Positions 1 to 64,000 of a stretch of 64,000 nt of DNA are shown here, one piece after another. The translations under genes were made by a program, and so were the position numbers. Positions within the stretch are counted from its first letter, which is position 1. Each line of letters opens with the position of its first letter. Location: NCBI RefSeq assembly GCF_000382125.1, contig NZ_KB907548.1:124001-188000 (forward strand), written 5' to 3'. The notes under the pieces are model-generated. The model did not search any database. It was given only the letters and a program-made list of their open reading frames with translations, and was not told where the DNA came from. The DNA is from Eudoraea adriatica DSM 19308 (GTDB taxonomy: Bacteria; Bacteroidota; Bacteroidia; Flavobacteriales; Flavobacteriaceae).

Positions 1-579
1 CTTGGCTAAAGCACAAAACAAATGGGCAAAATCCTGACAAACCCCATGTCTGTTACTGATAATTTCTATCAAAGTAGTATTGACATCCGTAACATTGGTT
101 GTGTAATAGATGTGATTAAAAACCCATTGATTGAGATCCTGAAGATTTTCAAAAATAGACTTGGATTCATTAAAGCTGAATATTTTGTCATGATTTGACG
201 GAATGGCCGTAAAATGCGTTGTTCTTAGAAAGGGTTCAAAGTCTACTTTAAATTCCAATTCCTGAACTTTCTTAAAAGCTTGTTCCCTGCTGAATTCATC
301 TGCAAAATCAAAAGGATTAACCTTCTTTTTTACTAAACTGAATTTGGCTTCAAAAGAAATGTCTTTAAATTTTTCCCTTGGTTGTACACGGATAGTGTTG
401 AAACCATAACCGTTTACAGAATGTTCATTAATAGCATGAACGGAGTTTTTAAAATCTATTTTGATATGAGTTTGTGTATCATTTTCTTCAGGAATGATGA
501 GAAATTGCCAATGTGCATCTGTAATCCATGAATCATAATGGTTTTCAGCTCTATAAACAATGGAATATTCTAATGACAT
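1..579 (-). CDS. Transglutaminase-like cysteine peptidase family protein (3' part outside window)
   Basis: The first 193 residues are present; the C-terminal part lies beyond the window edge. The N-terminal 150 or so residues resemble the beta-rich bacterial transglutaminase N-terminal domain. They are followed by the start of the transglutaminase core, where the motif HGVCQDFAH carries the predicted nucleophile Cys181. The catalytic His and Asp would be off the window. The start is the ATG at 579, which gives MSLEYSIVYRAENHYD, a usual start for this family. It lies 43 nt downstream of the alpha-E gene and on the same strand, so it is probably the third gene of that operon. Such proteins are predicted to cut or form amide bonds in partnership with the ATP-grasp and alpha-E proteins; the substrate is unknown. 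Confidence 0.85.
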   Translation of the reverse strand, partial: MSLEYSIVYRAENHYDSWITDAHWQFLIIPEENDTQTHIKIDFKNSVHAINEHSVNGYGFNTIRVQPREKFKDISFEAKFSLVKKKVNPFDFADEFSREQAFKKVQELEFKVDFEPFLRTTHFTAIPSNHDKIFSFNESKSIFENLQDLNQWVFNHIYYTTNVTDVNTTLIEIISNRHGVCQDFAHLFCALAK

Positions 580-622
580 AAGTATTTTATAGCCGTACTA
601 AGGTAGGTGATAGAAAATGATT

Positions 623-1570
623 TTAGTAGTTGAAATACTCCTTTTCCATTTTTGTGCTGATTTGCACTAAACTGCTAAGTATATCTTCAATAAAACTCTG
701 AATATCCCCTTCTATTTCTTCAATGTGTTTATATTCATACTCTGATCTTACTTTGCCAACCAGGAATGCCGTAGCATTTTTATTGTAGTGTTTGCTTGTG
801 TCTAACTCCCTAATATGTTTATAAACCTGGTTTAGGCTATTCATAATAGATCTTGGGCAGTTTGGGTTTAAAATCAAGAATTCCAAAGTTGAGATGCTGT
901 TAGGAGGTTTTTTATACAAACGCCTCATCATATCATATGATTCAGCACATTTTAATAAGGTAGTCCACTCAAAACTATTGCTAAACTTATCTCCATAGCT
1001 GCCTTGTGCTTCCAGTGCATCACGATATTTGGCATTAATCATTCGAATTATCTGAGTAGCTCTTTCAATATTTACGCCCATCATTATTATTGCATAAGCC
1101 TCATTGTGTAATAATGTGCCGCGAATTTTACCACGTAAAATGGCCGTCATTTCGGTAACATTTGTTGTAAAGTCATGAAGACCATTTTTTACAAGAACAG
1201 CGGGATCGTAGTTTATTATAAAATGATAAAATTTATTTATAGACTCATATAGCCCGGTAGAGATAAGATCCCGGGCGCTATTGGCATTTTCGCGTGCATT
1301 TTTTACATTGTTAATTATTGAATATGCTGATTCGGGGTTCAGACCAATATTAAAAAGTACTTCCTCTTCACTAATATCTGCGGATTGATCTAGTTGCGGC
1401 TCGCCAACCATAAATAGCATAGATCGCAATACAAATTGCCTGGATTGAGACAAATCATTAGGAGCATCAAGGGAAGAAAAATAATTAACGCTTAGATATC
1501 TGGCAATATGTTCAGAGCGTTCAATGTATCTGCCCATCCAAAAAAGGTTATCTGCTACTCTTGCAAGCAT
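623..1570 (-). CDS. Alpha-E domain-containing protein (DUF403)
   Basis: The 315-residue protein has the hallmark N-terminus MLARVADNLFWMGRYIERSE and is helix-rich throughout, as expected for the alpha-E fold, at the usual family length. No signal peptide or membrane segment is seen. The alpha-E domain has no assigned catalytic activity. It is almost always encoded beside circularly permuted ATP-grasp and transglutaminase-like proteins, and that is the arrangement here: 7 nt after the ATP-grasp gene and 43 nt before the transglutaminase-like gene. From that context it is predicted to be a structural or substrate-presenting partner in a peptide-ligation pathway. The family assignment is secure; the role is inference. 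Confidence 0.9.
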   Translation of the reverse strand: MLARVADNLFWMGRYIERSEHIARYLSVNYFSSLDAPNDLSQSRQFVLRSMLFMVGEPQLDQSADISEEEVLFNIGLNPESAYSIINNVKNARENANSARDLISTGLYESINKFYHFIINYDPAVLVKNGLHDFTTNVTEMTAILRGKIRGTLLHNEAYAIIMMGVNIERATQIIRMINAKYRDALEAQGSYGDKFSNSFEWTTLLKCAESYDMMRRLYKKPPNSISTLEFLILNPNCPRSIMNSLNQVYKHIRELDTSKHYNKNATAFLVGKVRSEYEYKHIEEIEGDIQSFIEDILSSLVQISTKMEKEYFNY

Positions 1571-1577
1571 AATTTAT

Positions 1578-3041
1578 TTATTTTTTTAGAACCCAGGTGT
1601 CCTTGGAACCACCTCCCTGCGATGAATTAACTATTAAATTTCCTTTTTTTAAAGCCACCCTGGTCAAACCTCCCTTAAGTACAAACTCTTTATCTTTACC
1701 TAGTACGGTAAATACTCTAAGGTCTACATGCCGTTGTTCAAAGGATTCGTTTTCTGCAATATAGGTAGGGTGCACAGAAAGAGACATAATGGGCTGTGCT
1801 ACATATCTTCTTGGATCTGACTTAACCTGTTTTTTTACCTTTTCAATTTCTTTTTTGGTCAATCTATTGCCAATTGAGATTCCGTATCCGCCAGCCTCGT
1901 CTACAGGCTTGATGACCAGTCGTTGAATGTTGTCCAAAACATATTTTAATTCGTCCGGTCTGTTGCAATGGTATGTATGAACATTATTCAAGATGGGTTC
2001 TTCATCTAAATAGTACCTGATTATTTCCGGCAAGTATGTATAAACTGCCTTATCATCAGCGACTCCTGTTCCGGGAGCATTGGCTATCGTTACATTGCCT
2101 TTTTTGTATGCTGCGAATAAGCCGGGAACCCCTAATGTAGAATCGGGTTTAAATTCTAAGGGATCAATAAATAAATCATCAATACGGCGGTAAATAATAT
2201 CTACCTTTTGAGGACCTCTGATAGTTTTCATATACACAAAATCATTCTCTACAAAAAGATCACGGCCTTCAACTAATTCAACACCCATTGTTTTTGCCAG
2301 ATATGAATGCTCATAATAGGCAGAATTGTACATCCCCGGAGTAATAACAACAGATACCGGTATATCAACCCCATGGGGTTTAGTTGTTTCAAGTAGTTCC
2401 AATAAATTTTCGGCATAATCAGTGACCGTATGGGTTTGATAATGGTTAAAAACTCCAAATAGAGCCCTTTTAAGAGCGGTACGGTTACAAATAACATAAC
2501 TTACCCCGGAAGGACAGCGAATATTATCTTCCAATACATAATAATTACCATCATTGTGTTTGATAATATCTATTCCGGAGATATGATTATATATATCGCC
2601 CGGAGGATCTACTCCCATCATTTGGTGCAAGTAATTCCCTGAGGAACTTATTAGTTCCATTGGTATCAGGCCTTGCTTGATTATTTTTTTTTCATGATAA
2701 ATATCCCAAAGAAAAAGATTAAGTGCTTTACTGCGTTGAATTGCACCACGCTCTATAAAGTCCCATTCTTTTGGATCAATTATTCTGGGAAATAAATCAA
2801 ATGGGAATATTTTTTCCTGAGACTTTTTCTTGCTATAAACCTGAAATGTAATACCCTGATTAAAGAAAGAAGACCTGGCTTTGACGTTAAGGCTGGCATA
2901 ATCTTCTATGGAATGCTCCCCATATAAATCAAAAAGCTTTTTGTAAACCTCTTTTACATTTCCATCATTATCATAAATTTCATCATATAATGATGGATTT
3001 CTTAGGTAGGATGAAAAGATCTGATTTTTGATTTTTGTCAT
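1578..3041 (-). CDS. Circularly permuted ATP-grasp type 2 protein
   Basis: This 487-residue protein belongs to the circularly permuted ATP-grasp family (DUF404/DUF407 type). Recognisable segments are GVDPPGDIYNHISGIDI near residue 145, EDNIRCPSGVSYVICNR near 170-187, and the C-terminal nucleotide-binding part RLVIKPVDEAGGYGISIG near 373-390, followed by RRYVAQPIMSLS. ATP-grasp enzymes activate a carboxylate as acyl phosphate and join it to an amine, so a ligase activity is expected; the substrate is not known. It is the first gene of the minus-strand operon with the alpha-E and transglutaminase-like genes. The divergent metalloprotease gene starts about 190 nt away. It is soluble, without a signal peptide. 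Confidence 0.9.
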   Translation of the reverse strand: MTKIKNQIFSSYLRNPSLYDEIYDNDGNVKEVYKKLFDLYGEHSIEDYASLNVKARSSFFNQGITFQVYSKKKSQEKIFPFDLFPRIIDPKEWDFIERGAIQRSKALNLFLWDIYHEKKIIKQGLIPMELISSSGNYLHQMMGVDPPGDIYNHISGIDIIKHNDGNYYVLEDNIRCPSGVSYVICNRTALKRALFGVFNHYQTHTVTDYAENLLELLETTKPHGVDIPVSVVITPGMYNSAYYEHSYLAKTMGVELVEGRDLFVENDFVYMKTIRGPQKVDIIYRRIDDLFIDPLEFKPDSTLGVPGLFAAYKKGNVTIANAPGTGVADDKAVYTYLPEIIRYYLDEEPILNNVHTYHCNRPDELKYVLDNIQRLVIKPVDEAGGYGISIGNRLTKKEIEKVKKQVKSDPRRYVAQPIMSLSVHPTYIAENESFEQRHVDLRVFTVLGKDKEFVLKGGLTRVALKKGNLIVNSSQGGGSKDTWVLKK

Positions 3042-3234
3042 ACAAATTACTTTTTATCAATATAGTGGATTTTACTAAGCTTATGAATGGATAATTCAAA
3101 ATAATCGTACTTGTTTTTTAGTTATAAATTAAAATAACCCACAAATTAATGCGGATTTAATTATTTTCAATAAGTAGCAAGTTTCGTTAAGTTATTAGTG
3201 GAATTTATCTAAATTTAGCCCTTAATTTCCGACT

Positions 3235-5634
3235 ATGAGAAACATTTTGTCCTTTATTATGGCGCTTGCCATATGTCAATTTACCAATGCGCAATTCACT
3301 GAAGGAAGCAAAGCATTTCAAAAATTTGAAGGGTTTTATGATTTTTATTACGATGCAGCCAGTGATAAGATTTTTCTGGAAATTGATGATCTTCAAAAGC
3401 CTTTTCTATATGTTTATTCCTTGAGTAGTGGCATAGGAAGTAATGATATAGGTATGGATAGGGGGAAACTTGGAAATGAGCAAGTTGTGTATTTTAAAAA
3501 GGCGGGAAATAAACTTCTTCTGATTCAACCCAATTTAAAATACAGGGCACTTACGGACAATAATCTGGAAAAAAAATCTGTGGAACAGGCTTTTGCCAAA
3601 TCTGTACTTTTTGGTTTTGAAATAGTGGAAAAAGTAAACGGTAAGTACATCATTGATCTAAGCGACTTTTTAATTCAGGATGCTTTTGGGGTGGCAGATA
3701 CCCTCGTGCAAAAAAAGCAGGGGACTTACAAGCTTGATAAGACCAAAAGTGCCATGGCACTTGAAAGAACGAAGGCCTTTCCAAAAAATATGGAGTTTGA
3801 TGTAACACTTACTTTCAAGGGAGAACCCAAAGGAAACTTTATCAGATCAGTTACCCCGAACCCAAATCTGGTCACTGTAGCGCAACATCATTCATTCATT
3901 GAATTACCCGATGAAAATTATAAAGAACGGGTTTTTGACCCAAGAAGCGGATCCTACCCTTTTTCATATTATGACTATGCTACACCGGTCCAGGAATCTA
4001 TTTTAAAACGATTCATTACCAGACACCGTTTGTCTAAAAAAAATCCGGAGGCTGCAGTAAGTGAAGCCGTTGAGCCTATTGTTTATTACCTGGACAACGG
4101 CACGCCCGAACCGGTAAGATCGGCTTTATTAGAGGGGGGCAAGTGGTGGAATGAGGCATTTGAGGCCATAGGCTATAAAGATGCATTTCAGCTAAAGATG
4201 TTGCCGGATGAGGCAGATCCTTTGGATGTCAGGTATAATGTTATTCAATGGGTACACCGATCTACAAGGGGCTGGAGCTATGGCAGCAGTATTACAGATC
4301 CCAGGACAGGTGAGATAATAAAAGGTCATGTAAGTTTGGGAAGTTTAAGGATCAGACAGGATTTTTTAATAGCGCAGGCTTTGATGAACCAGTCTTTTAA
4401 AGAGCGGGATGATAATTACAATGCAATGCTGGATTTGGCATTGGCAAGAATCAGACAATTGTCTGCTCACGAAATAGGTCATACACTTGGCTTTACGCAT
4501 AATTTCGCGGCAAGTACCAATCAAAGAGCCTCTGTAATGGATTATCCGCATCCTAAGTTTAAAATTGTGAATGGGGAGATTGATTTTTCCGAGGCTTATG
4601 ACACAGGAATAGGAGAATGGGATAAAACAACTGTAGCCTATTCCTATTCTGAATTTGCAAAAGGAACGGACGAAAAGCAAGCCCTGAACAAAATACTGGA
4701 GGAGTCCATCAATAATGGATTTCGCTTTATTTCCGACCAGGACGCAAGGCCTCTGGGCGGGGCACATGCATTGGCGCATTTGTGGGACAACGGTGAGAAT
4801 GCAGGTGCGGAGCTGGAAAACGTATTGAAGATCAGGGAAATAGCCATTGGGAATTTTTCTATAGACAATATTCGAAAAAATGAACCAAATACCACTTTGG
4901 AAGATGTTTTTGCCCCACTTTATTTTTTTCACAGATATCAGACAGAAGCAGTAGCCAAAATGATTGGTGGCCTGGACTATAACTATGCTTTGAAAGGCGA
5001 TGGTCAGAAAACGGTTGAAACTGTGGATAAAGCTCTGCAGGTTAAAGCGCTTAAAGTGTTACTAAAAACATTAGATGCAAATGAAATTGCCATCCCGGAG
5101 GACAAATTATCATTGTTTCCGCCTAGAGCTATTGGATATCCCAGGACCAGGGAATCATTTAAAGGCAGGACAGGAGTTTCTTTTGATGCCCTTTCTGCCC
5201 CTGAGACAGCTTCGGATATGACCTTAGGGGTATTGTTGCACCCTGAAAGGACATCGCGATTAATCCAACAGAAAAGCCTGGATACCCAGCAAATTGGATT
5301 GGAGTATGTCCTTGACCAATTGGTTCAAAATACCATTGCCAAAGACCTGAAAGACCCATATTTTAATGAAGTCCAGAGGTCAATCAATTACCGGGTACTT
5401 TATCATATTATGAACCTGGCAGCCCATAAAGCTGTTCATCCCCAGGTAAATGCCATAGCAAATCACCAACTTAAATCAATTAAGGCAAGCCTGCAGGCCG
5501 GCAAAGATGATTTGGATGTCCGGGAAATGATCAGAAGGATTGATTACTTTTATAGCGAACCGGCAGAATTTAAGGTTATAGAAGCACCTAAAATACCGGA
5601 TGGATCTCCCATAGGGATGGCTTGTATGGAATAG
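3235..5634 (+). CDS. Secreted zinc-dependent metalloprotease (DUF5117/DUF5118-type metzincin)
   Basis: The 799-residue protein starts with a Sec signal peptide (MRNILSFIMALAICQFTNAQ), so it is exported to the periplasm or beyond. The zinc motif is HEIGHTLGFTH: His412, Glu413, His416 and His422, the HExxHxxGxxH pattern of metzincins. A Met-containing turn (SVMDYPHP) follows about 20 residues later. The N-terminal 200 residues fit the DUF5118 and DUF5117 regions found before such catalytic domains in Bacteroidota. It probably hydrolyses peptides, but the natural substrate is unknown. The start codon is followed at once by the signal peptide. The threonine aldolase gene follows with an 17-nt gap and may be cotranscribed. 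Confidence 0.9.
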   Translation: MRNILSFIMALAICQFTNAQFTEGSKAFQKFEGFYDFYYDAASDKIFLEIDDLQKPFLYVYSLSSGIGSNDIGMDRGKLGNEQVVYFKKAGNKLLLIQPNLKYRALTDNNLEKKSVEQAFAKSVLFGFEIVEKVNGKYIIDLSDFLIQDAFGVADTLVQKKQGTYKLDKTKSAMALERTKAFPKNMEFDVTLTFKGEPKGNFIRSVTPNPNLVTVAQHHSFIELPDENYKERVFDPRSGSYPFSYYDYATPVQESILKRFITRHRLSKKNPEAAVSEAVEPIVYYLDNGTPEPVRSALLEGGKWWNEAFEAIGYKDAFQLKMLPDEADPLDVRYNVIQWVHRSTRGWSYGSSITDPRTGEIIKGHVSLGSLRIRQDFLIAQALMNQSFKERDDNYNAMLDLALARIRQLSAHEIGHTLGFTHNFAASTNQRASVMDYPHPKFKIVNGEIDFSEAYDTGIGEWDKTTVAYSYSEFAKGTDEKQALNKILEESINNGFRFISDQDARPLGGAHALAHLWDNGENAGAELENVLKIREIAIGNFSIDNIRKNEPNTTLEDVFAPLYFFHRYQTEAVAKMIGGLDYNYALKGDGQKTVETVDKALQVKALKVLLKTLDANEIAIPEDKLSLFPPRAIGYPRTRESFKGRTGVSFDALSAPETASDMTLGVLLHPERTSRLIQQKSLDTQQIGLEYVLDQLVQNTIAKDLKDPYFNEVQRSINYRVLYHIMNLAAHKAVHPQVNAIANHQLKSIKASLQAGKDDLDVREMIRRIDYFYSEPAEFKVIEAPKIPDGSPIGMACME

Positions 5635-5651
5635 AAAGAAACACCAGACAC

Positions 5652-6674
5652 ATGAAAATTAATTTAATCAGTGATACGGTTACCAAACCCTCACCCGGAA
5701 TGCTGGATGCTATGATGTCTGCAGAGGTAGGTGATGACGTTTTTAAGGCAGACCCCACAGTTAACAGGCTGGAAGAAAAGGTGGCTGCTATGTTTAACAG
5801 GGAAGCAGCACTTTACTTTCCCAGTGGCACTATGACCAATCAAACTGCGATAAAACTGCATACCAATCCCGGAGATCAATTGATTTGTGACAAATATGCC
5901 CATGTTTATAATTATGAGGGAGGGGGAGTGAGTTTTAATAGCGGAGTTTCCTGTAAATTAGTAGATGGTTACCGGGGCATGATGACCTCAGCCCAGGTGG
6001 AGGAAGCTATAAACCCTCCGGATTTTTATCATAGCCCTTTGACTTCTCTTGTGTGCGTAGAAAATACTACCAATAAGGGCGGCGGAGCATGTTGGGATTT
6101 TTCTGAACTCGAACGTATTAAAAAGGTTTGTGAAAAGCATGGTCTTGCTTATCATTTGGACGGGGCAAGGATATGGAACGCAATGGTTGAAAAAGGGGAA
6201 TCTGCAAAACAATATGGCGAATTATTTGATACCATCAGTGTTTGCCTGAGCAAGGGGCTGGGATGCCCTGTGGGCTCTGTTTTGGTAGGCGACAAAGAAA
6301 TGATAGACCAGGCATTACGAATTAGAAAAATTTTGGGGGGAGGTATGCGCCAGGCTGGTTTTATGGCCGCGGCGGGCATTTACGCACTGGATCACCAAAT
6401 TGAGCGACTAGCGGAAGATCATAGAAAAGCTAAAGAAATTGGTGTTATACTACAAGGTTTGCCTTTTACAAAGAAAGTGGAACCCATAGAGACCAATATT
6501 ATAATCTTTGAAATAAACGAAGATTATTTGAGGGAGCAGGCTTTTATTGAAAAACTTCTGGAAAAGGACATACATTTAATTGGAATGGGTAGTTCGAAAC
6601 TTCGAATAGTAACTCATATGGACTATACTGATCAAATGCACGATACTTTGCTGAAAACTTTAAAAACCCTCTAA
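5652..6674 (+). CDS. ltaE: Low-specificity L-threonine aldolase family PLP enzyme
   Basis: The 340-residue fold-type I PLP enzyme is expected to split L-threonine or L-allo-threonine into glycine and acetaldehyde. Visible motifs are the start KINLISDTVTKPSPGML, the AALYFPSGTMTNQ cofactor segment, YHLDGARIWNA with the PLP-contacting Asp, and the Schiff-base lysine in SVCLSKGLGCPVGS near residue 200. I place the start at the ATG at 5652 rather than an upstream in-frame ATG at 5622. The upstream one overlaps the metalloprotease end and adds ten residues not seen in the family. The 3' end overlaps the convergent YegP-like gene by 15 nt. Confidence 0.9.
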   Translation: MKINLISDTVTKPSPGMLDAMMSAEVGDDVFKADPTVNRLEEKVAAMFNREAALYFPSGTMTNQTAIKLHTNPGDQLICDKYAHVYNYEGGGVSFNSGVSCKLVDGYRGMMTSAQVEEAINPPDFYHSPLTSLVCVENTTNKGGGACWDFSELERIKKVCEKHGLAYHLDGARIWNAMVEKGESAKQYGELFDTISVCLSKGLGCPVGSVLVGDKEMIDQALRIRKILGGGMRQAGFMAAAGIYALDHQIERLAEDHRKAKEIGVILQGLPFTKKVEPIETNIIIFEINEDYLREQAFIEKLLEKDIHLIGMGSSKLRIVTHMDYTDQMHDTLLKTLKTL

Positions 6675-6992
6675 GTAATCAGACTTGTTAAGGGTAGCTA
6701 TTCTTTTTTTAAGGTTTTTTATGCCATTTTCCATTCCCGCTTCGGATCCATAAAGCTGGCTATTTCCAATGAGTTGTCCATTTTTGTTTTTCAGATTAAA
6801 AAGAAAGTTTCCATCATGGTCTGTCTTCCGTTCAAAGATGTAATGCTGTTTATCGAGCTGATCCAAACTACTGACAACATTCCTAATCTCCTCTTTACTA
6901 GTAAATCCAACACTATAAAACAAGGTGTTGCCATTGGTGGTATTTAAAGAAAAATTATAGGTGTTGTTATCTTCCTTATTAATCTTAATCAT
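6660..6992 (-). CDS. YegP family protein (DUF1508)
   Basis: The 110-residue protein carries two copies of the DUF1508/YegP repeat. The first holds NGNTLFYSVGFTSKEEI and the second NGQLIGNSQLYGSEAGMENGI, each followed by a helix (VVSSL, IKNLKKRI). The family is small, cytoplasmic and widespread, with a beta-beta-alpha fold and no settled biochemical function. The gene stands alone on the minus strand, convergent with and overlapping the last 15 nt of the threonine aldolase gene. A 110-nt gap separates it from the YbaB gene on the same strand. Confidence 0.85.
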   Translation of the reverse strand: MIKINKEDNNTYNFSLNTTNGNTLFYSVGFTSKEEIRNVVSSLDQLDKQHYIFERKTDHDGNFLFNLKNKNGQLIGNSQLYGSEAGMENGIKNLKKRIATLNKSDYLEGF

Positions 6993-7103
6993 GTAGTGCT
7001 TTTTTTTAAAAGTATTAAATAATTACCAACTATCATACATAATTAACAAACAAGGAAACGCACAATTCACCTTGTGATCAGGCGTCTAAACCCTATGGAC
7101 CAA

Positions 7104-7430
7104 TCATTTAAAAAAGGAATCCATACCCGGAATATTAGGCATTCCATCTTTGGCCACTGCTGCCAATTCTGTTTCATTTACCCGTGTTGCTTTATCTATT
7201 GCCTTATTTAAAATGAGTACGAGATAATCTTCCAATTGCTCCTTGTCTTTCAGCAGTTCATCATCAATATTAATAGCTTTCAAAGTTCTATTGGCCGTAA
7301 TGGTTACGGAAAGAAGGTTATCAGACGATTTTTCTTCAACAATGACAGAATTCAATCGTTCTTTTGTTGCTTTTACCTTTTCCTGGGTTTCTTTTAGTTT
7401 TCCCATCATTCCTGCTAAGTCTCCAAACAT
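7104..7430 (-). CDS. YbaB/EbfC family nucleoid-associated protein
   Basis: The 108-residue protein matches YbaB/EbfC. It has the N-terminal helix [21 protein letters not shown], a central beta-sheet region with [20 protein letters not shown], and a C-terminal helix [18 protein letters not shown]. These proteins form dimers that bind DNA and coat the nucleoid. In many bacteria the gene sits next to dnaX-recR, but that is not the case here. It is divergent from the S9 oligopeptidase gene across 62 nt. A TAATTTTG element on its strand lies about 27 nt upstream of the start. Confidence 0.9.
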
Positions 7431-7456
7431 ATTTTACGTTTTATTATTACTAAAAT

Positions 7457-7464
7457 CAAAATTA
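7457..7464 (-). promoter_or_regulatory. Putative -7 element (TAATTTTG) for the YbaB gene
   Basis: On the minus strand these eight bases read TAATTTTG, a perfect match to the Bacteroidota -7 consensus TAnnTTTG. They lie 26 nt upstream of the YbaB start. No well-spaced TTG -33 element was found, so only the -7 box is proposed. Confidence 0.4.
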
Positions 7465-7492
7465 CTAAATTGCGCCTTCAAAAATTGCTATA

Positions 7493-9634
7493 ATGACCCA
7501 CTTTCTTAAGAGGAGAATCGTTTTGTTCTTTGCTCTAATAGTGGCCATTGCTTGTCAGAATCAAAATCAAAATATGGAAGTTATTGAGGCCCCCAAAGCT
7601 AATAGTATACCTGTAAAATTAGAAAAACATGGTGATATTCGGGTGGATGACTATTATTGGCTAAACCAGCGTGATAATAAGGAAGTAATCGCCTATTTGG
7701 AAGAAGAAAATAAGTTTTACAATGCCTTAACCGAGCATACAAAAACTTTTCAGGAGGAATTGTTTGAAGAAATGAAGGGCCGTATCAAGGAAGACGATAC
7801 ATCATTACCTTATAAACTTAATGGATATTGGTACATAACCAGGTATGAAAAAGGAAAGGAGTACCCTGTTTATTCCCGAAAAAAGGATAACCTGGAAGCC
7901 GCAGAAGAGATAATTTTTAATTGTAATGAGCTGGCAATGGGGCACGAGTATTTTGATCTTAGAGGTATCACCGTAAGTCCCGATAATAAACTTGCTGCAT
8001 TTGGCACAGATACAATAAGCAGGAGGCAATACCACATTCAGATAAAGAACCTTGTTACAGGGGAAATTTATCCGGATAAAATAGATAATACCACAGGAAG
8101 CGCCGCCTGGGCGAATGACAATAAAACCATATTTTATACAAAGAAAGATCCGGTTACTTTGCGATCAGATAAAATATATAAGCATGTACTGGGTAATTCT
8201 GGTGTGGAGGATGAATTAATATTCCATGAGCAGGATGATACCTTCAATACATTTGTTTACAAATCCAAATCCAGAAAATATATCATTATTGGTTCTTATA
8301 GCACTTTAACATCGGAATTTCAAATACTTAACGCGGATGAGCCCAATGGGAATTTTAAATTGTTCTCTCAAAGGGAAAAGGGCCTGGAATATTCTATCTA
8401 TCATTTTGAAAGCAATTTTTATATCCTCACAAACAGGGATAAAGCCACCAATTTTAAATTAATGAAGGTTGATGAGAAAAATACATCTTCTGAAAATTGG
8501 GAAGAGTTTATTGCGCACAGACCGGATATTCTATTAGAGGATATTGAAATATTTAAGGATTACTATGTCCTCACGGAACGAGATAATGGCCTTAATAAAC
8601 TAAAAATTACCAAATGGGATGATACTGACAGTTATTATATCCCATTTAATAGTGAAACCTATGTTGCATATCCTTATGCAAACCCTGATTTTGATACGGA
8701 AAGTTTTCGTTACGTATATAATTCTATGACTTCACCATATGCCATAATTGATTTTAATATGAATACTAAGGTGGAGGAAATAAAAAAAGAACAAGAAGTT
8801 TTGGGAGGTAAATTTAATAAAGAGAATTACCTTTCTAAACGAATATGGGCAGAGGCACGCGATGGGGCTAAAGTGCCAGTTTCATTGATCTATCATAAGG
8901 ACACCAAATTAGATGGGACCAGCCCGCTTTTACAATATGGCTATGGTTCTTATGGCAGTACCTCAGATCCGTATTTTTCTTCGGCAAGGTTAAGCCTCTT
9001 AGACAGGGGATTTGTTTATGCCATTGCCCACGTGCGAGGTGGAGAATACCTCGGCCGGCCTTGGTATGAAGAGGGGAAGCTCCTGAATAAGAAAAACACG
9101 TTTACAGATTTTATAGATTGCTCCAGGTTTTTGATTGAAAAAAAATACACGAGTAAGGAACATTTATATGCATATGGCGGTTCAGCCGGCGGTTTACTCA
9201 TGGGTGCTATAGTTAATATGAATCCTGAACTTTATAATGGGGTAATAGCTGCTGTGCCATTTGTAGATGTCATCACAACTATGCTAGATGATACAATTCC
9301 ACTAACCACCGGAGAATTTGATGAATGGGGGGATCCCAATAATAAAGAGCATTATGACTATATGAAATCGTATTCCCCATATGATAATATTGTGGTTCAG
9401 GACTATCCTAATATGCTCGTAACCACAGGTTTACATGATTCTCAGGTCCAATATTGGGAACCTGCAAAATGGGTGGCGAAAATTAGAGTTTATAAAACGG
9501 ATGAAAATAAACTTTTTCTTTATACCAATATGGATGCAGGACATGGCGGTGCCTCCGGAAGATTCGAGGCATTGAAAGAAACAGCTAAAGAATATAGTTT
9601 CCTGATAGATTTAGAAGGTAAAACAGGTAAATAA
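7493..9634 (+). CDS. S9 family oligopeptidase (oligopeptidase B / prolyl oligopeptidase type) lipoprotein
   Basis: The 713-residue serine peptidase has a lipoprotein signal with the lipobox ending at Cys21 (VAIAC), so it is probably tethered in the periplasm. A seven-bladed beta-propeller (about residues 100-430) precedes the alpha/beta hydrolase domain. The catalytic triad is visible: Ser564 in GGSAGG, Asp649 in TGLHDSQV and His684 in DAGHGG. The start of the mature protein (YYWLNQRDNKEV) and the segment AHVRGGEYLGRPWYEEGK match the oligopeptidase B/PtrB branch, which cuts short peptides after basic residues. The exact specificity here is inferred. The gene is separate from its downstream neighbour, which has its own -7 element. 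Confidence 0.9.
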   Translation: MTHFLKRRIVLFFALIVAIACQNQNQNMEVIEAPKANSIPVKLEKHGDIRVDDYYWLNQRDNKEVIAYLEEENKFYNALTEHTKTFQEELFEEMKGRIKEDDTSLPYKLNGYWYITRYEKGKEYPVYSRKKDNLEAAEEIIFNCNELAMGHEYFDLRGITVSPDNKLAAFGTDTISRRQYHIQIKNLVTGEIYPDKIDNTTGSAAWANDNKTIFYTKKDPVTLRSDKIYKHVLGNSGVEDELIFHEQDDTFNTFVYKSKSRKYIIIGSYSTLTSEFQILNADEPNGNFKLFSQREKGLEYSIYHFESNFYILTNRDKATNFKLMKVDEKNTSSENWEEFIAHRPDILLEDIEIFKDYYVLTERDNGLNKLKITKWDDTDSYYIPFNSETYVAYPYANPDFDTESFRYVYNSMTSPYAIIDFNMNTKVEEIKKEQEVLGGKFNKENYLSKRIWAEARDGAKVPVSLIYHKDTKLDGTSPLLQYGYGSYGSTSDPYFSSARLSLLDRGFVYAIAHVRGGEYLGRPWYEEGKLLNKKNTFTDFIDCSRFLIEKKYTSKEHLYAYGGSAGGLLMGAIVNMNPELYNGVIAAVPFVDVITTMLDDTIPLTTGEFDEWGDPNNKEHYDYMKSYSPYDNIVVQDYPNMLVTTGLHDSQVQYWEPAKWVAKIRVYKTDENKLFLYTNMDAGHGGASGRFEALKETAKEYSFLIDLEGKTGK

Positions 9635-9645
9635 AAAAAAAATAG

Positions 9646-9653
9646 TAATTTTG
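9646..9653 (+). promoter_or_regulatory. Putative -7 element (TAATTTTG) for the cysteine-synthase-like gene
   Basis: TAATTTTG matches TAnnTTTG exactly and lies about 50 nt before the ATG at 9704. It is in the 69-nt gap after the oligopeptidase gene, directly downstream of an A-rich run. No clear -33 TTG is present. Confidence 0.45.
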
Positions 9654-9703
9654 TCGCCAGATAATATTTTGGCAGAAAAGATATATCGACCTAACCTTTC
9701 TTT

Positions 9704-10744
9704 ATGAAAAATAAGATAAACGCGCATAACTCGATCCTGGATTTAATAGGAAACACACCTCTTGTTAGGCTAAACCAAATTACAAAACCTTTTAAAGGTA
9801 ATTTTTTTGCAAAGATAGAAGCCTTCAACCCCGGACATTCTTCCAAAGATAGGATAGCTTCTTATATAATAGAACAAGCTGAAAAGACGGGGATTCTTGA
9901 GCCCGGAAATACAATTATAGAGACTACCTCAGGCAATACAGGTTTTAGTATTGCGATGGTGAGTATTATTAAAGGATATGAATGTGTATTGGCTGTAAGT
10001 TCAAAATCCTCCAAAGATAAAATTGATATGCTGAGATCTATGGGGGCAAAAGTTTATGTGTGTCCTGCTCACGTAAGTGCAGATGATCCCAGATCATATT
10101 ATCAGGTGGCAAAACGTTTGCATGAAGAAATCAAGGGATCAGTCTACATTAATCAATATTTTAATGCACTGAACATCTTAGCACATTATAAATCTACAGG
10201 TCCTGAAATATGGGAGCAAACAAATGGAAATATAACTCATTTAATTGCGTGTAGTGGAACGGGGGGTACTATTTCCGGTACTGCAAGATTTTTAAAAGAG
10301 CAAAACCCCAATATCAGGATCATAGGAGTTGATGCTTATGGATCCGTGTTGAAAAAGTTTCATGAAACCGGCGAATTCGATAATGATGAAATATATCCAT
10401 ATAGAATTGAAGGACTTGGTAAGAACTTAATTCCTGAAGCAACTGATTTCAAGGTTATTGATGAATTTATAAAAGTAACAGATGAGGAAAGTGCCCATAC
10501 GGCAAGGGAAATTTCTTGTAAAGAGGGTATTTTTGTGGGGTATACAAGTGGCGCAGTTATGCAGGCGGTCAAGCAATTGAGCTCCGAGAGTGAATTTACC
10601 AAAAATAGCAATGTAGTTGTTATTTTTCCTGATCATGGTTCAAGATACATGAGCAAAATATACAATGATCAGTGGATGAGTGACCAGGGCTTTTTTGACA
10701 GTAAAAATGTTGAGGAAGAGCAAGCCGTTGAATATGTAAAATAG
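9704..10744 (+). CDS. PLP-dependent cysteine-synthase-like enzyme; candidate cysteate synthase
   Basis: The 346-residue fold-type II PLP enzyme has the cysteine synthase core. The Schiff-base Lys48 is in NPGHSSKDR (NPGGSVKDR in typical CysK), the substrate loop is TTSGNTG, and the PLP phosphate loop is SGTGGT near residue 185. There is no C-terminal CBS domain, so it is not a cystathionine beta-synthase. By sequence alone it could be a cysteine synthase using O-acetylserine. It is followed, after a terminator, by a PLP acyltransferase of the type that condenses cysteate with an acyl thioester. In capnine-producing Bacteroidota a related enzyme makes L-cysteate from O-phosphoserine and sulfite. 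Cysteate synthase is therefore a serious alternative; the choice is inference from context. Confidence 0.75.
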
Positions 10745-10764
10745 GTTAAATAGTTTATATTTTG

Positions 10765-10797
10765 AAGGCAACAGTTAGTAACTGTTGCCTTTTTATT
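10765..10797 (+). terminator. Rho-independent terminator after the cysteine-synthase-like gene
   Basis: A near-perfect hairpin, AAGGCAACAGTTA / TAACTGTTGCCTT with a one-base centre, is followed at once by TTTTATTT. It lies 20 nt after the stop codon and should end the upstream transcript. The next gene then depends on its own promoter. Confidence 0.85.
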
Positions 10798-10836
10798 TAG
10801 AGTTAAAATAATTTATGAATCGTGATCAAAATTCCA

Positions 10837-10844
10837 TAATTTTG
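10837..10844 (+). promoter_or_regulatory. Putative -7 element (TAATTTTG) for the PLP acyltransferase gene
   Basis: TAATTTTG is an exact TAnnTTTG match 22 nt before the ATG at 10867 and just after the terminator of the preceding gene. The same octamer precedes the cysteine-synthase-like gene, which is consistent with parallel expression of the two. No clear -33 TTG was found. Confidence 0.45.
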
Positions 10845-10866
10845 TGCACTAACCAAACTAGGCCAG

Positions 10867-12126
10867 ATGAAAGATTTATTTGCCAGAATCATAGAGAATA
10901 AAGGACCTTTGGGTAAATGGGCATCCCAGGCCGAAGGATATTTTGTTTTTCCAAAATTGGAAGGCCCTATTTCAAATAGAATGAAATTTCAGGGTAAAGA
11001 TGTAATTACCTGGAGTATTAATGATTATCTGGGAATGGCTAATTTACCGGAAATTAAGAAGGTGGATGGGGAAACAGCAGCGGAATATGGAGCAGCCTAC
11101 CCTATGGGTGCCCGAATGATGAGTGGTCATACAGATTTTCATGAGCAACTGGAAAGAGAACTAGCCGATTTTGTCCATAAAGAATCTGCTTATCTGCTTA
11201 ATTTTGGCTATCAGGGAATTTTATCTACAATTGATGCCCTTGTTTCTAAAGATGATATCATTGTTTATGATGTAGATTCACATGCATGCATAATTGATGG
11301 GGTACGTCTGCATATGGGCAAACGATTTACATTTGTCCATAACGATATAGATAGCTTAAAAAAGAATTTGGAGCGCGCCAGTAAAATGGCAGAACAAACC
11401 GGTGGAGGAATTCTGGTTATTTCTGAAGGTGTTTTTGGAATGCGCGGGGAACAAGGTAAGCTTAAAGAAATTGTGGCTCTGAAGAAGGAATTTAATTTTA
11501 GGTTATTAGTGGATGATGCCCATGGTTTTGGGACATTAGGCAAGACAGGTGCCGGAGCGGGTGAAGAACAGGGGGTTCAGGACGATATAGATGTATATTT
11601 TGCGACATTTGCAAAATCTATGGCAGGAATTGGTGCTTTCCTGGCTGCTGACAAGGAAATTATAGATTATTTGAAGTATAACCTTCGGTCTCAAATGTTC
11701 GCAAAATCACTTCCAATGATTTATGTTAAGGGTGCCTTAAAACGCCTTGATATGTTGCGTACGAAACCTGAATTGAAAGAAAAGCTATGGGAAAATGTGA
11801 ACGCCCTTCAAAATGGACTTAAAGAAAGGGGTTTTGATATTGGAACAACTACAAGCTGTGTAACTCCTGTTTATCTCAATGGCAGTATACCTGAAGCTAT
11901 GGCCTTGGTTAAGGATCTAAGGGAAAATTATGGTATTTTTTGTTCCATAGTAGTATATCCGGTTATTCCAAAAGGAATGATCTTATTGAGAATGATACCA
12001 ACATCTACCCATACTTTGGAAGATGTCGCTGTAACACTGGATGCATTTTCTGCGATTAGAGATCGATTGGAAAACGGCACCTATAAGAGATTATCTGCCG
12101 CGGTTGCTGCGGCTATGGGGGAATAA
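10867..12126 (+). CDS. Alpha-oxoamine synthase family PLP acyltransferase; candidate cysteate-C-fatty acyltransferase
   Basis: The 419-residue protein is an alpha-oxoamine synthase (the family of serine palmitoyltransferase, BioF and Kbl), which condenses an amino acid with an acyl thioester and releases CO2. The PLP lysine is Lys250 in ATFAKSMAG. LLVDDAHGFGTLG (about 216-228) holds the PLP-contacting Asp and His, and GHTDFHEQLE near residue 87 is the substrate region. Flavobacteria lacking sphingolipids use such an enzyme to join cysteate to an acyl group, giving 3-keto-capnine, the sulfonolipid precursor connected with gliding motility. The adjacent cysteine-synthase-like gene supports that reading over serine palmitoyltransferase. 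Motifs alone do not separate the two. Confidence 0.8.
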   Translation: MKDLFARIIENKGPLGKWASQAEGYFVFPKLEGPISNRMKFQGKDVITWSINDYLGMANLPEIKKVDGETAAEYGAAYPMGARMMSGHTDFHEQLERELADFVHKESAYLLNFGYQGILSTIDALVSKDDIIVYDVDSHACIIDGVRLHMGKRFTFVHNDIDSLKKNLERASKMAEQTGGGILVISEGVFGMRGEQGKLKEIVALKKEFNFRLLVDDAHGFGTLGKTGAGAGEEQGVQDDIDVYFATFAKSMAGIGAFLAADKEIIDYLKYNLRSQMFAKSLPMIYVKGALKRLDMLRTKPELKEKLWENVNALQNGLKERGFDIGTTTSCVTPVYLNGSIPEAMALVKDLRENYGIFCSIVVYPVIPKGMILLRMIPTSTHTLEDVAVTLDAFSAIRDRLENGTYKRLSAAVAAAMGE

Positions 12127-12179
12127 GTTCAGACGCGATTTCAATTCAAGGTTAGGTCTGGTATTCAATAGGCAGGTTA

Positions 12180-13319
12180 CTATAGCTGTTTTCTGTATGT
12201 GCGCCTTCGCTTGTATATTTTAGGGTCAAAGTGTTTCCACATTTGGCGGATAGCAACGTTTTCCTCTAATTCAGGGGTTCTGTAACAATTCCTTATTTTT
12301 TTCTCCTGAAAAACTTTGTGGTATTCATTCATAATTATAGCAGTAACTCCCTTGTTTTGGTACTCAGGATGAACTCCAATAAGGTAGAAAATAACATCTC
12401 TGCTATTTTTCTTTGCATTTAGAAGATACAAAAAGCCAAATGGAAAAAGCCTGCCATTTGCTTTTTGCAGGGCAGACCCATAGGAAGGCATTACTATAGC
12501 AAAAGCTACCAGCCTGTTATTGCTGTCAATTACAAACTTTATATATTCCGGATTAACTAAGCCAATATATTTATTCTTAAAATAGGCTTTTTGCTCATCG
12601 GTTAAAGGAACAAATGAAGATAACTTTGCATAAGTCTCATTAAAAAGATCAAACATCTGATCGGCCCAGGGCATGATATCTGCAGATTTTGTAAAATTCA
12701 TTTCTTTTAAACCATACCGCTTTTTTATCAGGGCTTGTATTTTAACAAAGTGTTCAGGTTTAGTATTACTTGCAGGAAATCTATTCTCCATATATTCCTT
12801 CTCTTTAACAAAGCCGTGTTGTTCGTAATGATCTTTATAATAAGGATGGTTATACCATGTAATCATTGTTCCCATATCTTTAAAGCCTTCAACGAGTACT
12901 CCTACTTTATCCAGATTCGAAAAACCTACCGGTCCCTCCATAAAAGCCAGGTTATTATTTTTTCCAATTTCAGCTACCTTGTCCAGCAATGTTTGTGAAA
13001 CTTCATAGTCATCAATAAAATCAAACCACCCAAAGCGCATTTTAGAGTTTTGTTGTTCATTAACCTCTATCCAATTAATAATGGCGGCAACTCTGCCGAC
13101 TAGTTTATTTTCTTTGTAGGCAAGAAAAAACCTGGCTTCTGCACTGTTAAAGTTTGGATTTTTTTCTCTGTTAAATGTTTCGAATTCGTCGGAAATAAGT
13201 GGTGGTACCCAATAAGGTGATTTTTTATAAAGGGCAAAAGGGAATTTTATAAATTTTTTTAGATCCGATTTTGTAGTAGCTTCTTTGAGCCTTACCATAC
13301 CATTTATTTGTGTGGTCAA
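12180..13319 (-). CDS. GNAT-like acyltransferase-fold protein, large Bacteroidota type
   Basis: The 379-residue protein starts with KFPFALYKKSPYWVPPLISDE, a signature of a large Bacteroidota family with two GNAT-like halves. ARFFLAYKENKLVGRVAAIIN (residues about 63-83) is a GNAT beta4-like strand. DVIFYLIGVHPEYQNKGVTAII (about 311-332) resembles the acyl-CoA binding motif (Q/RxxGxG/A) in its variant form YQNKGV. No signal peptide is present. It converges on the PLP acyltransferase gene, 53 nt apart. The substrate is unknown. Since N-acylation would follow capnine formation, an N-acyltransferase role in sulfonolipid synthesis is possible, but that is inference from position and fold only. Confidence 0.75.
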   Translation of the reverse strand: MTTQINGMVRLKEATTKSDLKKFIKFPFALYKKSPYWVPPLISDEFETFNREKNPNFNSAEARFFLAYKENKLVGRVAAIINWIEVNEQQNSKMRFGWFDFIDDYEVSQTLLDKVAEIGKNNNLAFMEGPVGFSNLDKVGVLVEGFKDMGTMITWYNHPYYKDHYEQHGFVKEKEYMENRFPASNTKPEHFVKIQALIKKRYGLKEMNFTKSADIMPWADQMFDLFNETYAKLSSFVPLTDEQKAYFKNKYIGLVNPEYIKFVIDSNNRLVAFAIVMPSYGSALQKANGRLFPFGFLYLLNAKKNSRDVIFYLIGVHPEYQNKGVTAIIMNEYHKVFQEKKIRNCYRTPELEENVAIRQMWKHFDPKIYKRRRTYRKQL

Positions 13320-13405
13320 GATAAGAGATATTTGATAAAGGAGTCAAATTTTAAGACAAATTTGACGAATTCAGATAACAATGAACTTATAAGAAGAAGT
13401 GGTTA

Positions 13406-14488
13406 TCAGAAGTCAATCACTCCATTGTCGGAAGATTTCTTCAACTTTCTCAAATCTTTCTTAGATGGTCCAAGATCTATATCCTCAGCTCCTTTTCCTT
13501 TATTTCGCCCTTTGGATTTTTTGTTATTTTTACTTTTTCGCATAGAGTTCTTTTTAATTTCCCCGCCATTTTCACCGGCCTTCTGATCTTCAATAGGGAT
13601 AAGGACATCCTTATGAAGGTCTAGTCTGTATGACGCTCCAACGGAAACGAAAAGGCGACTTGGAGAATCCTTGAAACTGCCTCCCAGAAATGCATCAACC
13701 TGAAAATTTTCATTGACCAGATAAGCTCCACCACCTCTTAACAATACGTCGGAATATCGATCACTGCTTATACCCTGATTTTCCAAAAAAACACTCCATT
13801 TAGGATTTCTAAGTGCATGAGAGAGGGAAATAGTGTAACCTAATTCCGGATCATCCGTGGCAATCCTGTCATAGGAAATATTCGAAATCAATACAAATCT
13901 GGGCGTAAGCCTGCTCTGTGTTGCAACCATTGCCCTTGGAGAAACCGTGGGATCGGTTGGATGAAATGGATTGTCTCCAATGTTAAAATTGGCTCCTGCA
14001 TATACGGAAATTGCCGGAAGTAAATTTTTAAACTGAAATTTGTTATTGGCCCTCCAGCTATATAAGTTTGGCTTATTTCTTTCCGGATCTTTGAACGGAT
14101 CAAATAACAAATATTTGGCACCAATGCGATTTCTTGAAAAATTGGTCCTGGATTCATTAAATCCTAAGGAATTGTACGTGATATTCTGGTTTTGGTAAGT
14201 GCCTTCCCAATTAAGTTCCAGAGTTTCGAATAACAATCCATAACGAACCGAAAAATCTAAGCCGTATATATTAGAATCATAATTCAGATCTGAGTGGTCC
14301 CGCTTTTCATAAGAAAATCCCAATTCTAACTGGGGCACTCCTTTGCCTACGGCATAGGCACTTACAGATAAACCCGGACGGTTAGAATTTATGACATCTG
14401 TGTATTGGCAGATACCTAATAATGGGACTAATAATGCTACTAAAAAGAGAGCATTTTTAGGATTTTTTAGTTCAACAACTCGAAACAT
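13406..14488 (-). CDS. Outer-membrane beta-barrel protein (transporter-like, phenol-degradation MetA type)
   Basis: The 360-residue protein has an N-terminal hydrophobic export segment (NALFLVALLVPLLGICQ). About 260 residues of alternating beta-strand pattern follow, with RPGLSVSAYAVGKGVPQLELGFSY-like opening strands and aromatic strand ends such as VSVGASYRLDL. This matches the transporter family PF13557 seen in Bacteroidota outer membranes. The last 70 residues are different: a Lys/Arg/Asn-rich hydrophilic tail (MRKSKNNKKSKGRNKGKG) ending in an acidic and basic mix. The tail could face the periplasm and bind peptidoglycan or polyanions, but this is not known. It stands alone on the minus strand, divergent from the DUF4834 gene. 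Confidence 0.7.
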   Translation of the reverse strand: MFRVVELKNPKNALFLVALLVPLLGICQYTDVINSNRPGLSVSAYAVGKGVPQLELGFSYEKRDHSDLNYDSNIYGLDFSVRYGLLFETLELNWEGTYQNQNITYNSLGFNESRTNFSRNRIGAKYLLFDPFKDPERNKPNLYSWRANNKFQFKNLLPAISVYAGANFNIGDNPFHPTDPTVSPRAMVATQSRLTPRFVLISNISYDRIATDDPELGYTISLSHALRNPKWSVFLENQGISSDRYSDVLLRGGGAYLVNENFQVDAFLGGSFKDSPSRLFVSVGASYRLDLHKDVLIPIEDQKAGENGGEIKKNSMRKSKNNKKSKGRNKGKGAEDIDLGPSKKDLRKLKKSSDNGVIDF

Positions 14489-14546
14489 TAGGCAGATTTT
14501 ATTATTATTTTATGAATTTTGTAATGTTAATACAACGCTGGAATTG

Positions 14547-14554
14547 TATTTTTG
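14547..14554 (+). promoter_or_regulatory. Putative -7 element (TATTTTTG) for the DUF4834-YfhO operon
   Basis: TATTTTTG fits TAnnTTTG and lies 20 nt before the ATG at 14575. The nearest TTTG upstream is 25 nt away, longer than the usual 17-23 nt, so the -33 element is uncertain. Confidence 0.45.
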
Positions 14555-14574
14555 ATATATAGAATAGAGACATT

Positions 14575-14844
14575 ATGGGTTTTTTAAGAACTATTTTAAT
14601 AATTCTTCTGGTCTACTATATGTTCAAATTATTTGCTAAATGGTTTGGTCCTAAAATATTTGCTTATGCTGCACGAAGGACTGAGAAGCATTTTAAAGAA
14701 AGATTTGAACAGTTTCAAGGCTATCAAAATCACGAAGAAACTATTAACGAAGGTGAAATACGTATTGACAAAAAAACAGTTCAAAAAAGGAAAAAGGATT
14801 CCGAACATCTAGGGGAGTTCATAGATTTTGAAGAAATTGAATAA
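14575..14844 (+). CDS. DUF4834 family small membrane protein
   Basis: The 89-residue protein has one N-terminal membrane helix (residues about 3-22, FLRTILIILLVYYMFKLFAKW). A charged cytoplasmic-type domain with many Lys and Glu follows, ending in GEFIDFEEIE. This matches the flavobacterial DUF4834 family, whose function is unknown. It is the first gene of a tight operon: YfhO starts 21 nt downstream, followed by a glycosyltransferase and a flippase. The fixed association with YfhO suggests a supporting role in cell-surface glycan or lipid handling; that is inference. Confidence 0.85.
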   Translation: MGFLRTILIILLVYYMFKLFAKWFGPKIFAYAARRTEKHFKERFEQFQGYQNHEETINEGEIRIDKKTVQKRKKDSEHLGEFIDFEEIE

Positions 14845-14865
14845 CCATTACCACTGAAGCAACCA

Positions 14866-17301
14866 ATGAATAAAGGTACAAAGGCTTTATTTTATCATTT
14901 TTTTGCGCTTGTTTTTTTTGTTGTTGCCTCCCTGGCATACTTCTATCCTGTGCTACAGGGTAAAACAATTGTCCAATCCGATATTATTCAATATACCGGG
15001 ATGGCCAAGGAACAAAATGATTTTAGAAAATATACGGATGAGGAACCCTATTGGACAAATAGTGCTTTTGGAGGCATGCCAACATATCAATTAGGGGCAT
15101 ATTATCCTCATGATTACGTCAAAAAGTTAGACAGGACCATTCGATTTCTACCTCGCCCGGCAGATTATTTATTCCTTTATTTTGTGGGTTTTTATGTTTT
15201 GCTATGCTGCTTAAAAGTGGATTATCGGTTAGCTGTCTTTGGCGCCCTGGCTTTTGGTTTTTCTACCTATCTCATCATCATACTTGGAGTGGGCCATAAT
15301 GCAAAAGCACATGCTATAGGTTATTTGCCACTGCTGTTAGGGGGTATTGTACTTACCTTCAGGAAAAAGTATTTCTGGGGTTTTATTCTTACGGCTATAG
15401 CAATGGCATTGGAAATTGGGGCAAATCATTTCCAGATGACCTATTATTTTATGTTGCTTGTACTAGTTCTGGGCGTTGCATACTTAATTGACGCTATTAA
15501 AAAAAAGAAAGTAAAGCACTTTTTCATTTCTACAGGCCTGCTTATTGCAGCGGTAGTTTTGGGTGTTTCAGCTAATGCAACATCCATTATGGCTACCAAA
15601 GAATATGCAGATTGGAGCACACGGGGGAAATCGGCACTTACCATAAATCCGGATGGGAGTCCCAAAGAAAATATAGAAGGGTTAGACAAAGAGTATATTA
15701 CGCAATACAGCTATGGAATTGTTGAATCCCTCAATTTATTTGTTCCAAGACTTTTTGGAGGCAGCAATAATGAAGACCTTGGAACCGAATCCAAAGCATA
15801 TGAATATCTGGTAGAACAAGGATTGCCCCGAACAAGGGCTCTTGAATTTAGCAGTGCTCTTCCCCTGTATTGGGGAAATCAACCCGGAGTCGCAGCACCT
15901 GCATATATTGGTGCAATTGTAATTTTTTTATTTGTTCTCGGTCTTTTTTTAGTAAAAGGTCGTCTAAAATGGTGGTTATTAGGAGGGACTTTACTTTCAC
16001 TTTTTCTATCCTGGGGCAAGAATTTTGGTCTTCTTACGGATTTCATGATAGACTATTTTCCGCTTTACAATAAATTCAGGGCTGTTTCATCTATTCAGGT
16101 AATAGTAGAACTGTGTGCCCCTGTCCTGGCGGTAATGGCATTAGCGCAGGTATTTAAACCCTCTGAAGAAAAAAGTAAGAAACTCAGGGCTTTAAAAATG
16201 AGTTTCCTTATTGTCATTGCAATTGGCATTGGCCTCTTTTTAATAAAAAGCGTTTTTGATTTTTCGGGATTAAATGATAGTACATATCAAAAATATTTCG
16301 GGGATGAGGTAATGACCATGATTAAAAGGGATAGGGAGGCTGTTTATGTTAATGATACTATACGTTCTCTAATCTATGTGTTTTTAGCTGCATTGGCTAT
16401 ATGGCTATACCTTAAGGGTAGGGTTAAGCAAAATTTGGTTATTTTGACGCTAGCCCTGCTTGTGGTTTTTGACCTGGTTGGTATTGATCAGAGATATGTA
16501 AATAAGAAAGATTTTGACAGACAGAAAAGAATGAACCAGCCTTTTCAGCAATTGTCAATGGATAAGCAAATTGCCCAAGACAAAGGTGTATTCAGGGTTT
16601 ATGATCCTTCGGAAGGCCTTAACGGGGCAAGGACATCGTATTTTCATCAGTCCATTGGAGGTTATCATGCTGCCAAACCCGCAGGGATGCAGGATCTATT
16701 TGATTTCCATATTTATAAAAATAATCTGCGCGTCCTGAATATGCTTAACGTAAAGTATATAATTCAACAAGATGAAGAAGGTGAGAAATATGCACTGGCA
16801 AATCCTGAAGCCAATGGTAATGCCTGGTTCATTAGAAGACTCATTGAGGTGCAGAGTTCCAATGAAGAAATTATGGCACTGGATAGTTTGGATGTCCTCA
16901 ACGAAGCAGTTGTAAATACAAATGATTTTACCGAAATAGACCGGTTTAATTTTCCAAAGGATTCCCTGGCCTCTATTAGCTTAACGGAATATAAGCCCAA
17001 TCATTTAAAATATAGCACGAACAATGAAAATGATGGACTTGCAGTATTTTCAGAAATGTACTACCCTGTGGACTGGAAGGCCTATATTGATGGTAAACTG
17101 GTAGATCATATTAAGGTCAATTACGTGTTAAGGGCTTTGCATATACCTGCCGGTAGCCATACCGTAGAATTGAAGTTTGAGCCAAAAGTAATTGAAACAG
17201 GTAGTAAGATTACTTTAGCGAGCTCCATTTTAATGATTATTTTGTTTTTAGGAGGGGGTGTGGTTTCAATATTTCGTTGGCGAAAAAAGGAGGAGGGATA
17301 A
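14866..17301 (+). CDS. YfhO family membrane protein (GT-C-like)
   Basis: This 811-residue polytopic protein has about a dozen hydrophobic helices in the first 530 residues, then a large hydrophilic C-terminal domain and one last helix near 780-800. YfhO signatures are visible: VLQGKTIVQSDIIQYTGMAK and PYWTNSAFGGMPTYQLG near residues 30-75, and VGHNAKAHAIGYLPLLLGG near 142-160. YfhO proteins resemble GT-C glycosyltransferases that use lipid-linked sugars. In Gram-positive bacteria a homologue is needed for lipoteichoic acid glycosylation; the Bacteroidota substrate is not known. It lies in an operon with a GT4 glycosyltransferase (stop and start overlap, TAATG) and a Wzx-like flippase. Confidence 0.9.
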   Translation: MNKGTKALFYHFFALVFFVVASLAYFYPVLQGKTIVQSDIIQYTGMAKEQNDFRKYTDEEPYWTNSAFGGMPTYQLGAYYPHDYVKKLDRTIRFLPRPADYLFLYFVGFYVLLCCLKVDYRLAVFGALAFGFSTYLIIILGVGHNAKAHAIGYLPLLLGGIVLTFRKKYFWGFILTAIAMALEIGANHFQMTYYFMLLVLVLGVAYLIDAIKKKKVKHFFISTGLLIAAVVLGVSANATSIMATKEYADWSTRGKSALTINPDGSPKENIEGLDKEYITQYSYGIVESLNLFVPRLFGGSNNEDLGTESKAYEYLVEQGLPRTRALEFSSALPLYWGNQPGVAAPAYIGAIVIFLFVLGLFLVKGRLKWWLLGGTLLSLFLSWGKNFGLLTDFMIDYFPLYNKFRAVSSIQVIVELCAPVLAVMALAQVFKPSEEKSKKLRALKMSFLIVIAIGIGLFLIKSVFDFSGLNDSTYQKYFGDEVMTMIKRDREAVYVNDTIRSLIYVFLAALAIWLYLKGRVKQNLVILTLALLVVFDLVGIDQRYVNKKDFDRQKRMNQPFQQLSMDKQIAQDKGVFRVYDPSEGLNGARTSYFHQSIGGYHAAKPAGMQDLFDFHIYKNNLRVLNMLNVKYIIQQDEEGEKYALANPEANGNAWFIRRLIEVQSSNEEIMALDSLDVLNEAVVNTNDFTEIDRFNFPKDSLASISLTEYKPNHLKYSTNNENDGLAVFSEMYYPVDWKAYIDGKLVDHIKVNYVLRALHIPAGSHTVELKFEPKVIETGSKITLASSILMIILFLGGGVVSIFRWRKKEEG

Positions 17302-18587
17302 TGCATAAGGTGCTTATCATTAGTTATTATTGGCCCCCTGCAGGAGGGCCCGGAGTTCAGCGATGGCTTAAGTTTGTTAAGTATTTACCAGAATTTCAAA
17401 TTCACCCCGTTGTCTATATCCCCGAAAATCCAAAGTATCCTATTACCGATATCAGTCTAAGTAAGGAAATTCCGGACCATGTCATTATTTATAAAAATAA
17501 AATCTTCGAGCCTTATCATTTAGCCGGATTTTTAAGTAAAAATAAAACCAAACAGATAAGTGCCGGTATCATTAGTGATCATAATCCTTCTTTATTGGAA
17601 AAAACCCTGCTTTGGATAAGGGGAAATATGTTTATTCCCGATGCAAGAAAGTACTGGGTTAAGCCCTCAGTAAAGTTTTTGAAGGATATAATTAATAAAG
17701 AACAAATAGACACTGTAATTACTACTGGTCCTCCCCATAGTCTTCACTTAATTGGTTTGGAATTAAAAAAAAGCCTAGATCTCAAATGGCTTGCAGATTT
17801 CAGGGATCCATGGACCTCTATTGGTTACCACGGCAAGCTTAGGCTTACTAATGCTTCAAAAAGAAAACATCGCGAATTGGAAAAAGAAGTAGCAAATTCT
17901 TGCGACAGGCTTTTGGTAACGAGTAATACCACAAAGGCCGAATTTGAATCAATTACCTCAAAACCAATCCACGTTATTACCAATGGATATGATATTCCTG
18001 AAAGCGACCTTCCCTTTAGTGCCCTGGACAAAAAATTTACGCTCTCCCATATTGGTTCATTGCTGACCGGTAGAAACCCGGAAAACCTTTGGAAAGTATT
18101 GGCAGAGATCATTGATGAAAATGAAGATTTTCGCAATGCCTTTCAATTGAACCTTATAGGTGTTGTTGGCCACGATGTTTTAAAATGTATTATGGATAAT
18201 GGTTTAAAACCCTATACAAGTATTAAGGAATATGTATCACATAAGGAGGCGGTGAATTACCAGAGGCATTCTCAATTATTGCTTTTAGCTGAAATTGATT
18301 CACCAGATACCAGGGGTATTATTCCGGGAAAGCTATTTGAGTACCTTGCTGCCAAAAGACCAATCCTTGCCATAGGGCCCGAGGATTGGGAAGTATCGGA
18401 AATTGTAAATAGCACAAACTCCGGTTTTGTTTTTAATTACATGGCTTTATCAGATCTTAAAACTGTACTTTTAAATTGGTTTCATCTTTATCAGGAAGGT
18501 AAATTAATGGTCTCTTCAGTAAATATAAAAGCGTATAACAGAAAGATGCTAACCGCAAAACTGGCCGAACTGTTAGAATGGGAATAA
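17301..18587 (+). CDS. Glycosyltransferase (GT4-like, GT-B fold)
   Basis: The 428-residue protein begins with HKVLIISYYWPPAGGPGVQR, the N-terminal nucleotide-sugar transferase strand and glycine loop usual for GT4 enzymes. The donor-binding half has HIGSLLTGRNPENLW near 250-265 and IPGKLFEYLAAKRPILAIG near 345-363, where Glu352 is the likely donor-contacting residue. I start at the ATG at 17301 because its A is shared with the YfhO stop codon (TAATG) and a strong AGGAGG lies just upstream. The longer in-frame start at 17277 would lie inside the YfhO gene. The gene overlaps the flippase by 10 nt. Donor and acceptor sugars are unknown. Confidence 0.88.
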   Translation: MHKVLIISYYWPPAGGPGVQRWLKFVKYLPEFQIHPVVYIPENPKYPITDISLSKEIPDHVIIYKNKIFEPYHLAGFLSKNKTKQISAGIISDHNPSLLEKTLLWIRGNMFIPDARKYWVKPSVKFLKDIINKEQIDTVITTGPPHSLHLIGLELKKSLDLKWLADFRDPWTSIGYHGKLRLTNASKRKHRELEKEVANSCDRLLVTSNTTKAEFESITSKPIHVITNGYDIPESDLPFSALDKKFTLSHIGSLLTGRNPENLWKVLAEIIDENEDFRNAFQLNLIGVVGHDVLKCIMDNGLKPYTSIKEYVSHKEAVNYQRHSQLLLLAEIDSPDTRGIIPGKLFEYLAAKRPILAIGPEDWEVSEIVNSTNSGFVFNYMALSDLKTVLLNWFHLYQEGKLMVSSVNIKAYNRKMLTAKLAELLEWE

Positions 18588-20041
18588 TTTTTAAACAATC
18601 CTTAAAGAATACTACTATCACTTATCTTGGATTTGCGATAGGAGGAATTAATGTTCTTTTCCTTTATACCCGTTTTCTCACCGAAGAGTACTATGGCCTT
18701 GTAGGAGTAATTTTATCCACATCTGCAATTCTAATGCCTTTGATGGCCTTTGGCGTGCCAAATACACTGGTTAAATATTATAGTAATTTTAATGATGCAA
18801 AATCCACCGATGGTTTTCTCACCCTGATGGTTCTTCTTCCATTGGTTATTGTAATCCCACTGGCAGGCATAAGTTATTTTGCCAATGAAATAATAGGCAA
18901 TTTCCTGGCCAGAGAGAACATTATTGTTAAAGACTATGTCTGGAATATTTTTTTAATAGGTATGGCTATGGCTTATTTTGAGATATTTTATGCCTGGTCT
19001 AAAGTTCAGATGAAATCGGTTTTTGGAAATTTCATGAAAGAAGTGTTTGTCAGAGTAGGGGTGAGCCTGCTTTTAATTCTTCTATATATGGGGTCTATAG
19101 GTGCAGACTTTTTTTTAAAGGCCCTGGTAGTTTTATATCTCCTTAGAACTTTGCTCATGAAGCTATATGCATTTAGTCTCAGAAGGCCAAAAATTAGCTT
19201 TAAGTGGCCGGAGAATGCCGGTTCTATAGTAAATTATAGTATCCTAATCATTCTCGGCGGATCTACGGCTGTAATCCTTTTAGAGATAGATCGTTTTATG
19301 ATAAACCAGTTTATTCCTATTCAAAATGTTGCCTATTATACTGTGGCTATTTTTATTGCAACTGTGATTGCGGTCCCTGCAAGGGCCATGCACCAGATCA
19401 CTTATCCAATGACAGCTGAAATACTTAACAGGAATGATGTAACTGAGCTAAAAAAACTATATCAGAAGAGTTCTTTAACCTTGTTCATTGTATCAGGGCT
19501 TATTTTTATTCTAATCCTACTCAACCTTAATGATTTTTTTGCCCTGCTACCGGAAGCCTACAGGGGAGGATATATCATTGTTTTATTAATTGGATTTACT
19601 AAACTGCTCGATGCTCTTTTGGGAAATAACAACGCAATACTATTCAATTCTGATTATTACAGAGTTTTGTTATTTATGGGCGTTCTTTTGGCTTTCTTTA
19701 CCATACTTTTCAATTGGCTCCTTATTCCCTTATACGGATTAAACGGTGCGGCTTTTGCCACTTTTATGGCTATTTGCATCTACAACGGCCTAAAATTGGT
19801 ATATGTAAAACGAAAATTCAATATTACGCCATTCACGGGTGAAACTGCAAAAATTGCCGGTCTTCTCATTTTGATGATGGCTATATTCTATTTTATAGAA
19901 TTAGATTTTAAACCTTTAGTCAACATTATTTTAAAGAGTATACTAATCACGGCAATATATATAGGCGCCCTCTACCGTTATAAAATTTCGGAGGATGTAT
20001 ATGCCGTTTTATCGGGGTTTTTCAGAAAGGGAAATAAGTAA
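18578..20041 (+). CDS. Polysaccharide flippase / Wzx-like MATE-superfamily exporter
   Basis: The 487-residue membrane protein has about 14 predicted transmembrane helices and belongs to the polysaccharide transport (MOP/Wzx) group. Early segments include TITYLGFAIGGINVLFLYTRFLTEEYYGLVGVI, cut here by loops, and AFGVPNTLVKYYSNF near residue 63. Such proteins flip lipid-linked glycans across the inner membrane. The start overlaps the glycosyltransferase gene by 10 nt, which indicates translational coupling. It is the last gene of the DUF4834-YfhO-glycosyltransferase operon and gives that operon a complete make-and-flip logic for a surface glycan. Confidence 0.88.
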   Translation: MGIIFKQSLKNTTITYLGFAIGGINVLFLYTRFLTEEYYGLVGVILSTSAILMPLMAFGVPNTLVKYYSNFNDAKSTDGFLTLMVLLPLVIVIPLAGISYFANEIIGNFLARENIIVKDYVWNIFLIGMAMAYFEIFYAWSKVQMKSVFGNFMKEVFVRVGVSLLLILLYMGSIGADFFLKALVVLYLLRTLLMKLYAFSLRRPKISFKWPENAGSIVNYSILIILGGSTAVILLEIDRFMINQFIPIQNVAYYTVAIFIATVIAVPARAMHQITYPMTAEILNRNDVTELKKLYQKSSLTLFIVSGLIFILILLNLNDFFALLPEAYRGGYIIVLLIGFTKLLDALLGNNNAILFNSDYYRVLLFMGVLLAFFTILFNWLLIPLYGLNGAAFATFMAICIYNGLKLVYVKRKFNITPFTGETAKIAGLLILMMAIFYFIELDFKPLVNIILKSILITAIYIGALYRYKISEDVYAVLSGFFRKGNK

Positions 20042-20093
20042 TGTTTACTTCTTGAGATTAGGATTTCAGTTGGAATTGTTGGGGGTTTAGGGT

Positions 20094-20136
20094 TTAGAAA
20101 AACCCCACCAGGACTTTTTAAATCCACAGTGGGGTT
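20094..20136 (-). terminator. Terminator of the Tyr-rich secreted protein gene
   Basis: The arms AACCCCAC (20101-20108) and GTGGGGTT (20129-20136) pair across a 20-nt loop. Read on the minus strand, the hairpin is followed by a run of Ts (GGGGTTTTTTCT), so it fits termination of the gene that ends at 20166. The plus-strand flippase transcript would pass the same hairpin without a T tract. Confidence 0.65.
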
Positions 20137-20165
20137 AAACAACTAACCAACCTAAAACTATAACT

Positions 20166-21392
20166 TTATTTCAATTTTGTATTTCTGCTTCGTGTAATAT
20201 TACTTTTACTAGAACTTCTGGAAGGGCTTCTGCTTGTTATTCTGTTGGCATTGCCTGTCCTTTCATTTATTTTGCTTTTTGAAGTCCTGTCCGATGACTT
20301 ATATGCAATATTACGTTTGTTTTCAGTACTTGTTTTAGTTGTCCTGCTGGTTGTAGCCAATATTTGTGGCCTTTTATAAGCTGAACTGCTTCGTTGAACT
20401 GTATTGCTCCGGGGAGCTGCTGTTATTTCCCTTTTTGTTACAGTTCTACCGCCTGCCAGGGAACGTGCAGATCTTTTAGCATCATTTTTAACCATATTAC
20501 CCTCAATATTTCCGGGGGTTTTGGCAACAGTTCTTTTTGTGCTATTGGATGCAGTCCTATTAGATCTGCTAATAGCTGTATTGTTTACAGTTCTTTTTGC
20601 GCCATTCCCAGCTCCTCTTTGTGCAACCGATGTTGCATTTCTCATTGAAGTGCTGCTCCTATAGCTATCGCCTCTTCGGGAATTATTTTCCCTGGCAACT
20701 ACGCGTGTATCATTTCTGTAAACCTTGCTGCGCCTATTGTAATTGTTGCTATGGTCATAATGATGGCCTACTTTGGCATACGCTCTCCTGTAATTATGGT
20801 AATAAGGTCTGTAGTAGGTATATCTAACAGGGTTATAATATCTTCTGTACGGACTGTTATAAACCAGGCAGAAGCCAACAGCCGGTCTTACAAAATAGTT
20901 GTAATATGGTCTGTAGGTATAAAATTGATTGTATACATTAACATAGCCCGTGTAATGACTGTAGTATCCTCTGTTGTTATAATAAACATGCATGCCACCC
21001 ACACGTCTTACCCTACCGTTTCTATACCAAACGTCAACACCGCCAATTCGATTAACACGTCCGTAATAATCGTAAAACACGGGTACATTTTCAATTTGAA
21101 TTACTGCGCCATAATCATCGTACTGTACAAATGCGTTATAATTATAGCCTGAATTGAATGTAATGTTGGCACTTCCGTAATTTACATTAGCTCCTGCATT
21201 AATACGGTTGTCTATAAAGAAATCGAATTCACCATCCGGATATACAGAAAACGTAATGCCATTTTCAACAAAAATGAAAGAATTGTTGTATCTATAAGCA
21301 TTGCGTATCGCAACCTTATCTTCCACTGTGGCCCCAAGAGTACTCGCAGTACCTAAAACTATAGCCGTAAAAAGGAATATTAAATTTCTCAT
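20166..21392 (-). CDS. Secreted Tyr-rich protein with basic Arg/Ser/Thr/Asn-rich tail
   Basis: The 408-residue protein has a Sec signal peptide (MRNLIFLFTAIVLGTASTLGA) and two contrasting halves. Residues about 25-215 form a domain rich in Tyr, Asn and Gly, with repeated YDYYGRVNRIGGVDVWYRNG-type turns and runs such as YRPYYHNYRRAY. Residues about 216-408 are low-complexity and very basic, almost all Arg, Ser, Thr, Asn and Lys, without predicted structure. I do not recognise a named family beyond a general flavobacterial hypothetical. It is presumably periplasmic or surface-associated, and the basic tail could bind anionic glycan or nucleic acid. It stands alone; uvrA lies upstream on the same strand, 183 nt away. 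Confidence 0.75.
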   Translation of the reverse strand: MRNLIFLFTAIVLGTASTLGATVEDKVAIRNAYRYNNSFIFVENGITFSVYPDGEFDFFIDNRINAGANVNYGSANITFNSGYNYNAFVQYDDYGAVIQIENVPVFYDYYGRVNRIGGVDVWYRNGRVRRVGGMHVYYNNRGYYSHYTGYVNVYNQFYTYRPYYNYFVRPAVGFCLVYNSPYRRYYNPVRYTYYRPYYHNYRRAYAKVGHHYDHSNNYNRRSKVYRNDTRVVARENNSRRGDSYRSSTSMRNATSVAQRGAGNGAKRTVNNTAISRSNRTASNSTKRTVAKTPGNIEGNMVKNDAKRSARSLAGGRTVTKREITAAPRSNTVQRSSSAYKRPQILATTSRTTKTSTENKRNIAYKSSDRTSKSKINERTGNANRITSRSPSRSSSKSNITRSRNTKLK

Positions 21393-21575
21393 GATATAAG
21401 GTTTTAAATTTCCGAATGCAACTATTTACATTCATCTATTTAATACCAAACAGCGTGCCAGAAATAGTAATACCTATGTAAAATACTGATTATCAATTAT
21501 TTAATAATAATAAATATTAAAGAATAGAACTTTTGCTTAGGTCCTTAATGAGGAAAAAGGGGTATTTATCGGGTA

Positions 21576-24356
21576 CTAATGTAATTTTTCACGAAGGTAG
21601 CGTGCTGTGTGGGAATTATTATTTGTGGCGATTACCTCTGGTGTGCCAAACGCAATAAGATTACCTCCATTTTCACCTCCTTCGGGTCCCAGATCTATAA
21701 CATGATCCGCACATTTTATAAATTCAATATTGTGCTCAATTACAACCACGGAATGGCCTCTTGCGATTAATGCATCAAAAGATTTTAAAAGTTTTTTAAT
21801 ATCATGAAAATGAAGCCCTGTAGTAGGTTCATCAAATATGAACAAAGCTTTTTCTTTGGTGGTTCCTTTTACAAGGAATGATGCCAGTTTAATCCTTTGA
21901 GCCTCTCCACCCGATAAGGTAGATGAGGATTGACCTAAAGTGACGTATCCCAGACCGACTTCCTGAAGCGGCCGTAATTTACTGACGATTTTTGTTTGCA
22001 AATGAGTTTCAAAGAATGCAATGGCATCATCAATCGTCATGTTCAATATATCATCAATATTGGCATTTTCAAATCTCACCTCCAGTACTTCTTTCTTGAA
22101 ACGCTTACCGCTGCAGGTATCACATTCCAGGTGCACATCTGCCATAAACTGCATTTCTACAGTAATCTCCCCTTCGCCTTTGCACTTTTCACATCTGCCA
22201 CCATCTACATTAAAGGAGAAGTGTTTGGCTTGAAACCCCCTTAGCTTACTTAATTTTTGTGAGGCATATAATGCCCTGATATCATCATAGGCTTTAATAT
22301 ACGTAACCGGATTTGAACGAGACGACCTTCCAATCGGGTTTTGATCTACAAACTCTACATTTCTAAGGGTGTCGAATTTGCCGGATATTTCTGTATACTG
22401 ACCAGCTTTTTCTCCGTAACCGCCTACTTCTTTAAGCAAAATGGGGTAAAGCAATTTTTTTACCAGAGTACTTTTTCCACTCCCTGAAACGCCTGTTATT
22501 ACCGTAAGCATATTAAGTGGAAAAGTGACATCAATATTCTTTAAATTATTTTCTCTGGCTCCTTTAATTTCAATATAATATTTAGAGGTTCTGCGTTTTT
22601 CGGGAATTTCAATTGTCAGGCTTCCATTCAGGTAACTTGCAGTAAGCGAAGACGATTTCAGGATTTCCTTCATAGGGCCATGGGCTACTACTTCGCCCCC
22701 GTGAGTACCGGCTTCCGGACCAATGTCAATCACTTCATCGGCTGCAAGCATTATGTCTTCGTCATGTTCAACAACAATAACAGTATTGCCTAAATCCCTT
22801 AGAGACTTTAATACATTTATAAGATTTTCCGTATCTCTCGGATGCAAACCAATACTTGGTTCATCTAAAATATACATTGATCCAACCAAACTGCTTCCAA
22901 GCGAAGTGGCCAGGTTTATTCGCTGACTTTCACCCCCGGACAGCGTATTGGATTTTCTGTTAATGGTTAAATACTGCAATCCAACCTTATCCAGATAACT
23001 TAATCTTGTTTTGATTTCTGCTAATAATCTTTTTGCAATTTTTAAGTCGTGTTCACTTAATGTAAGCTGGTCAAAAAATGTAATCAAATTGTCAATTGAC
23101 AGCTCAACCAGATCTGAAATAGACTTGTCACCAATCTTAATATAGTTGGTTTCCATTCTGAGGCGTTTTCCTTTGCAATAGTTGCACCTTGTTTTACCTC
23201 TATACCTGGAGAGCATAACCCTATTCTGAATTTTATAACTCTTCTCCTCCAATTGCCGGAAAAATTTATCAATACCCATAAAATGCTCATTTCCCTGCCA
23301 GGCCACTAATTTTTGTACTTCACTGAGCTGATACCATGGTTTATGAATAGGAAAATTAAATTTATATGCAGAATTTACTAATTGATCCCTATACCAGCTC
23401 ATACTCTCGCCTCGCCATGGAAAGATGGCATTTTCAAATACAGACAATCCCGTATTGGGAATTACAAGATCCTCGTCAATACCAATTACGTCGCCATATC
23501 CTTCACACTTCGGACAAGCGCCATATGGGTTATTAAAACTAAAAAGGTGAACGTTGGGTTCCATAAAGGCCATTCCATCCAGTTCAAATTTATTGCTAAA
23601 CCGGGTCACCTTTCCATTTGAAATTTCTTCGATAAAGCAATATCCCTTGCCTTCAAAAAAGGCGGTATCCACTGCATTGGCTAATCGATTTAGAAAATCC
23701 TCGTCATCTTTCTTAATGATTCGATCTACAACTAATTCGAATTTATAACCAATATCCTCCAGGGCGTCTTCAATCCTGCAGACTTTGTTGTTGTGCTTTA
23801 TCCTTGCGTATCCTTGTTTGGATAGCAGCTGCAATGATTTCGCAGGATCTCTGTCTTTGGAAATTACAATAGGAGCCAATAACAGGAGCTTGGTGCCTTC
23901 TTCGAATGATTTTACATGATTTACAACATCTGTGACATTGTGTTTCTTAACCTCTTTACCTGAAACTGGCGAGTACGTTTTGCCAATTCTGGCATAGAGG
24001 AGTTTTAAATAGTCATATATTTCTGTTGTAGTGCCAACGGTGGACCTTGGATTAGTAGAATTGACCTTTTGTTCAATGGCTATGGCAGGAGCGATTCCTT
24101 TTATATAGTCTACTTTGGGTTTGTCTAATTTGCCAAGAAATTGCCTTGCGTAGGAGGAAAGGCTCTCTACATAACGACGCTGACCCTCAGCATAAAGAGT
24201 ATCGAAGGCCAAACTAGACTTACCTGAACCGGAAAGTCCGGTAATAACGACCAGCTTATTTCTTGGGATTACTACATCTATATTTTTGAGGTTATGCAGT
24301 TTAGCCCCTTTGATTATTATATTTTTCTTTGGATTAACTTCGGTTATTGCGGACAT
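21576..24356 (-). CDS. uvrA: Excinuclease ABC subunit A
   Basis: The 926-residue protein is the damage-recognition ATPase of nucleotide excision repair. Two ABC cassettes are present: Walker [10 protein letters not shown] near residue 41 and GVSGSGKST near 625, with signatures [12 protein letters not shown] and [12 protein letters not shown]. The zinc-binding modules appear as [16 protein letters not shown], and the pair CEKCKGEG ... CDTCSGKR. I choose the ATG at 24356 ([11 protein letters not shown]). A longer frame reaches an upstream start at 24398, but the likely promoter -7 box at 24374-24381 lies inside that extension, so the longer protein could not be made from it. Confidence 0.95.
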
Positions 24357-24373
24357 TTCTAATATTAGGTTGG

Positions 24374-24405
24374 CAAAGATACAATATGTTGAATTCAAAC
24401 ACCAA
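24374..24405 (-). promoter_or_regulatory. Putative uvrA promoter (TTG-N21-TATCTTTG)
   Basis: On the minus strand, TTG (24403-24405) and TATCTTTG (24374-24381) are separated by 21 nt, which fits the Bacteroidota TTG / TAnnTTTG layout. The -7 box lies 17 nt before the chosen uvrA ATG and helps decide that start. No LexA-type dyad was recognised. Confidence 0.6.
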
Positions 24406-24473
24406 TAGGTGGCTTTTTACATCGGAATTGTGTAAAATCACAACATTGTTTATAGGAGAATATATATTTTTTC

Positions 24474-24481
24474 TATATTTG
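24474..24481 (+). promoter_or_regulatory. Putative -7 element (TATATTTG) for sigma factor copy 1
   Basis: TATATTTG fits TAnnTTTG and would give a leader of roughly 110 nt before the first sigma gene. The nearest upstream TTG is 25 nt away, so the -33 element is doubtful. The leader also holds a small hairpin. Confidence 0.4.
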
Positions 24482-24553
24482 GGGTATAATTATTAAAACT
24501 TCTGCCTATACAAGAAAATTACTTTTTTGAGATAAAACCTGAATAATGAAAGT

Positions 24554-24571
24554 CCTTTCCCAAAAGAAAGG
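24554..24571 (+). promoter_or_regulatory. Leader hairpin upstream of sigma factor copy 1
   Basis: CCTTTC and GAAAGG pair across CCAAAA, 30 nt before the ATG. There is no T tract, so it is not a classical terminator. It may affect translation or mRNA stability of the sigma gene. No equivalent hairpin is obvious at the same place before copy 2. Confidence 0.3.
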
Positions 24572-24601
24572 CCCCTAAGTTTAACCAAAAAAGTAATTAG
24601 T

Positions 24602-25183
24602 ATGCAACTACCTGCAGAAGATCCAATATTAGTTCAGAATTACATTAGCGGCGATGAAAAAGCCCTTGAAATTCTAATCAACAAACACAATCAGCGTATT
24701 ACCAGTTTTATTTATTCCAAGGTCCTGGATAGGGCTATTGCAGAGGATATCTTTCAGGATACCTTTATAAAGGTAATTAACACTTTAAAAAGAGGCGCAT
24801 ATAATGAAGAAGGCAAGTTCTTGCCCTGGGTAATGCGCATAGCACATAATCTTGTCATTGACCATTTTAGAAGAAATAAGCGAATGCCTAAATTTGAAGG
24901 TACCGGAGATTTTAATATCTTTTCTGTTTTGGGAGATGATAAACTGGATGCTGAGAGACAGATAATTAAAGACCAGATTGAAAATGATCTGGGGTTATTG
25001 ATAGAAGAACTTCCTGATGATCAAAAAGAGGTTTTAATAATGCGCATGTACAGGGATATGAGTTTTAAAGAAATATCCGAAAATACGGGCGTAAGCATTA
25101 ATACTGCTTTGGGGAGAATGCGGTATGCCTTAATTAACCTTAGAAAGATAATAGAAAAGAACAATATTGTTTTAACGAATTAA
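24602..25183 (+). CDS. RNA polymerase sigma factor, sigma-70/ECF type, copy 1
   Basis: The 193-residue protein has sigma region 2 (DIFQDTFIKVINTLKRG ... PWVMRIAHNLVIDHFRR, about residues 25-100) and region 4 (LPDDQKEVLIMRMYRDMSFKEIS, then NTGVSINTALGRMRYAL, about 138-180), with no regions 1 or 3. This is ECF-like architecture, so it should direct RNA polymerase to a small regulon. Copy 2 lies 0.57 kb downstream. The two align without gaps, with about 35 differences in 193 positions, and region 4 is nearly identical, so they may read the same or overlapping promoters. A 47-residue ORF follows each copy. No recognisable transmembrane anti-sigma gene is adjacent, which is unusual for ECF factors. 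Confidence 0.9.
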   Translation: MQLPAEDPILVQNYISGDEKALEILINKHNQRITSFIYSKVLDRAIAEDIFQDTFIKVINTLKRGAYNEEGKFLPWVMRIAHNLVIDHFRRNKRMPKFEGTGDFNIFSVLGDDKLDAERQIIKDQIENDLGLLIEELPDDQKEVLIMRMYRDMSFKEISENTGVSINTALGRMRYALINLRKIIEKNNIVLTN

Positions 25184-25220
25184 TAGGTTCTATAACGACA
25201 AATCCAATTGGTTCCATAAT

Positions 25221-25244
25221 AGTTGCGTTATTTAGGCATAACAA
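25221..25244 (+). promoter_or_regulatory. Conserved dyad AGTTGCGTTAT-N6-ATAACAA before small ORF copy 1
   Basis: AGTTGCGTTAT (25221-25231) and ATAACAA (25238-25244) are separated by six bases and lie 8 nt before the small ORF. The inner part GTTAT-N6-ATAAC is a perfect inverted repeat. Exactly the same two words with the same six-base gap occur at 26372-26395 before the second small ORF, while the intervening bases differ. This looks like a protein-binding site or promoter that has been preserved after duplication. Confidence 0.6.
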
Positions 25245-25252
25245 ATTAATTT

Positions 25253-25396
25253 ATGGAACAGATTTACCCCGAAAATCAAAACAAATGCCGACTTGTAAAG
25301 GCTAATCCGGAAAGTGTTCGCTTTTTGCTACAGTATTCCAAGTCGCTGAATATTGTAAATCATAAAGGAATGAAGTTCGAGAACAATTTGAATTGA
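25253..25396 (+). CDS. 47-residue conserved small protein, sigma-cassette copy 1
   Basis: A short ORF (ATG to TGA) encodes 47 residues beginning MEQIYPENQNKC and ending KFENNLN. It is 69 nt after sigma factor copy 1, and a terminator follows 31 nt later. A second ORF of identical length in the same position after sigma copy 2 shares 25 of 47 residues, including the core PE--RFLL-YS-S and the end KFE--LN. That conservation at the protein level shows selection for a real product. It is charged, with no signal peptide or membrane helix, and has a single Cys (residue 12) kept in both copies. The function is unknown; a sigma-binding or co-regulated peptide is possible. Confidence 0.7.
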   Translation: MEQIYPENQNKCRLVKANPESVRFLLQYSKSLNIVNHKGMKFENNLN

Positions 25397-25754
25397 GCAA
25401 TTCCTTTATTTAAAGAATAAACAACTGTCCCTTTGATATCATATCAAGGGGATTTTTCTTTTCCAGCTGCTTCTTCAGTATTATGCTTAGGCGATTCGCA
25501 TTAATCCGTGAATAGTCCTGGCCAACAGAAAAATTCCATGGTAACTAATATTTTATGGATTTATTGTGCTTAAAATTACCAAACCGCGATTTGACATCAG
25601 AAATCGGGGGTTTGACAACATAGTTTTTCACGGGCCTCTCTATTTCTATACTTTTAAATTGTAATTATGAAATCATAGTTACTCAGGAAGTAAACTAATA
25701 ACCAAAGGCACAACAAAAAAGCTCCTTTATAATAACCAAAAAATATTACCGACT
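25397..25754 (+). other. 358-nt intergenic region between sigma cassettes
   Basis: The region holds the terminator at 25428-25462 and a weak hairpin around 25581-25600 (CGATTT ... AAATCG), then the AT-rich leader of sigma copy 2. The last bases before each sigma ATG share the word AACCAAAAAA. I see no ORF of substance, tRNA or transposon end. Confidence 0.5.
25428..25462 (+). terminator. Rho-independent terminator after small ORF copy 1
   Basis: TCCCTTTGATA and TATCAAGGGGA pair (one T-G wobble) around a TCA loop, followed by TTTTTCTTTT. It lies 31 nt after the small ORF, so sigma copy 1 and its small ORF form a closed transcription unit separate from copy 2. Confidence 0.85.
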
Positions 25755-26336
25755 ATGGAATTTCAAATTGATGATTCAGAATTAGTAAGAGACTATATCA
25801 GCGGCGACGAAAAAGCCCTCGAAGTCCTTATAAACAGGCATAATCAGCGCATTAGTAGTTTTATTTATTCAAAGGTATTGGATAAGGATATTACGGAGGA
25901 TATCTTTCAGGATACTTTTATCAAAGTAATTAAAACTCTAAAAAAAGGTTCTTATAGTGAAGAGGGAAAATTCTTGCCCTGGGTAATGAGAATATCACAC
26001 AACCTTATTATTGATCACTTTAGAAAGAATAAGCGTATGCCTAAGTTTGAAGGGAGTGATGATTTCAATATTTTTTCGGTTATTGGTGATGATAAGCTAA
26101 ATGCAGAAAAGCAGATTATCAAAGATCAGATAGATAGTGATCTGGGTGCTTTGATTGAAGAATTACCGGATGACCAGAAAGAGGTTTTGCTTATGAGAAT
26201 CTATAAGGACATGAGCTTTAAGGAGATTTCTGAAAATACAGGAGTAAGTATAAATACTGCACTTGGAAGAATGCGATATGCTTTAATAAATCTTAGAAAA
26301 ATAATAGAAAGACACAATATCGTTTTAACAAATTAA
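25755..26336 (+). CDS. RNA polymerase sigma factor, sigma-70/ECF type, copy 2
   Basis: This 193-residue paralogue of copy 1 has the same regions 2 and 4 and the same length, with about 82 percent identical residues and no gap. Most changes are at the N-terminus (residues 2-13) and in the linker around residues 102-120. The region 4 recognition helix area SFKEISENTGVSINTALGRMRYALINLRKI is unchanged between copies. The N-terminal segment, which often contacts regulators, is the most divergent, so the copies may be separately controlled while reading similar promoters. DNA-level divergence is clearly higher than protein divergence, so the duplication is old and both genes are under purifying selection. 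It is followed by small ORF copy 2. Confidence 0.9.
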   Translation: MEFQIDDSELVRDYISGDEKALEVLINRHNQRISSFIYSKVLDKDITEDIFQDTFIKVIKTLKKGSYSEEGKFLPWVMRISHNLIIDHFRKNKRMPKFEGSDDFNIFSVIGDDKLNAEKQIIKDQIDSDLGALIEELPDDQKEVLLMRIYKDMSFKEISENTGVSINTALGRMRYALINLRKIIERHNIVLTN

Positions 26337-26371
26337 GAGCAGAGAATACATTAAAACAATATTTCCATTTA

Positions 26372-26395
26372 AGTTGCGTTATAAGTTTATAACAA
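26372..26395 (+). promoter_or_regulatory. Conserved dyad AGTTGCGTTAT-N6-ATAACAA before small ORF copy 2
   Basis: AGTTGCGTTAT (26372-26382) and ATAACAA (26389-26395) repeat the arrangement seen before small ORF copy 1, with the same 6-nt gap. Here the site lies 12 nt before the ATG. The surrounding intergenic sequence is not otherwise alike, which marks these bases as functional. Confidence 0.6.
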
Positions 26396-26407
26396 TACTA
26401 TACTAAT

Positions 26408-26551
26408 ATGGAAAAAATTTACTCTGAAGAACGAAACGCTTGTAAACTGGCCAAAACCAGTCCTGAGACGATCCGGTTTTTACTGGATTATTCCAGGTCC
26501 TTCAGAATAACGAAGTACAAGAAATTCAAATTTGAAACAACTTTGAATTAA
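26408..26551 (+). CDS. 47-residue conserved small protein, sigma-cassette copy 2
   Basis: The ORF runs from ATG to TAA and encodes 47 residues beginning MEKIYSEERNAC and ending KFETTLN. It is the counterpart of the ORF after sigma copy 1: same length, gapless alignment, 25 identical residues, and the same position relative to the sigma gene and the dyad. It is more basic than copy 1 (SFRITKYKKFKF near the C-terminus). A strong terminator follows 8 nt after the stop codon. No membrane segment is seen. It is not a known anti-sigma family that I recognise. Confidence 0.7.
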   Translation: MEKIYSEERNACKLAKTSPETIRFLLDYSRSFRITKYKKFKFETTLN

Positions 26552-26559
26552 AACAAAAT

Positions 26560-26584
26560 GGCCCGCATTTAGCGGGCCTTTTTT
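26560..26584 (+). terminator. Rho-independent terminator after small ORF copy 2
   Basis: GGCCCGC / GCGGGCC with an ATTTA loop is followed by TTTTTT. It overlaps the last codons of the convergent nth gene, and on the minus strand is followed by a weaker T-rich stretch, so it may serve both genes. Confidence 0.85.
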
Positions 26585-27231
26585 ATTCTAAAATAATCTT
26601 CTAACACATTTTTTCTTCCGATCGTTTTGGTTATCAAGTCTTTATCTAAATCCCAGCCCCTGGCCGGAGAATATTCACGACCATACCAAATTATTTGAAG
26701 ATGCAGATCGTTCCATAATTCTTTAGGAAATAGCCTTTTTGCATCCCGCTCCGTTTGAACTACATTTTTCCCACTGGAAAACCCCCAGCGATACATAAGA
26801 CGATGAATATGGGTATCCACAGGAAAAGCAGGAATGCCAAAAGCCTGCGAGACCACAACACTGGCAGTTTTGTGTCCAACACTGGGTAATTCTTCCAAAA
26901 GACTTATTTCAGACGGGACATGTCCATCATATTTTTCAATCAAAATTTTGGATAGGCCATGGATTCCCTTCGATTTCATTGGAGAAAGACCTACCGGCTT
27001 AATAATTTCTCTTATTTCCTCAACAGACATTTTAACCATATCATAGGGGTTGTCAGCTCTTCTAAATAATAATGGTGTTATCTGGTTTACACGGACATCC
27101 GTACTTTGGGCCGATAAAAGTACGGCGATCAACAATGTATATGGATCCTTGTGCTCCAGAGGAACCGGTATTTCCGGATACAATTCCTGCAGTTTTTTTA
27201 TTGCGAAAGAAACTTTTTCCGATTTAGTCAT
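26569..27231 (-). CDS. nth: Endonuclease III-like DNA glycosylase without iron-sulfur cluster
   Basis: The 220-residue HhH-GPD protein removes oxidised pyrimidines and nicks abasic sites. The helix-hairpin-helix is LPSVGHKTASVVV with catalytic Lys121, and the catalytic Asp139 is in FPVDTHIHR. Endonuclease III of most bacteria carries a C-terminal 4Fe-4S loop (C-x6-C-x2-C-x5-C). Here the corresponding part reads YGREYSPARGWDLDKDLI, and the whole protein contains no cysteine. Base excision activity is still likely because both catalytic residues are kept. The gene is convergent with the sigma cassettes and divergent from bcp. Confidence 0.88.
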   Translation of the reverse strand: MTKSEKVSFAIKKLQELYPEIPVPLEHKDPYTLLIAVLLSAQSTDVRVNQITPLLFRRADNPYDMVKMSVEEIREIIKPVGLSPMKSKGIHGLSKILIEKYDGHVPSEISLLEELPSVGHKTASVVVSQAFGIPAFPVDTHIHRLMYRWGFSSGKNVVQTERDAKRLFPKELWNDLHLQIIWYGREYSPARGWDLDKDLITKTIGRKNVLEDYFRIKKAR

Positions 27232-27285
27232 ATTTGTTTAACTTTACAATGAAAAAAATAAACATAAACTTAATTTAATAAAAAT

Positions 27286-27735
27286 ATGAACACACTTAAA
27301 GAGGGTGATAAAGTCCCTGATTTTTCATCTGTCGATCAGGATGGCAATTTGGTAAATTTAAGCGATTATTCCGGTAAAAAGTTGGTGGTATTTTTTTATC
27401 CCAAGGCTAATACACCCGGTTGTACTGCTGAAGCCTGTAATCTTAGGGATAATTATGCAGAACTGCAGTCAAAAGGGTATGAACTTTTGGGGGTCAGTGC
27501 AGATTCTGAAAAGAAACAGGCTGGTTTTAGGGATAAATATGAATTCCCATTTCCGCTTTTAGCTGATGAAGATCATACTGTAATTAATACGTTTGGAGTC
27601 TGGGGTCCCAAAAAATTTATGGGCAGGGAATACGATGGTATTCACAGAATGACTTTTATTATTGATGAAAAAGGATTCGTTAGTAAAGTAATTGAAAAGG
27701 TCAAAACTAAAGATCATGCCGCTCAAATTCTTTAA
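27286..27735 (+). CDS. bcp: Thioredoxin-dependent thiol peroxidase, Bcp/PrxQ type
   Basis: The 149-residue peroxiredoxin reduces hydrogen peroxide and organic hydroperoxides using thioredoxin. The motif YPKANTPGCTAEACNLRD holds the peroxidatic Cys46 and the resolving Cys51 five residues later, the atypical 2-Cys layout of PrxQ. FWGPKKFMGR-like sequence (GVWGPKKFMGREYDGIHR) in the C-terminal half is standard for the family. It is cytoplasmic. It is divergent from nth across 54 nt, pairing two oxidative-damage functions, and ends at a clear terminator. Confidence 0.95.
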   Translation: MNTLKEGDKVPDFSSVDQDGNLVNLSDYSGKKLVVFFYPKANTPGCTAEACNLRDNYAELQSKGYELLGVSADSEKKQAGFRDKYEFPFPLLADEDHTVINTFGVWGPKKFMGREYDGIHRMTFIIDEKGFVSKVIEKVKTKDHAAQIL

Positions 27736-27755
27736 TACGGAAGAAGCAACAATTT

Positions 27756-27784
27756 AAAAGGCCTTATATTTTAGGCCTTTTTTA
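27756..27784 (+). terminator. Rho-independent terminator after bcp
   Basis: AAAAGGCCT / AGGCCTTTT forms a 9-bp stem around an AT-rich loop and runs into a T tract. It starts 21 nt after the bcp stop codon. The reverse strand has a similar A/T symmetry, so it may also end the convergent gene that stops at 27793. Confidence 0.75.
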
Positions 27785-27792
27785 TGGAATAA

Positions 27793-29250
27793 TCAGGCTT
27801 TTTCTTTTAGTTCAGGTGTAGTACGCATAAAAAGGTGTTCTTTCTTTATAGTTTCTGCAATACCTTCCGGAAGCATTTCCTCCCAGCCACCTTCTCCATT
27901 TTGGATTTTTTTAAGTACATCTCTGGAGAATATATCCATAATTTCGGGATCGTAATCTATGATATCCATTACTTTCCCATTGTACTTAAAAAACTTATAC
28001 AACTCTTTCATTCGCGGATGAACCTTCACGTTATTACTAGTCATAATCTGACCGGTATCGGGATTCTTCATCGGATACAGATATACTATGAGCTCTTTAA
28101 AGAATAGTTTGCCAAAGGCTTCCAGAATACCACCGCTTAAATGCCTGTAATATTTCTCATCAAAAATGTCTACCAGGTTATTTACCCCCATAGTAAGACC
28201 AATTTTTGCCTTTGTATAATTGTTGAAGTATTCAACCAATTTATAGTACTCCTGAAATTTAGAAATCATTACGGAATGCCCCAGAGAACACAATAATTTG
28301 GCCCGGGCCATAAAATCACTTTCATCTATTTCGCCAGAAGCTTTCAAATTAGACAATGTAATTTCAAATATTACTATAGAATTGTCTTCATCAACTGCCG
28401 GATCACGAATAAAAATCTCATAAGATTTTTCAAACATCTCCATGTTTACCTTGGTCACCGGCCTAAAGCTGCCTCGAAGTGCAAGGATATTCTTCTTATA
28501 GAGAACAGCCGCAGGAAGAAGATTATTTCCATCAGGACCAAACATGACCGCATCAGTCATATCATTTCTGATAAGCTGAAGACTCATTAGCCTGTTGTCA
28601 ACATTTTTGAAATTAGGTCCCGAGAAATTTACCATATCAATTTCCAGAGTATCCCTGTCTATATGATCATAGAGGTATTTGAGTAATTTTCTTGGCTTGT
28701 GATACTTATAAAATGCACCATAGATAAGGTTTACACCAACGATACCCAGGGTCTCCTGCTGTAATCTTGCTTCATTTTGCTTGAACCTGACATGTAATAT
28801 TATTTCGTCAAATTCCTTTTGAGTGGGATCTAATTGAAAACGGATTCCTACCCAACCATGTCCCTTATATCGCTTTGAAAAATCTATGGTAGCAACTGTA
28901 TTTGCATAGGTAAAGAACAATTTATCCGGATTTTCATCCCTGCTGATTCGTTCTTCCATTAGATGCATTTCATGAGAAAGCATCTTTTTCAGCCTGCTTT
29001 GAGTAACGTACCTGCCTGCTGATTCCACTCCATAAACGGCATCGCTAAAGGATTTGTCATAGGCACTCATAGCTTTTGCTATAGTTCCGGAGGCTCCACC
29101 TGATCTGAAAAACCACCTGGCTGTTTCTTGTCCGGCCCCAATTTCCGCAAAGGTCCCGTATATGTCGGGATTGAGATTTATTCTTAGGGTCTTTGCTTTT
29201 ATTGAAGGAATATTTTCAAAAGCCGGATCCTTTTTGAAGACTGAAGCCAT
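27793..29250 (-). CDS. Conserved Bacteroidota protein of unknown function (485 aa)
   Basis: The protein has a well-conserved opening, FKKDPAFENIPSIKAKTLRINLNP, followed by YGTFAEIGAGQETARWFFR and GGASGTIAKAMSAYDKSFSD within the first 75 residues. I recognise this as a widespread Bacteroidota family found with inconsistent names, including TonB-dependent receptor and nucleotide adenylyltransferase. Neither is supported here: there is no signal peptide, plug, beta-barrel or HxGH motif, and the protein looks cytoplasmic. The function is unknown. It stands alone on the minus strand, convergent with bcp and divergent from the PhnP-like hydrolase, with a good -7 element (TAACTTTG) upstream. Confidence 0.8.
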   Translation of the reverse strand: MASVFKKDPAFENIPSIKAKTLRINLNPDIYGTFAEIGAGQETARWFFRSGGASGTIAKAMSAYDKSFSDAVYGVESAGRYVTQSRLKKMLSHEMHLMEERISRDENPDKLFFTYANTVATIDFSKRYKGHGWVGIRFQLDPTQKEFDEIILHVRFKQNEARLQQETLGIVGVNLIYGAFYKYHKPRKLLKYLYDHIDRDTLEIDMVNFSGPNFKNVDNRLMSLQLIRNDMTDAVMFGPDGNNLLPAAVLYKKNILALRGSFRPVTKVNMEMFEKSYEIFIRDPAVDEDNSIVIFEITLSNLKASGEIDESDFMARAKLLCSLGHSVMISKFQEYYKLVEYFNNYTKAKIGLTMGVNNLVDIFDEKYYRHLSGGILEAFGKLFFKELIVYLYPMKNPDTGQIMTSNNVKVHPRMKELYKFFKYNGKVMDIIDYDPEIMDIFSRDVLKKIQNGEGGWEEMLPEGIAETIKKEHLFMRTTPELKEKA

Positions 29251-29269
29251 ATGCGTTGTTTGCTTTCAG

Positions 29270-29277
29270 CAAAGTTA
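29270..29277 (-). promoter_or_regulatory. Putative -7 element (TAACTTTG) for the 485-residue conserved protein
   Basis: The minus strand reads TAACTTTG, an exact TAnnTTTG match 19 nt before the ATG at 29250. No TTG is seen at the expected -33 distance. Confidence 0.4.
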
Positions 29278-29337
29278 ATAAGATTGGGGTATCTATTAAA
29301 TAAATAAGTTATAAATTTGAAATAAATAGATGACAGG

Positions 29338-30102
29338 TTGAGAATAACGTTTTTAGGCACCGGCACATCGCAAGGAATACCGGTTATTGGCAGCAAACAT
29401 CCGGTATGTTTAAGTAAAAACCCCAAGGATAAAAGACTGCGAGTTTCAGTGCTTATTTCATGGAAGGACTTCAATTATGTCATTGATTGCGGCCCGGACT
29501 TCAGGCAGCAAATGTTAACCCACAAGGTAGAGAAATTGAATGGTATTCTCTTTACACATGAACATGCAGATCATACGGCAGGCATTGATGATATTCGGCC
29601 ATTTTTCTTTAGGCAGGGTGATATTCCGGTTTATGCGCATAAAGATGTCATTCTTTCATTAAAAAGGCGATTTGACTATATTTTTGCAGATGAGAACAGG
29701 TATCCCGGTGCACCGGCGGTAAAGGTTAACACAATACAGAATAATGAACCCTTTATTATCGGGGACAAAAAAGCCATACCAATCGAGGCATTTCATAATC
29801 GATTAAAGGTTTACGGATACCGGATAGAAGACTTTGCATACCTTACGGATGTTAAGACTATTTCCAATGAAGAAATAGAAAAGATAAAGGGAGTTAAAGT
29901 GCTGTCTGTAAATGCATTACGAATAGAGCCACATCATTCTCACTTAAATCTGGAAGAAGCCCTGGAATTAGTCGATAAAATTAATCCGGAAATAGCATAT
30001 CTTTCCCATATCAGTCATCATATGGGTTTTCATGATGAAGTAGAAAAAAAATTACCCAAAAAGGTACATTTGGCCTATGACAACCTTGTTGTCTCAGTAT
30101 GA
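29338..30102 (+). CDS. PhnP-like MBL-fold metal-dependent hydrolase (TTG start)
   Basis: The 254-residue metallo-beta-lactamase fold protein has the metal motif FTHEHADHTAGIDDIRPFF (HxHxDH near residues 78-83), further His residues in IEAFHNRLKVYGYRI and LSHISHHMGFH, and an N-terminal strand ITFLGTGTSQGIPVIG. It resembles PhnP-type phosphodiesterases that open cyclic phosphates, but the natural substrate is not known. No ATG fits. An ATG 8 nt upstream meets a stop after three codons, so the start must be TTG at 29338, preceded by GACAGG. A TTG start gives exactly the usual family N-terminus. The next gene starts 49 nt downstream. Confidence 0.85.
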   Translation: MRITFLGTGTSQGIPVIGSKHPVCLSKNPKDKRLRVSVLISWKDFNYVIDCGPDFRQQMLTHKVEKLNGILFTHEHADHTAGIDDIRPFFFRQGDIPVYAHKDVILSLKRRFDYIFADENRYPGAPAVKVNTIQNNEPFIIGDKKAIPIEAFHNRLKVYGYRIEDFAYLTDVKTISNEEIEKIKGVKVLSVNALRIEPHHSHLNLEEALELVDKINPEIAYLSHISHHMGFHDEVEKKLPKKVHLAYDNLVVSV

Positions 30103-30151
30103 GTAACTTAATTAATACATTAGATAGTTTGATTTTTGATTCTTTAAATTT

Positions 30152-30646
30152 ATGAAAAGTAGAATTTTTATTTATCTGTTTATTTTTACTGCCCTGTTAG
30201 CACTTTACTTATTTGTAAGCAGCAATACGATGCTGGAGGATAAGGATTTAAAAATTAAGAATCTTGGTTCTGAAGTTGGCATGCTTCAGGATTCGGTTCA
30301 AAAATTACAACTTCAGGTTTTTGATATGCAATATTTTTCATTGGAAAATAACGATGACGCACTGTCTTATTATGATCACCTTGGTCTGGACAACCCTTCT
30401 CGCTATATTTCGGATAAGTTGTTGGAAACCAACGAACAAAAAGGGGATAATCCATTGGTTCCCTATGAAGGTATGGAAAGTGATTTTAAGATCAATAAGA
30501 TAAAAATATTAAATCATCAGTGGATTATAGCCGATTTTTCAGATGGTAAGTACTGGGGAGAACTACTGGTCAGATATGAATTAAAGGATGATATGGGTGT
30601 AGACTTTACAATGATGGACCACCTTTTATATACGCGGAGCAATTAA
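30152..30646 (+). CDS. Hypothetical membrane-anchored protein
   Basis: The 164-residue protein has an N-terminal membrane anchor or signal segment (IFIYLFIFTALLALYLFVS, residues about 5-23). A short predicted coiled coil (LKIKNLGSEVGMLQDSVQKLQ, about 33-53) follows, and then a compact C-terminal domain ending WGELLVRYELKDDMGVDF. I recognise no named family; it looks like a flavobacterial hypothetical that would face the periplasm. It may be cotranscribed with the PhnP-like hydrolase 49 nt upstream, and its last 4 nt overlap the convergent esterase gene. Confidence 0.7.
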   Translation: MKSRIFIYLFIFTALLALYLFVSSNTMLEDKDLKIKNLGSEVGMLQDSVQKLQLQVFDMQYFSLENNDDALSYYDHLGLDNPSRYISDKLLETNEQKGDNPLVPYEGMESDFKINKIKILNHQWIIADFSDGKYWGELLVRYELKDDMGVDFTMMDHLLYTRSN

Positions 30647-31302
30647 ACATTTTCTTCAAGCCATTTTCTAAAAGAGTAAAAATTTTCAGCCGAAACTCCA
30701 TGACCCACCGGAAATTCTTCATATTTAAAGTCAATTTCTAGTTTTTTTAATATAACCGGGGCTTTTTGGGCCCATTCAGGCGGGATTATCTGATCTACCT
30801 GACCATGGGATGCATAAATTTTAAGATTTTTATGATCTTTTTGATTATAATTCTTCTCCAGGATATTTTCATCTATATAACCACTCAGGGCTACCACATT
30901 TTTGACCTTTTCCGGATATGAAAGTGCAACGGCATAACTCAGAACTGTCCCCTGGCTAAAACCGAGTAAAGTAACATTGTCTTTGTCTAACCGATAGGCT
31001 TCACAGGCTTCATCAATAAAACTGACAATTTTATTCCTCGATGAGACAGCCTGGTCAGTATCACTCCATTTGCCAAATGATGCATCAAAGTTAATGGCAT
31101 ACCACGCATTGCCAAAAGGTGGTAACTGGTAAGGAGCTCTCGCAGAAATAATAAAAAATTTAGATGGTAATTCTGAAGCAAATGAAAACAAATCTTCTTC
31201 GTTACTGCCGTAACCATGAAATAAAAATATCACCGGGGGACGCTTATCTTTAAGCGATGATGGACGAATTAAATGATATAGGGATAAGGGAATTGTATCC
31301 AT
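30643..31302 (-). CDS. Phospholipase/carboxylesterase family alpha/beta hydrolase
   Basis: The 219-residue serine hydrolase is of the carboxylesterase 2 / acyl-protein thioesterase group. The oxyanion region is IFLFHGYGSNEEDLF near residue 25, the nucleophile elbow is LLGFSQGTVLSYA (Ser about residue 116), the acid is the Asp in YASHGQVDQIIPP and the base is the His in FPVGHGVSAE. No signal peptide is seen, so it is cytoplasmic. Short-chain carboxylesters are likely substrates. The start is one base after the stop codon of the DUF4870-like gene, so the two form an operon. Confidence 0.88.
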   Translation of the reverse strand: MDTIPLSLYHLIRPSSLKDKRPPVIFLFHGYGSNEEDLFSFASELPSKFFIISARAPYQLPPFGNAWYAINFDASFGKWSDTDQAVSSRNKIVSFIDEACEAYRLDKDNVTLLGFSQGTVLSYAVALSYPEKVKNVVALSGYIDENILEKNYNQKDHKNLKIYASHGQVDQIIPPEWAQKAPVILKKLEIDFKYEEFPVGHGVSAENFYSFRKWLEENV

Positions 31303-31303
31303 T

Positions 31304-31633
31304 CTATTGAATAAAAGTAAACCATTGCTGAAACGAAGTTCCCAGGAATGGAATCATTTGTTTTTTATTGTTTAAAGCTCCCAAAAGCCCGTAAAACCAT
31401 AGAGCAAAATAAAATATATACAAGCCCACCCAAACATAAAAGTTAAACCACTGGCTTAAAAAAAGAGCACAACCCATAAAAACCAGATGTAACCCAAAAG
31501 CTTGCCTCGTATGGAACCGGGCAAATTCATTTTTTGGTTCCATATTCATAGTAATAGCTATTAAAGATCCAATAATTGTAAAATATGCTATTATAGCGGT
31601 TGTTTTTCCTTCGGCTACTGAATTTTGTCCCAA
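31304..31633 (-). CDS. Small integral membrane protein (DUF4870/Tic20-like)
   Basis: The 109-residue protein has three to four predicted membrane helices: AIIAYFTIIGSLIAITMNM, FGLHLVFMGCALFLSQWF and VGLYIFYFALWFYGLLGAL. Between the first two lies EFARFHTRQAFGLHL, the charged FHxRQA-type motif typical of DUF4870 and related small membrane proteins. The function is unknown. It precedes the esterase gene by one nucleotide, so the two are almost certainly cotranscribed and translationally linked. Confidence 0.82.
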   Translation of the reverse strand: MGQNSVAEGKTTAIIAYFTIIGSLIAITMNMEPKNEFARFHTRQAFGLHLVFMGCALFLSQWFNFYVWVGLYIFYFALWFYGLLGALNNKKQMIPFLGTSFQQWFTFIQ

Positions 31634-31672
31634 AATATAATTTTTCTAATTCGCACTTAAAATTGTAATGTT

Positions 31673-32926
31673 TCAAACAAAGATTTGATTATTCGCGATA
31701 ATACCATATACCTTACCCTTCATTTTTGTACCAAAAAACATACTATTCTTTGATGTAGAGTAGCAATGGCTTTTTGTAAAAATATATTCGGACTCCGGAT
31801 CAAAAAGAGTGAGATTGGCCGGGGCTCCTTTTTCTATTGACACCGGATTTATTGAGAAACGCTCTCTTCCTTTAGACAAGAGCTTCACAGCCATTTCCGT
31901 GTCAAATATCTGATTTAAAATGCCAAATGCATTCTCAAGACCTATTGTGCCATAGGCAGCATTGTCAAATTCTATTCTTTTTTCTTCAATATCTATTGGC
32001 GTGTGATCCGAGGTTGCAAAATCTATGGTACCATCTTTAAGACCTTTTATCAAGGCACTGATATCTTTTTTTGTTCGGAGTGGCGGCAGTACTTTATAAT
32101 TACTATCAAAGCTGTCCAGAACATCATCAGTAAACATTAGATTATGAATAGCAACGCCACAACTCACATTTAACCCCTTCTTTTTAGCTTCGCCAATAAT
32201 CTTAACAGATCCGCCAGATGATATGGTTGGGATATGAAGACACCCACCGGTGTATTCCAGGATAAAAAGATCTCTGGCAATTTGAAGCTCTTCTGCCAGT
32301 GCGGGAATTCCTTTTAAACCGACCCTGGTAGATGAAATACCTTCGTTTACAATGCCCTTGCCCATAATTTTATCATCCATTGGAAAAGAAAAAACTAATC
32401 CTTTAAAATCCTGTGAGTATTGAAGGGCTATCTTTAGCAGATTGGAATTTGAAATAGATCTCTTATAATCGTAAAATCCAACAGCACCTGAATTCTGCAT
32501 GTCATAAAGCTCGGCAAGATCACTACCTTCAGCTCGCATGGTGAGTGTACCTAAGGGGTGTAATTTTGTGGGTTGTCCTTTAGCTTCATTTTTCAAAAAA
32601 ACAATTGCACCACTGCTATCCGGCGGAGGGTAAGTATTTCCATTAAGAACAATATCTGTAAAACCGCTTCTGGCCGCTACATGGAGTCCGTTTTTTATAG
32701 TTTCACGTTCTTCAAATCCCGGTTCACCAAAACTTACACTGCTATCAAACCAGCCAGCAGAGACATGTAAATTTTTGAATTTTACTGTTTTTAGATTTCT
32801 GGCAGGTTTTATCAATGGTGAAATTTCTTCAATAATCCCATTAGTAATAAGAATATCCCGCTTTTTAAAATGAAGTTTCCTGTTGGTATGATCAACAATC
32901 GTGGCAGATTTTAGAAGTATGTTCAT
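31673..32926 (-). CDS. Dihydroorotase-like amidohydrolase lacking the HxH metal site
   Basis: The 417-residue protein has the cyclic amidohydrolase layout of dihydroorotase, including LTLFDP near the C-terminus and ATSDHTPIDIEEK near residue 300. In active dihydroorotases the first metal motif is DxHVHFREPG. Here residues 61-70 read DSSVSFGEPG, so both histidines are serine (63 and 65) and the substrate-binding Arg is Gly67. The later His in GGCLHIPTIS is present. The protein is therefore probably not a normal metal-dependent dihydroorotase. It may be a non-catalytic partner like the PyrC-like subunits that accompany aspartate carbamoyltransferase, or may have another role. It overlaps the BatA gene by 4 nt. 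Confidence 0.8.
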   Translation of the reverse strand: MNILLKSATIVDHTNRKLHFKKRDILITNGIIEEISPLIKPARNLKTVKFKNLHVSAGWFDSSVSFGEPGFEERETIKNGLHVAARSGFTDIVLNGNTYPPPDSSGAIVFLKNEAKGQPTKLHPLGTLTMRAEGSDLAELYDMQNSGAVGFYDYKRSISNSNLLKIALQYSQDFKGLVFSFPMDDKIMGKGIVNEGISSTRVGLKGIPALAEELQIARDLFILEYTGGCLHIPTISSGGSVKIIGEAKKKGLNVSCGVAIHNLMFTDDVLDSFDSNYKVLPPLRTKKDISALIKGLKDGTIDFATSDHTPIDIEEKRIEFDNAAYGTIGLENAFGILNQIFDTEMAVKLLSKGRERFSINPVSIEKGAPANLTLFDPESEYIFTKSHCYSTSKNSMFFGTKMKGKVYGIIANNQIFV

Positions 32927-34845
32927 TTAAATATTTTTTGAATAAGAACTTCGGCCAGCATAAAAAGCAAAGCAAAAATAGTAAACCATTTCCATAGCTC
33001 CGTTACACTATCGTCTTTTTCCATGGTTTCAAAGACTTCCGTTAAATTATTTATAACAGCATTGTTTTCTAATATGTCTAAATCCAGGTATTTTGATTCA
33101 CTTTCAGCTCTGGGGTAGTTAAAACTTATATTTTGAATAAATCTGGATTGTTCACTTATGTCATAAATACCATCTTTTGTAGGATTGAAAGCAAAGCTTA
33201 ATATAGTTTTGTTTGCAAAAGACTGCTGTTCAGGAATAAATTCATAGTCTTTCTGTGTGACTTTCAGGATATTATCACCTGTCATGGTGGCTTTTACATC
33301 GACTGTGGTTAGTTGGCCAAGGGTGTTGTATAATTCGGGAGATTTAAGACTATTTGCCCCAATGCTGTAAAATGTAGGTACTATGAGTGGCGAATTCTTA
33401 AAATTAGAATTATTGGTATTGATTGCGGCTGTAAACAAGTATATACCATCTAGTCCAACAAGGAATGCAGACTGATCTTGCAGAGAAAGAATTTTTGGTG
33501 CTGTTGTTCCAATCTTGAAATAGCTTGTTACTCTTGGATATTGAAAGTTACTGACTCTTTGAACAAACACATTCTTATAAAGAGGGTGATCAAAATTTAT
33601 TTGTGTAATGTTTCGTTCCTCATCAATTCTATTTGAAATAGAAGTAGAAAAATATTTTCCAATAAAACTATTATAGTTTTCAATATTTGCCTCAGATGCT
33701 GGTATAATTATCAGATGCCCTCCTTTTTGGGTATAATCCCCCAGCGTGTTTTTAAGGGAGACAGGAATAGTTTTTAATTCATTTAGAACTATCAGATTTT
33801 GCGACTCTAAAACGCTGTAATTTATAGTATTAATTCCAACATCCGTAAATATGAATTCATCTTCGGTAAATATTCTTTCTAAAAATCCGCTGTCCGCTTC
33901 GCTTATGGATAATACTTTGACCTTCTCCTTTTGGTTAATATTAAAGAATAGCTGATTGTCATAAGGCAAACCAATATCCGATATTTCAATTCTGCCTTTG
34001 ATAACCTCATCAGAAGGTAAGGTAAATATGATATTTGATTTTCTGTTTTTATCAAAACTTGCCGCGGTCTTAGCAATTAATTTATCATCATTATATAATG
34101 AAACAGGGATAGATTCTAATGCCCCGGTTGTACTTAAATTTACAGAAAGATCTGTTGTTGTCGGATTTTCTTCAGCTATATATGCCGAATCCAAAACAGT
34201 ATTATTTGTATTTTCCGGTTTTAAACCAACCAAAAAAGTTTGGATATTTCCAAGAGTATCGGATTCCTGAATAGCTGTTCTGTTTTGAAAATCAGAGATA
34301 AGCACCAAGTATTTAATGGATTTTTCGTCTTTGCTAAAGAAATTTTTTCCTTTAAGCAGAATGTCTTTCAGTTCTAATTGATCATAAGTATAGGGAAGCA
34401 TCAAAAGTTCATTGCGAATATCCGGCAAGGTGATGTCAGAGAAAACTTTATCATTAGTAAAAAGGGTAAAAATCTTATCCGTGGGAAGATCTTTTAGTAA
34501 TTTCTGAACAGCGTCCTGCAACAAGGTCCCATTCTCAGTTTTGGCTTGCATGCTAAATGAGTTATCGAGGTATATTACCGTTTCTTTGGCAAAGGCAGCC
34601 GACTCACTGGCGAAATAGGGTTGTGAAAAGGCAAGGATCAGTCCTGAAAGTAATAATACCCGGGAGATAAGTAAAAGCCATTTTTTTATTGCACTGCTTT
34701 TACGGGATTGCGCAACTACCTTTTGTAAGAGCTTTACATTGGTAAAAGGAGTTTTTTTGAATCTGCGAAGTTGAAACAGGTGAATGAATATCGGAATCAG
34801 TAGCAGAAAAAAGGCCCAAAGGAGTTCCGGATATTTAAACAGCAT
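32923..34845 (-). CDS. BatA domain / von Willebrand-type membrane protein
   Basis: The 640-residue protein begins with the BatA N-terminal module: MLFKYPELLWAFFLLLIPIF, a membrane helix, then LFQLRRFKKTPFTNVKLLQKV and a second helix near residues 56-76. A vWA-like region follows (VIYLDNSFSMQAKTENG near residue 90, a DxSxS metal-site motif). A long periplasmic region comes next, with a last membrane helix near 620-636. I start at the ATG at 34845 rather than a TTG two codons upstream. Bat proteins are tied to aerotolerance and stress in Bacteroidota; the precise role is unsettled. The dihydroorotase-like gene starts inside its last codons (4-nt overlap). Confidence 0.85.
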   Translation of the reverse strand: MLFKYPELLWAFFLLLIPIFIHLFQLRRFKKTPFTNVKLLQKVVAQSRKSSAIKKWLLLISRVLLLSGLILAFSQPYFASESAAFAKETVIYLDNSFSMQAKTENGTLLQDAVQKLLKDLPTDKIFTLFTNDKVFSDITLPDIRNELLMLPYTYDQLELKDILLKGKNFFSKDEKSIKYLVLISDFQNRTAIQESDTLGNIQTFLVGLKPENTNNTVLDSAYIAEENPTTTDLSVNLSTTGALESIPVSLYNDDKLIAKTAASFDKNRKSNIIFTLPSDEVIKGRIEISDIGLPYDNQLFFNINQKEKVKVLSISEADSGFLERIFTEDEFIFTDVGINTINYSVLESQNLIVLNELKTIPVSLKNTLGDYTQKGGHLIIIPASEANIENYNSFIGKYFSTSISNRIDEERNITQINFDHPLYKNVFVQRVSNFQYPRVTSYFKIGTTAPKILSLQDQSAFLVGLDGIYLFTAAINTNNSNFKNSPLIVPTFYSIGANSLKSPELYNTLGQLTTVDVKATMTGDNILKVTQKDYEFIPEQQSFANKTILSFAFNPTKDGIYDISEQSRFIQNISFNYPRAESESKYLDLDILENNAVINNLTEVFETMEKDDSVTELWKWFTIFALLFMLAEVLIQKIFK

Positions 34846-34862
34846 TCCCAAATTTGATTTGA

Positions 34863-34870
34863 CAAATATA
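34863..34870 (-). promoter_or_regulatory. Putative -7 element (TATATTTG) for the BatA operon
   Basis: The minus strand reads TATATTTG, an exact TAnnTTTG match 17 nt before the ATG at 34845. It would drive the BatA gene and the overlapping dihydroorotase-like gene. No TTG is present at the usual distance. Confidence 0.45.
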
Positions 34871-35006
34871 TAAAGTATTGAGAAGAAATTGCTTAGGAAT
34901 TATAACAAAATTGGGAAGGAACCGATATAGCATATAACTGCATTAAATATTATTGCTCAGTACATTACTTTGAAATTCCAAAAGACCGGACCAATAAACA
35001 AGTTCT

Positions 35007-36014
35007 TTAGCAAAAGAAATAATAATCGACCATGGGGTGTTGCCCTAAATTGAAGAAGAAATTTTTAATCATTTTCTGAGCTTCTTCATTGGCAACAGTA
35101 ACTATGCTCTTTGGGTTTTTCAGTTTATGCAGATAACTATAATGTCGCAATTCATGACCATAAATGTTTTTACCAATTTTTTTTGGGTTATCACATAACC
35201 AGTAGAAAGGAATCTTTTGTTCTATCAAATCTCTGGCAATGCTTTTTCCTTTATTTCCGGCACCCCATACTGTCAAAGGCCGTTTTTTGTCATGGTGAAG
35301 TTTTAAATAGTAATATAGTTTTATATGCAAAAAATAATTCTGTGCGTAGTGTTCGCTGGTTCTTGAGGTTCTGCTATCATAGTCGCGCCATCGGTGTAAT
35401 ACTTTGCTACAAGGAATACATTCCAACCCACTCTCATAAAAGCGAAATGTAAGATCGTAATCCTCCGGATATCTATTGTGTTCAAAAGCGCCACATTCTT
35501 CTAAATCCTCTTTATGGACCATCCAGCAAGGGGATGGAATGACACATTCCTTATAGATTTCAGAGTAGTTATCACCTTTTGCGGTAAGCTTGTTCAACCA
35601 ACTTTCATAACGCTGGTAGCCATTGCTTATTCCCCGGTCGGAAAAATATTGGACACCACCTACGGCTATGTGTCCTTTTCCATGTTTTGTTAATGCCGAA
35701 GCCAGGATATATAACTTATTGGGATACATGATATCATCAGAATCCATTCTTGTCATGAATTCTCCCTTACTTAAATAATAGGCAGTCCTAAGTGCCGAAA
35801 TAATGCCTTCTCCTTTATTAGTATGGACTTTTATCCTGGCATCCAACGAAGAATAATTCTCAATAATAACCCTGCTGTTATCTGAGGAGTGATCATCCAC
35901 AGCAATTATCTCCCAGTTTTGGTAATTCTGCAACATAATGGATTCAATACATTCCGGCAAAAAAGCAGAAGTATTCTTGAATGGGATTAATATGCTAATA
36001 AGCTGATTTTCCAT
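35007..36014 (-). CDS. Glycosyltransferase family 2 protein with C-terminal Rossmann-like segment
   Basis: The 335-residue protein has an N-terminal GT-A domain: ISILIPFKNTSAFLPECIES, the nucleotide site VDDHSSDNSR near residue 41, and the DxD-type motif MDSDDIMYP near 92. Acceptor-side residues include PEDYDLTFRFYE near 182. The last 85 residues do not belong to GT-A. They contain LTVWGAGNKGKSIARDLIE, a glycine-rich Rossmann-like loop, and FYWLCDNPKKIGKNIYG. The protein therefore seems to be a fusion of a glycosyltransferase with a small nucleotide- or sugar-binding unit. It is soluble and stands alone on the minus strand. Donor and acceptor are unknown. Confidence 0.85.
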   Translation of the reverse strand: MENQLISILIPFKNTSAFLPECIESIMLQNYQNWEIIAVDDHSSDNSRVIIENYSSLDARIKVHTNKGEGIISALRTAYYLSKGEFMTRMDSDDIMYPNKLYILASALTKHGKGHIAVGGVQYFSDRGISNGYQRYESWLNKLTAKGDNYSEIYKECVIPSPCWMVHKEDLEECGAFEHNRYPEDYDLTFRFYESGLECIPCSKVLHRWRDYDSRTSRTSEHYAQNYFLHIKLYYYLKLHHDKKRPLTVWGAGNKGKSIARDLIEQKIPFYWLCDNPKKIGKNIYGHELRHYSYLHKLKNPKSIVTVANEEAQKMIKNFFFNLGQHPMVDYYFFC

Positions 36015-36108
36015 TAATAGCTCAATCTGAGCTTTTATATTGCTATTTTCAATATTTGCAAGTGAAAAGGGAGATGGCCGGCCTAAATATCAATGAATTG
36101 AAAAGTTA

Positions 36109-36798
36109 CTAGCTGCCCAATGCATTTGCGATCGCTTTTTCAGCTAAAGGCGCCATTAATTCATACCCCTTTTTATTAGGATGGACCCCATCGCTGCCAA
36201 GATCTTGCCGCAGGCCATTGTTTCCGTCAGTCATTGCTGAAAAATAATCCAGGTAAACATAGCCTTTACGTTTGGCGTATGCCTCTATCATATTATTCAG
36301 GGCCGGAATCTTTTCATTTGGCTTAAGTCCTTTGCGCCAGGGATAGTCAAAAGCAGGTAAGACGGAACATAAGACAACTTTTATGTCATTCGCTTCTGCC
36401 AATTCTGCCATGGACATTAGATTATCGGCAATCATTTCTAATGAAGATGGTCCTGTATTGCCGGCAATATCATTAGTTCCTGCCAGGATTACTACCACTT
36501 TTGGATTTAAATCAATCACATCCTGCCTGAAACGTACCAGCATTTGGGGAGTTGTCTGTCCGCTTATACCTCTATTCACATAAGGTTTACCCTCAAAAAA
36601 CTCCGGTTGGTGATGAGACCATCCGATAGTAATTGAGTTTCCCATAAAAACGACACGATTTTCATTGGTTTTGGCATTGGGCAGTTCCTTGTTGGCAGTG
36701 CTAAAGTGCTCTAGTTGTGCCCAATCCTGGGCACTTAAAAAGGAAGACGTAAAAAACAGGCAGATAACTAAAGTGTTTTTAAATATGTTTAAAATCAT
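36109..36798 (-). CDS. Secreted SGNH/GDSL-type esterase
   Basis: The 229-residue protein has a Sec signal peptide (residues about 1-23, ending SAQ) and the four SGNH blocks. Block I is FMGNSITIGW with Ser55, block II is RGISGQTTPQML, block III is LAGTNDIAGN, and block V is DGVHPNKKGY with Asp203 and His206. The closest resemblance is to exported acetylxylan-esterase-like or platelet-activating-factor acetylhydrolase-like GDSL proteins that act on carbohydrate esters. Acyl ester hydrolysis is secure; the substrate is inferred. No neighbour indicates a polysaccharide locus. Confidence 0.88.
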   Translation of the reverse strand: MILNIFKNTLVICLFFTSSFLSAQDWAQLEHFSTANKELPNAKTNENRVVFMGNSITIGWSHHQPEFFEGKPYVNRGISGQTTPQMLVRFRQDVIDLNPKVVVILAGTNDIAGNTGPSSLEMIADNLMSMAELAEANDIKVVLCSVLPAFDYPWRKGLKPNEKIPALNNMIEAYAKRKGYVYLDYFSAMTDGNNGLRQDLGSDGVHPNKKGYELMAPLAEKAIANALGS

Positions 36799-36904
36799 AA
36801 TTTGCAGTTATATTATATTGATTCAAAAGGTACAAAATGTTATAAATATAAGTGACTTAAATTAAAAGGTCTATCAGAATTTGCTATACTGTACATATTG
36901 AAAT

Positions 36905-36936
36905 TAAAAAACCCCGCATTTAAATAAATGCAGGGG
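36905..36936 (-). terminator. Terminator downstream of the 286-residue lipoprotein gene
   Basis: CCCCGCATTTA and TAAATGCAGGGG pair with one bulged base around a two-base centre. Read on the minus strand the hairpin is followed by TTTTTTAATTT. It lies 23 nt after the stop of the lipoprotein gene. Confidence 0.75.
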
Positions 36937-36958
36937 ACTATATAACTAAAATGCCCGA

Positions 36959-37819
36959 TTACTGACATGGAGCATCTTCTCCATTGCCATCCCAGCAATG
37001 CCATTCTTCATCTTCAAAATAATCCAATGATTTTACTCTGCCAAAAAAGGTCTCTCTATTCCATTCAATTCTTATATCACTAAAACCCTGCCTGCTGCTT
37101 TCGTATACATATGCTTTGAAATAGGCATCAAAATCACCATCCTGAAGTCCGTACTCGAAATAGCTGTCTTTAAACATATCAGCATTCTGCTGTTCATCCA
37201 GCTCTCTAACCCATGTATATCGGATAGTGCCAATTTCATCATTTGTTCGCTTCCAGTCTATCCTTAACATTGCTTCCGGATTTTCTGCACTTTCATTTAA
37301 TAACCAAAACCCGCTATTACCATCCATTGCCGAACTTCCGGTAAACCACAGGAATTCTTCAAAGGCTCCAATTCCAATCTTTGTAATATACATTTTCCAT
37401 AGGACTTCTTCACCAGTTACTTCGGCTATAAGACGTGCAGAATATTGGCTTGCAAAGCCATCTACTGTGTAGGTCCACTGCCATCTATTATCTCCTAAAT
37501 CCCGAGGAGAATATGCGAATGCAGACTTAAAGGAGGCTACAGGTACGGCCAGGGTTGTAAAAAGGGCTGAATTCCAAACATCAACCACAATTTTTGAAAA
37601 AAACCAGTTTCCATTAGGGGCTTTGTCATAATAAACCAACGCCGTACTTTTTCCGGAATTTGAATTATCGGTAAAATCACTAAAATCTATTGCCATAGAT
37701 TCATAAAGCGGTAATGCCAAGCTATTGGATGTAGCCGCAGTTTCATCAGATTTCTCGCAGGAAACTGCAAAAAATAATGCAATTAGAATAGCTAAGACAT
37801 ATACTCTCCTATTTTTCAT
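36959..37819 (-). CDS. Hypothetical lipoprotein
   Basis: The 286-residue protein starts at the ATG at 37819 (MKNRRVYVLAILIALFF). This start puts a proper signal peptide with lipobox AVSC (Cys21) at the N-terminus; an upstream in-frame start at 37849 would bury it. The mature part is rich in aromatic residues and beta-strands (GNRWQWTYTVDG-like segments, WKRTNDEIGTIRYTWVR). It ends with a two-Cys acidic tail (EWHCWDGNGEDAPCQ). Flavobacterial lipoproteins of this type are common; no function is known. It is monocistronic, with its own terminator. Confidence 0.78.
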   Translation of the reverse strand: MKNRRVYVLAILIALFFAVSCEKSDETAATSNSLALPLYESMAIDFSDFTDNSNSGKSTALVYYDKAPNGNWFFSKIVVDVWNSALFTTLAVPVASFKSAFAYSPRDLGDNRWQWTYTVDGFASQYSARLIAEVTGEEVLWKMYITKIGIGAFEEFLWFTGSSAMDGNSGFWLLNESAENPEAMLRIDWKRTNDEIGTIRYTWVRELDEQQNADMFKDSYFEYGLQDGDFDAYFKAYVYESSRQGFSDIRIEWNRETFFGRVKSLDYFEDEEWHCWDGNGEDAPCQ

Positions 37820-38038
37820 AACATTTAAGTTTTGATTAGGTAACCCCATTGATATACCTTTTTAACGTTCAAGTTGATCTAAAAGTATGGGAGAACCGGT
37901 GAATTGCGAAAGACTTTAAAGCAAAAACCTGCGAAAAAGAAAAACAATTAACCCGGACTTCTATTCGCTAGTTCAATTAAGAGAAATAAACGTTATTGCT
38001 TCGAATTATTGATAATTCATAGCGTGAGTACTGTTATC

Positions 38039-39526
38039 CTAATACTTGGCAGATTTTCCTTTTGACATGGTCTTTTCAATAAAACTTCTAATGTCGGAGT
38101 TTGCTTTTTCCAAATCTTCTTTACGAAGGTACATCATATGTCCACTGCGATATCCCTTAAACTCAAAACGGTCTTTCATGCGTCCGCTGGGGTCTATTTG
38201 CCACATCGTATATTTTGCATTAAAGTAAGTGGTGGCACCATCATAATATCCGGATTGAACCAACACGTGCAGATAAGGGTTTTGTGCCATGGCCTGTCTC
38301 AGATTATCTCTGGTATTATCATCTTTATTATCCCATGGGCGTACAGGGCCGAACATATTATATTTGATATCTGTTTTAAATTGAAGTTCTTCCTGCAAAT
38401 AATAATTAATAGCAGGGGTGAAGCTGTGTAACCAAGAAGTTAGCTCAGAGTTATAATCTGGCCTGCTGCCCGAAATTTGCTTATCTAAGCCCAGGTATCG
38501 ACTATCCAGCCTGCCAATGGTATAACCGCTGCGATCTCTTAATAACCCTTTCCAGAAATATGAGGTAGGCACTACAAGATTATGATCTAAAATTTCCTTT
38601 TTAGAGAGCCCTGAATAGTATGCCATTTTTTCTGCTACGGAATTCTTTTCCTCCTCACTTATAAATCCCCCTTTTGCTATGGCGGGTATCAATGTGTTAA
38701 TTGTATAAGCCTCGGATTCTGGTAAAATATCCAATAAATCTTTTTGTTGAAGATTGTTATCCAGGGCTTTTTGATACCAGGCTGCCGCAGTATAATAAGG
38801 CAAATTTAAAGCGTTACTTACAGGACCATCTGTGCGAATTACCTTGTAATCAGCCGGGGAAACCATGATTACCCCATTTAAATACATCCATTGCTGGTTT
38901 TGGAGTTCAAGGGCCAACCCCATTACCCTCGTACCCCCGTAACTTTCACCAATAATATATTTTGGAGAACTCCATCTGTTGTTGCGGGTAACAAAGGTAT
39001 TCAGCCATTCTGCCAGATATTTAATGTCCGCATTTATACCAAAAAATTTGCTGCGATCTACTTCCTTGCCACTTTCCGGTATAGTTCGTGAATATCCGGT
39101 ATTAGCAGGATTCACATAAACTATATCTGTTACGTCCAATATGGAATAGGGGTTTTGCTTCACACCGTATGGCTGGACAGGATACCCTTCATCATCAATC
39201 TTTAAAATTCGTGGTCCTGTATATGCCAAATGCATCCAAACTGAGCCAGAACCGGGTCCGCCGTTAAATGATATGAGTAACGGACGACTTGCTCTATCCT
39301 TTACATTGTTGCGGGTGTAATAGGTATAATGTAACGATGCTATTGGCTCACCCAGCTCATCCCAGACAGGTTGAGTTCCGGTTTTGGCTGTATACGTAAA
39401 TGCACTCCCGTTAACAGTCACATTGTGCTGTGTAATGACAACGGTGTCTAAAGGTAATTTACGATTTTGGGCTAATGAGATATTGAGACTTAGTATGCAT
39501 AAGACGAATAGGGTTAATCTTTTCAT
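38039..39526 (-). CDS. Secreted S10 family serine carboxypeptidase-like protein
   Basis: The 495-residue peptidase begins at the ATG at 39526, which gives a clean signal peptide (MKRLTLFVLCILSLNISLAQ). A longer frame to 39592 adds 22 residues before it. The alpha/beta hydrolase triad is visible: Ser195 in IIGESYGGTR, an Asp in VQSGYYDGATTYF and the His in YRSGHMMYL. The oxyanion motif NGGPGSGSVWMHL near residue 88 is diagnostic of S10. Family members remove C-terminal amino acids at acid pH in other organisms; the periplasmic role here is inferred. It is divergent from the Tat-exported oxidoreductase gene. Confidence 0.9.
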   Translation of the reverse strand: MKRLTLFVLCILSLNISLAQNRKLPLDTVVITQHNVTVNGSAFTYTAKTGTQPVWDELGEPIASLHYTYYTRNNVKDRASRPLLISFNGGPGSGSVWMHLAYTGPRILKIDDEGYPVQPYGVKQNPYSILDVTDIVYVNPANTGYSRTIPESGKEVDRSKFFGINADIKYLAEWLNTFVTRNNRWSSPKYIIGESYGGTRVMGLALELQNQQWMYLNGVIMVSPADYKVIRTDGPVSNALNLPYYTAAAWYQKALDNNLQQKDLLDILPESEAYTINTLIPAIAKGGFISEEEKNSVAEKMAYYSGLSKKEILDHNLVVPTSYFWKGLLRDRSGYTIGRLDSRYLGLDKQISGSRPDYNSELTSWLHSFTPAINYYLQEELQFKTDIKYNMFGPVRPWDNKDDNTRDNLRQAMAQNPYLHVLVQSGYYDGATTYFNAKYTMWQIDPSGRMKDRFEFKGYRSGHMMYLRKEDLEKANSDIRSFIEKTMSKGKSAKY

Positions 39527-39670
39527 TCCTGAGTGATTTTTGATAGACCTAAAGTATGGAATTTGGCCGAAAAACCAGATTATCACTAACACTAAAATTG
39601 AAAAGAATAGAAATTTGTTCCCTATCTTTAGCTTAGCACTAAAACAATTCTAATAACTAAATCTAAGAGT

Positions 39671-40801
39671 ATGAGAAATATTTCCAGAAGATCTTTTAAT
39701 AAAACACTGTCTAAAGGTATTGGTGGTGTTACTCTGCTTGGCGGAATGCCCTTTGCCTGTGCAATAAGTGGAGAAAATCAGGAAAAAAAGAAATTAGGTG
39801 TAGCTCTGGTAGGATTGGGGAGTTATAGTACTTATCAATTAGCTCCCTCTTTAGCAGACTGTGAATTGTGTTATTTGGCAGGAATTGTTACCGGGACTCC
39901 TGAAAAAGAAAAGATATGGCAGGATAAGTACAATATCCCGGATACGAATATTTATAATTATGAGAATTTTGATAATATCGCATCCAATGATTCAATTGAT
40001 ATAGTATATGTAGTGCTTCCTAATTCTATGCATGCCGATTTCTCAATCAGGGCGGCCAAAGCCGGTAAACACGTAATTTGTGAAAAACCAATGGCCGTAA
40101 GCGTAGAGGAATGTGATGCAATAATAGATGCATGTAAAAAAGCGAATGTTAAATTAAGTGTTGGTTACCGTCTGCACTCAGAACCGTATACTCAGGAAAT
40201 AAAGCGAATAGTCGCTGAGAAGGTTTTCGGGAATGTACAATATATATCAGCTGAAGCGGCCTACCGTTCTGGTGGTAACCCGGATCAATGGCGATTAAAT
40301 AAAGCGCTTTCAGGGGGTGGGGCATTAATGAATATGGGGGTTTATGCAATACAAAGTGCAATTTACGGAACAGGGGAGAACCCAATATCTGTAACCGCGC
40401 AGGAATTTAGTTCGAGACCTGAATATTTTAAGGATACAGATGAGACCATTACGGCACAATTTGAATTTTCAAGCGGGGCATTTGGTAATATTATGACATC
40501 GCATAATACCAATGTAAATCGAATGTACGCCAGCTGTGATAAAGGGTGGTATGAATTAAACCCAGCCAGTTCTTATGGCCCATTGGCAGGTACGACTTCC
40601 AGTGGGGATTTAAGTTTTCCTCATGAACGCCAGCAAAAATTACAAATGGATGATTTTGCACGACATATTTTAAGTAACACCCCAAACATTGCTCCCGGCG
40701 AAATGGGCAAACGAGATATGATTATTGTTGAAGCGATCTACGAATCGATAGAAAAGGGAAATTCTAAAATTCAATTGAATTTAGGCACACTAGGTCTCTA
40801 G
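39671..40801 (+). CDS. Tat-exported Gfo/Idh/MocA family oxidoreductase
   Basis: The 376-residue protein has a twin-arginine signal (SRRSFNKTLSKGIGG, residues about 5-19) followed by a hydrophobic stretch, so it is exported folded with its nicotinamide cofactor. The Rossmann start is GVALVGLGSYSTYQLAPSL near residue 43, and the family motif is VICEKPMAVSVEECDA near 138 with the Lys of EKP. It resembles glucose-fructose oxidoreductase and related sugar dehydrogenases that retain NAD(P) in the periplasm. The substrate is likely a sugar or a glycan unit; it is not known. A TTG-N22-TATCTTTA pair lies in the 5' region as a weak promoter candidate. Confidence 0.88.
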   Translation: MRNISRRSFNKTLSKGIGGVTLLGGMPFACAISGENQEKKKLGVALVGLGSYSTYQLAPSLADCELCYLAGIVTGTPEKEKIWQDKYNIPDTNIYNYENFDNIASNDSIDIVYVVLPNSMHADFSIRAAKAGKHVICEKPMAVSVEECDAIIDACKKANVKLSVGYRLHSEPYTQEIKRIVAEKVFGNVQYISAEAAYRSGGNPDQWRLNKALSGGGALMNMGVYAIQSAIYGTGENPISVTAQEFSSRPEYFKDTDETITAQFEFSSGAFGNIMTSHNTNVNRMYASCDKGWYELNPASSYGPLAGTTSSGDLSFPHERQQKLQMDDFARHILSNTPNIAPGEMGKRDMIIVEAIYESIEKGNSKIQLNLGTLGL

Positions 40802-40926
40802 TTAAATATGTATTTTCCTGCAGCCGATGTTGATTGCTATAAGGTCTGTATATAAATGCTGGTAGAATTTTTTTTTAAAGGTTAGGATATAACTAATTGG
40901 CCTAAAAAGAGTTATTAATAAATAAA

Positions 40927-41691
40927 CTAAAACTTTTCAAATACCCCTAGTCCAAATAAGGCAAAATCATATTTAACAGGATCCAGGGGATCCATTTTAC
41001 GCAGCTGTAAATCGAGTTCAGCAACGGCTTTTGAGTCATTTTGTTTCCTGGTTAATAACCCGAGTTTCCTGGCTACATTGCCGGAATGGACATCCAGGGG
41101 ACATGATAAAATTGCCGGGGAGATTGATTTCCAGATCCCGAAATCTACATTGGTGGTATTATCTCGTACCATCCACCTTAGAAACATGTTCATTCGTTTT
41201 GCTGCAGAACCCATTGCCGGATCTGAAACATGCTTTGTTGTTCTTTTAGGATGTCCTAATTCAAAGAAAAGTTGTTTAAATTTTGTAATTGCGGGCTGTG
41301 CAGATGTATCTGAGGTATATTGGCTGAAAATACCTTCTAAGCCGTTGTATTGTTTATATATATATCTTAAAGCTTTAAGGAAATACATTAAGTCGGTACT
41401 ATTAAAAGTACGGTGAACAAAGGGCTCAAGCTTTAGTAAATCTGATCCTTTATGGGCTACTATAAAATTATGAGGGTCATTGTCCAATAATTCCATTAAG
41501 AAGTTTGCATTATTGATAATACTTTTGCGATTACCCCATGCAATAGTTGCCGTGAGAAATGCGCTAATCTCAATATCTTCTTTTTTTGTGAATAAATGTG
41601 GAATCTGAATAGGATCTGAATCCAGAAACTGGGGGTTGTTATATTGGACAACTTTTGCATCCAAAAAATCTCTTAACTCATCAAATTTCAA
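40927..41691 (-). CDS. TIGR02757 family protein (DUF2400)
   Basis: The 254-residue protein matches TIGR02757. It has DPIQIPHLFTKKEDIEISAFLTA near residue 25 (split by the family's conserved helix), SDPAMGSAAKRMNMFLRWMVR near 157-177, and LDVHSGNVARKLGLL near 200. The fold has been suggested to resemble HhH-type DNA glycosylases, and the family is conserved in Bacteroidota and Epsilonproteobacteria, but no activity has been shown to my knowledge. It is soluble, with no signal peptide. It lies 64 nt after the LolD-like gene on the same strand, possibly in one transcript. Confidence 0.88.
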   Translation of the reverse strand: MKFDELRDFLDAKVVQYNNPQFLDSDPIQIPHLFTKKEDIEISAFLTATIAWGNRKSIINNANFLMELLDNDPHNFIVAHKGSDLLKLEPFVHRTFNSTDLMYFLKALRYIYKQYNGLEGIFSQYTSDTSAQPAITKFKQLFFELGHPKRTTKHVSDPAMGSAAKRMNMFLRWMVRDNTTNVDFGIWKSISPAILSCPLDVHSGNVARKLGLLTRKQNDSKAVAELDLQLRKMDPLDPVKYDFALFGLGVFEKF

Positions 41692-41755
41692 TGATAATCC
41701 GTTTTAGTACAATTCTGGAAAAATATTTATTGAGAATTCCCAAAGCTTCTTCAAC

Positions 41756-42421
41756 TTATTGGTCTATGATTTGTCCGTCTATCATCGTTAACTTCCTATC
41801 CGCCATTTCCGCTAATTCTTCGTTATGAGTAACAATAATAAAAGTTTGCCCAAATTCATCTCGTAATTGAAAAAAGAGTTGATGCAGTTTGTCCGCACTT
41901 TCCGAATCCAGATTGCCGCTTGGCTCATCTGCAAGTATAACAGAAGGACTATTTATCAGTGCCCTTGCTACTGCAACTCGCTGTTGTTCGCCACCAGACA
42001 GCTCGTTCGGACGGTGATTGATCCGATTGGAAAGTCCCAGAAAATTCAGTAATTCAGTGGCCCTGGACTCCGCCTCCGCCTTCGCTGTTCTTTTAATGTA
42101 TGCGGGAATACATACATTTTCTAGCGCTGTAAACTCAGGTAATAATTGATGGAATTGAAAAATAAATCCTATATGATTATTTCTAAAAGCGGCTAATGCT
42201 TTATCTTTTAAGGAATTAATGTCGACGTCATTTATTTTTAGTTCACTTTCCCCTTTGTTAGACTGTACATCCAATGTGCCTAAAATTTGTAACAAGGTTG
42301 TCTTACCGGCTCCCGAAGGTCCAACAATAGAGACCACTTCCCCGGCTTTTACATGAAGATTTACCCCTTTTAAAACCTGAAGATCTCCGAAATATTTTTG
42401 GATATTAATGGCCTTAATCAT
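41756..42421 (-). CDS. lolD: ABC transporter ATP-binding protein, LolD/MacB type
   Basis: The 221-residue ATPase has Walker [10 protein letters not shown] near residue 34, Q-loop [15 protein letters not shown], signature [15 protein letters not shown] near 142 and Walker [19 protein letters not shown] after the Walker B Glu and the overall length mark the LolD/MacB/FtsE branch. In LolCDE the ATPase powers release of lipoproteins from the inner membrane. The partner permease is not beside it in this window, so LolD is the likely but not the only name. It is divergent from folE. Confidence 0.85.
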
Positions 42422-42617
42422 CTACAAATTATTAGGGCATGAAAGTAAACAATACGGCTAACACTTCAAAATGTAATGCATAGGGAAACTACCAACAAAA
42501 GGCTTATGGAAAAGTATAAATACTTTGAAATTATTAATATTAGAATAATTTATGATTTTTAATACAGAAACCTTTAAATTCGAATTACTTTAAATTAAGC
42601 TATTTATACTATTTGCT

Positions 42618-43217
42618 ATGAAATCGTACCATTACCTGGAAGAATATAACATAAAAGTTACTAATGAAATAATGGAACGTTTTTCCGGAATAATCCATGA
42701 AATAGGAGAGGAGGCAGACCGGGAAGGATTAGCAAAAACACCGGAAAGAGCGGCAAAAGCAATGCTGTTTTTAACGCAGGGTTATAAACAGGATGCAGCA
42801 GCAATCCTAAAGAGTGCAATGTTTAAAGAGTCTTATAACGAAATGGTAATTGTTAAGGATATTGAATTGTATTCCCTGTGTGAACATCATATCTTACCGT
42901 TTTTCGGAAAAGCACATATTGCTTATATTCCAAATGGTCATATAGTAGGACTGAGTAAATTGCCAAGAATTGTTGATGTTTTTGCCCGCAGGTTACAGGT
43001 TCAGGAACGTCTGACCGAGCAGATTTTGGATTGTATAAATGACACCTTAAAACCACAGGGAGTTGCTGTTGTTATAGAGGCAGCACATATGTGTATGATG
43101 ATGCGCGGTGTTCAAAAACAGAATTCTGTAACCACAACATCCGGATTCAGGGGATCTTTCGAAAAAGAAGAAACTCGTAATGAATTTTTAAAATTAATCA
43201 GCTCAGATTTGTCTTAA
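42618..43217 (+). CDS. folE: GTP cyclohydrolase I
   Basis: The 199-residue enzyme opens GTP to dihydroneopterin triphosphate, the first step of folate (and queuosine or tetrahydrobiopterin) synthesis. Zinc ligands are visible: Cys88 and His91 in [14 protein letters not shown], and a Cys in [38 protein letters not shown] is the standard central helix. The length is normal for the bacterial enzyme. It is divergent from the LolD-like gene. The short membrane-protein gene downstream starts 60 nt later. Confidence 0.96.
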
Positions 43218-43277
43218 GTTTTGAAGTTACCGATGCAGATCAAACTAATAACCGGTGGCCTTGTTTTAACTTACTAA

Positions 43278-43571
43278 ATGATTAAAAAGAAAAAATATAA
43301 ACTCCTTCTATTGGGTCTCCTTTTTGACGGAATTGGTATGCTTTCGCTTTTAATGCCGGGTATTGGGGAGTTTACAGATTTGATTTGGGCGCCTGTTGCC
43401 GGTTGGTTAATGACAAAAATGTACAAAGGGAACCCTGGTAAAATAGCCGGATTAATTGCTTTTATTGAAGAAATTGTACCAGGATTAGACATCATTCCTT
43501 CTTTTACTTTAATGTGGCTCTATACCTATATTTTTAAAGGTAACAATAGCGTTACTATTGAAGAAAACTAA
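43278..43571 (+). CDS. Small hypothetical membrane protein
   Basis: The 97-residue protein has three hydrophobic segments: LLLLGLLFDGIGMLSLLMPG, DLIWAPVAGWLMTKMY and FTLMWLYTYIFKG. Gly/Pro-rich turns carry IPG and PGLDIIPSF motifs. It resembles small flavobacterial inner-membrane proteins without assigned role. The ATG at 43278 follows folE by 60 nt, so the two could share a transcript. There is no link to folate chemistry in the sequence itself. Confidence 0.72.
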   Translation: MIKKKKYKLLLLGLLFDGIGMLSLLMPGIGEFTDLIWAPVAGWLMTKMYKGNPGKIAGLIAFIEEIVPGLDIIPSFTLMWLYTYIFKGNNSVTIEEN

Positions 43572-43638
43572 GCCTTTTTGTTCCCTTGTTTATTGCAATC
43601 AACCTTTTTTAACCTCCTTTTGACCTAAAACACAATTC

Positions 43639-45882
43639 TTATAAAGGAATACTTAGACCAATATTTATGTTCCTTCCTATATTGGAGATATTATCTACCT
43701 TAAGCCTGGATAAATGGGAAATATAATCCTCGTTAAGAATATTTAATGCAGTTACCACCAATTCCATATCTTGTTTAAAGATGTTTAGACTTGCCCCAAA
43801 ACCGGCATTTAAAAGATTATAGCCTTCAGTGGAAGTTTCAAAGGTCGCTACTTTATTTTGATCAAATATGGTATTCAGGGTAATAAACGCGTAACCCTTT
43901 TTTATCCATTCTTGGGAATTATTAAATTCTATCCGCAATGTATTACTTAGCTTATTTGCCGGTATTAAAGGCAGATAATCATCATTATCCAATTGTCCGG
44001 TCACCGATTCAAAACTACTCTGTACATGCAGCCAATCCAGAGGGTGAGGATGGAAATGAAATCCAATTTCGCCGCCGTATAAAGTTGCATTCTGTTGTAT
44101 ATAGTTATAAACCGGATTATTATCGACAAACTCGCCATTGGGTTCAATAAAAATATAATCACTTATACTATTGTAAAAACCATTGGCAAAAAATTCAAAA
44201 TGTTGACTATTGTATTCCAGGGCAATGTCGGTTTGCAGATTATTTTCATTCTTAAGGTTTGGATTACCAATTTCAAACCTGTTCGTTCCCTCATGTATTC
44301 CGTTTGAAGTAAGTTCCGCCAAATTCGGGGCTCTGAACCCACTTGCAATATTAATTCGGCCTATAAAATTCTTTAAAAGATCTATTCTATAACCCAGGGC
44401 TGCATTGAAGCTGTTAAAGTTTCTATCTAATTGTGCGATATATCCTTCTTCGCCCAAAATTCCTGTTTCCTCACCTTTTATGGACCGATTATCAAATCGC
44501 AGACCTAGTTGAATATCACTTTTTTCGAAGTGTATATGGGAGGTTGCCAAAAGGCCAATATCATTGGTAATGGCATCAGGGATTAATACTTCCTCCCCAA
44601 AGTTTTCATTTTTCTGGTTCATCCCCTGAATACCGGCAATTGTTTTCCAGCGGCCAATGCCGGGTAAATTGTATTGGAGATTGTAACTAAATGTTGAAAG
44701 TTGCATGTCCAGGGCCGGAATCATTTCTGATGGGTCCTCCGAAGGTGTTTCTTCTTCTTCCTCCTCAAACTCTTTCCGACTATTGAAGATATAGCCCAAG
44801 GTTAACCTTAAACTGGAATTATTAAAAAACAAATCACTTTTTGAGCTTACTATATGGTTGTTTATTTCCTGATACGGCGTTAAAGGGGTCCTTCCTGAAT
44901 CCTGTATGCCAATTTCTTCAGGAATACCCAGATCTGAGCTATTTAAATTATAGCGCAGTTCTGTCTTAAATATCCCGAATTGGTAACCCATGGCCGTTTT
45001 AATGTCAAATTCATTAAATCGGGAGTTTGTTACTCTTATATCATTTCCCCCTTCATAATCTGTGTGGGATGCATAGGAACCCCGCAGCAGGAATTTGAAT
45101 TTTTCACCGGAAGTTTTAAACCCGGCATTAGCATCCATGCCCTGCGTATTCGTAAAATAGTTTAAATTGATACTGCCTTCAGTTTCATTCGTATTGGCAA
45201 ATTGTTCCGGATTTAAATAAAGTACTCCACCCAGGGCATCCGATCCATAAAGGAGCGATGCGGGACCTTTTATAACTTCAACACTTTCCAAACCTGAAGC
45301 ACTTATACCAAGGCCATGTTCGTCACCAAATTGCTGGTTCTCAAGTCGTATATTCTGAGAATACACCAATACTCTGTTTGAACTCAAGCCCCTGATAACA
45401 GGTTTTCCTATGCCTATACCCGTGGAAACACTTTCCACACCGGGAATATTAGTGATACCATCGGATAGTGTTATTGCCCCCATTTTCCTTAAAGTTTCAA
45501 CCTTAGCCTGTTCTACTTTCATTACGTTTTCTCGTTGTAATTTGTGGAATGGGGTAGATACGATGACTTCTTCCATCTCTATTGCACTTGGCGAGAGGAT
45601 AATATTCAAAGTATTTATTCCTTCTGTAAGCGTTATTTCTGAGGAAAATGTTTGGTATCCCATAAAAGACGCGACAATTTTGTAGGTGCCAAGGGGAAGA
45701 TTGCTGAGAACAAAGGCCCCATTGCTTCCGGTTACACCGCCTTTTTCTATTTGAGGAAAATAAACAGAAACCTGTTCTAAAGGATTATTTGAATCTTCTG
45801 CAGAAACATTCCCTTTAAGAGTACACTGTGCGTAACTGTCAAAATAAAATAACACAATAAGTATTGGGAATAAATATTTCAT
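43639..45882 (-). CDS. TonB-dependent receptor with N-terminal carboxypeptidase-like domain; likely metal uptake
   Basis: The 747-residue outer-membrane receptor has a signal peptide (MKYLFPILIVLFYFDSYAQ) and a carboxypeptidase-regulatory-like domain (about 22-105, GNVSAEDSNNPLEQVSVYFP and GAFVLSNLPLGTYKI). The plug contains IPGVESVSTGIGIGKPVIRG and ESVEVIKGPASLLYGSDALGG, and a 22-strand barrel ends NIGLSIPL. The barrel segment FHPHPLDWLHVQSSFESVTGQL, with GDYLPLIP-like DDYLPLIPANKL, resembles ZnuD-type receptors. One loop is strongly acidic (EFEEEEEETPSEDPSE, about residue 371). A 109-residue His/Cys protein is encoded just upstream. Metal or metal-complex import is therefore a good but unproven guess. 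Confidence 0.88.
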   Translation of the reverse strand: MKYLFPILIVLFYFDSYAQCTLKGNVSAEDSNNPLEQVSVYFPQIEKGGVTGSNGAFVLSNLPLGTYKIVASFMGYQTFSSEITLTEGINTLNIILSPSAIEMEEVIVSTPFHKLQRENVMKVEQAKVETLRKMGAITLSDGITNIPGVESVSTGIGIGKPVIRGLSSNRVLVYSQNIRLENQQFGDEHGLGISASGLESVEVIKGPASLLYGSDALGGVLYLNPEQFANTNETEGSINLNYFTNTQGMDANAGFKTSGEKFKFLLRGSYASHTDYEGGNDIRVTNSRFNEFDIKTAMGYQFGIFKTELRYNLNSSDLGIPEEIGIQDSGRTPLTPYQEINNHIVSSKSDLFFNNSSLRLTLGYIFNSRKEFEEEEEETPSEDPSEMIPALDMQLSTFSYNLQYNLPGIGRWKTIAGIQGMNQKNENFGEEVLIPDAITNDIGLLATSHIHFEKSDIQLGLRFDNRSIKGEETGILGEEGYIAQLDRNFNSFNAALGYRIDLLKNFIGRINIASGFRAPNLAELTSNGIHEGTNRFEIGNPNLKNENNLQTDIALEYNSQHFEFFANGFYNSISDYIFIEPNGEFVDNNPVYNYIQQNATLYGGEIGFHFHPHPLDWLHVQSSFESVTGQLDNDDYLPLIPANKLSNTLRIEFNNSQEWIKKGYAFITLNTIFDQNKVATFETSTEGYNLLNAGFGASLNIFKQDMELVVTALNILNEDYISHLSRLKVDNISNIGRNINIGLSIPL

Positions 45883-45920
45883 AACATGGTTTTAAATTAA
45901 AAAAAATATGATAATTCGGG

Positions 45921-46250
45921 TTATGAAAACGAAGGGGGAGCTCTTAGGGAAAATAAGAGGAAATCTGATTCAGGATTATAATTATAATAGATTGAGAAGT
46001 CATTATTCAGGACGCTCTCAGCGATTAATTTAATTTTAAAAACAGGCAGGTAAAAGTGATGCGAAAAAGTAAATTTATCGAAATCGCAATCCAATTCTTT
46101 AAGGTGTATATGAGACTCAAAGGCGCTGTCGCAGTTTGTTGATAAATGTTCTGAAGCATGAATTAGTTGAATTACCGAGGGGAGTGCCAAAAAGAAAAGT
46201 AGCGCTAATGAAACTATGGAAAATGAAATTTTCTGGTATTGCCTAACCAC
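45921..46250 (-). CDS. Small exported His/Cys-containing protein upstream of the TonB receptor (GTG start)
   Basis: The 109-residue protein has an N-terminal export helix (SFSIVSLALLFFLALPSVIQL). A short mature part carries metal-binding-type residues: HASEH, then Cys40, HIH, Cys55 and SHH. It begins with GTG at 46250; a nearby ATG three bases upstream runs into a stop after three codons. It lies 38 nt upstream of the TonB receptor gene and on the same strand, so they form an operon. Small His/Cys proteins before TonB receptors in flavobacteria suggest metal sensing or delivery; this is inference. Confidence 0.68.
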   Translation of the reverse strand: MVRQYQKISFSIVSLALLFFLALPSVIQLIHASEHLSTNCDSAFESHIHLKELDCDFDKFTFSHHFYLPVFKIKLIAESVLNNDFSIYYNYNPESDFLLFSLRAPPSFS

Positions 46251-46301
46251 GCATCAAAGAAATCAAATAAAGTGTTCCGGATAAGTTAAAGAAAGCTTAA
46301 A

Positions 46302-46619
46302 TTACTTAAAAAGAAAGCCCAACCCGATTCTGTCTAACATTTTTTTTTCAAAGTTCCAGAAAAATTTGAACTGTCCAAAAAGCCATCCGAACAGAACCAA
46401 AAGAATCTGGTAAAATGGAAAGATCAGCAATATTCTCAGTGTCCAGTATACCCAACCACTCCACCAGGTTTCAGGAAAATTACCTCTTTCCAGGCCAATC
46501 CAACCCAGAAATGGTTTTGCAATGTAAACGGCTGCCGAACCTGTTATCGAGAATACAATAAGAATTATAATGAGTTGAAAACTGGATTCTATTCCCCAGC
46601 GTTTTTTAAGTTTGTCCAT
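46302..46619 (-). CDS. DUF6787-like small membrane protein
   Basis: The protein begins MDKLKKRWGIESSFQLIIILI from the ATG at 46619 (105 residues). Two membrane helices (FQLIIILIVFSITGSAAVYI and WVYWTLRILLIFPFYQILLVL) flank ERGNFPETWWSG. This fits DUF6787, a flavobacterial family of unknown function. A longer start at 46649 is possible because it would overlap the preceding stop codon as ATGA and give tight coupling, but it adds a ten-residue hydrophobic stretch not expected in the family. It lies in a run with the DUF6146-like lipoprotein and the DUF937 protein. Confidence 0.78.
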   Translation of the reverse strand: MDKLKKRWGIESSFQLIIILIVFSITGSAAVYIAKPFLGWIGLERGNFPETWWSGWVYWTLRILLIFPFYQILLVLFGWLFGQFKFFWNFEKKMLDRIGLGFLFK

Positions 46620-46645
46620 AATTAATAAAATCGCTGCAAATATAT

Positions 46646-47107
46646 TCATTTAATTCTCGGCACAAATGGCCCAAGGCGTTGCTTGTATTTGCGTTGAAAA
46701 TAAATAAAATAATTATAAAGTTGGTAGTTCACTTCATACCCGTAATCAACATTGGGGTCATAGTTAATCTGAAGCTCATATAAATTGGGATCATACCGCA
46801 TTGGCTGCAAAACTCTCTGGTTCCAGTTGATAACAAAGATTCGATTTCTGTTTTCCATAAACTCTTGCGTATAGTATCCTCTTGGTTGTGCTATACTTTG
46901 AAGCCAGGTGTTGAAACCAATCTCCATGATAATAATTTCGTATTCAAGGCTATCATTTTTAATCGCAACAGTGTCTTTGCCTTTTTGATTAAATACTTCC
47001 TTTTCCTCTTTAGAAACATCAACAGCTTTCTTAGAGCCGGAACATTGCATGATAAATAATGACAAGCCCAAACCGGATAAAACTTTAATTATAATTTTAA
47101 ATTTCAT
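46646..47107 (-). CDS. DUF6146-like lipoprotein
   Basis: The 153-residue lipoprotein starts at the ATG at 47107 (MKFKIIIKVLSGLGLSLFI), which places the lipobox Cys at residue 22 (IMQC). An upstream start at 47146 would add 13 residues before it. The mature part has WLQSIAQPRGYYTQEFMENRN and INYDPNVDYGYEVNYQLYNYF, which I recognise as a conserved flavobacterial DUF6146-type family, with strong Tyr content. Function unknown. It is followed by the DUF6787-like gene, and the DUF937 gene lies 85 nt upstream. Confidence 0.78.
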   Translation of the reverse strand: MKFKIIIKVLSGLGLSLFIMQCSGSKKAVDVSKEEKEVFNQKGKDTVAIKNDSLEYEIIIMEIGFNTWLQSIAQPRGYYTQEFMENRNRIFVINWNQRVLQPMRYDPNLYELQINYDPNVDYGYEVNYQLYNYFIYFQRKYKQRLGPFVPRIK

Positions 47108-47192
47108 TTTAGTAGAATAGAAAATATAATGTACAAAAAAAACCATTCGCTAAAAAAATGGTTTTGTTAATTAATATAGAAAATACGTGGAT

Positions 47193-47825
47193 TTATTTTC
47201 CAAACAAATTTCCTAATAATCCCCCGATACCGCCTTTCTTTTTGGGACTGTCCATTACCATTCCGGCTACATCGTCAAGAATACTGCCATCGCCATCTGC
47301 ATCCAGTAGCGTAGTAAGAAGGCTTTGGTTTTCTTCTGGCTGTCCTCCCAACATACTACCGAGTAGATTGTCCATTCCACTCGCATCGCTAACTTTATTT
47401 TCAGAAGTTTGCTTAGCTAAAATTCCCATAACGATCGGAGCTACAATTTTTAAAATATTGGCAACGGAGTCTGTATCTATTCCCGAGCGCTGGCTTAGAG
47501 TGTTCTCAACATTTACCTGCTTTCCTCCAAATACATGGCCTAATATGCCTGTTCCATCGTCCATTACGGATTGATCCACACCCCCGTTAAAAAGGCCTCC
47601 AAGATCATCCAGTATGCTTCCGTCATGTTTAGATGATAGTGCATTCATTAAGCCCTGCGCACCCTCCGGAGTGGCTGCATTTTTTTTCATTGCACCCAAA
47701 AGCAAAGGCATGGCCATGCTCAATACATCTGCCGTTTTGTTTTCAGCTTGTCCGGTTTGGCCGGCAACACCGCTTATTACCTGTTTCCCAATCGGACTGT
47801 TTAATAGATCTAATAATCCTTCCAT
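47193..47825 (-). CDS. DUF937 domain-containing protein
   Basis: The 210-residue protein belongs to DUF937. It begins MEGLLDLLNSPIGKQVISGV, with repeated short motifs GSILDDLGGLF and GSILDDVAGMVM (each with DDGTGILGHVFGG or MDSPKKKGG nearby). It ends GGIGGLLGNLFGK, a Gly-rich amphipathic tail. It is soluble and without signal peptide. DUF937 proteins resemble YidB and have no proven role in Bacteroidota. The gene is divergent from the ABC operon and near the serA/serC block. Confidence 0.88.
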   Translation of the reverse strand: MEGLLDLLNSPIGKQVISGVAGQTGQAENKTADVLSMAMPLLLGAMKKNAATPEGAQGLMNALSSKHDGSILDDLGGLFNGGVDQSVMDDGTGILGHVFGGKQVNVENTLSQRSGIDTDSVANILKIVAPIVMGILAKQTSENKVSDASGMDNLLGSMLGGQPEENQSLLTTLLDADGDGSILDDVAGMVMDSPKKKGGIGGLLGNLFGK

Positions 47826-48005
47826 TTGATTAGTGTTTTTTATTTTAGGGGAATGTACAAATTCTAATTCTTACAAAGGGAATATGTTTAAAACTTAAGT
47901 ACACAACTCTATTTTTTTAATTATAAAGCAATTGAACCACTCTAAAGTATAAACTGATTATTAGATTAGGGGGCATAACATAAAATTATTTGTACCATTT
48001 TTATT

Positions 48006-48013
48006 TATATTTG
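48006..48013 (+). promoter_or_regulatory. Putative -7 element (TATATTTG) of the ABC operon
   Basis: TATATTTG fits TAnnTTTG but lies only 4 nt before the ATG at 48017. If used, transcription would start at or beside the start codon, giving an almost leaderless mRNA or pointing to a later start. This makes it a doubtful but notable candidate. Confidence 0.3.
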
Positions 48014-48016
48014 GGC

Positions 48017-48559
48017 ATGAATTATGCAGAACTTCCACCTCAACCTCACCCCTTGGTTTCGTATTTACGGGTGGGTAAACTTTTATATTGGTCTTTGGTA
48101 TTGTTTATTTTGGAATCTTGGTTTTACTGGGTTCAATTTGAAGCTTCCTTAGAAAAGTCTTCACTCTTGTTGTTGGCATTTTGGTTTAGTTGTTTTCTTT
48201 TTTCTTTTGTGCATATATTTCTGGTGATAATGGACGGCTGGTCCAGGTTTCAAAATTATAAGAGGGCAAAAGATCTTTTTTTTGTTCATGGTTTCAATAC
48301 CAGGATACCCGAGATGTATGTAGGTTCCAAATGCCAAAGAAATGCAGCTATAGTCGCTGCAGAAGAATTGGGTTACAAAGATCAAATAATGGACTATTTT
48401 GATGGTAAAGGAATAAAATGGTATCATTATATACCCTATTTTATGATTCATGATCCAATGTTTCTATTTCGAAATTATTTTTGGGAAAGAACTTTTCTTG
48501 AAAAGGTTTATGAATCTAAATTTGACTACAGGAGCCTATATCTGGAACGAGCCTTATGA
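48017..48559 (+). CDS. Hypothetical membrane protein, first gene of ABC operon
   Basis: The protein has 180 residues from the ATG at 48017 (MNYAELPPQPHPLVSYL); a longer frame to 47990 is less likely because a possible promoter -7 box at 48006-48013 lies between the two starts. Two membrane helices (LLYWSLVLFILESWFYWV and LLLLAFWFSCFLFSFVHIFLV, about residues 24-76) precede a soluble domain with FFVHGFNTRIPEMYVGSKCQRNAAI, then IPYFMIHDPMFLFRNYFWERTF. I do not recognise the family. Its last 4 nt overlap the ABC ATPase start (ATGA), so it is translationally tied to the transporter and probably part of the same system. Confidence 0.75.
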   Translation: MNYAELPPQPHPLVSYLRVGKLLYWSLVLFILESWFYWVQFEASLEKSSLLLLAFWFSCFLFSFVHIFLVIMDGWSRFQNYKRAKDLFFVHGFNTRIPEMYVGSKCQRNAAIVAAEELGYKDQIMDYFDGKGIKWYHYIPYFMIHDPMFLFRNYFWERTFLEKVYESKFDYRSLYLERAL

Positions 48560-49413
48560 TACTTGAAGCCAGGAACATCTGCAAATCCTATGGTTCCCTT
48601 GAAGTTCTAAAAAATGTTACTATAGAATGTCATAAAGGCAGAATTTATGGATTAATCGGGGCTAATGGTGCCGGTAAGACTACATTATTTCGCATCTTAT
48701 TGGGGCTTATTAAACAAAACAGTGGAAGTATAGCTATAGATTCTGAAGGAATAAAGCCTATCGGAGGTATTGTTGAGAAACCGGCATTATACGGATATCT
48801 ATCCGCTTATGGAAATTTAAAGGTTTTTGCCCAGATTCAAAGATTGAAGCTAACAAAAGAACTTTTCAACGAATCTATGCACCAGGTAGGCCTTTCGCCA
48901 GAGAGAAAGGATGCTGTAAAAAATTATTCCTTAGGGATGAAACAGCGACTTGGCTTGGCCATTGCATTATTAAATAACCCGGACTGTATTGTATTGGATG
49001 AACCTTTCTCAGGATTAGACCCCATGGGGATTTCCGCACTACATGCACTTATTAAAAAGCTTAGTCGTGAAAATCAAATAACAATTATTATTTCATCGCA
49101 CATTGTTAGTGAATTGGCAGACCTGTGTGATATGCTTTATGTTCTTTATGACGGAGAAATTATTAAATCAGGATCTGCTGCCCGGTTGCTCAAGGAAAAT
49201 GTTACCACATTTAAAATTTCGGGGAAGAATTTGGAAATGTCTGAAGTGTTAAAAAATGCTGATGCCGTTTTTATGAACAAATCGGTTCTTGTATCTCCAA
49301 AGGATTCAACTATTTCTGAGGTTCTGCAAAGACTTATTGAAGAGGGGGTGGAAGTTACCTCATGTATTCCACAAACAGATTTAAAAGCCTTATTTGGCAG
49401 AGAAGGAGTATGA
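48556..49413 (+). CDS. ABC transporter ATP-binding protein (ABC-2 exporter type)
   Basis: The 285-residue ATPase has Walker A GANGAGKTT near residue 37, signature YSLGMKQRLGLA near 126, Walker B CIVLDEPFSGLDPMG near 150 and the H-loop His in IISSHIVSELADLCD. After the cassette, about 75 residues form a C-terminal domain. This layout (NatA/CcmA-like) powers ABC-2 type exporters. It begins 4 nt inside the preceding gene and ends overlapping the permease start (ATGA), so subunit amounts should match. Substrate unknown. Confidence 0.9.
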   Translation: MILEARNICKSYGSLEVLKNVTIECHKGRIYGLIGANGAGKTTLFRILLGLIKQNSGSIAIDSEGIKPIGGIVEKPALYGYLSAYGNLKVFAQIQRLKLTKELFNESMHQVGLSPERKDAVKNYSLGMKQRLGLAIALLNNPDCIVLDEPFSGLDPMGISALHALIKKLSRENQITIIISSHIVSELADLCDMLYVLYDGEIIKSGSAARLLKENVTTFKISGKNLEMSEVLKNADAVFMNKSVLVSPKDSTISEVLQRLIEEGVEVTSCIPQTDLKALFGREGV

Positions 49414-50243
49414 TATCATTAATCCGTTCGGAAATTTATAAAATTGGTAAGCAAAGCAAAACGCTTTATGCCCTTGCCGCCATACTTATAATAGAAGGGT
49501 TCGTTTTTTTGAGTGCTTATTATCAGGGCGCAGGTATAATAGACCTCTTGCTTGATAATCTTAAGGAATCTTTTGAATTCCAGGGTAACCTTTTGAATGG
49601 AAACCTAATTATTTACCTGATTTTGAATTCGTTGTGGTTTCATGTCCCATTAATACTTATGATTATTATTTCGGGATTTTTAACTTCAGAGTATAAAGAC
49701 AAGACCATAGAAACAGTTATGCTTCAGCCGGTAAGCAAGTTGAATTTTATTTTGAGCAAATATATTGTTTCAATAATATTTACGCTTTTAATTGTTCTGA
49801 TTCTGGCAGTGACTACCTTTTTAATTTCGTATTGGATTTTTGGATATGGAGATTTGGTTGTGTATTTAGATGGCTTGAATTTTTTTGAATCAGAAGATGC
49901 GTCTTACCGATTGATAAACGCATTTTTATCCGGTACCATAACTATGGTGTTCTTTTCAGTGGTAAGTTTAACACTTGCCGTTATTTTAAAGGACGCTACA
50001 AAAACCTGGATTGTAGCTGCTATTTTCTTGATATGCAGCAATTTGTTGCTAAAAATTGACTTTAATAATGAGATTATCAATGAATTATTTTTTTCCAAGT
50101 TAACCGATAGCTGGCAGTATTTTTTCTATTACGAAGTGCCGTATTCAAGCATTTACTTCAAAAATATTTTATTGCTGGCTTATTCCATCCTGGTAATGGC
50201 TATCGGGGTTCTAATTTTTAAACGAAGAGATATTCAAGGGTGA
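49410..50243 (+). CDS. ABC-2 type transporter permease
   Basis: The 277-residue protein starts at the ATG at 49410 (MISLIRSEIYKIGKQSKT), overlapping the ATPase stop as ATGA and preceded by GAAGGAG. A longer start at 49362 lies inside the ATPase gene. Six membrane helices are visible, including LYALAAILIIEGFVFLSAYY, IILILMIIISGFLT-like segments and the last FKNILLLAYSILVMAIGVLIF. YKDKTIETVMLQPVSKLNFILSK is the typical cytoplasmic loop of NatB/ABC-2 permeases. The next gene starts in the stop codon with GTG. Confidence 0.87.
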   Translation: MISLIRSEIYKIGKQSKTLYALAAILIIEGFVFLSAYYQGAGIIDLLLDNLKESFEFQGNLLNGNLIIYLILNSLWFHVPLILMIIISGFLTSEYKDKTIETVMLQPVSKLNFILSKYIVSIIFTLLIVLILAVTTFLISYWIFGYGDLVVYLDGLNFFESEDASYRLINAFLSGTITMVFFSVVSLTLAVILKDATKTWIVAAIFLICSNLLLKIDFNNEIINELFFSKLTDSWQYFFYYEVPYSSIYFKNILLLAYSILVMAIGVLIFKRRDIQG

Positions 50244-50893
50244 AAAGACTATATTTTTTATTGCTATTTTTTGTAAGTCTGAACGCCGTTAATGGGCAGG
50301 AGATCGATAATGATCTGCTTCTAATTAAAAGGCGTATGGATTCCATTAAGTCTTATGAAGCACAGATTAAACTGGATGTAGACATCAGTTTTATTAATAT
50401 GCCATCCAAATATGGGAAAGTAAGATATAGGCAGGGCGAACCTACAAAAGTTACTTCCCGGGATTTTATAATGCTTCCAAAACGGGGATTGGATCTCACC
50501 TTAAATGAACTCTTTGAACATCCATTTATAACTGTAAACAGGGGTCAAGAAAATTATAAAGGAGTATCCTGCAAGGTTATTAATCTAATTCCAACCTCAT
50601 CCAAATCTCAATTCTCTATTGCGACAATTTTTATGGATACAAGTGCAAAACGAATTGTGAAATCTGAAATAAGTACGAAAATGGAAGGAGTCTTTACTAC
50701 CTCTTTGAACTATAAAAATGATATCGATGCTCTTCCAACGGCTATAGAGGTTGAATTTGCCGTTAATAATGTCAAAATACCTTTGCGATTTCTGGGGAAA
50801 GAGACCCAGGTTGATCGGAAAGCCATTAAACAGGAGGGGTCCAAATCAGGTAAAATCTTTCTGACGCTGTCAGACGTTCAAATAGGTAGATAA
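50240..50893 (+). CDS. LolA-like periplasmic protein (GTG start), last gene of ABC operon
   Basis: The 217-residue protein begins with GTG at 50240, where GTGA overlaps the permease stop codon. It has a signal peptide (MKRLYFLLLFFVSLNAVNGQ). The mature part shows the LolA/LolB half-barrel pattern: LLIKRRMDSIKSYEAQIKLD at the start, then many beta-strands such as GVSCKVINLIP and IATIFMDTSAKRI, and KSEISTKMEGVFTT. It could receive a lipid or lipoprotein-like cargo from the ABC-2 exporter. The fold assignment is from pattern only and the cargo is unknown. Confidence 0.72.
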   Translation: MKRLYFLLLFFVSLNAVNGQEIDNDLLLIKRRMDSIKSYEAQIKLDVDISFINMPSKYGKVRYRQGEPTKVTSRDFIMLPKRGLDLTLNELFEHPFITVNRGQENYKGVSCKVINLIPTSSKSQFSIATIFMDTSAKRIVKSEISTKMEGVFTTSLNYKNDIDALPTAIEVEFAVNNVKIPLRFLGKETQVDRKAIKQEGSKSGKIFLTLSDVQIGR

Positions 50894-50991
50894 TGTTATG
50901 CAAGATGTCTCAAAAAAAGCAGCCTGAAAAGATATAGAATCAAGCTTCTGTTATATTATTTCAACTAAAAAAAATTGCATATAGCTCCGGC

Positions 50992-51942
50992 TTATTTTAA
51001 AAGCGCAATAATTTGATTCGCCAATTCAAGGCCAATTCGATCTTGTGCTTCCGCTGTGGCCGCACCAATATGCGGTGTGAGTGAAATTTTTGAATGCATC
51101 AGAATTTTAATTTCCGGAGTAGGTTCAGATTCGAAAGTGTCAAGGCCTGCAAAAGCAACTTTTCCACTCTCCAAAGCTTCAATAAGGGCAACTTCGTCAA
51201 CAACCCCACCTCTGGCGGCATTTACAATACCCACACCGCTTTGCATGATGTCAAATTCCTTTTTACCTATTACATATTCCTTTTGAGCCGGAACATGGAC
51301 CGTAATAAAATTTGAATTTCTCAATACTTCTTCCTTGGTTTTATTTTCAAAATTAAAACTAACCGATTGTCCGTCAAAGAAAGGCAATTTAATAGTTGCG
51401 GAATCGATAAACGGATCGTGAAATATAACATTCATACCAATGCCAATTGCAATTTTAGCAGTAGCCTGTCCTATTCGTCCAAATCCAATTACCCCCAGAG
51501 TTTTACCGCGTAACTCCATGCCTTTGGCATAGGATTTTTTTAATTTTTTAAAATTACTGTCTCCTTCAAGAGGCATATGCCTGTTTGAATCATAAAGAAA
51601 CCTGACCCCCCCAAATAAATGCGCAAAAACCAATTCAGCAACAGATTCTGATGAAGCTGCCGGCGTATTGATAACGTGTAAACCTTTTTCTTTGGCATAG
51701 GCTACATCTATGTTATCCATCCCAACACCACCTCTGCCAATAAGCTTTAGGGAAGGGCAATTGTCTATGATATCCTTCCGAACCTGAGTAGCACTTCTAA
51801 CCAGGATACCAACAATATTATTTGAATTGATATAATTAACCAGCTGTTCCTGGGCAACCGTAGTTGTAATTACTTCAAATCCAGCTGCTTCTAATGCTGA
51901 AATTCCATTTTGTGATATCCCGTCGTTGGCAAGTATTTTCAT
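50992..51942 (-). CDS. serA: D-3-phosphoglycerate dehydrogenase (short type, no ACT domain)
   Basis: The 316-residue NAD-dependent 2-hydroxyacid dehydrogenase oxidises 3-phosphoglycerate in the first step of serine synthesis. Motifs are GRGGVGMDNIDVAYAKEKG near 72, the Rossmann loop GVIGFGRIGQATAK near 149, NAARGGVVDEVALIEAL with the catalytic Arg, and the His of LTPHIGAATAEA. It lacks the ACT regulatory domain, so serine feedback inhibition through ACT is not expected. The role is supported by serC immediately upstream (53-nt gap). Confidence 0.88.
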   Translation of the reverse strand: MKILANDGISQNGISALEAAGFEVITTTVAQEQLVNYINSNNIVGILVRSATQVRKDIIDNCPSLKLIGRGGVGMDNIDVAYAKEKGLHVINTPAASSESVAELVFAHLFGGVRFLYDSNRHMPLEGDSNFKKLKKSYAKGMELRGKTLGVIGFGRIGQATAKIAIGIGMNVIFHDPFIDSATIKLPFFDGQSVSFNFENKTKEEVLRNSNFITVHVPAQKEYVIGKKEFDIMQSGVGIVNAARGGVVDEVALIEALESGKVAFAGLDTFESEPTPEIKILMHSKISLTPHIGAATAEAQDRIGLELANQIIALLK

Positions 51943-51995
51943 CTTCTGATATTCTTAGTGAATTTTTACAATTGTTTGGTGGTATAATCCGCCAA

Positions 51996-53060
51996 TTAAC
52001 CTCTCCTTTCAAGATCACTCATTACATCAACCAAGACGCCCACACTGTCCAGGGGAAGTGCGTTGTACATGGATGCTCTGTAGCCGCCTACTGATCTATG
52101 ACCATTTAAACCATTTATCCCTGCTTCTTTCCACATTTCATCAAATGTATCTTTAAGGGACTCGTCAGTTAAGGTAAAGGTTGCATTCATACTGGAGCGA
52201 TCTTCCTTTTTGGCAAACCCATTAAACAATGGATTAAGATCAATCTCAGAGTAGATAAGGCTTGCCTTTTTTTCGTTGATTTCTTCAATTGCTGCTATTC
52301 CACCCAGATCTTTCAACCATTGCAGTGTTAGCATAGACACATAGACTGCAAAAACTGCAGGTGTGTTGAACATACTATCTTTGCTCAGATGAACCTGATA
52401 ATCCAACATAGAAGGGATCTTCCTCGATACATCTCCAAGAATCTCATCTTTCACGACAACCAATGTAGTACCGGCCGGACCCATATTCTTTTGCGCTCCG
52501 GCGTAGATAAGATCAAACCTGGAAAAATCCATTTGTCTGGAAAAAATATCGGAACTCATATCGCAAATTAGTGGAACTTTGGTATCAGGAAACTCCTTTA
52601 TCTGCGTTCCGAAAATAGTATTATTAGATGTTAGATGCAGGTAATCCAGATCATTAGGTACCACATAGCCCCTTGGTATATAGTTGAAATTCTTGTCTTT
52701 TGAAGAAGCAACTTCCAATACATCACCTAACAACTTTGCTTCCTTTATTGCTTTGCTACTCCAGGTTCCGGTATTTATATACCCGGCTTTGTTTTCCAAA
52801 AAGTTATACGCCACCATTAAAAACTGCAAACTGGCACCCCCCTGCAGGTATAAAGCACTATATCCTTTTCCTTCCAACCCCAATAGTTCAAGGGCTAAAG
52901 ACCTTGCCTTTTCCATTATAGCAACAAATTCTTTGCTGCGATGTGATATTTCAATTAGTGAAAGACCAATACCGTCTAATTCAATTACTGCTTCAGAAGC
53001 CTTTTGCATTACATCTTTGGGCAATATACAAGGACCTGCACTAAAATTATGTTTTTTCAT
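51996..53060 (-). CDS. serC: Phosphoserine aminotransferase
   Basis: The 354-residue PLP transaminase makes O-phosphoserine from 3-phosphohydroxypyruvate and glutamate. Signatures are KHNFSAGPCILPKDVMQKA at the N-terminus, ALYLQGGASLQFLMV near 70, the Schiff-base Lys in IYAGAQKNMGPAGTT near 193 and GHRSVGGYRASMYNA near 329. It is full-length. It lies in the order acyl-CoA reductase, serC, serA on the minus strand with short gaps. Its product is also a plausible substrate for the cysteate-synthase candidate at 9704-10744. Confidence 0.95.
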   Translation of the reverse strand: MKKHNFSAGPCILPKDVMQKASEAVIELDGIGLSLIEISHRSKEFVAIMEKARSLALELLGLEGKGYSALYLQGGASLQFLMVAYNFLENKAGYINTGTWSSKAIKEAKLLGDVLEVASSKDKNFNYIPRGYVVPNDLDYLHLTSNNTIFGTQIKEFPDTKVPLICDMSSDIFSRQMDFSRFDLIYAGAQKNMGPAGTTLVVVKDEILGDVSRKIPSMLDYQVHLSKDSMFNTPAVFAVYVSMLTLQWLKDLGGIAAIEEINEKKASLIYSEIDLNPLFNGFAKKEDRSSMNATFTLTDESLKDTFDEMWKEAGINGLNGHRSVGGYRASMYNALPLDSVGVLVDVMSDLERRG

Positions 53061-53135
53061 CTTTAACCTATTTTTTAAGGCTCTAAAGGTCCTAAATAAT
53101 ACCGAAAAACTTATCAGGATTACAGATTATTTCCA

Positions 53136-54197
53136 TTATGTTTTTAACAGGAATTCAACAGTGTCAACCCCATCTGCATAATCCCACAGTTCTGGCTTTT
53201 GTGTTTTACCAAATGGGATTGCATTTTTAAATATTTCACCTCCAACAATACACTGAATCTGTTCTCTGTCCCCGGCTAGCTTTATTTTCAAACCCTCAAT
53301 TTCTGCATATCTCTCGTAAAAGGCTGTGCCAATTGGCGAGGCATATCCCGTATCCTCTTTTAGCAAGAAAAAACCATTATCCAGAAAATCGAATGCACTC
53401 ATCAGATAAACAGCTTTGTTATAATCATAATTGTTAGCGTATTTATTCTGGTCAATTAGATATTTATAGGTGTCTATACCCTTAAAAAAATCATCGAAGC
53501 TGTAGTCTTGTGGCACAAATAATTTAGAAACATTGCGACACCCTAATCCGTAATAACGAAATATATCCTCTCCAAGGGCATAAAGCTGCTCTTCCGTTTC
53601 CTTTCCTGTAAGAACGGCAACGGAATTTCTGTTTTTTCTAATGATATTGGGTTTATGACCAAAGTAATGGGCAAAATAACGAGCTGTATTATTACTGCCG
53701 GTTGCAATAACAACATCATATTTGGTTAACCTGTCTTCACTAAACGCTATTTCAGAAGTAAGCCCGGGTTCAATATGTATTAAAAAATTGGCAATAAAGG
53801 GTAATAGAATGTTGTCGTTTGAGGAACATTTTACAAGCACCCGGTTTCCACTAATTAGAGCCGCTAAGAAATCATGGAAACCAACAAGGGGTATGTTTCC
53901 TGCCATTATTATTGCCACAGTTTTATGAGTATTATTCTCAAGAGGATAAGGCAATAGCCATTCACGGAGTTTTTCATCATTAAGCTGTTCCGCCCATGCA
54001 TTTATTGCATACATAACCTGCGGCTTCGTAAACCAACCATTTTTATGCCCGGCTAATAAGATTGCTTTCTCTAATTTTTGGTGCCATTGAATCCAGTCAT
54101 CTGAGGTACCTAAATTATCCTTTGAATCTTTTGCAAATCTCCTGAGAAATTCTCCAAGTTTAACAAAAGCTTTAAATCGTTGATCCAGTGTGGCCAT
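53136..54197 (-). CDS. Acyl-CoA reductase, LuxC-like aldehyde dehydrogenase superfamily
   Basis: The 353-residue protein resembles LuxC-type long-chain acyl-CoA reductases. It has IMAGNIPLVGFHDFLAALISG near residue 93 (family nucleotide-binding segment), ATGSNNTARYFAHYFG near 164, KPNIIRKNRNSVAVLTG near 180 and GLGCRNVSKLFVP near 217 with the likely thioester Cys. LuxC reduces acyl thioesters to aldehydes with NADPH. In flavobacteria this gene is regularly linked to a dicluster ferredoxin, serC and serA, as here, but what it acts on is not known. It starts at 54197, divergent from the ferredoxin gene through overlapping promoters. Confidence 0.85.
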   Translation of the reverse strand: MATLDQRFKAFVKLGEFLRRFAKDSKDNLGTSDDWIQWHQKLEKAILLAGHKNGWFTKPQVMYAINAWAEQLNDEKLREWLLPYPLENNTHKTVAIIMAGNIPLVGFHDFLAALISGNRVLVKCSSNDNILLPFIANFLIHIEPGLTSEIAFSEDRLTKYDVVIATGSNNTARYFAHYFGHKPNIIRKNRNSVAVLTGKETEEQLYALGEDIFRYYGLGCRNVSKLFVPQDYSFDDFFKGIDTYKYLIDQNKYANNYDYNKAVYLMSAFDFLDNGFFLLKEDTGYASPIGTAFYERYAEIEGLKIKLAGDREQIQCIVGGEIFKNAIPFGKTQKPELWDYADGVDTVEFLLKT

Positions 54198-54201
54198 TAT
54201 A

Positions 54202-54233
54202 TTTGTGCAATAGTGTTATAGGATATACCTTTG
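54202..54233 (+). promoter_or_regulatory. Putative ferredoxin promoter (TTTG-N20-TACCTTTG)
   Basis: TTTG (54202-54205) and TACCTTTG (54226-54233) are 20 nt apart, the best -33/-7 fit in the window. It would give a leader of about 70 nt before the ferredoxin ATG. Its -7 box sits two bases from the -7 box of the opposite promoter. Confidence 0.6.
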
Positions 54234-54235
54234 CG

Positions 54236-54266
54236 CAAAAATATGCATGCCTGGAGATTGTACCAA
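54236..54266 (-). promoter_or_regulatory. Putative acyl-CoA reductase/serC/serA promoter (TTG-N20-TATTTTTG)
   Basis: On the minus strand TTG (54264-54266) and TATTTTTG (54236-54243) are separated by 20 nt. The -7 box lies 38 nt before the acyl-CoA reductase start. Together with the plus-strand promoter it shares the palindrome TTTGCGCAAA. Confidence 0.55.
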
Positions 54267-54294
54267 CAATCAGGGCAAGTATATTGCATATTAA

Positions 54295-54660
<366 letters not shown>

Positions 54661-54670
54661 CTAGTTGCTA

Positions 54671-55456
54671 TTAGTTATTTTCGATCATTTTCGCCGCTAA
54701 CTCTTTCAGGAACTTTGCACATACCATTCCTGTTATGTCATTGATATCTCTTGTTGGATTGTATTCAACAATATCCGCTCCCAGCACGGGAACATTTATA
54801 GACTGAAATATTTTTAATACCTCACGGGTACTCAAACCACCAGGTTCGTGATGAGAAACTCCCGGAGCATATGCCGGATCTAAGGCATCAATATCCAAAG
54901 AAATATAGACCGGATTTTTCAGTTCTAATGAGGTTGCTTTGTGAATGTGTCTCATTTCTATGGTTTCAACGCCATATTTTTCTGACTGTTCTCGTTGATG
55001 CTTTGAAAGTGTCCTAATGCCAATTTGTACTAGTTTGTTTATTAATTTTTCTTCCATGATTCTGGCAAACGGACAGGCATGGGAAAATTTGTCACCTTCA
55101 AATATGTCATATAGGTCCGCATGAGCATCAATATGAATAAGGTCTACCGGGCCATGAAATTTGTAAAAAGCCTTTATAAGGGGGTAAGTAATCGAATGAT
55201 CTCCTCCTAAAGTCAGCAAGTGTTCACTATTCTTCAGATTTTTAGAAGTTAAATATTCAATATCAAAATAGGTGTTTATTTCAAAGTCTCCTTTGTCATC
55301 AAAGATTTCAGGAACTATTTCCATGCCATTTTCGGCAAAGTAATTAGCAGATGGACTGTTAAACAAACTTCTAATCCTGGGGGGTGCCAGTGCAGGACCT
55401 CTTAAATAAGACGACTTATCATCATATAGAATTCCCTGCAGGGTAATTTTCTTCAT
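54671..55456 (-). CDS. Arginase/agmatinase family ureohydrolase
   Basis: The 261-residue binuclear manganese hydrolase has the family metal motifs LGGDHSITYPLI near residue 82, IHIDAHADLYD near 106 and SLDIDALDPAYAPG near 187. Agmatinase (agmatine to putrescine and urea) is the usual reading for this length and branch, but arginase or another guanidino substrate cannot be excluded. The gene is monocistronic, converging on the ferredoxin and divergent from ychF. Confidence 0.88.
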   Translation of the reverse strand: MKKITLQGILYDDKSSYLRGPALAPPRIRSLFNSPSANYFAENGMEIVPEIFDDKGDFEINTYFDIEYLTSKNLKNSEHLLTLGGDHSITYPLIKAFYKFHGPVDLIHIDAHADLYDIFEGDKFSHACPFARIMEEKLINKLVQIGIRTLSKHQREQSEKYGVETIEMRHIHKATSLELKNPVYISLDIDALDPAYAPGVSHHEPGGLSTREVLKIFQSINVPVLGADIVEYNPTRDINDITGMVCAKFLKELAAKMIENN

Positions 55457-55494
55457 AATGGCAGATTAATGATTCTAAATATACAGGTAAAAAC

Positions 55495-55502
55495 TATATT
55501 TG
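55495..55502 (+). promoter_or_regulatory. Putative -7 element (TATATTTG) for ychF
   Basis: TATATTTG is an exact TAnnTTTG match 57 nt before the ychF ATG. No TTG lies at the expected upstream distance. Confidence 0.4.
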
Positions 55503-55559
55503 CACCCAAATTACGCAAAGCTCATTTTGGCTGGACAGTATGTTATTAAGATAGAATAA

Positions 55560-56654
55560 ATGAAAGCAGGTATTGTAGGTCTCCCTAATGTTGGAAAATC
55601 AACTCTTTTTAATTGTTTATCCAATGCAAAGGCACAAAGTGCCAATTTTCCATTTTGTACGATTGAACCCAATATTGGTGTCGTTAACGTACCGGATCCA
55701 AGGTTAGAAAAATTGGAAGAACTGGTTAAACCTGAAAGGGTTGTACCTGCAACCGTTGAAATTGTAGATATAGCCGGACTCGTAAAAGGCGCAAGCAAGG
55801 GAGAAGGTTTGGGGAATCAATTTTTAGGGAACATCAGGGAAACCGATGCTATTTTGCATGTTTTACGATGTTTTGATAATGATAATGTGGTGCATGTAGA
55901 TGGCTCTGTAGACCCCATTAGGGATAAGGAGACTATAGATATGGAATTGCAGCTAAAAGACCTTGAGACGGTTGAAAAGAAGTTAGACAAAGTAAATAGA
56001 GCAGCCAGAACAGGAAATAAAGAGGCTCAAAAGGAGGCTGCAATATTGCAAATTGTAAAAGAGGGTTTAGAGAGCGGAACATCTGTGCGAGCAATAGTTA
56101 TGGAAGAAGATGACAGAAACGATTATGTAAAACCCTTGCAGTTTATAACGGATAAACCAGTTCTTTATATCTGCAATGTGGACGAAGCATCAGCCGTTTC
56201 CGGAAATTCCTATGTAGAACAGGTGAAAACAGCAGTTGCCAATGAAAAGGCCGGGGTAATCGTCCTGGCCGTAGGTACTGAAGCAGATATTACAGAATTA
56301 GATACGTACGAAGAACGACAAATGTTTTTAGAAGATTTAGGTTTGACAGAGGCCGGCTCTGCCAAAATGATTAGAGCTGCGTATTCACTGTTGCACCTTC
56401 AAACCTATTTTACAGCAGGAGAGAAGGAAGTCAGGGCATGGACCATCAAGGTAGGCTCTACGGCACCGCAGGCGGCCGGAGTTATTCATACAGATTTTGA
56501 AAAAGGATTTATTCGTGCTGAGGTTATTTCCTATGACGACTATATCGCCTACGGGAGTGAGGCAAAAGTGAAAGAAGCAGGAAAAATGCGAGTGGAAGGA
56601 AAAGAATATATAGTTAAAGACGGGGATATCATGCATTTTAGGTTTAATGTTTAA
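55560..56654 (+). CDS. ychF: Redox-regulated ATPase YchF (Obg-related)
   Basis: The 364-residue P-loop protein has G1 GLPNVGKSTLFN near residue 7, G3 DIAGLVKGASKGEGLGNQFL near 67 and the NVDE-type specificity motif (ICNVDEAS near 203), which in this family binds ATP instead of GTP. A coiled-coil insert and a C-terminal TGS domain (RAWTIKVGSTAPQAAGVIHTDFEKGFIRAEV, split by loops) complete it. YchF associates with ribosomes and affects oxidative stress responses. Length and order are standard. Confidence 0.95.
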   Translation: MKAGIVGLPNVGKSTLFNCLSNAKAQSANFPFCTIEPNIGVVNVPDPRLEKLEELVKPERVVPATVEIVDIAGLVKGASKGEGLGNQFLGNIRETDAILHVLRCFDNDNVVHVDGSVDPIRDKETIDMELQLKDLETVEKKLDKVNRAARTGNKEAQKEAAILQIVKEGLESGTSVRAIVMEEDDRNDYVKPLQFITDKPVLYICNVDEASAVSGNSYVEQVKTAVANEKAGVIVLAVGTEADITELDTYEERQMFLEDLGLTEAGSAKMIRAAYSLLHLQTYFTAGEKEVRAWTIKVGSTAPQAAGVIHTDFEKGFIRAEVISYDDYIAYGSEAKVKEAGKMRVEGKEYIVKDGDIMHFRFNV

Positions 56655-56802
56655 ATGCAGAATTCACAGATTTTGTTATTTGAACCGGCCTGATAAAGGC
56701 GCTATCAACAATACGGCGTATTTTATTGTTAATTACTTTCTACAGCGTACATTTTGATTTCTGCTCTGAAATTTTATATTAGCAAGGTATTCCCCAAATA
56801 GT

Positions 56803-58656
56803 ATGGCAGAGTTACAATATACCGAAGAAAACATAAGATCTCTGGACTGGAAGGAACATATCCGTCTTCGTCCCGGTATGTATATTGGTAAACTCGGGGA
56901 TGGTTCTTCTGCAGATGACGGCATCTATATCTTGTTAAAAGAAACGATTGACAACTGTATTGATGAGTTTGTCATGGGTGCAGGAAAAATAATTGAAATT
57001 TCCATACAACGGGAGAAAGTAACCGTCAGGGATTATGGTCGTGGTATACCTTTAGGCAAGGTTGTTGACGTTGTCTCTAAAATGAATACCGGTGGTAAGT
57101 ATGACACCCGCGCTTTCAAAAAATCTGTCGGACTTAATGGAGTAGGCACCAAAGCTGTTAATGCATTATCTGCTTATTTTAAGGTAGAGTCTAACAGGGA
57201 TGGGAAATCTAAATCTGCTGAATTTGAAACCGGCGAATTAATAAATGAAGAACTTTTGGAGGAAACTTCCAGAAGAAGAGGGACTAAAATTTCTTTTGTT
57301 CCGGATGAAACCATATTTAAAAAATATAAATATAGGAATGAGTATGTAGAACGCATGCTCCGCAATTACGTTTATCTGAACCCGGGATTAACCATTGTTT
57401 TTAATGGGGAAAAATTCTTTTCCGAAAACGGCCTCAAGGATTTACTTGAAGATAATAATTCTAAAGAGGATTTATTATATCCTATAATTCATTTAAAAGG
57501 GCATGATATTGAAGTTGCTATTACACATAGTAAAACCCAATATAGCGAAGAATACCATTCTTTTGTTAATGGACAGCATACTACCCAGGGAGGTACGCAT
57601 CAGGCAGCTTTCAGAGAAGCCATCGTCAAAACCATAAGAGAATATTACGGCAAGAATTACGACGCGTCGGATATTAGAAAATCAATTATTTCTGCTATTT
57701 CAATAAAGGTTATGGAGCCTGTTTTTGAAAGTCAGACAAAAACAAAGTTAGGCTCAACCGATATGGGTGGAGGACTCCCAACGGTAAGAACATACATCAA
57801 TGATTTTATCGGGAAACAACTTGATAATTATCTTCACAAGAATTCGGAAACCGCAGAGCAAATCCATAAGAAAATCGTTCAGGCGGAAAAAGAACGTAAG
57901 GAACTTTCCGGGATAAGAAAGCTAGCTCGGGAAAGAGCAAAAAAAGCGAGTTTACACAATAAGAAGTTGCGCGATTGCAGGTTGCATCTGGGAGATATGA
58001 AAAGCGAAAGACGCTTAGAATCGACCTTGTTTATAACGGAGGGAGATTCGGCTTCCGGCTCCATAACCAAATCGAGAGACGTAAATACCCAGGCTGTTTT
58101 CAGTCTTCGCGGCAAGCCCTTGAATTCCTATGGGATGTCCAAAAAAATAGTATATGAAAATGAAGAATTCAATCTTCTGCAGGCTGCACTTAATATTGAG
58201 GAATCCATGGAGGATTTGCGATATAATAATATTGTAATCGCCACTGATGCAGATGTAGATGGCATGCATATACGATTATTGCTTATTACATTTTTTCTTC
58301 AGTTTTTCCCTGAGTTAATAAAGGAGAATCATTTGTATATTTTACAAACACCCCTGTTTAGAGTAAGAAACAAGAAGGAAACATTTTATTGCTATAGTCA
58401 GGAAGAGAAGATTGAGGCGATTGTAAAGTTGAAGGGAAAACCGGAAATCACACGCTTTAAAGGACTGGGTGAAATTTCCCCTGATGAATTCAAACACTTT
58501 ATAGGAGATGATATACGCTTAGAACCCGTTATGCTGGATAAAGCCTTGTCTATTGAAGAACTTTTAAAGTTTTATATGGGAAAGAACACTCCGGATCGTC
58601 AGGAATTTATTATTGAAAATCTTAAAGTAGAAGTGGATTTAATTGAAGATAACTAG
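56803..58656 (+). CDS. parE: DNA topoisomerase IV subunit B (ParE-type)
   Basis: The 617-residue subunit has the GHKL ATPase ([11 protein letters not shown] near residue 27, [31 protein letters not shown] near 92), the transducer domain, and the TOPRIM motifs EGDSASG near 412 and [12 protein letters not shown] near 476. It lacks the long C-terminal insertion of many GyrB proteins, which favours ParE over GyrB. With the subunit A gene 31 nt downstream it forms the type IIA topoisomerase that unlinks daughter chromosomes. Confidence 0.92.
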
Positions 58657-58687
58657 TTATAAATTAGAATAATACTATTCTTTCTTT

Positions 58688-61363
58688 ATGGAGGAGAATG
58701 AGGAAGTAAATGAAGTGAATGAAGAAGACCAAGGTAATGACCAGGGAGCACTTACCCGTGTTACGGGCATGTATAAGGATTGGTTTTTAGATTACGCTTC
58801 TTATGTAATATTAGAAAGGGCAGTACCGGCTATAGAAGACGGTTTTAAACCTGTGCAGCGCAGAATTATGCATGCGCTGAAAGAATTGGATGATGGCAGG
58901 TATAATAAGGTGGCCAATGTAGTTGGGCATACAATGCAATACCATCCTCATGGAGATGCGAGCATAGCTGATGCCATGGTACAGATAGGCCAGAAAGATC
59001 TTCTTATTGATACTCAGGGCAACTGGGGAAACATTTTAACTGGTGATGGTGCCGCAGCGTCCCGATATATTGAAGCCAGACTATCCAAATTCGCATTAGA
59101 TGTTGTTTTTAGCCCAAAAATTACGGATTGGCAGTCGTCCTACGATGGCAGGAAGAAAGAACCTATAAACCTTCCCGTTAAATTTCCCCTATTGCTGGCT
59201 CAGGGCGCGGAGGGCATTGCAGTAGGCTTATCGACAAAGATTCTCCCTCATAATTTCAATGAGATTATTGATGGATCCATTAAGCATTTGAGAGGTCAGG
59301 GTTTTAAACTGTTTCCCGATTTCCCCACTTCGGGAATTATTGATGTAACCAACTACAACGATGGATTAAGAGGAGGTAAAATAAGGGTAAGGGCGAAAAT
59401 TTCTCAGCTTGACAAGAATACACTGGTTATTAATGAAATTCCTTATGGCACAAACACCTCTTCATTAATAGATTCTATCCTGAAAGCAAATGATAAAGGC
59501 AAGATTAAAATAAAGAAGATTGAAGATAATACCGCGGCCCAGGTTGAGATACTTATTCATCTGCCCGGCGGTATTTCACCAGATAAGACCATAGATGCAC
59601 TTTACGCATTTACTTCATGTGAGTCTTCAATTTCCCCTTTAGGATGCATAATAGAGGATAACAAACCGTTATTTATAGGAGTTACAGAAATGCTCCGGCG
59701 CTCTACGGATAATACTGTGGCCATGCTTAAATCTGAATTAGAGATACAGTTAGCCGAACTTCAGGAGCAATGGCATTTTGCCTCGCTTGAACGTATATTT
59801 ATAGAAAACAGGATCTATAGAGATATAGAGGAAGAGGAAACCTGGGAAGGAGTTATAAGCGCAATAGATAAGGGACTTAAGCCACATATTAAACATCTCA
59901 GAAGAGGTGTCACCGAAGAAGATATAGCAAGGCTTACGGAAATCAGGATAAAAAGAATATCCAAGTTTGATTTAGACAAAGCACAGCAATTTATTGATAG
60001 TCTTGAGGATAAAATTGCTCAAACTAAGGACAACCTGACTAATTTGATCGATTTTGCCATTTCATATTTTAAGGAATTGAAGAGTAAATACGGAAAAGAC
60101 AGAGGGCGTAAATCTGAAATTAGAATTTTTGATGATATAGAAGCAACAAAAGTGGTTATCAGGAATACCAAGCTATATGTTAATCGGGAAGAAGGATTTA
60201 TCGGAACTTCATTAAGACGAGACGAGTATGTAACGGACTGCAGTGATATAGATGATATTATAGTATTCACGAAAAGTGGTCATATGATGGTTACTAAAGT
60301 TGATTCCAAGACCTTTATTGGCAAAAATATAATTCATGTAGCGGTCTTTAAGAAAAAGGACAAGCGAACTACCTATAATATGATCTATAAGGATGGAAGA
60401 GGTGGTTCCAGCTATGTAAAACGCTTTAATGTCACTTCAATGACGCGCGATAAACTCTATGATTTAACGGCAGGCAAAAATAATTCTGAGATTACTTACT
60501 TTTCTGCTAACCCCAATGGCGAGGCAGAAATAGTCACAGTTTTTCTAAGACAGGCCGGAAACATAAAGAAATTAAAGTGGGATTTGGATTTTGCCGATGT
60601 TATGATAAAGGGACGGGCTTCAAAAGGAAATATTGTCACCAAATATTCTGTAAAAAAAATAGAACTCAAGGAAAAAGGACTATCAACGCTTAAACCGCGT
60701 AAATTGTGGTTTGATGAGACAGTGCAGCGGCTTAATGTCGATAACAGGGGCGAACTCCTTGGCGAATTTACCAACGAAGACCGTCTTCTGATAGTTAATC
60801 AAAAAGGGCTGCTAAAAGTAGTGATTCCGGAGCTGACCATGCGTTTTGATGATGACATAATAGTTTTGGAAAAGTGGATTCCAAATAAACCAATATCGGT
60901 AATTTACTGGGAAGGAGACAAGGAGTTATTTTATCTAAAGCGATTTCTTGTTGAAAATCCTGATAAAGAAGAAAATATAATAACGGACCATCCAAAATCC
61001 TATCTCGAAAAAGTATTTACGGATTATAGGCCTATGGCGGAAATAGTATTTTCCAAGAAACGTGGCATGGACCGTAAAGATAACCAGGAGATTAATATTG
61101 AAGAGTTTATTAGTATAAAGGGCAGTTCTGCCATGGGAAATCAGCTTACCAGGGAAAAAGTGCTCGAGATAAACGCATTAGCCCCTCTGCCATATGAAGT
61201 ACCTGAAGTGCCCGAAACTTTAGATATTGAGGTTGTTGATGAAGAAAATATAGTGCCGGAGACAAAAGATTTAAATAAGAACTCCAAAAAAGAAAACAAT
61301 CAAATAAAACCCAAAGGCAAATCCAGTGAGGGAGATGAGGAAGGGCAAATAACCCTTTTTTAG
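58688..61363 (+). CDS. parC: DNA topoisomerase IV subunit A (ParC-type)
   Basis: The 891-residue subunit has the winged-helix start DWFLDYASYVILERAVPAIEDG (split by loops), and GDGAAASRYIEARLSKF near residue 118 carries the active-site Tyr that links to DNA. A coiled-coil dimer arm lies near 430-480, and a beta-pinwheel follows from about 490. The C-terminal 60 residues are low-complexity acidic and basic (ETKDLNKNSKKENNQIKPKG). It is adjacent to parE with a 31-nt gap. The pair is assigned to topoisomerase IV rather than gyrase because of the ParE-type partner. Confidence 0.92.
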   Translation: MEENEEVNEVNEEDQGNDQGALTRVTGMYKDWFLDYASYVILERAVPAIEDGFKPVQRRIMHALKELDDGRYNKVANVVGHTMQYHPHGDASIADAMVQIGQKDLLIDTQGNWGNILTGDGAAASRYIEARLSKFALDVVFSPKITDWQSSYDGRKKEPINLPVKFPLLLAQGAEGIAVGLSTKILPHNFNEIIDGSIKHLRGQGFKLFPDFPTSGIIDVTNYNDGLRGGKIRVRAKISQLDKNTLVINEIPYGTNTSSLIDSILKANDKGKIKIKKIEDNTAAQVEILIHLPGGISPDKTIDALYAFTSCESSISPLGCIIEDNKPLFIGVTEMLRRSTDNTVAMLKSELEIQLAELQEQWHFASLERIFIENRIYRDIEEEETWEGVISAIDKGLKPHIKHLRRGVTEEDIARLTEIRIKRISKFDLDKAQQFIDSLEDKIAQTKDNLTNLIDFAISYFKELKSKYGKDRGRKSEIRIFDDIEATKVVIRNTKLYVNREEGFIGTSLRRDEYVTDCSDIDDIIVFTKSGHMMVTKVDSKTFIGKNIIHVAVFKKKDKRTTYNMIYKDGRGGSSYVKRFNVTSMTRDKLYDLTAGKNNSEITYFSANPNGEAEIVTVFLRQAGNIKKLKWDLDFADVMIKGRASKGNIVTKYSVKKIELKEKGLSTLKPRKLWFDETVQRLNVDNRGELLGEFTNEDRLLIVNQKGLLKVVIPELTMRFDDDIIVLEKWIPNKPISVIYWEGDKELFYLKRFLVENPDKEENIITDHPKSYLEKVFTDYRPMAEIVFSKKRGMDRKDNQEINIEEFISIKGSSAMGNQLTREKVLEINALAPLPYEVPEVPETLDIEVVDEENIVPETKDLNKNSKKENNQIKPKGKSSEGDEEGQITLF

Positions 61364-61484
61364 ATGAATTAGAATTGATAGGTTTATTTAACAAGAACCA
61401 CACCAGTTTTAACTTGTAAATTGGGCCATTTTTGTCTATACTTACCAAGTTTCTATTTAAGAAAGAGAAAACTTCAATAAAATT

Positions 61485-62450
61485 ATGACTTTTACAAACC
61501 CCCTGATTTATGGCGTACCCTGCTTCATTGCGCTGATTATCCTAGAACTTATTTACAGCAAAACGCACGGAGACGAACAACTTTACAATTGGAAAGATTT
61601 ATTTGCAAGTGGTGCCATGGGTATAGGTGCTGCACTTATAGGACCTATATTTAAAGTAATTTTTGCGATAGCACTATTTGAGGTTACCTATGAATTTCTA
61701 AATCCGGTAGCGGATGGGGTTCGGACAAATATTCTGGGGTATGAATCTTTTGGATATGCGTGGTATGTCTGGTTGCTGTGTTTGCTTGCAGACGATTTTA
61801 CTTACTATTGCTTTCATAGGGCAAATCATGAAATAAGGCTGTTTTGGGCTGCTCATATTGTACATCATTCTTCCGATAATTTTAATTTAGGCACTGCTGT
61901 GCGTAACGGGTGGTTCACAATTTTTTACAAACCCTTTTTCTATATGTGGATGCCCGCGATTGGATTCCCACCAGAAATGGTGCTGATTTGCATTGGGATA
62001 GAAATTATGTGGCAGTTTCAATTGCATTCGGTCTATATCCCGAAAATGGGTTTTCTGGAAAAGATCTTTAATACACATACCATGCACCAGGTACATCATT
62101 CTCAGGATATAGAATACCTGGATAAAAACCATGGAGGAATCCTTAATATTTTTGACAAGCTCTTCGGTACATGGAAAGAATTAAATGAAGAAAAGACTAT
62201 TAAATATGGTGTAATCCATCCTCCTAACTCTTATAATCCAATGGTGATTCTGACTCATGAGTACAAGGATATATGGAAAGACGTGAAGAAGTCTAAAAAA
62301 TTATCCCATGCCTTTATGTATATATTCGGACCTCCGGGTTGGAGCCATGACGGTAGCACGTTAACTGTTAAGCAGCAGCAAAAGTTAATGGAACAAGAAG
62401 GATTATCAGCCCTATCAAACGAGGCAATTATCTCAAAAAAGGCATTTTAG
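61485..62450 (+). CDS. Sterol desaturase / fatty acid hydroxylase family membrane protein
   Basis: The 321-residue membrane enzyme has a diiron site made of His clusters: CFHRANHE near residue 108, AHIVHHSSDNFN near 125 (HxxHH) and HTMHQVHHSQDIEYLDKNHGG near 200. Four to five membrane helices are present. The family uses O2 to desaturate or hydroxylate lipids; in bacteria the substrate is often a carotenoid, fatty acid or sphingo- or sulfonolipid. Here it is not clear. It follows the topoisomerase genes by 121 nt and converges on the TerC gene. Confidence 0.88.
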   Translation: MTFTNPLIYGVPCFIALIILELIYSKTHGDEQLYNWKDLFASGAMGIGAALIGPIFKVIFAIALFEVTYEFLNPVADGVRTNILGYESFGYAWYVWLLCLLADDFTYYCFHRANHEIRLFWAAHIVHHSSDNFNLGTAVRNGWFTIFYKPFFYMWMPAIGFPPEMVLICIGIEIMWQFQLHSVYIPKMGFLEKIFNTHTMHQVHHSQDIEYLDKNHGGILNIFDKLFGTWKELNEEKTIKYGVIHPPNSYNPMVILTHEYKDIWKDVKKSKKLSHAFMYIFGPPGWSHDGSTLTVKQQQKLMEQEGLSALSNEAIISKKAF

Positions 62451-62469
62451 TATTTAGAGATTTCCGGGA

Positions 62470-63285
62470 TTAGGTATGTTTATCCGGGACGCTCGTAATT
62501 TCACTTTTTTTGCGCATCTTCATATTTAAAAACTCAACTAAGAGGGAGAAAGCTATTGCGAAATATAAATATCCTTTAGGAATAGCCCCAATCTCCTGGT
62601 TAAAGATTCTGGCATGGCTCAAATGCGCCGCTTCAATTATTAGCATAAACCCTATTAGAATTAAAAAAGAAAGAGCCAGTATTTGCATGGAAGGATGATT
62701 ATTAATAAAAATCCGGATAGAATTAGCAAAGACCATCATTATTATAATTGAAATAACAACAGCAATAACCATTAAAACAAGAGCATCCATAGGCTTTTCA
62801 CCAATGCCGTTAGTCATACCTACAGCAGTTAATATTGAATCTATGGAAAAAATAAAATCGATTATAATTATTTGCACAATTGCTTTGGAGAGACTGGTGA
62901 GATTCTTAGATCTTAGCTCCTCTTCGTCATGTTCAGGCATTTCTACTTTTTCGTGAATTTCTGAAGTGCTTTTATACAACAGAAAAATGCCACCAAGAAA
63001 CAGAATCAGGGCCTGACCGCTAATCCCTATGGAGATCCAGGAAGAATTGATATAATAAAAAGGGATCTTCAAACCAATAAGGAAAGAAACTGCAAATAGT
63101 AATATAATACGCTGCAGCATGGCTAATAGTAAGCCTAAATTAGTTGCTTTGCGCTGATCCTTCGCAGGCAGCTTGTTTGCGGCTATAGATATAAAAACAA
63201 TATTATCTATACCTAAAACGATCTCTAAAAAGGTTAGGGTAAGCAGAGCCACCCAGGCATCCGGACTTGTTAAAATTTCAAACAT
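62470..63285 (-). CDS. TerC family integral membrane protein
   Basis: The 271-residue protein has seven predicted membrane helices. TerC family motifs include EIVLGIDNIVFISIAANKLP near residue 21 (an acidic site within the membrane), DFIFSIDSILTAVGMTNG near 144, and ILALSFLILIGFMLIIEAAHL near the C-terminus. TerC proteins handle metals such as manganese or tellurite and can support exported metalloproteins. No tellurite-resistance genes are nearby. The preceding gene ends 2 nt before its start, so they form an operon. Confidence 0.9.
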   Translation of the reverse strand: MFEILTSPDAWVALLTLTFLEIVLGIDNIVFISIAANKLPAKDQRKATNLGLLLAMLQRIILLFAVSFLIGLKIPFYYINSSWISIGISGQALILFLGGIFLLYKSTSEIHEKVEMPEHDEEELRSKNLTSLSKAIVQIIIIDFIFSIDSILTAVGMTNGIGEKPMDALVLMVIAVVISIIIMMVFANSIRIFINNHPSMQILALSFLILIGFMLIIEAAHLSHARIFNQEIGAIPKGYLYFAIAFSLLVEFLNMKMRKKSEITSVPDKHT

Positions 63286-63287
63286 AA

Positions 63288-63662
63288 TTAGTTGATTTTT
63301 ATAGCTGTTCCAACAGATTTATTTGTTTCACCTACAATCCCGTATTCAAAAGTATAAGAGCTATCCGTTGTAGATCTTATTTTCATATGAATTGATTTCT
63401 CTTCTGCCTTATTCGCAGGATTTAATTTCTTCACTACATATTCGCAGTCATTTATCCACCTTACGCTTGCGGTATCACTTTTTCCTTCATAATAATCGAT
63501 TTCAATATTTTCATATCGAACAAATGTTGTAGTCTTTTCCTCATCATTTATTATAGAAGTAAAGGTAAAAGTTCCATGTTTAAAAGTCTTGCAGTCTCTT
63601 TTGGGCTTGTAACACGAGCTTGTAATAATAAAAATGCAAACAATAAGGCAGGCCCTTTTCAT
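63288..63662 (-). CDS. Small hypothetical lipoprotein
   Basis: The 124-residue protein has an SPII signal (MKRACLIVCIFIITSSCYKP, lipobox Cys17). The mature domain is beta-rich (FKHGTFTFTSIINDEEKTTTFVRYENIEIDYYEG, split by turns) and has two more Cys residues. Proteins of this sort in flavobacteria have sometimes been named DNA topoisomerase IV by proximity to parC; that name is not justified. Function unknown. It lies immediately upstream of TerC in the same transcript, so a role at the envelope is likely. Confidence 0.7.
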   Translation of the reverse strand: MKRACLIVCIFIITSSCYKPKRDCKTFKHGTFTFTSIINDEEKTTTFVRYENIEIDYYEGKSDTASVRWINDCEYVVKKLNPANKAEEKSIHMKIRSTTDSSYTFEYGIVGETNKSVGTAIKIN

Positions 63663-63730
63663 AGTTGCAAAATAACAAAATAGAACGGATATCTAAGGTT
63701 CGTTTTGCGCGAATTTATAAAGTAAACCTG

Positions 63731-64000
63731 CTATTTCCCCACATTTTTATCAAATGATTCAAAACTACCGTCTTCATAGAAAATAATTATTTTTTTAATT
63801 GATTTGGAGTTGGAAGCAGAATCTTCAGATACTTTGGTTTCGAAAGGGTAGGAAGGAGCAACTTCCTTCTGATTAGAAGGAAAGGTACCTTTGCCGTTGA
63901 GCAGCCAATAAAGGTTAACTTCGGGAAATGACTTGACGACCTTAAGAACGAATTCGAGGCTGGGTTTGTTCCTGCCGGTAAGTAAGTGGGAAATGGTAGA
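63731..64000 (-). CDS. XRE-family helix-turn-helix regulator (5' part outside window)
   Basis: The C-terminal 89 residues are present. They begin inside the helix-turn-helix: STISHLLTGRNKPSLEFVLKVV, where the recognition helix is followed by SFPEVNLYWLLNGKGTFP, typical of flavobacterial XRE repressors. The rest is a hydrophilic linker and a short IIFYEDGSFESF segment. The gene begins outside the window. It could regulate a nearby operon; nothing further can be said. Confidence 0.75.
   Translation of the reverse strand, partial: STISHLLTGRNKPSLEFVLKVVKSFPEVNLYWLLNGKGTFPSNQKEVAPSYPFETKVSEDSASNSKSIKKIIIFYEDGSFESFDKNVGK

Follow-up and report, generated by a model that had tools for sequence, protein, structure and literature searches.

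The window, a stretch of 64,000 nucleotides from Eudoraea adriatica DSM 19308, carries two cassettes in the same order on the forward strand, flanked by uvrA and nth. In the first, on the uvrA side, the gene of a 193-aa ECF-type sigma factor (sigma1, 24602..25183, +) is followed by an ORF of 47 aa (ORF1, 25253..25396, +) and a terminator-like hairpin (25427..25453, +). In the second, on the nth side, the gene of another 193-aa ECF-type sigma factor (sigma2, 25755..26336, +), the slower-evolving copy, is followed by ORF2 (26408..26551, +), again of 47 aa, and its own terminator-like hairpin (26560..26578, +). Both ORFs are candidates for a mini anti-sigma factor of helix-4 type. The putative uvrA (21576-24398) and the putative nth (26569-27231) lie on the reverse strand, and a bcp-like gene (27286-27735) lies beyond nth; all three are named by reading of their ORFs. 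From the stop of sigma1 to the start of sigma2 there are 571 bp, and the coordinates agree with the sequence-only reading, in which two 193-residue sigma genes 0.57 kb apart were each followed by a 47-residue ORF and a terminator. Terminator-like sites on both strands of 23801-27400 number 7, against a mean of 2.4 after shuffling. A third copy of the ORF in the same genome (C3:467103-467195, E 0.37) was considered and rejected: no plausible start was seen, the candidate and the antisense end of an ORF resembling an aminotransferase overlap, and it is absent from the matches of the profile search.

Both sigma proteins have the make-up of ECF factors, that is, sigma-70 regions 2 and 4 in about 190 aa. 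Sigma70_r2, Sigma70_r4_2 and Sigma70_r4 score above the Pfam cut-off in sigma1 and sigma2 alike, and sigma1 matched ECF chains in the PDB (best E 1.2e-16). The two proteins align without a gap and differ at 35 of 193 positions. By segment, the N-terminus (20 positions) has 9 differences, region 2 (74) has 13, the linker (35) has 7, region 4 (53) has 4 and the C-terminus (11) has 2. These counts confirm the earlier estimate of about 35 gapless differences, with region 4 nearly unchanged and the N-terminus most divergent. Since region 4 is near-identical, sigma1 and sigma2 probably read similar promoters, as had been proposed together with a possible difference in their control, and it was also rightly noted that no membrane anti-sigma gene adjoins either of them. 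What do other ECF sigma genes of this genome look like? Of five that were fetched, four have a downstream neighbour of 127-304 aa, and these neighbours mostly carry a membrane segment as judged by eye. The 47-aa arrangement therefore looks special to this sigma.

Is the small ORF a protein gene? The proteins of ORF1 and ORF2 are identical at 25 of 47 residues. In a comparison of eight loci from the genus, the window's own among them (28 pairs per gene), pN/pS in frame is 0.23 for ORF1 and 0.20 for ORF2, compared with 1.15-1.77 in the other two frames; the values for the sigma genes of the same loci are 0.08 (sigma1) and 0.04 (sigma2). Length, start and the C-terminal N are conserved in the ORF family, which has a short N-terminus, a conserved helix motif around PxxETIxFLLxYS[KR] and a tail that mostly ends in LN. 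The 47-aa ORF is a real protein gene with its coding frame under selection. Neither ORF matched a Pfam family and ORF2 had no match in NCBIfam, while two weak NCBIfam matches of ORF1 (E 0.095 and 0.21), to unrelated families, were taken as chance. None of the small partners, 47-aa and longer, passed the Pfam or NCBIfam cut-off in the scans run, and a literature search aimed directly at a small ORF downstream of the sigma found no paper.

How tightly is the ORF coupled to the sigma gene in other genomes? In a set of 60 relatives, the sigma was found at E<=1e-40 in 51. At E<=0.1 the 47-aa profile had matches in 44, including a few weak ones away from the sigma. Counting the own genome together with the loci of relatives, the motif ORF follows 58 of 63 sigma copies, the five without it being L070, L071, L077, L086 and L087. 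A set of named loci, the best 80 of at least 509 relatives, was found by sigma alignment alone. In these best 80 the motif ORF is present in 73 loci, single-copy loci included, and follows 81 of 88 sigma copies, so it is neither confined to this genome nor absent beside orthologous sigma genes, the sequence part of the outcome that the sequence-only reading had named as fatal to its proposal. The same 81 of 88 copies place the ORF next to an ECF sigma gene as in class I anti-sigma factors, a comparison that concerns adjacency alone. The seven named loci without the motif ORF are L188, whose contig ends 128 nt past the sigma, L190, L191, L197, L199, L200 and L201; in L177 and L195 the ORF length is counted from an internal ATG. 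Genera among these best 80 of at least 509 include Maribacter, Flagellimonas, Gramella, Winogradskyella, Aquimarina, Polaribacter and Flavobacterium, and uvrA is present in 69 and nth in 63 of the 80, several of which are incomplete. Outside the named set there are 87 of a total of 175 sigma genes, some of which trained the model or were fetched via the ORF, and 80 of the 87 have the motif ORF. For all 175 sigma genes, the motif ORF was found 161 times in sense, against 2 in antisense and 8 in reversed-sequence controls. In one genome (G055) no ORF stands beside the sigma, and the match of the 47-aa profile away from the sigma is a 51-aa form ending in LN on another contig. The cassette is real and conserved.

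The duplication has a much narrower distribution. Two sigma copies are found in the own genome and in 8 of 9 other genomes of the genus, the ninth genome being 60% complete, and also in four other genera of the family (G010, G020, G027 and G035). In the 80 named loci, the best of at least 509 relatives, a single copy occurs in 72 and two copies in 8, among which are those of Maribacter, of 'Cytophaga' sp. FL35 and of a Muriicola MAG; the loci of Flagellimonas, Robertkochia and Flavobacterium have one. The proposal of a duplicated regulatory module is supported as such, with the correction that the duplication is a detail restricted by clade and that the older unit is the sigma-ORF pair, mostly single-copy as in 72 of these 80 loci. 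In a quick sigma tree all copy-2 genes lie on one side of a branch with a support of only 15, copy 1 arises at two changes, and copy 1 of L014 falls among the copy-2 rows. Copy-2 branches are shorter than copy-1 branches in this tree. One old duplication followed by faster evolution of copy 1 is favoured by the tree, though not proven.

Are there longer relatives of the small protein? The ORF that follows the sigma has 44-90 aa in other families of the same order. A search with an 88-aa form in 296 genomes of the class matched 67 at E<=0.01. Thirty long-form loci were fetched; 29 have ORFs of 69-89 aa, and the other (L120) has a 266-aa protein and represents a different ECF/anti-sigma pair. 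A sigma of this family is present in 19 of the 30 loci, with an intervening gene in L108 and L122. For the other ten (L094, L096, L101, L102, L103, L106, L112, L113, L114 and L117) it is found elsewhere in the genome in every case, at E 6e-74 to 1e-40; in G102 it lies 2.6 kb from the long-form ORF on the same contig. Another 16 long-frame matches of the 88-aa probe have, by eye, an ECF-like sigma gene upstream in 14 cases, the remaining two (L207 and L216) being other proteins, and a hydrophobic stretch with mean hydropathy >=1.6 is present in 13 of those 14 partners (all except L205). The sigma factors of L206, L208 and L212 group inside this sigma family in a quick tree, and their partners have 193-194 aa, with the helix motif preceding the hydrophobic stretch. 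From their sequences, these anti-sigma-like partners, which were found in one family, are probably membrane-anchored, and the two that were scanned matched the NCBIfam anti-sigma factor at 2.3e-4 and 1.9e-4. One sigma family is thereby accompanied by a graded series of partners, of 194 aa, 69-90 aa, 60-69 aa and 44-51 aa, and we infer that the series runs by loss rather than gain.

Profile comparison tells which part of the long form would have been kept. With hhalign, the 47-aa profile aligns to the long-form profile with a probability of 91% (E 1.1e-6), residues 14-38 against 54-78, and the window ORFs align only to the end of the long form. The long forms in turn align to six RskA-type N-termini over residues 10-67 (96%, E 3e-9); this comparison is not blind because the six proteins were found by the long-form probe, and RskA_C was checked in two of the six (L203 and L120). 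When the 47-aa profile was aligned to the RskA-type N-termini directly, no link was obtained (0.1%, E 0.42), so that in these alignments the relation of the 47-aa protein to the RskA type runs only via the long forms. A blind scan with NCBIfam named 'anti-sigma factor' in 8 of 28 long forms (best E 4.7e-4) and 'putative anti-sigmaE' in 5 of 28 (best 0.0033), both below the curated cut-off; in the Pfam and NCBIfam scans no long or 194-aa form had an anti-sigma match at the curated cut-off. Among the scattered weak Pfam matches on the long forms was zf-HC2 at 0.16, and when the long-form profile was run against PDB sequences, no anti-sigma chain came back. Since the ORF family grades into longer anti-sigma-like proteins, a pared-down anti-sigma role is the likeliest one. 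The sequence-only reading had given the small ORF a regulatory role not yet described; regulatory it probably is, but with anti-sigma-like long forms at hand the role need not be an undescribed one.

What could drive expression of the small ORF? An element ACAAT-N16-CGTTAT lies between the sigma and the ORF, and in most of 42 cassettes its end is some 20-32 nt upstream of the ATG. In the window, the promoter-like element of ORF2 (26356..26382, +) is perfect, and that of ORF1 (25205..25231, +) has a degenerate -35 (CAATT, 25205-25209), N16 and the -10 CGTTAT (25226-25231), both being matches of sequence only; copy 1 in the window's genus has a degenerate -35 and keeps CGTTAT. For 70 independent short-form ORFs, ACAAT-CGTT (8 of 9 bases) was found at spacer 16 in 40, compared with 0-9 at each of the other nine spacers from 12 to 21. 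CGTT within 48 nt of the ATG is present in 67 of the 70, against a mean of 6.6 and a maximum of 13 in mononucleotide shuffles. Among longer forms, the spacer-16 match occurs in 10 of the 14 in this set and in 12 of the 34 from L069-L122, and the exact element is found upstream of the sigma itself in 2 of 128. A CGT -10 box is also present in the ECF motif SM6 of F. psychrophilum, as described in the available part of PMC9723704. Judged by the element, the promoter of the ORF is probably read by its own sigma. Genome-wide the element is not enriched, with 3 matches against 6 of reversed-pattern controls in the own genome, 39 against 39 of the control in 40 genomes and, with two mismatches allowed, 23 in the window against 28 expected from shuffles, and thus no regulon can be named. 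By its codon pattern, the commonest other match over the 40 genomes looks like coding sequence.

How would a protein of 47 residues act on a sigma factor? According to the available part of PMC7406223, sigma4 is the target of helices 1-3 in class I anti-sigma factors, and the target of helix 4 is sigma regions 2.1/2.2, a position in which it would prevent core binding. The AlphaFold2 model of ORF2 (66 sequences, mean pLDDT 84.6) has predicted helices at 2-7 and at 19-31, the latter over the motif, and strands at 32-37 and 40-45; the model of the 69-aa form of L181 (10 sequences, mean pLDDT 77.5) has a helix at 7-23, the motif helix at 40-52 and the same hairpin. A plain helix 4 is without such a predicted beta-hairpin after the motif helix. 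A Foldseek search of the 47-aa model against the PDB returned nothing at E<=0.001. The 47-aa proteins do not have the four helices of class I, a bundle of H1-H3 plus H4, and for this reason they are not filed as class I members. Since a helix is kept at the helix-4 place, a brake on the core-binding face of region 2 is proposed, and the 47-aa protein probably works like a class I factor through helix 4.

The reading that we favour, with moderate confidence, is that of the 47-aa protein as a cut-down anti-sigma factor which keeps only the end that binds sigma region 2 and is placed under feedback through its own promoter, in a module duplicated in this clade; the binding, inhibition and promoter use are what we infer. 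It gives the following scenario. The ancestral partner would have had three helices holding sigma4, a linker, and helix 4 on regions 2.1/2.2. In Flavobacteriaceae the three-helix part would have been lost, leaving the helix motif, a short N-terminus and the predicted beta-hairpin tail. The sigma would switch on its own brake via ACAAT-N16-CGTTAT just past its stop codon, and the brake would occupy region 2 in competition with core RNA polymerase. The net effect would be a soluble negative-feedback limiter without a membrane sensor. Duplication of the entire cassette followed in this clade, with copy 2 staying slow and copy 1 and its ORF diverging. In favour of the reading are the conserved coupling, the selection on the coding frame, the long forms that connect the helix motif with anti-sigma N-termini, and the promoter-like element. 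Against it speak a low-power mutual-information comparison with no excess in region 2, the fold search without a match, the lack of a direct alignment of the 47-aa profile to the RskA type, the absence of anti-sigma matches at a curated cut-off, the predicted hairpin after the helix, the missing genome-wide enrichment of the element, and the sigma copies that have no motif ORF. More tentatively, the same may hold family-wide: a soluble brake of 47 residues made of one sigma2-binding helix and a beta-hairpin clamp, without a sigma4-binding part and under feedback by its own sigma, is a possibility to which we give somewhat less than even weight.

Would another role fit the same facts? After loss of the bundle, the anti-sigma helix may have become a positive cofactor, such as a core-binding or folding adapter. 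Tight co-retention with the sigma and purifying selection on the small ORF would suit such a protein, and so would the modelled beta-hairpin tail in a form without the bundle and the absence of H1-H3, the sigma4-holding part of class I factors in the available text of PMC7406223. However, the part retained is, by the same text, the helix that covers the core-binding surface in class I factors, and where this sigma family has a longer partner, that partner looks like an anti-sigma factor; a cofactor is unlikely. The small protein may also be a product of the regulon with a job of its own, linked to the sigma by transcription and not by binding. Mutual information between the sigma and the helix motif, on 159 pairs with an effective N of about 72 and hence of low power, showed no excess in region 2, which holds 5 of the top 30 pairs in 74 of 193 columns; the linker has 10 (35 columns) and the N-terminus 6 (20 columns). 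This lack of a contact signal goes along with the idea, as does the ORF's own ECF-type promoter-like element, but the helix motif is common to anti-sigma-like partners, and a sigma of this family is kept even where the genes are apart (10 of 10 such long-form loci, and G055), which makes it less probable still. Finally, that the region is a regulatory RNA or leader, with the ORF no protein gene, is highly improbable given a pN/pS of 0.20-0.23 in frame and of 1.15-1.77 out of frame and the conserved length, start and C-terminal N, although a weak inverted repeat GTTAT-N6/7-ATAAC starting from the -10 element can be seen by eye in several loci.

If the reduced anti-sigma factor is real, it bears on a wider question. 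In the available part of PMC7406223, a class I anti-sigma factor is found near only 6% of the ECF sigma factors of Bacteroidetes, the average across phyla being 32%, and the shortfall is suggested to reflect broken synteny or other modes of regulation. Small partners could fill part of this Bacteroidota gap and may partly explain the apparent lack of partners; many seemingly partnerless ECF sigma factors of Bacteroidota would then gain one. A brake of 47 residues would have been overlooked because of its small size. A 47-aa factor consisting of the helix-4 end would also test how little of an anti-sigma domain suffices to inhibit a sigma, and the two modules side by side would offer a natural experiment on the insulation of sigma/anti-sigma pairs from each other.

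Among known systems, CsfB (Gin), a small soluble protein of Bacillus subtilis, is not known to be related to the anti-sigma domain. According to an excerpt of PMC5890618 it acts as an anti-sigma factor on two alternative sigma factors, inhibiting both, and the 47-aa protein is likened to it as an anti-sigma factor by description only. The sigma proteins of the window have the same length, 193 aa, as SigP (PGN_0274) of Porphyromonas gingivalis in the available part of PMC4800418, a likeness by length alone; one SigP homolog is stated for F. johnsoniae in an excerpt of PMC10951265, and a T9SS role of this sigma, like that of the regulator SigP, is no more than a lead. Class I factors (ASDI; RseA, ChrR, RskA) have their gene beside an ECF sigma gene as the 47-aa ORF has, and the retained motif sits at the place of ASDI helix 4, the binder of regions 2.1/2.2 in the accessible text of PMC7406223. 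Unlike ASDI, the 47-aa protein has no three-helix bundle and no hydrophobic membrane-like stretch, and it has a predicted beta-hairpin tail. The same text describes CnrY, in which two helices suffice to hold the sigma and the last binds sigma2 like ASDI helix 4. The first helix of CnrY binds sigma4, and in this it differs from the proposed 47-aa brake, the two being set apart by description.

A short element, AGGTCGA, recognized by eye, stands immediately 3' of the sigma stop codon in the copy-1 cassettes, those on the uvrA side, of loci L013-L016, L126, L127, L130, L133, L134, L136, L144 and L175, and also in the sole cassette of L156. The inverted repeat GTTAT-N6-ATAAC lies at 25227-25242 and 26378-26393 of the window, in each case beginning within the -10 element CGTTAT, and it may be an operator or may have arisen by chance.

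The CGTTAT element is retained downstream of sigma in loci L077 and L086, and the ORF that follows it there, of 64 and 47 residues respectively, is without the helix motif of the 47-residue ORF. In genome G055 the sigma has no adjoining ORF; a 51-residue form (locus L090, G055:C2:74214-74339, minus strand), which carries both the helix motif and the LN end, is encoded at a site unlinked to this sigma.

At some loci the longer relatives of the ORF, the long form, lie apart from sigma. At L096, L101, L103, L106 and L113, nth and bcp adjoin a retained long form with no sigma adjacent, and each of these genomes has a sigma of this family at another site. A gene of about 190 residues intervenes between sigma and the long form at L108 and L122. 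At L206, L208 and L212, which belong to one taxonomic family (f52) of the class, a sigma of this family is followed by a protein of 193-194 residues; its N-terminus is anti-sigma-like, and it carries the helix motif together with a hydrophobic stretch of membrane-like character.
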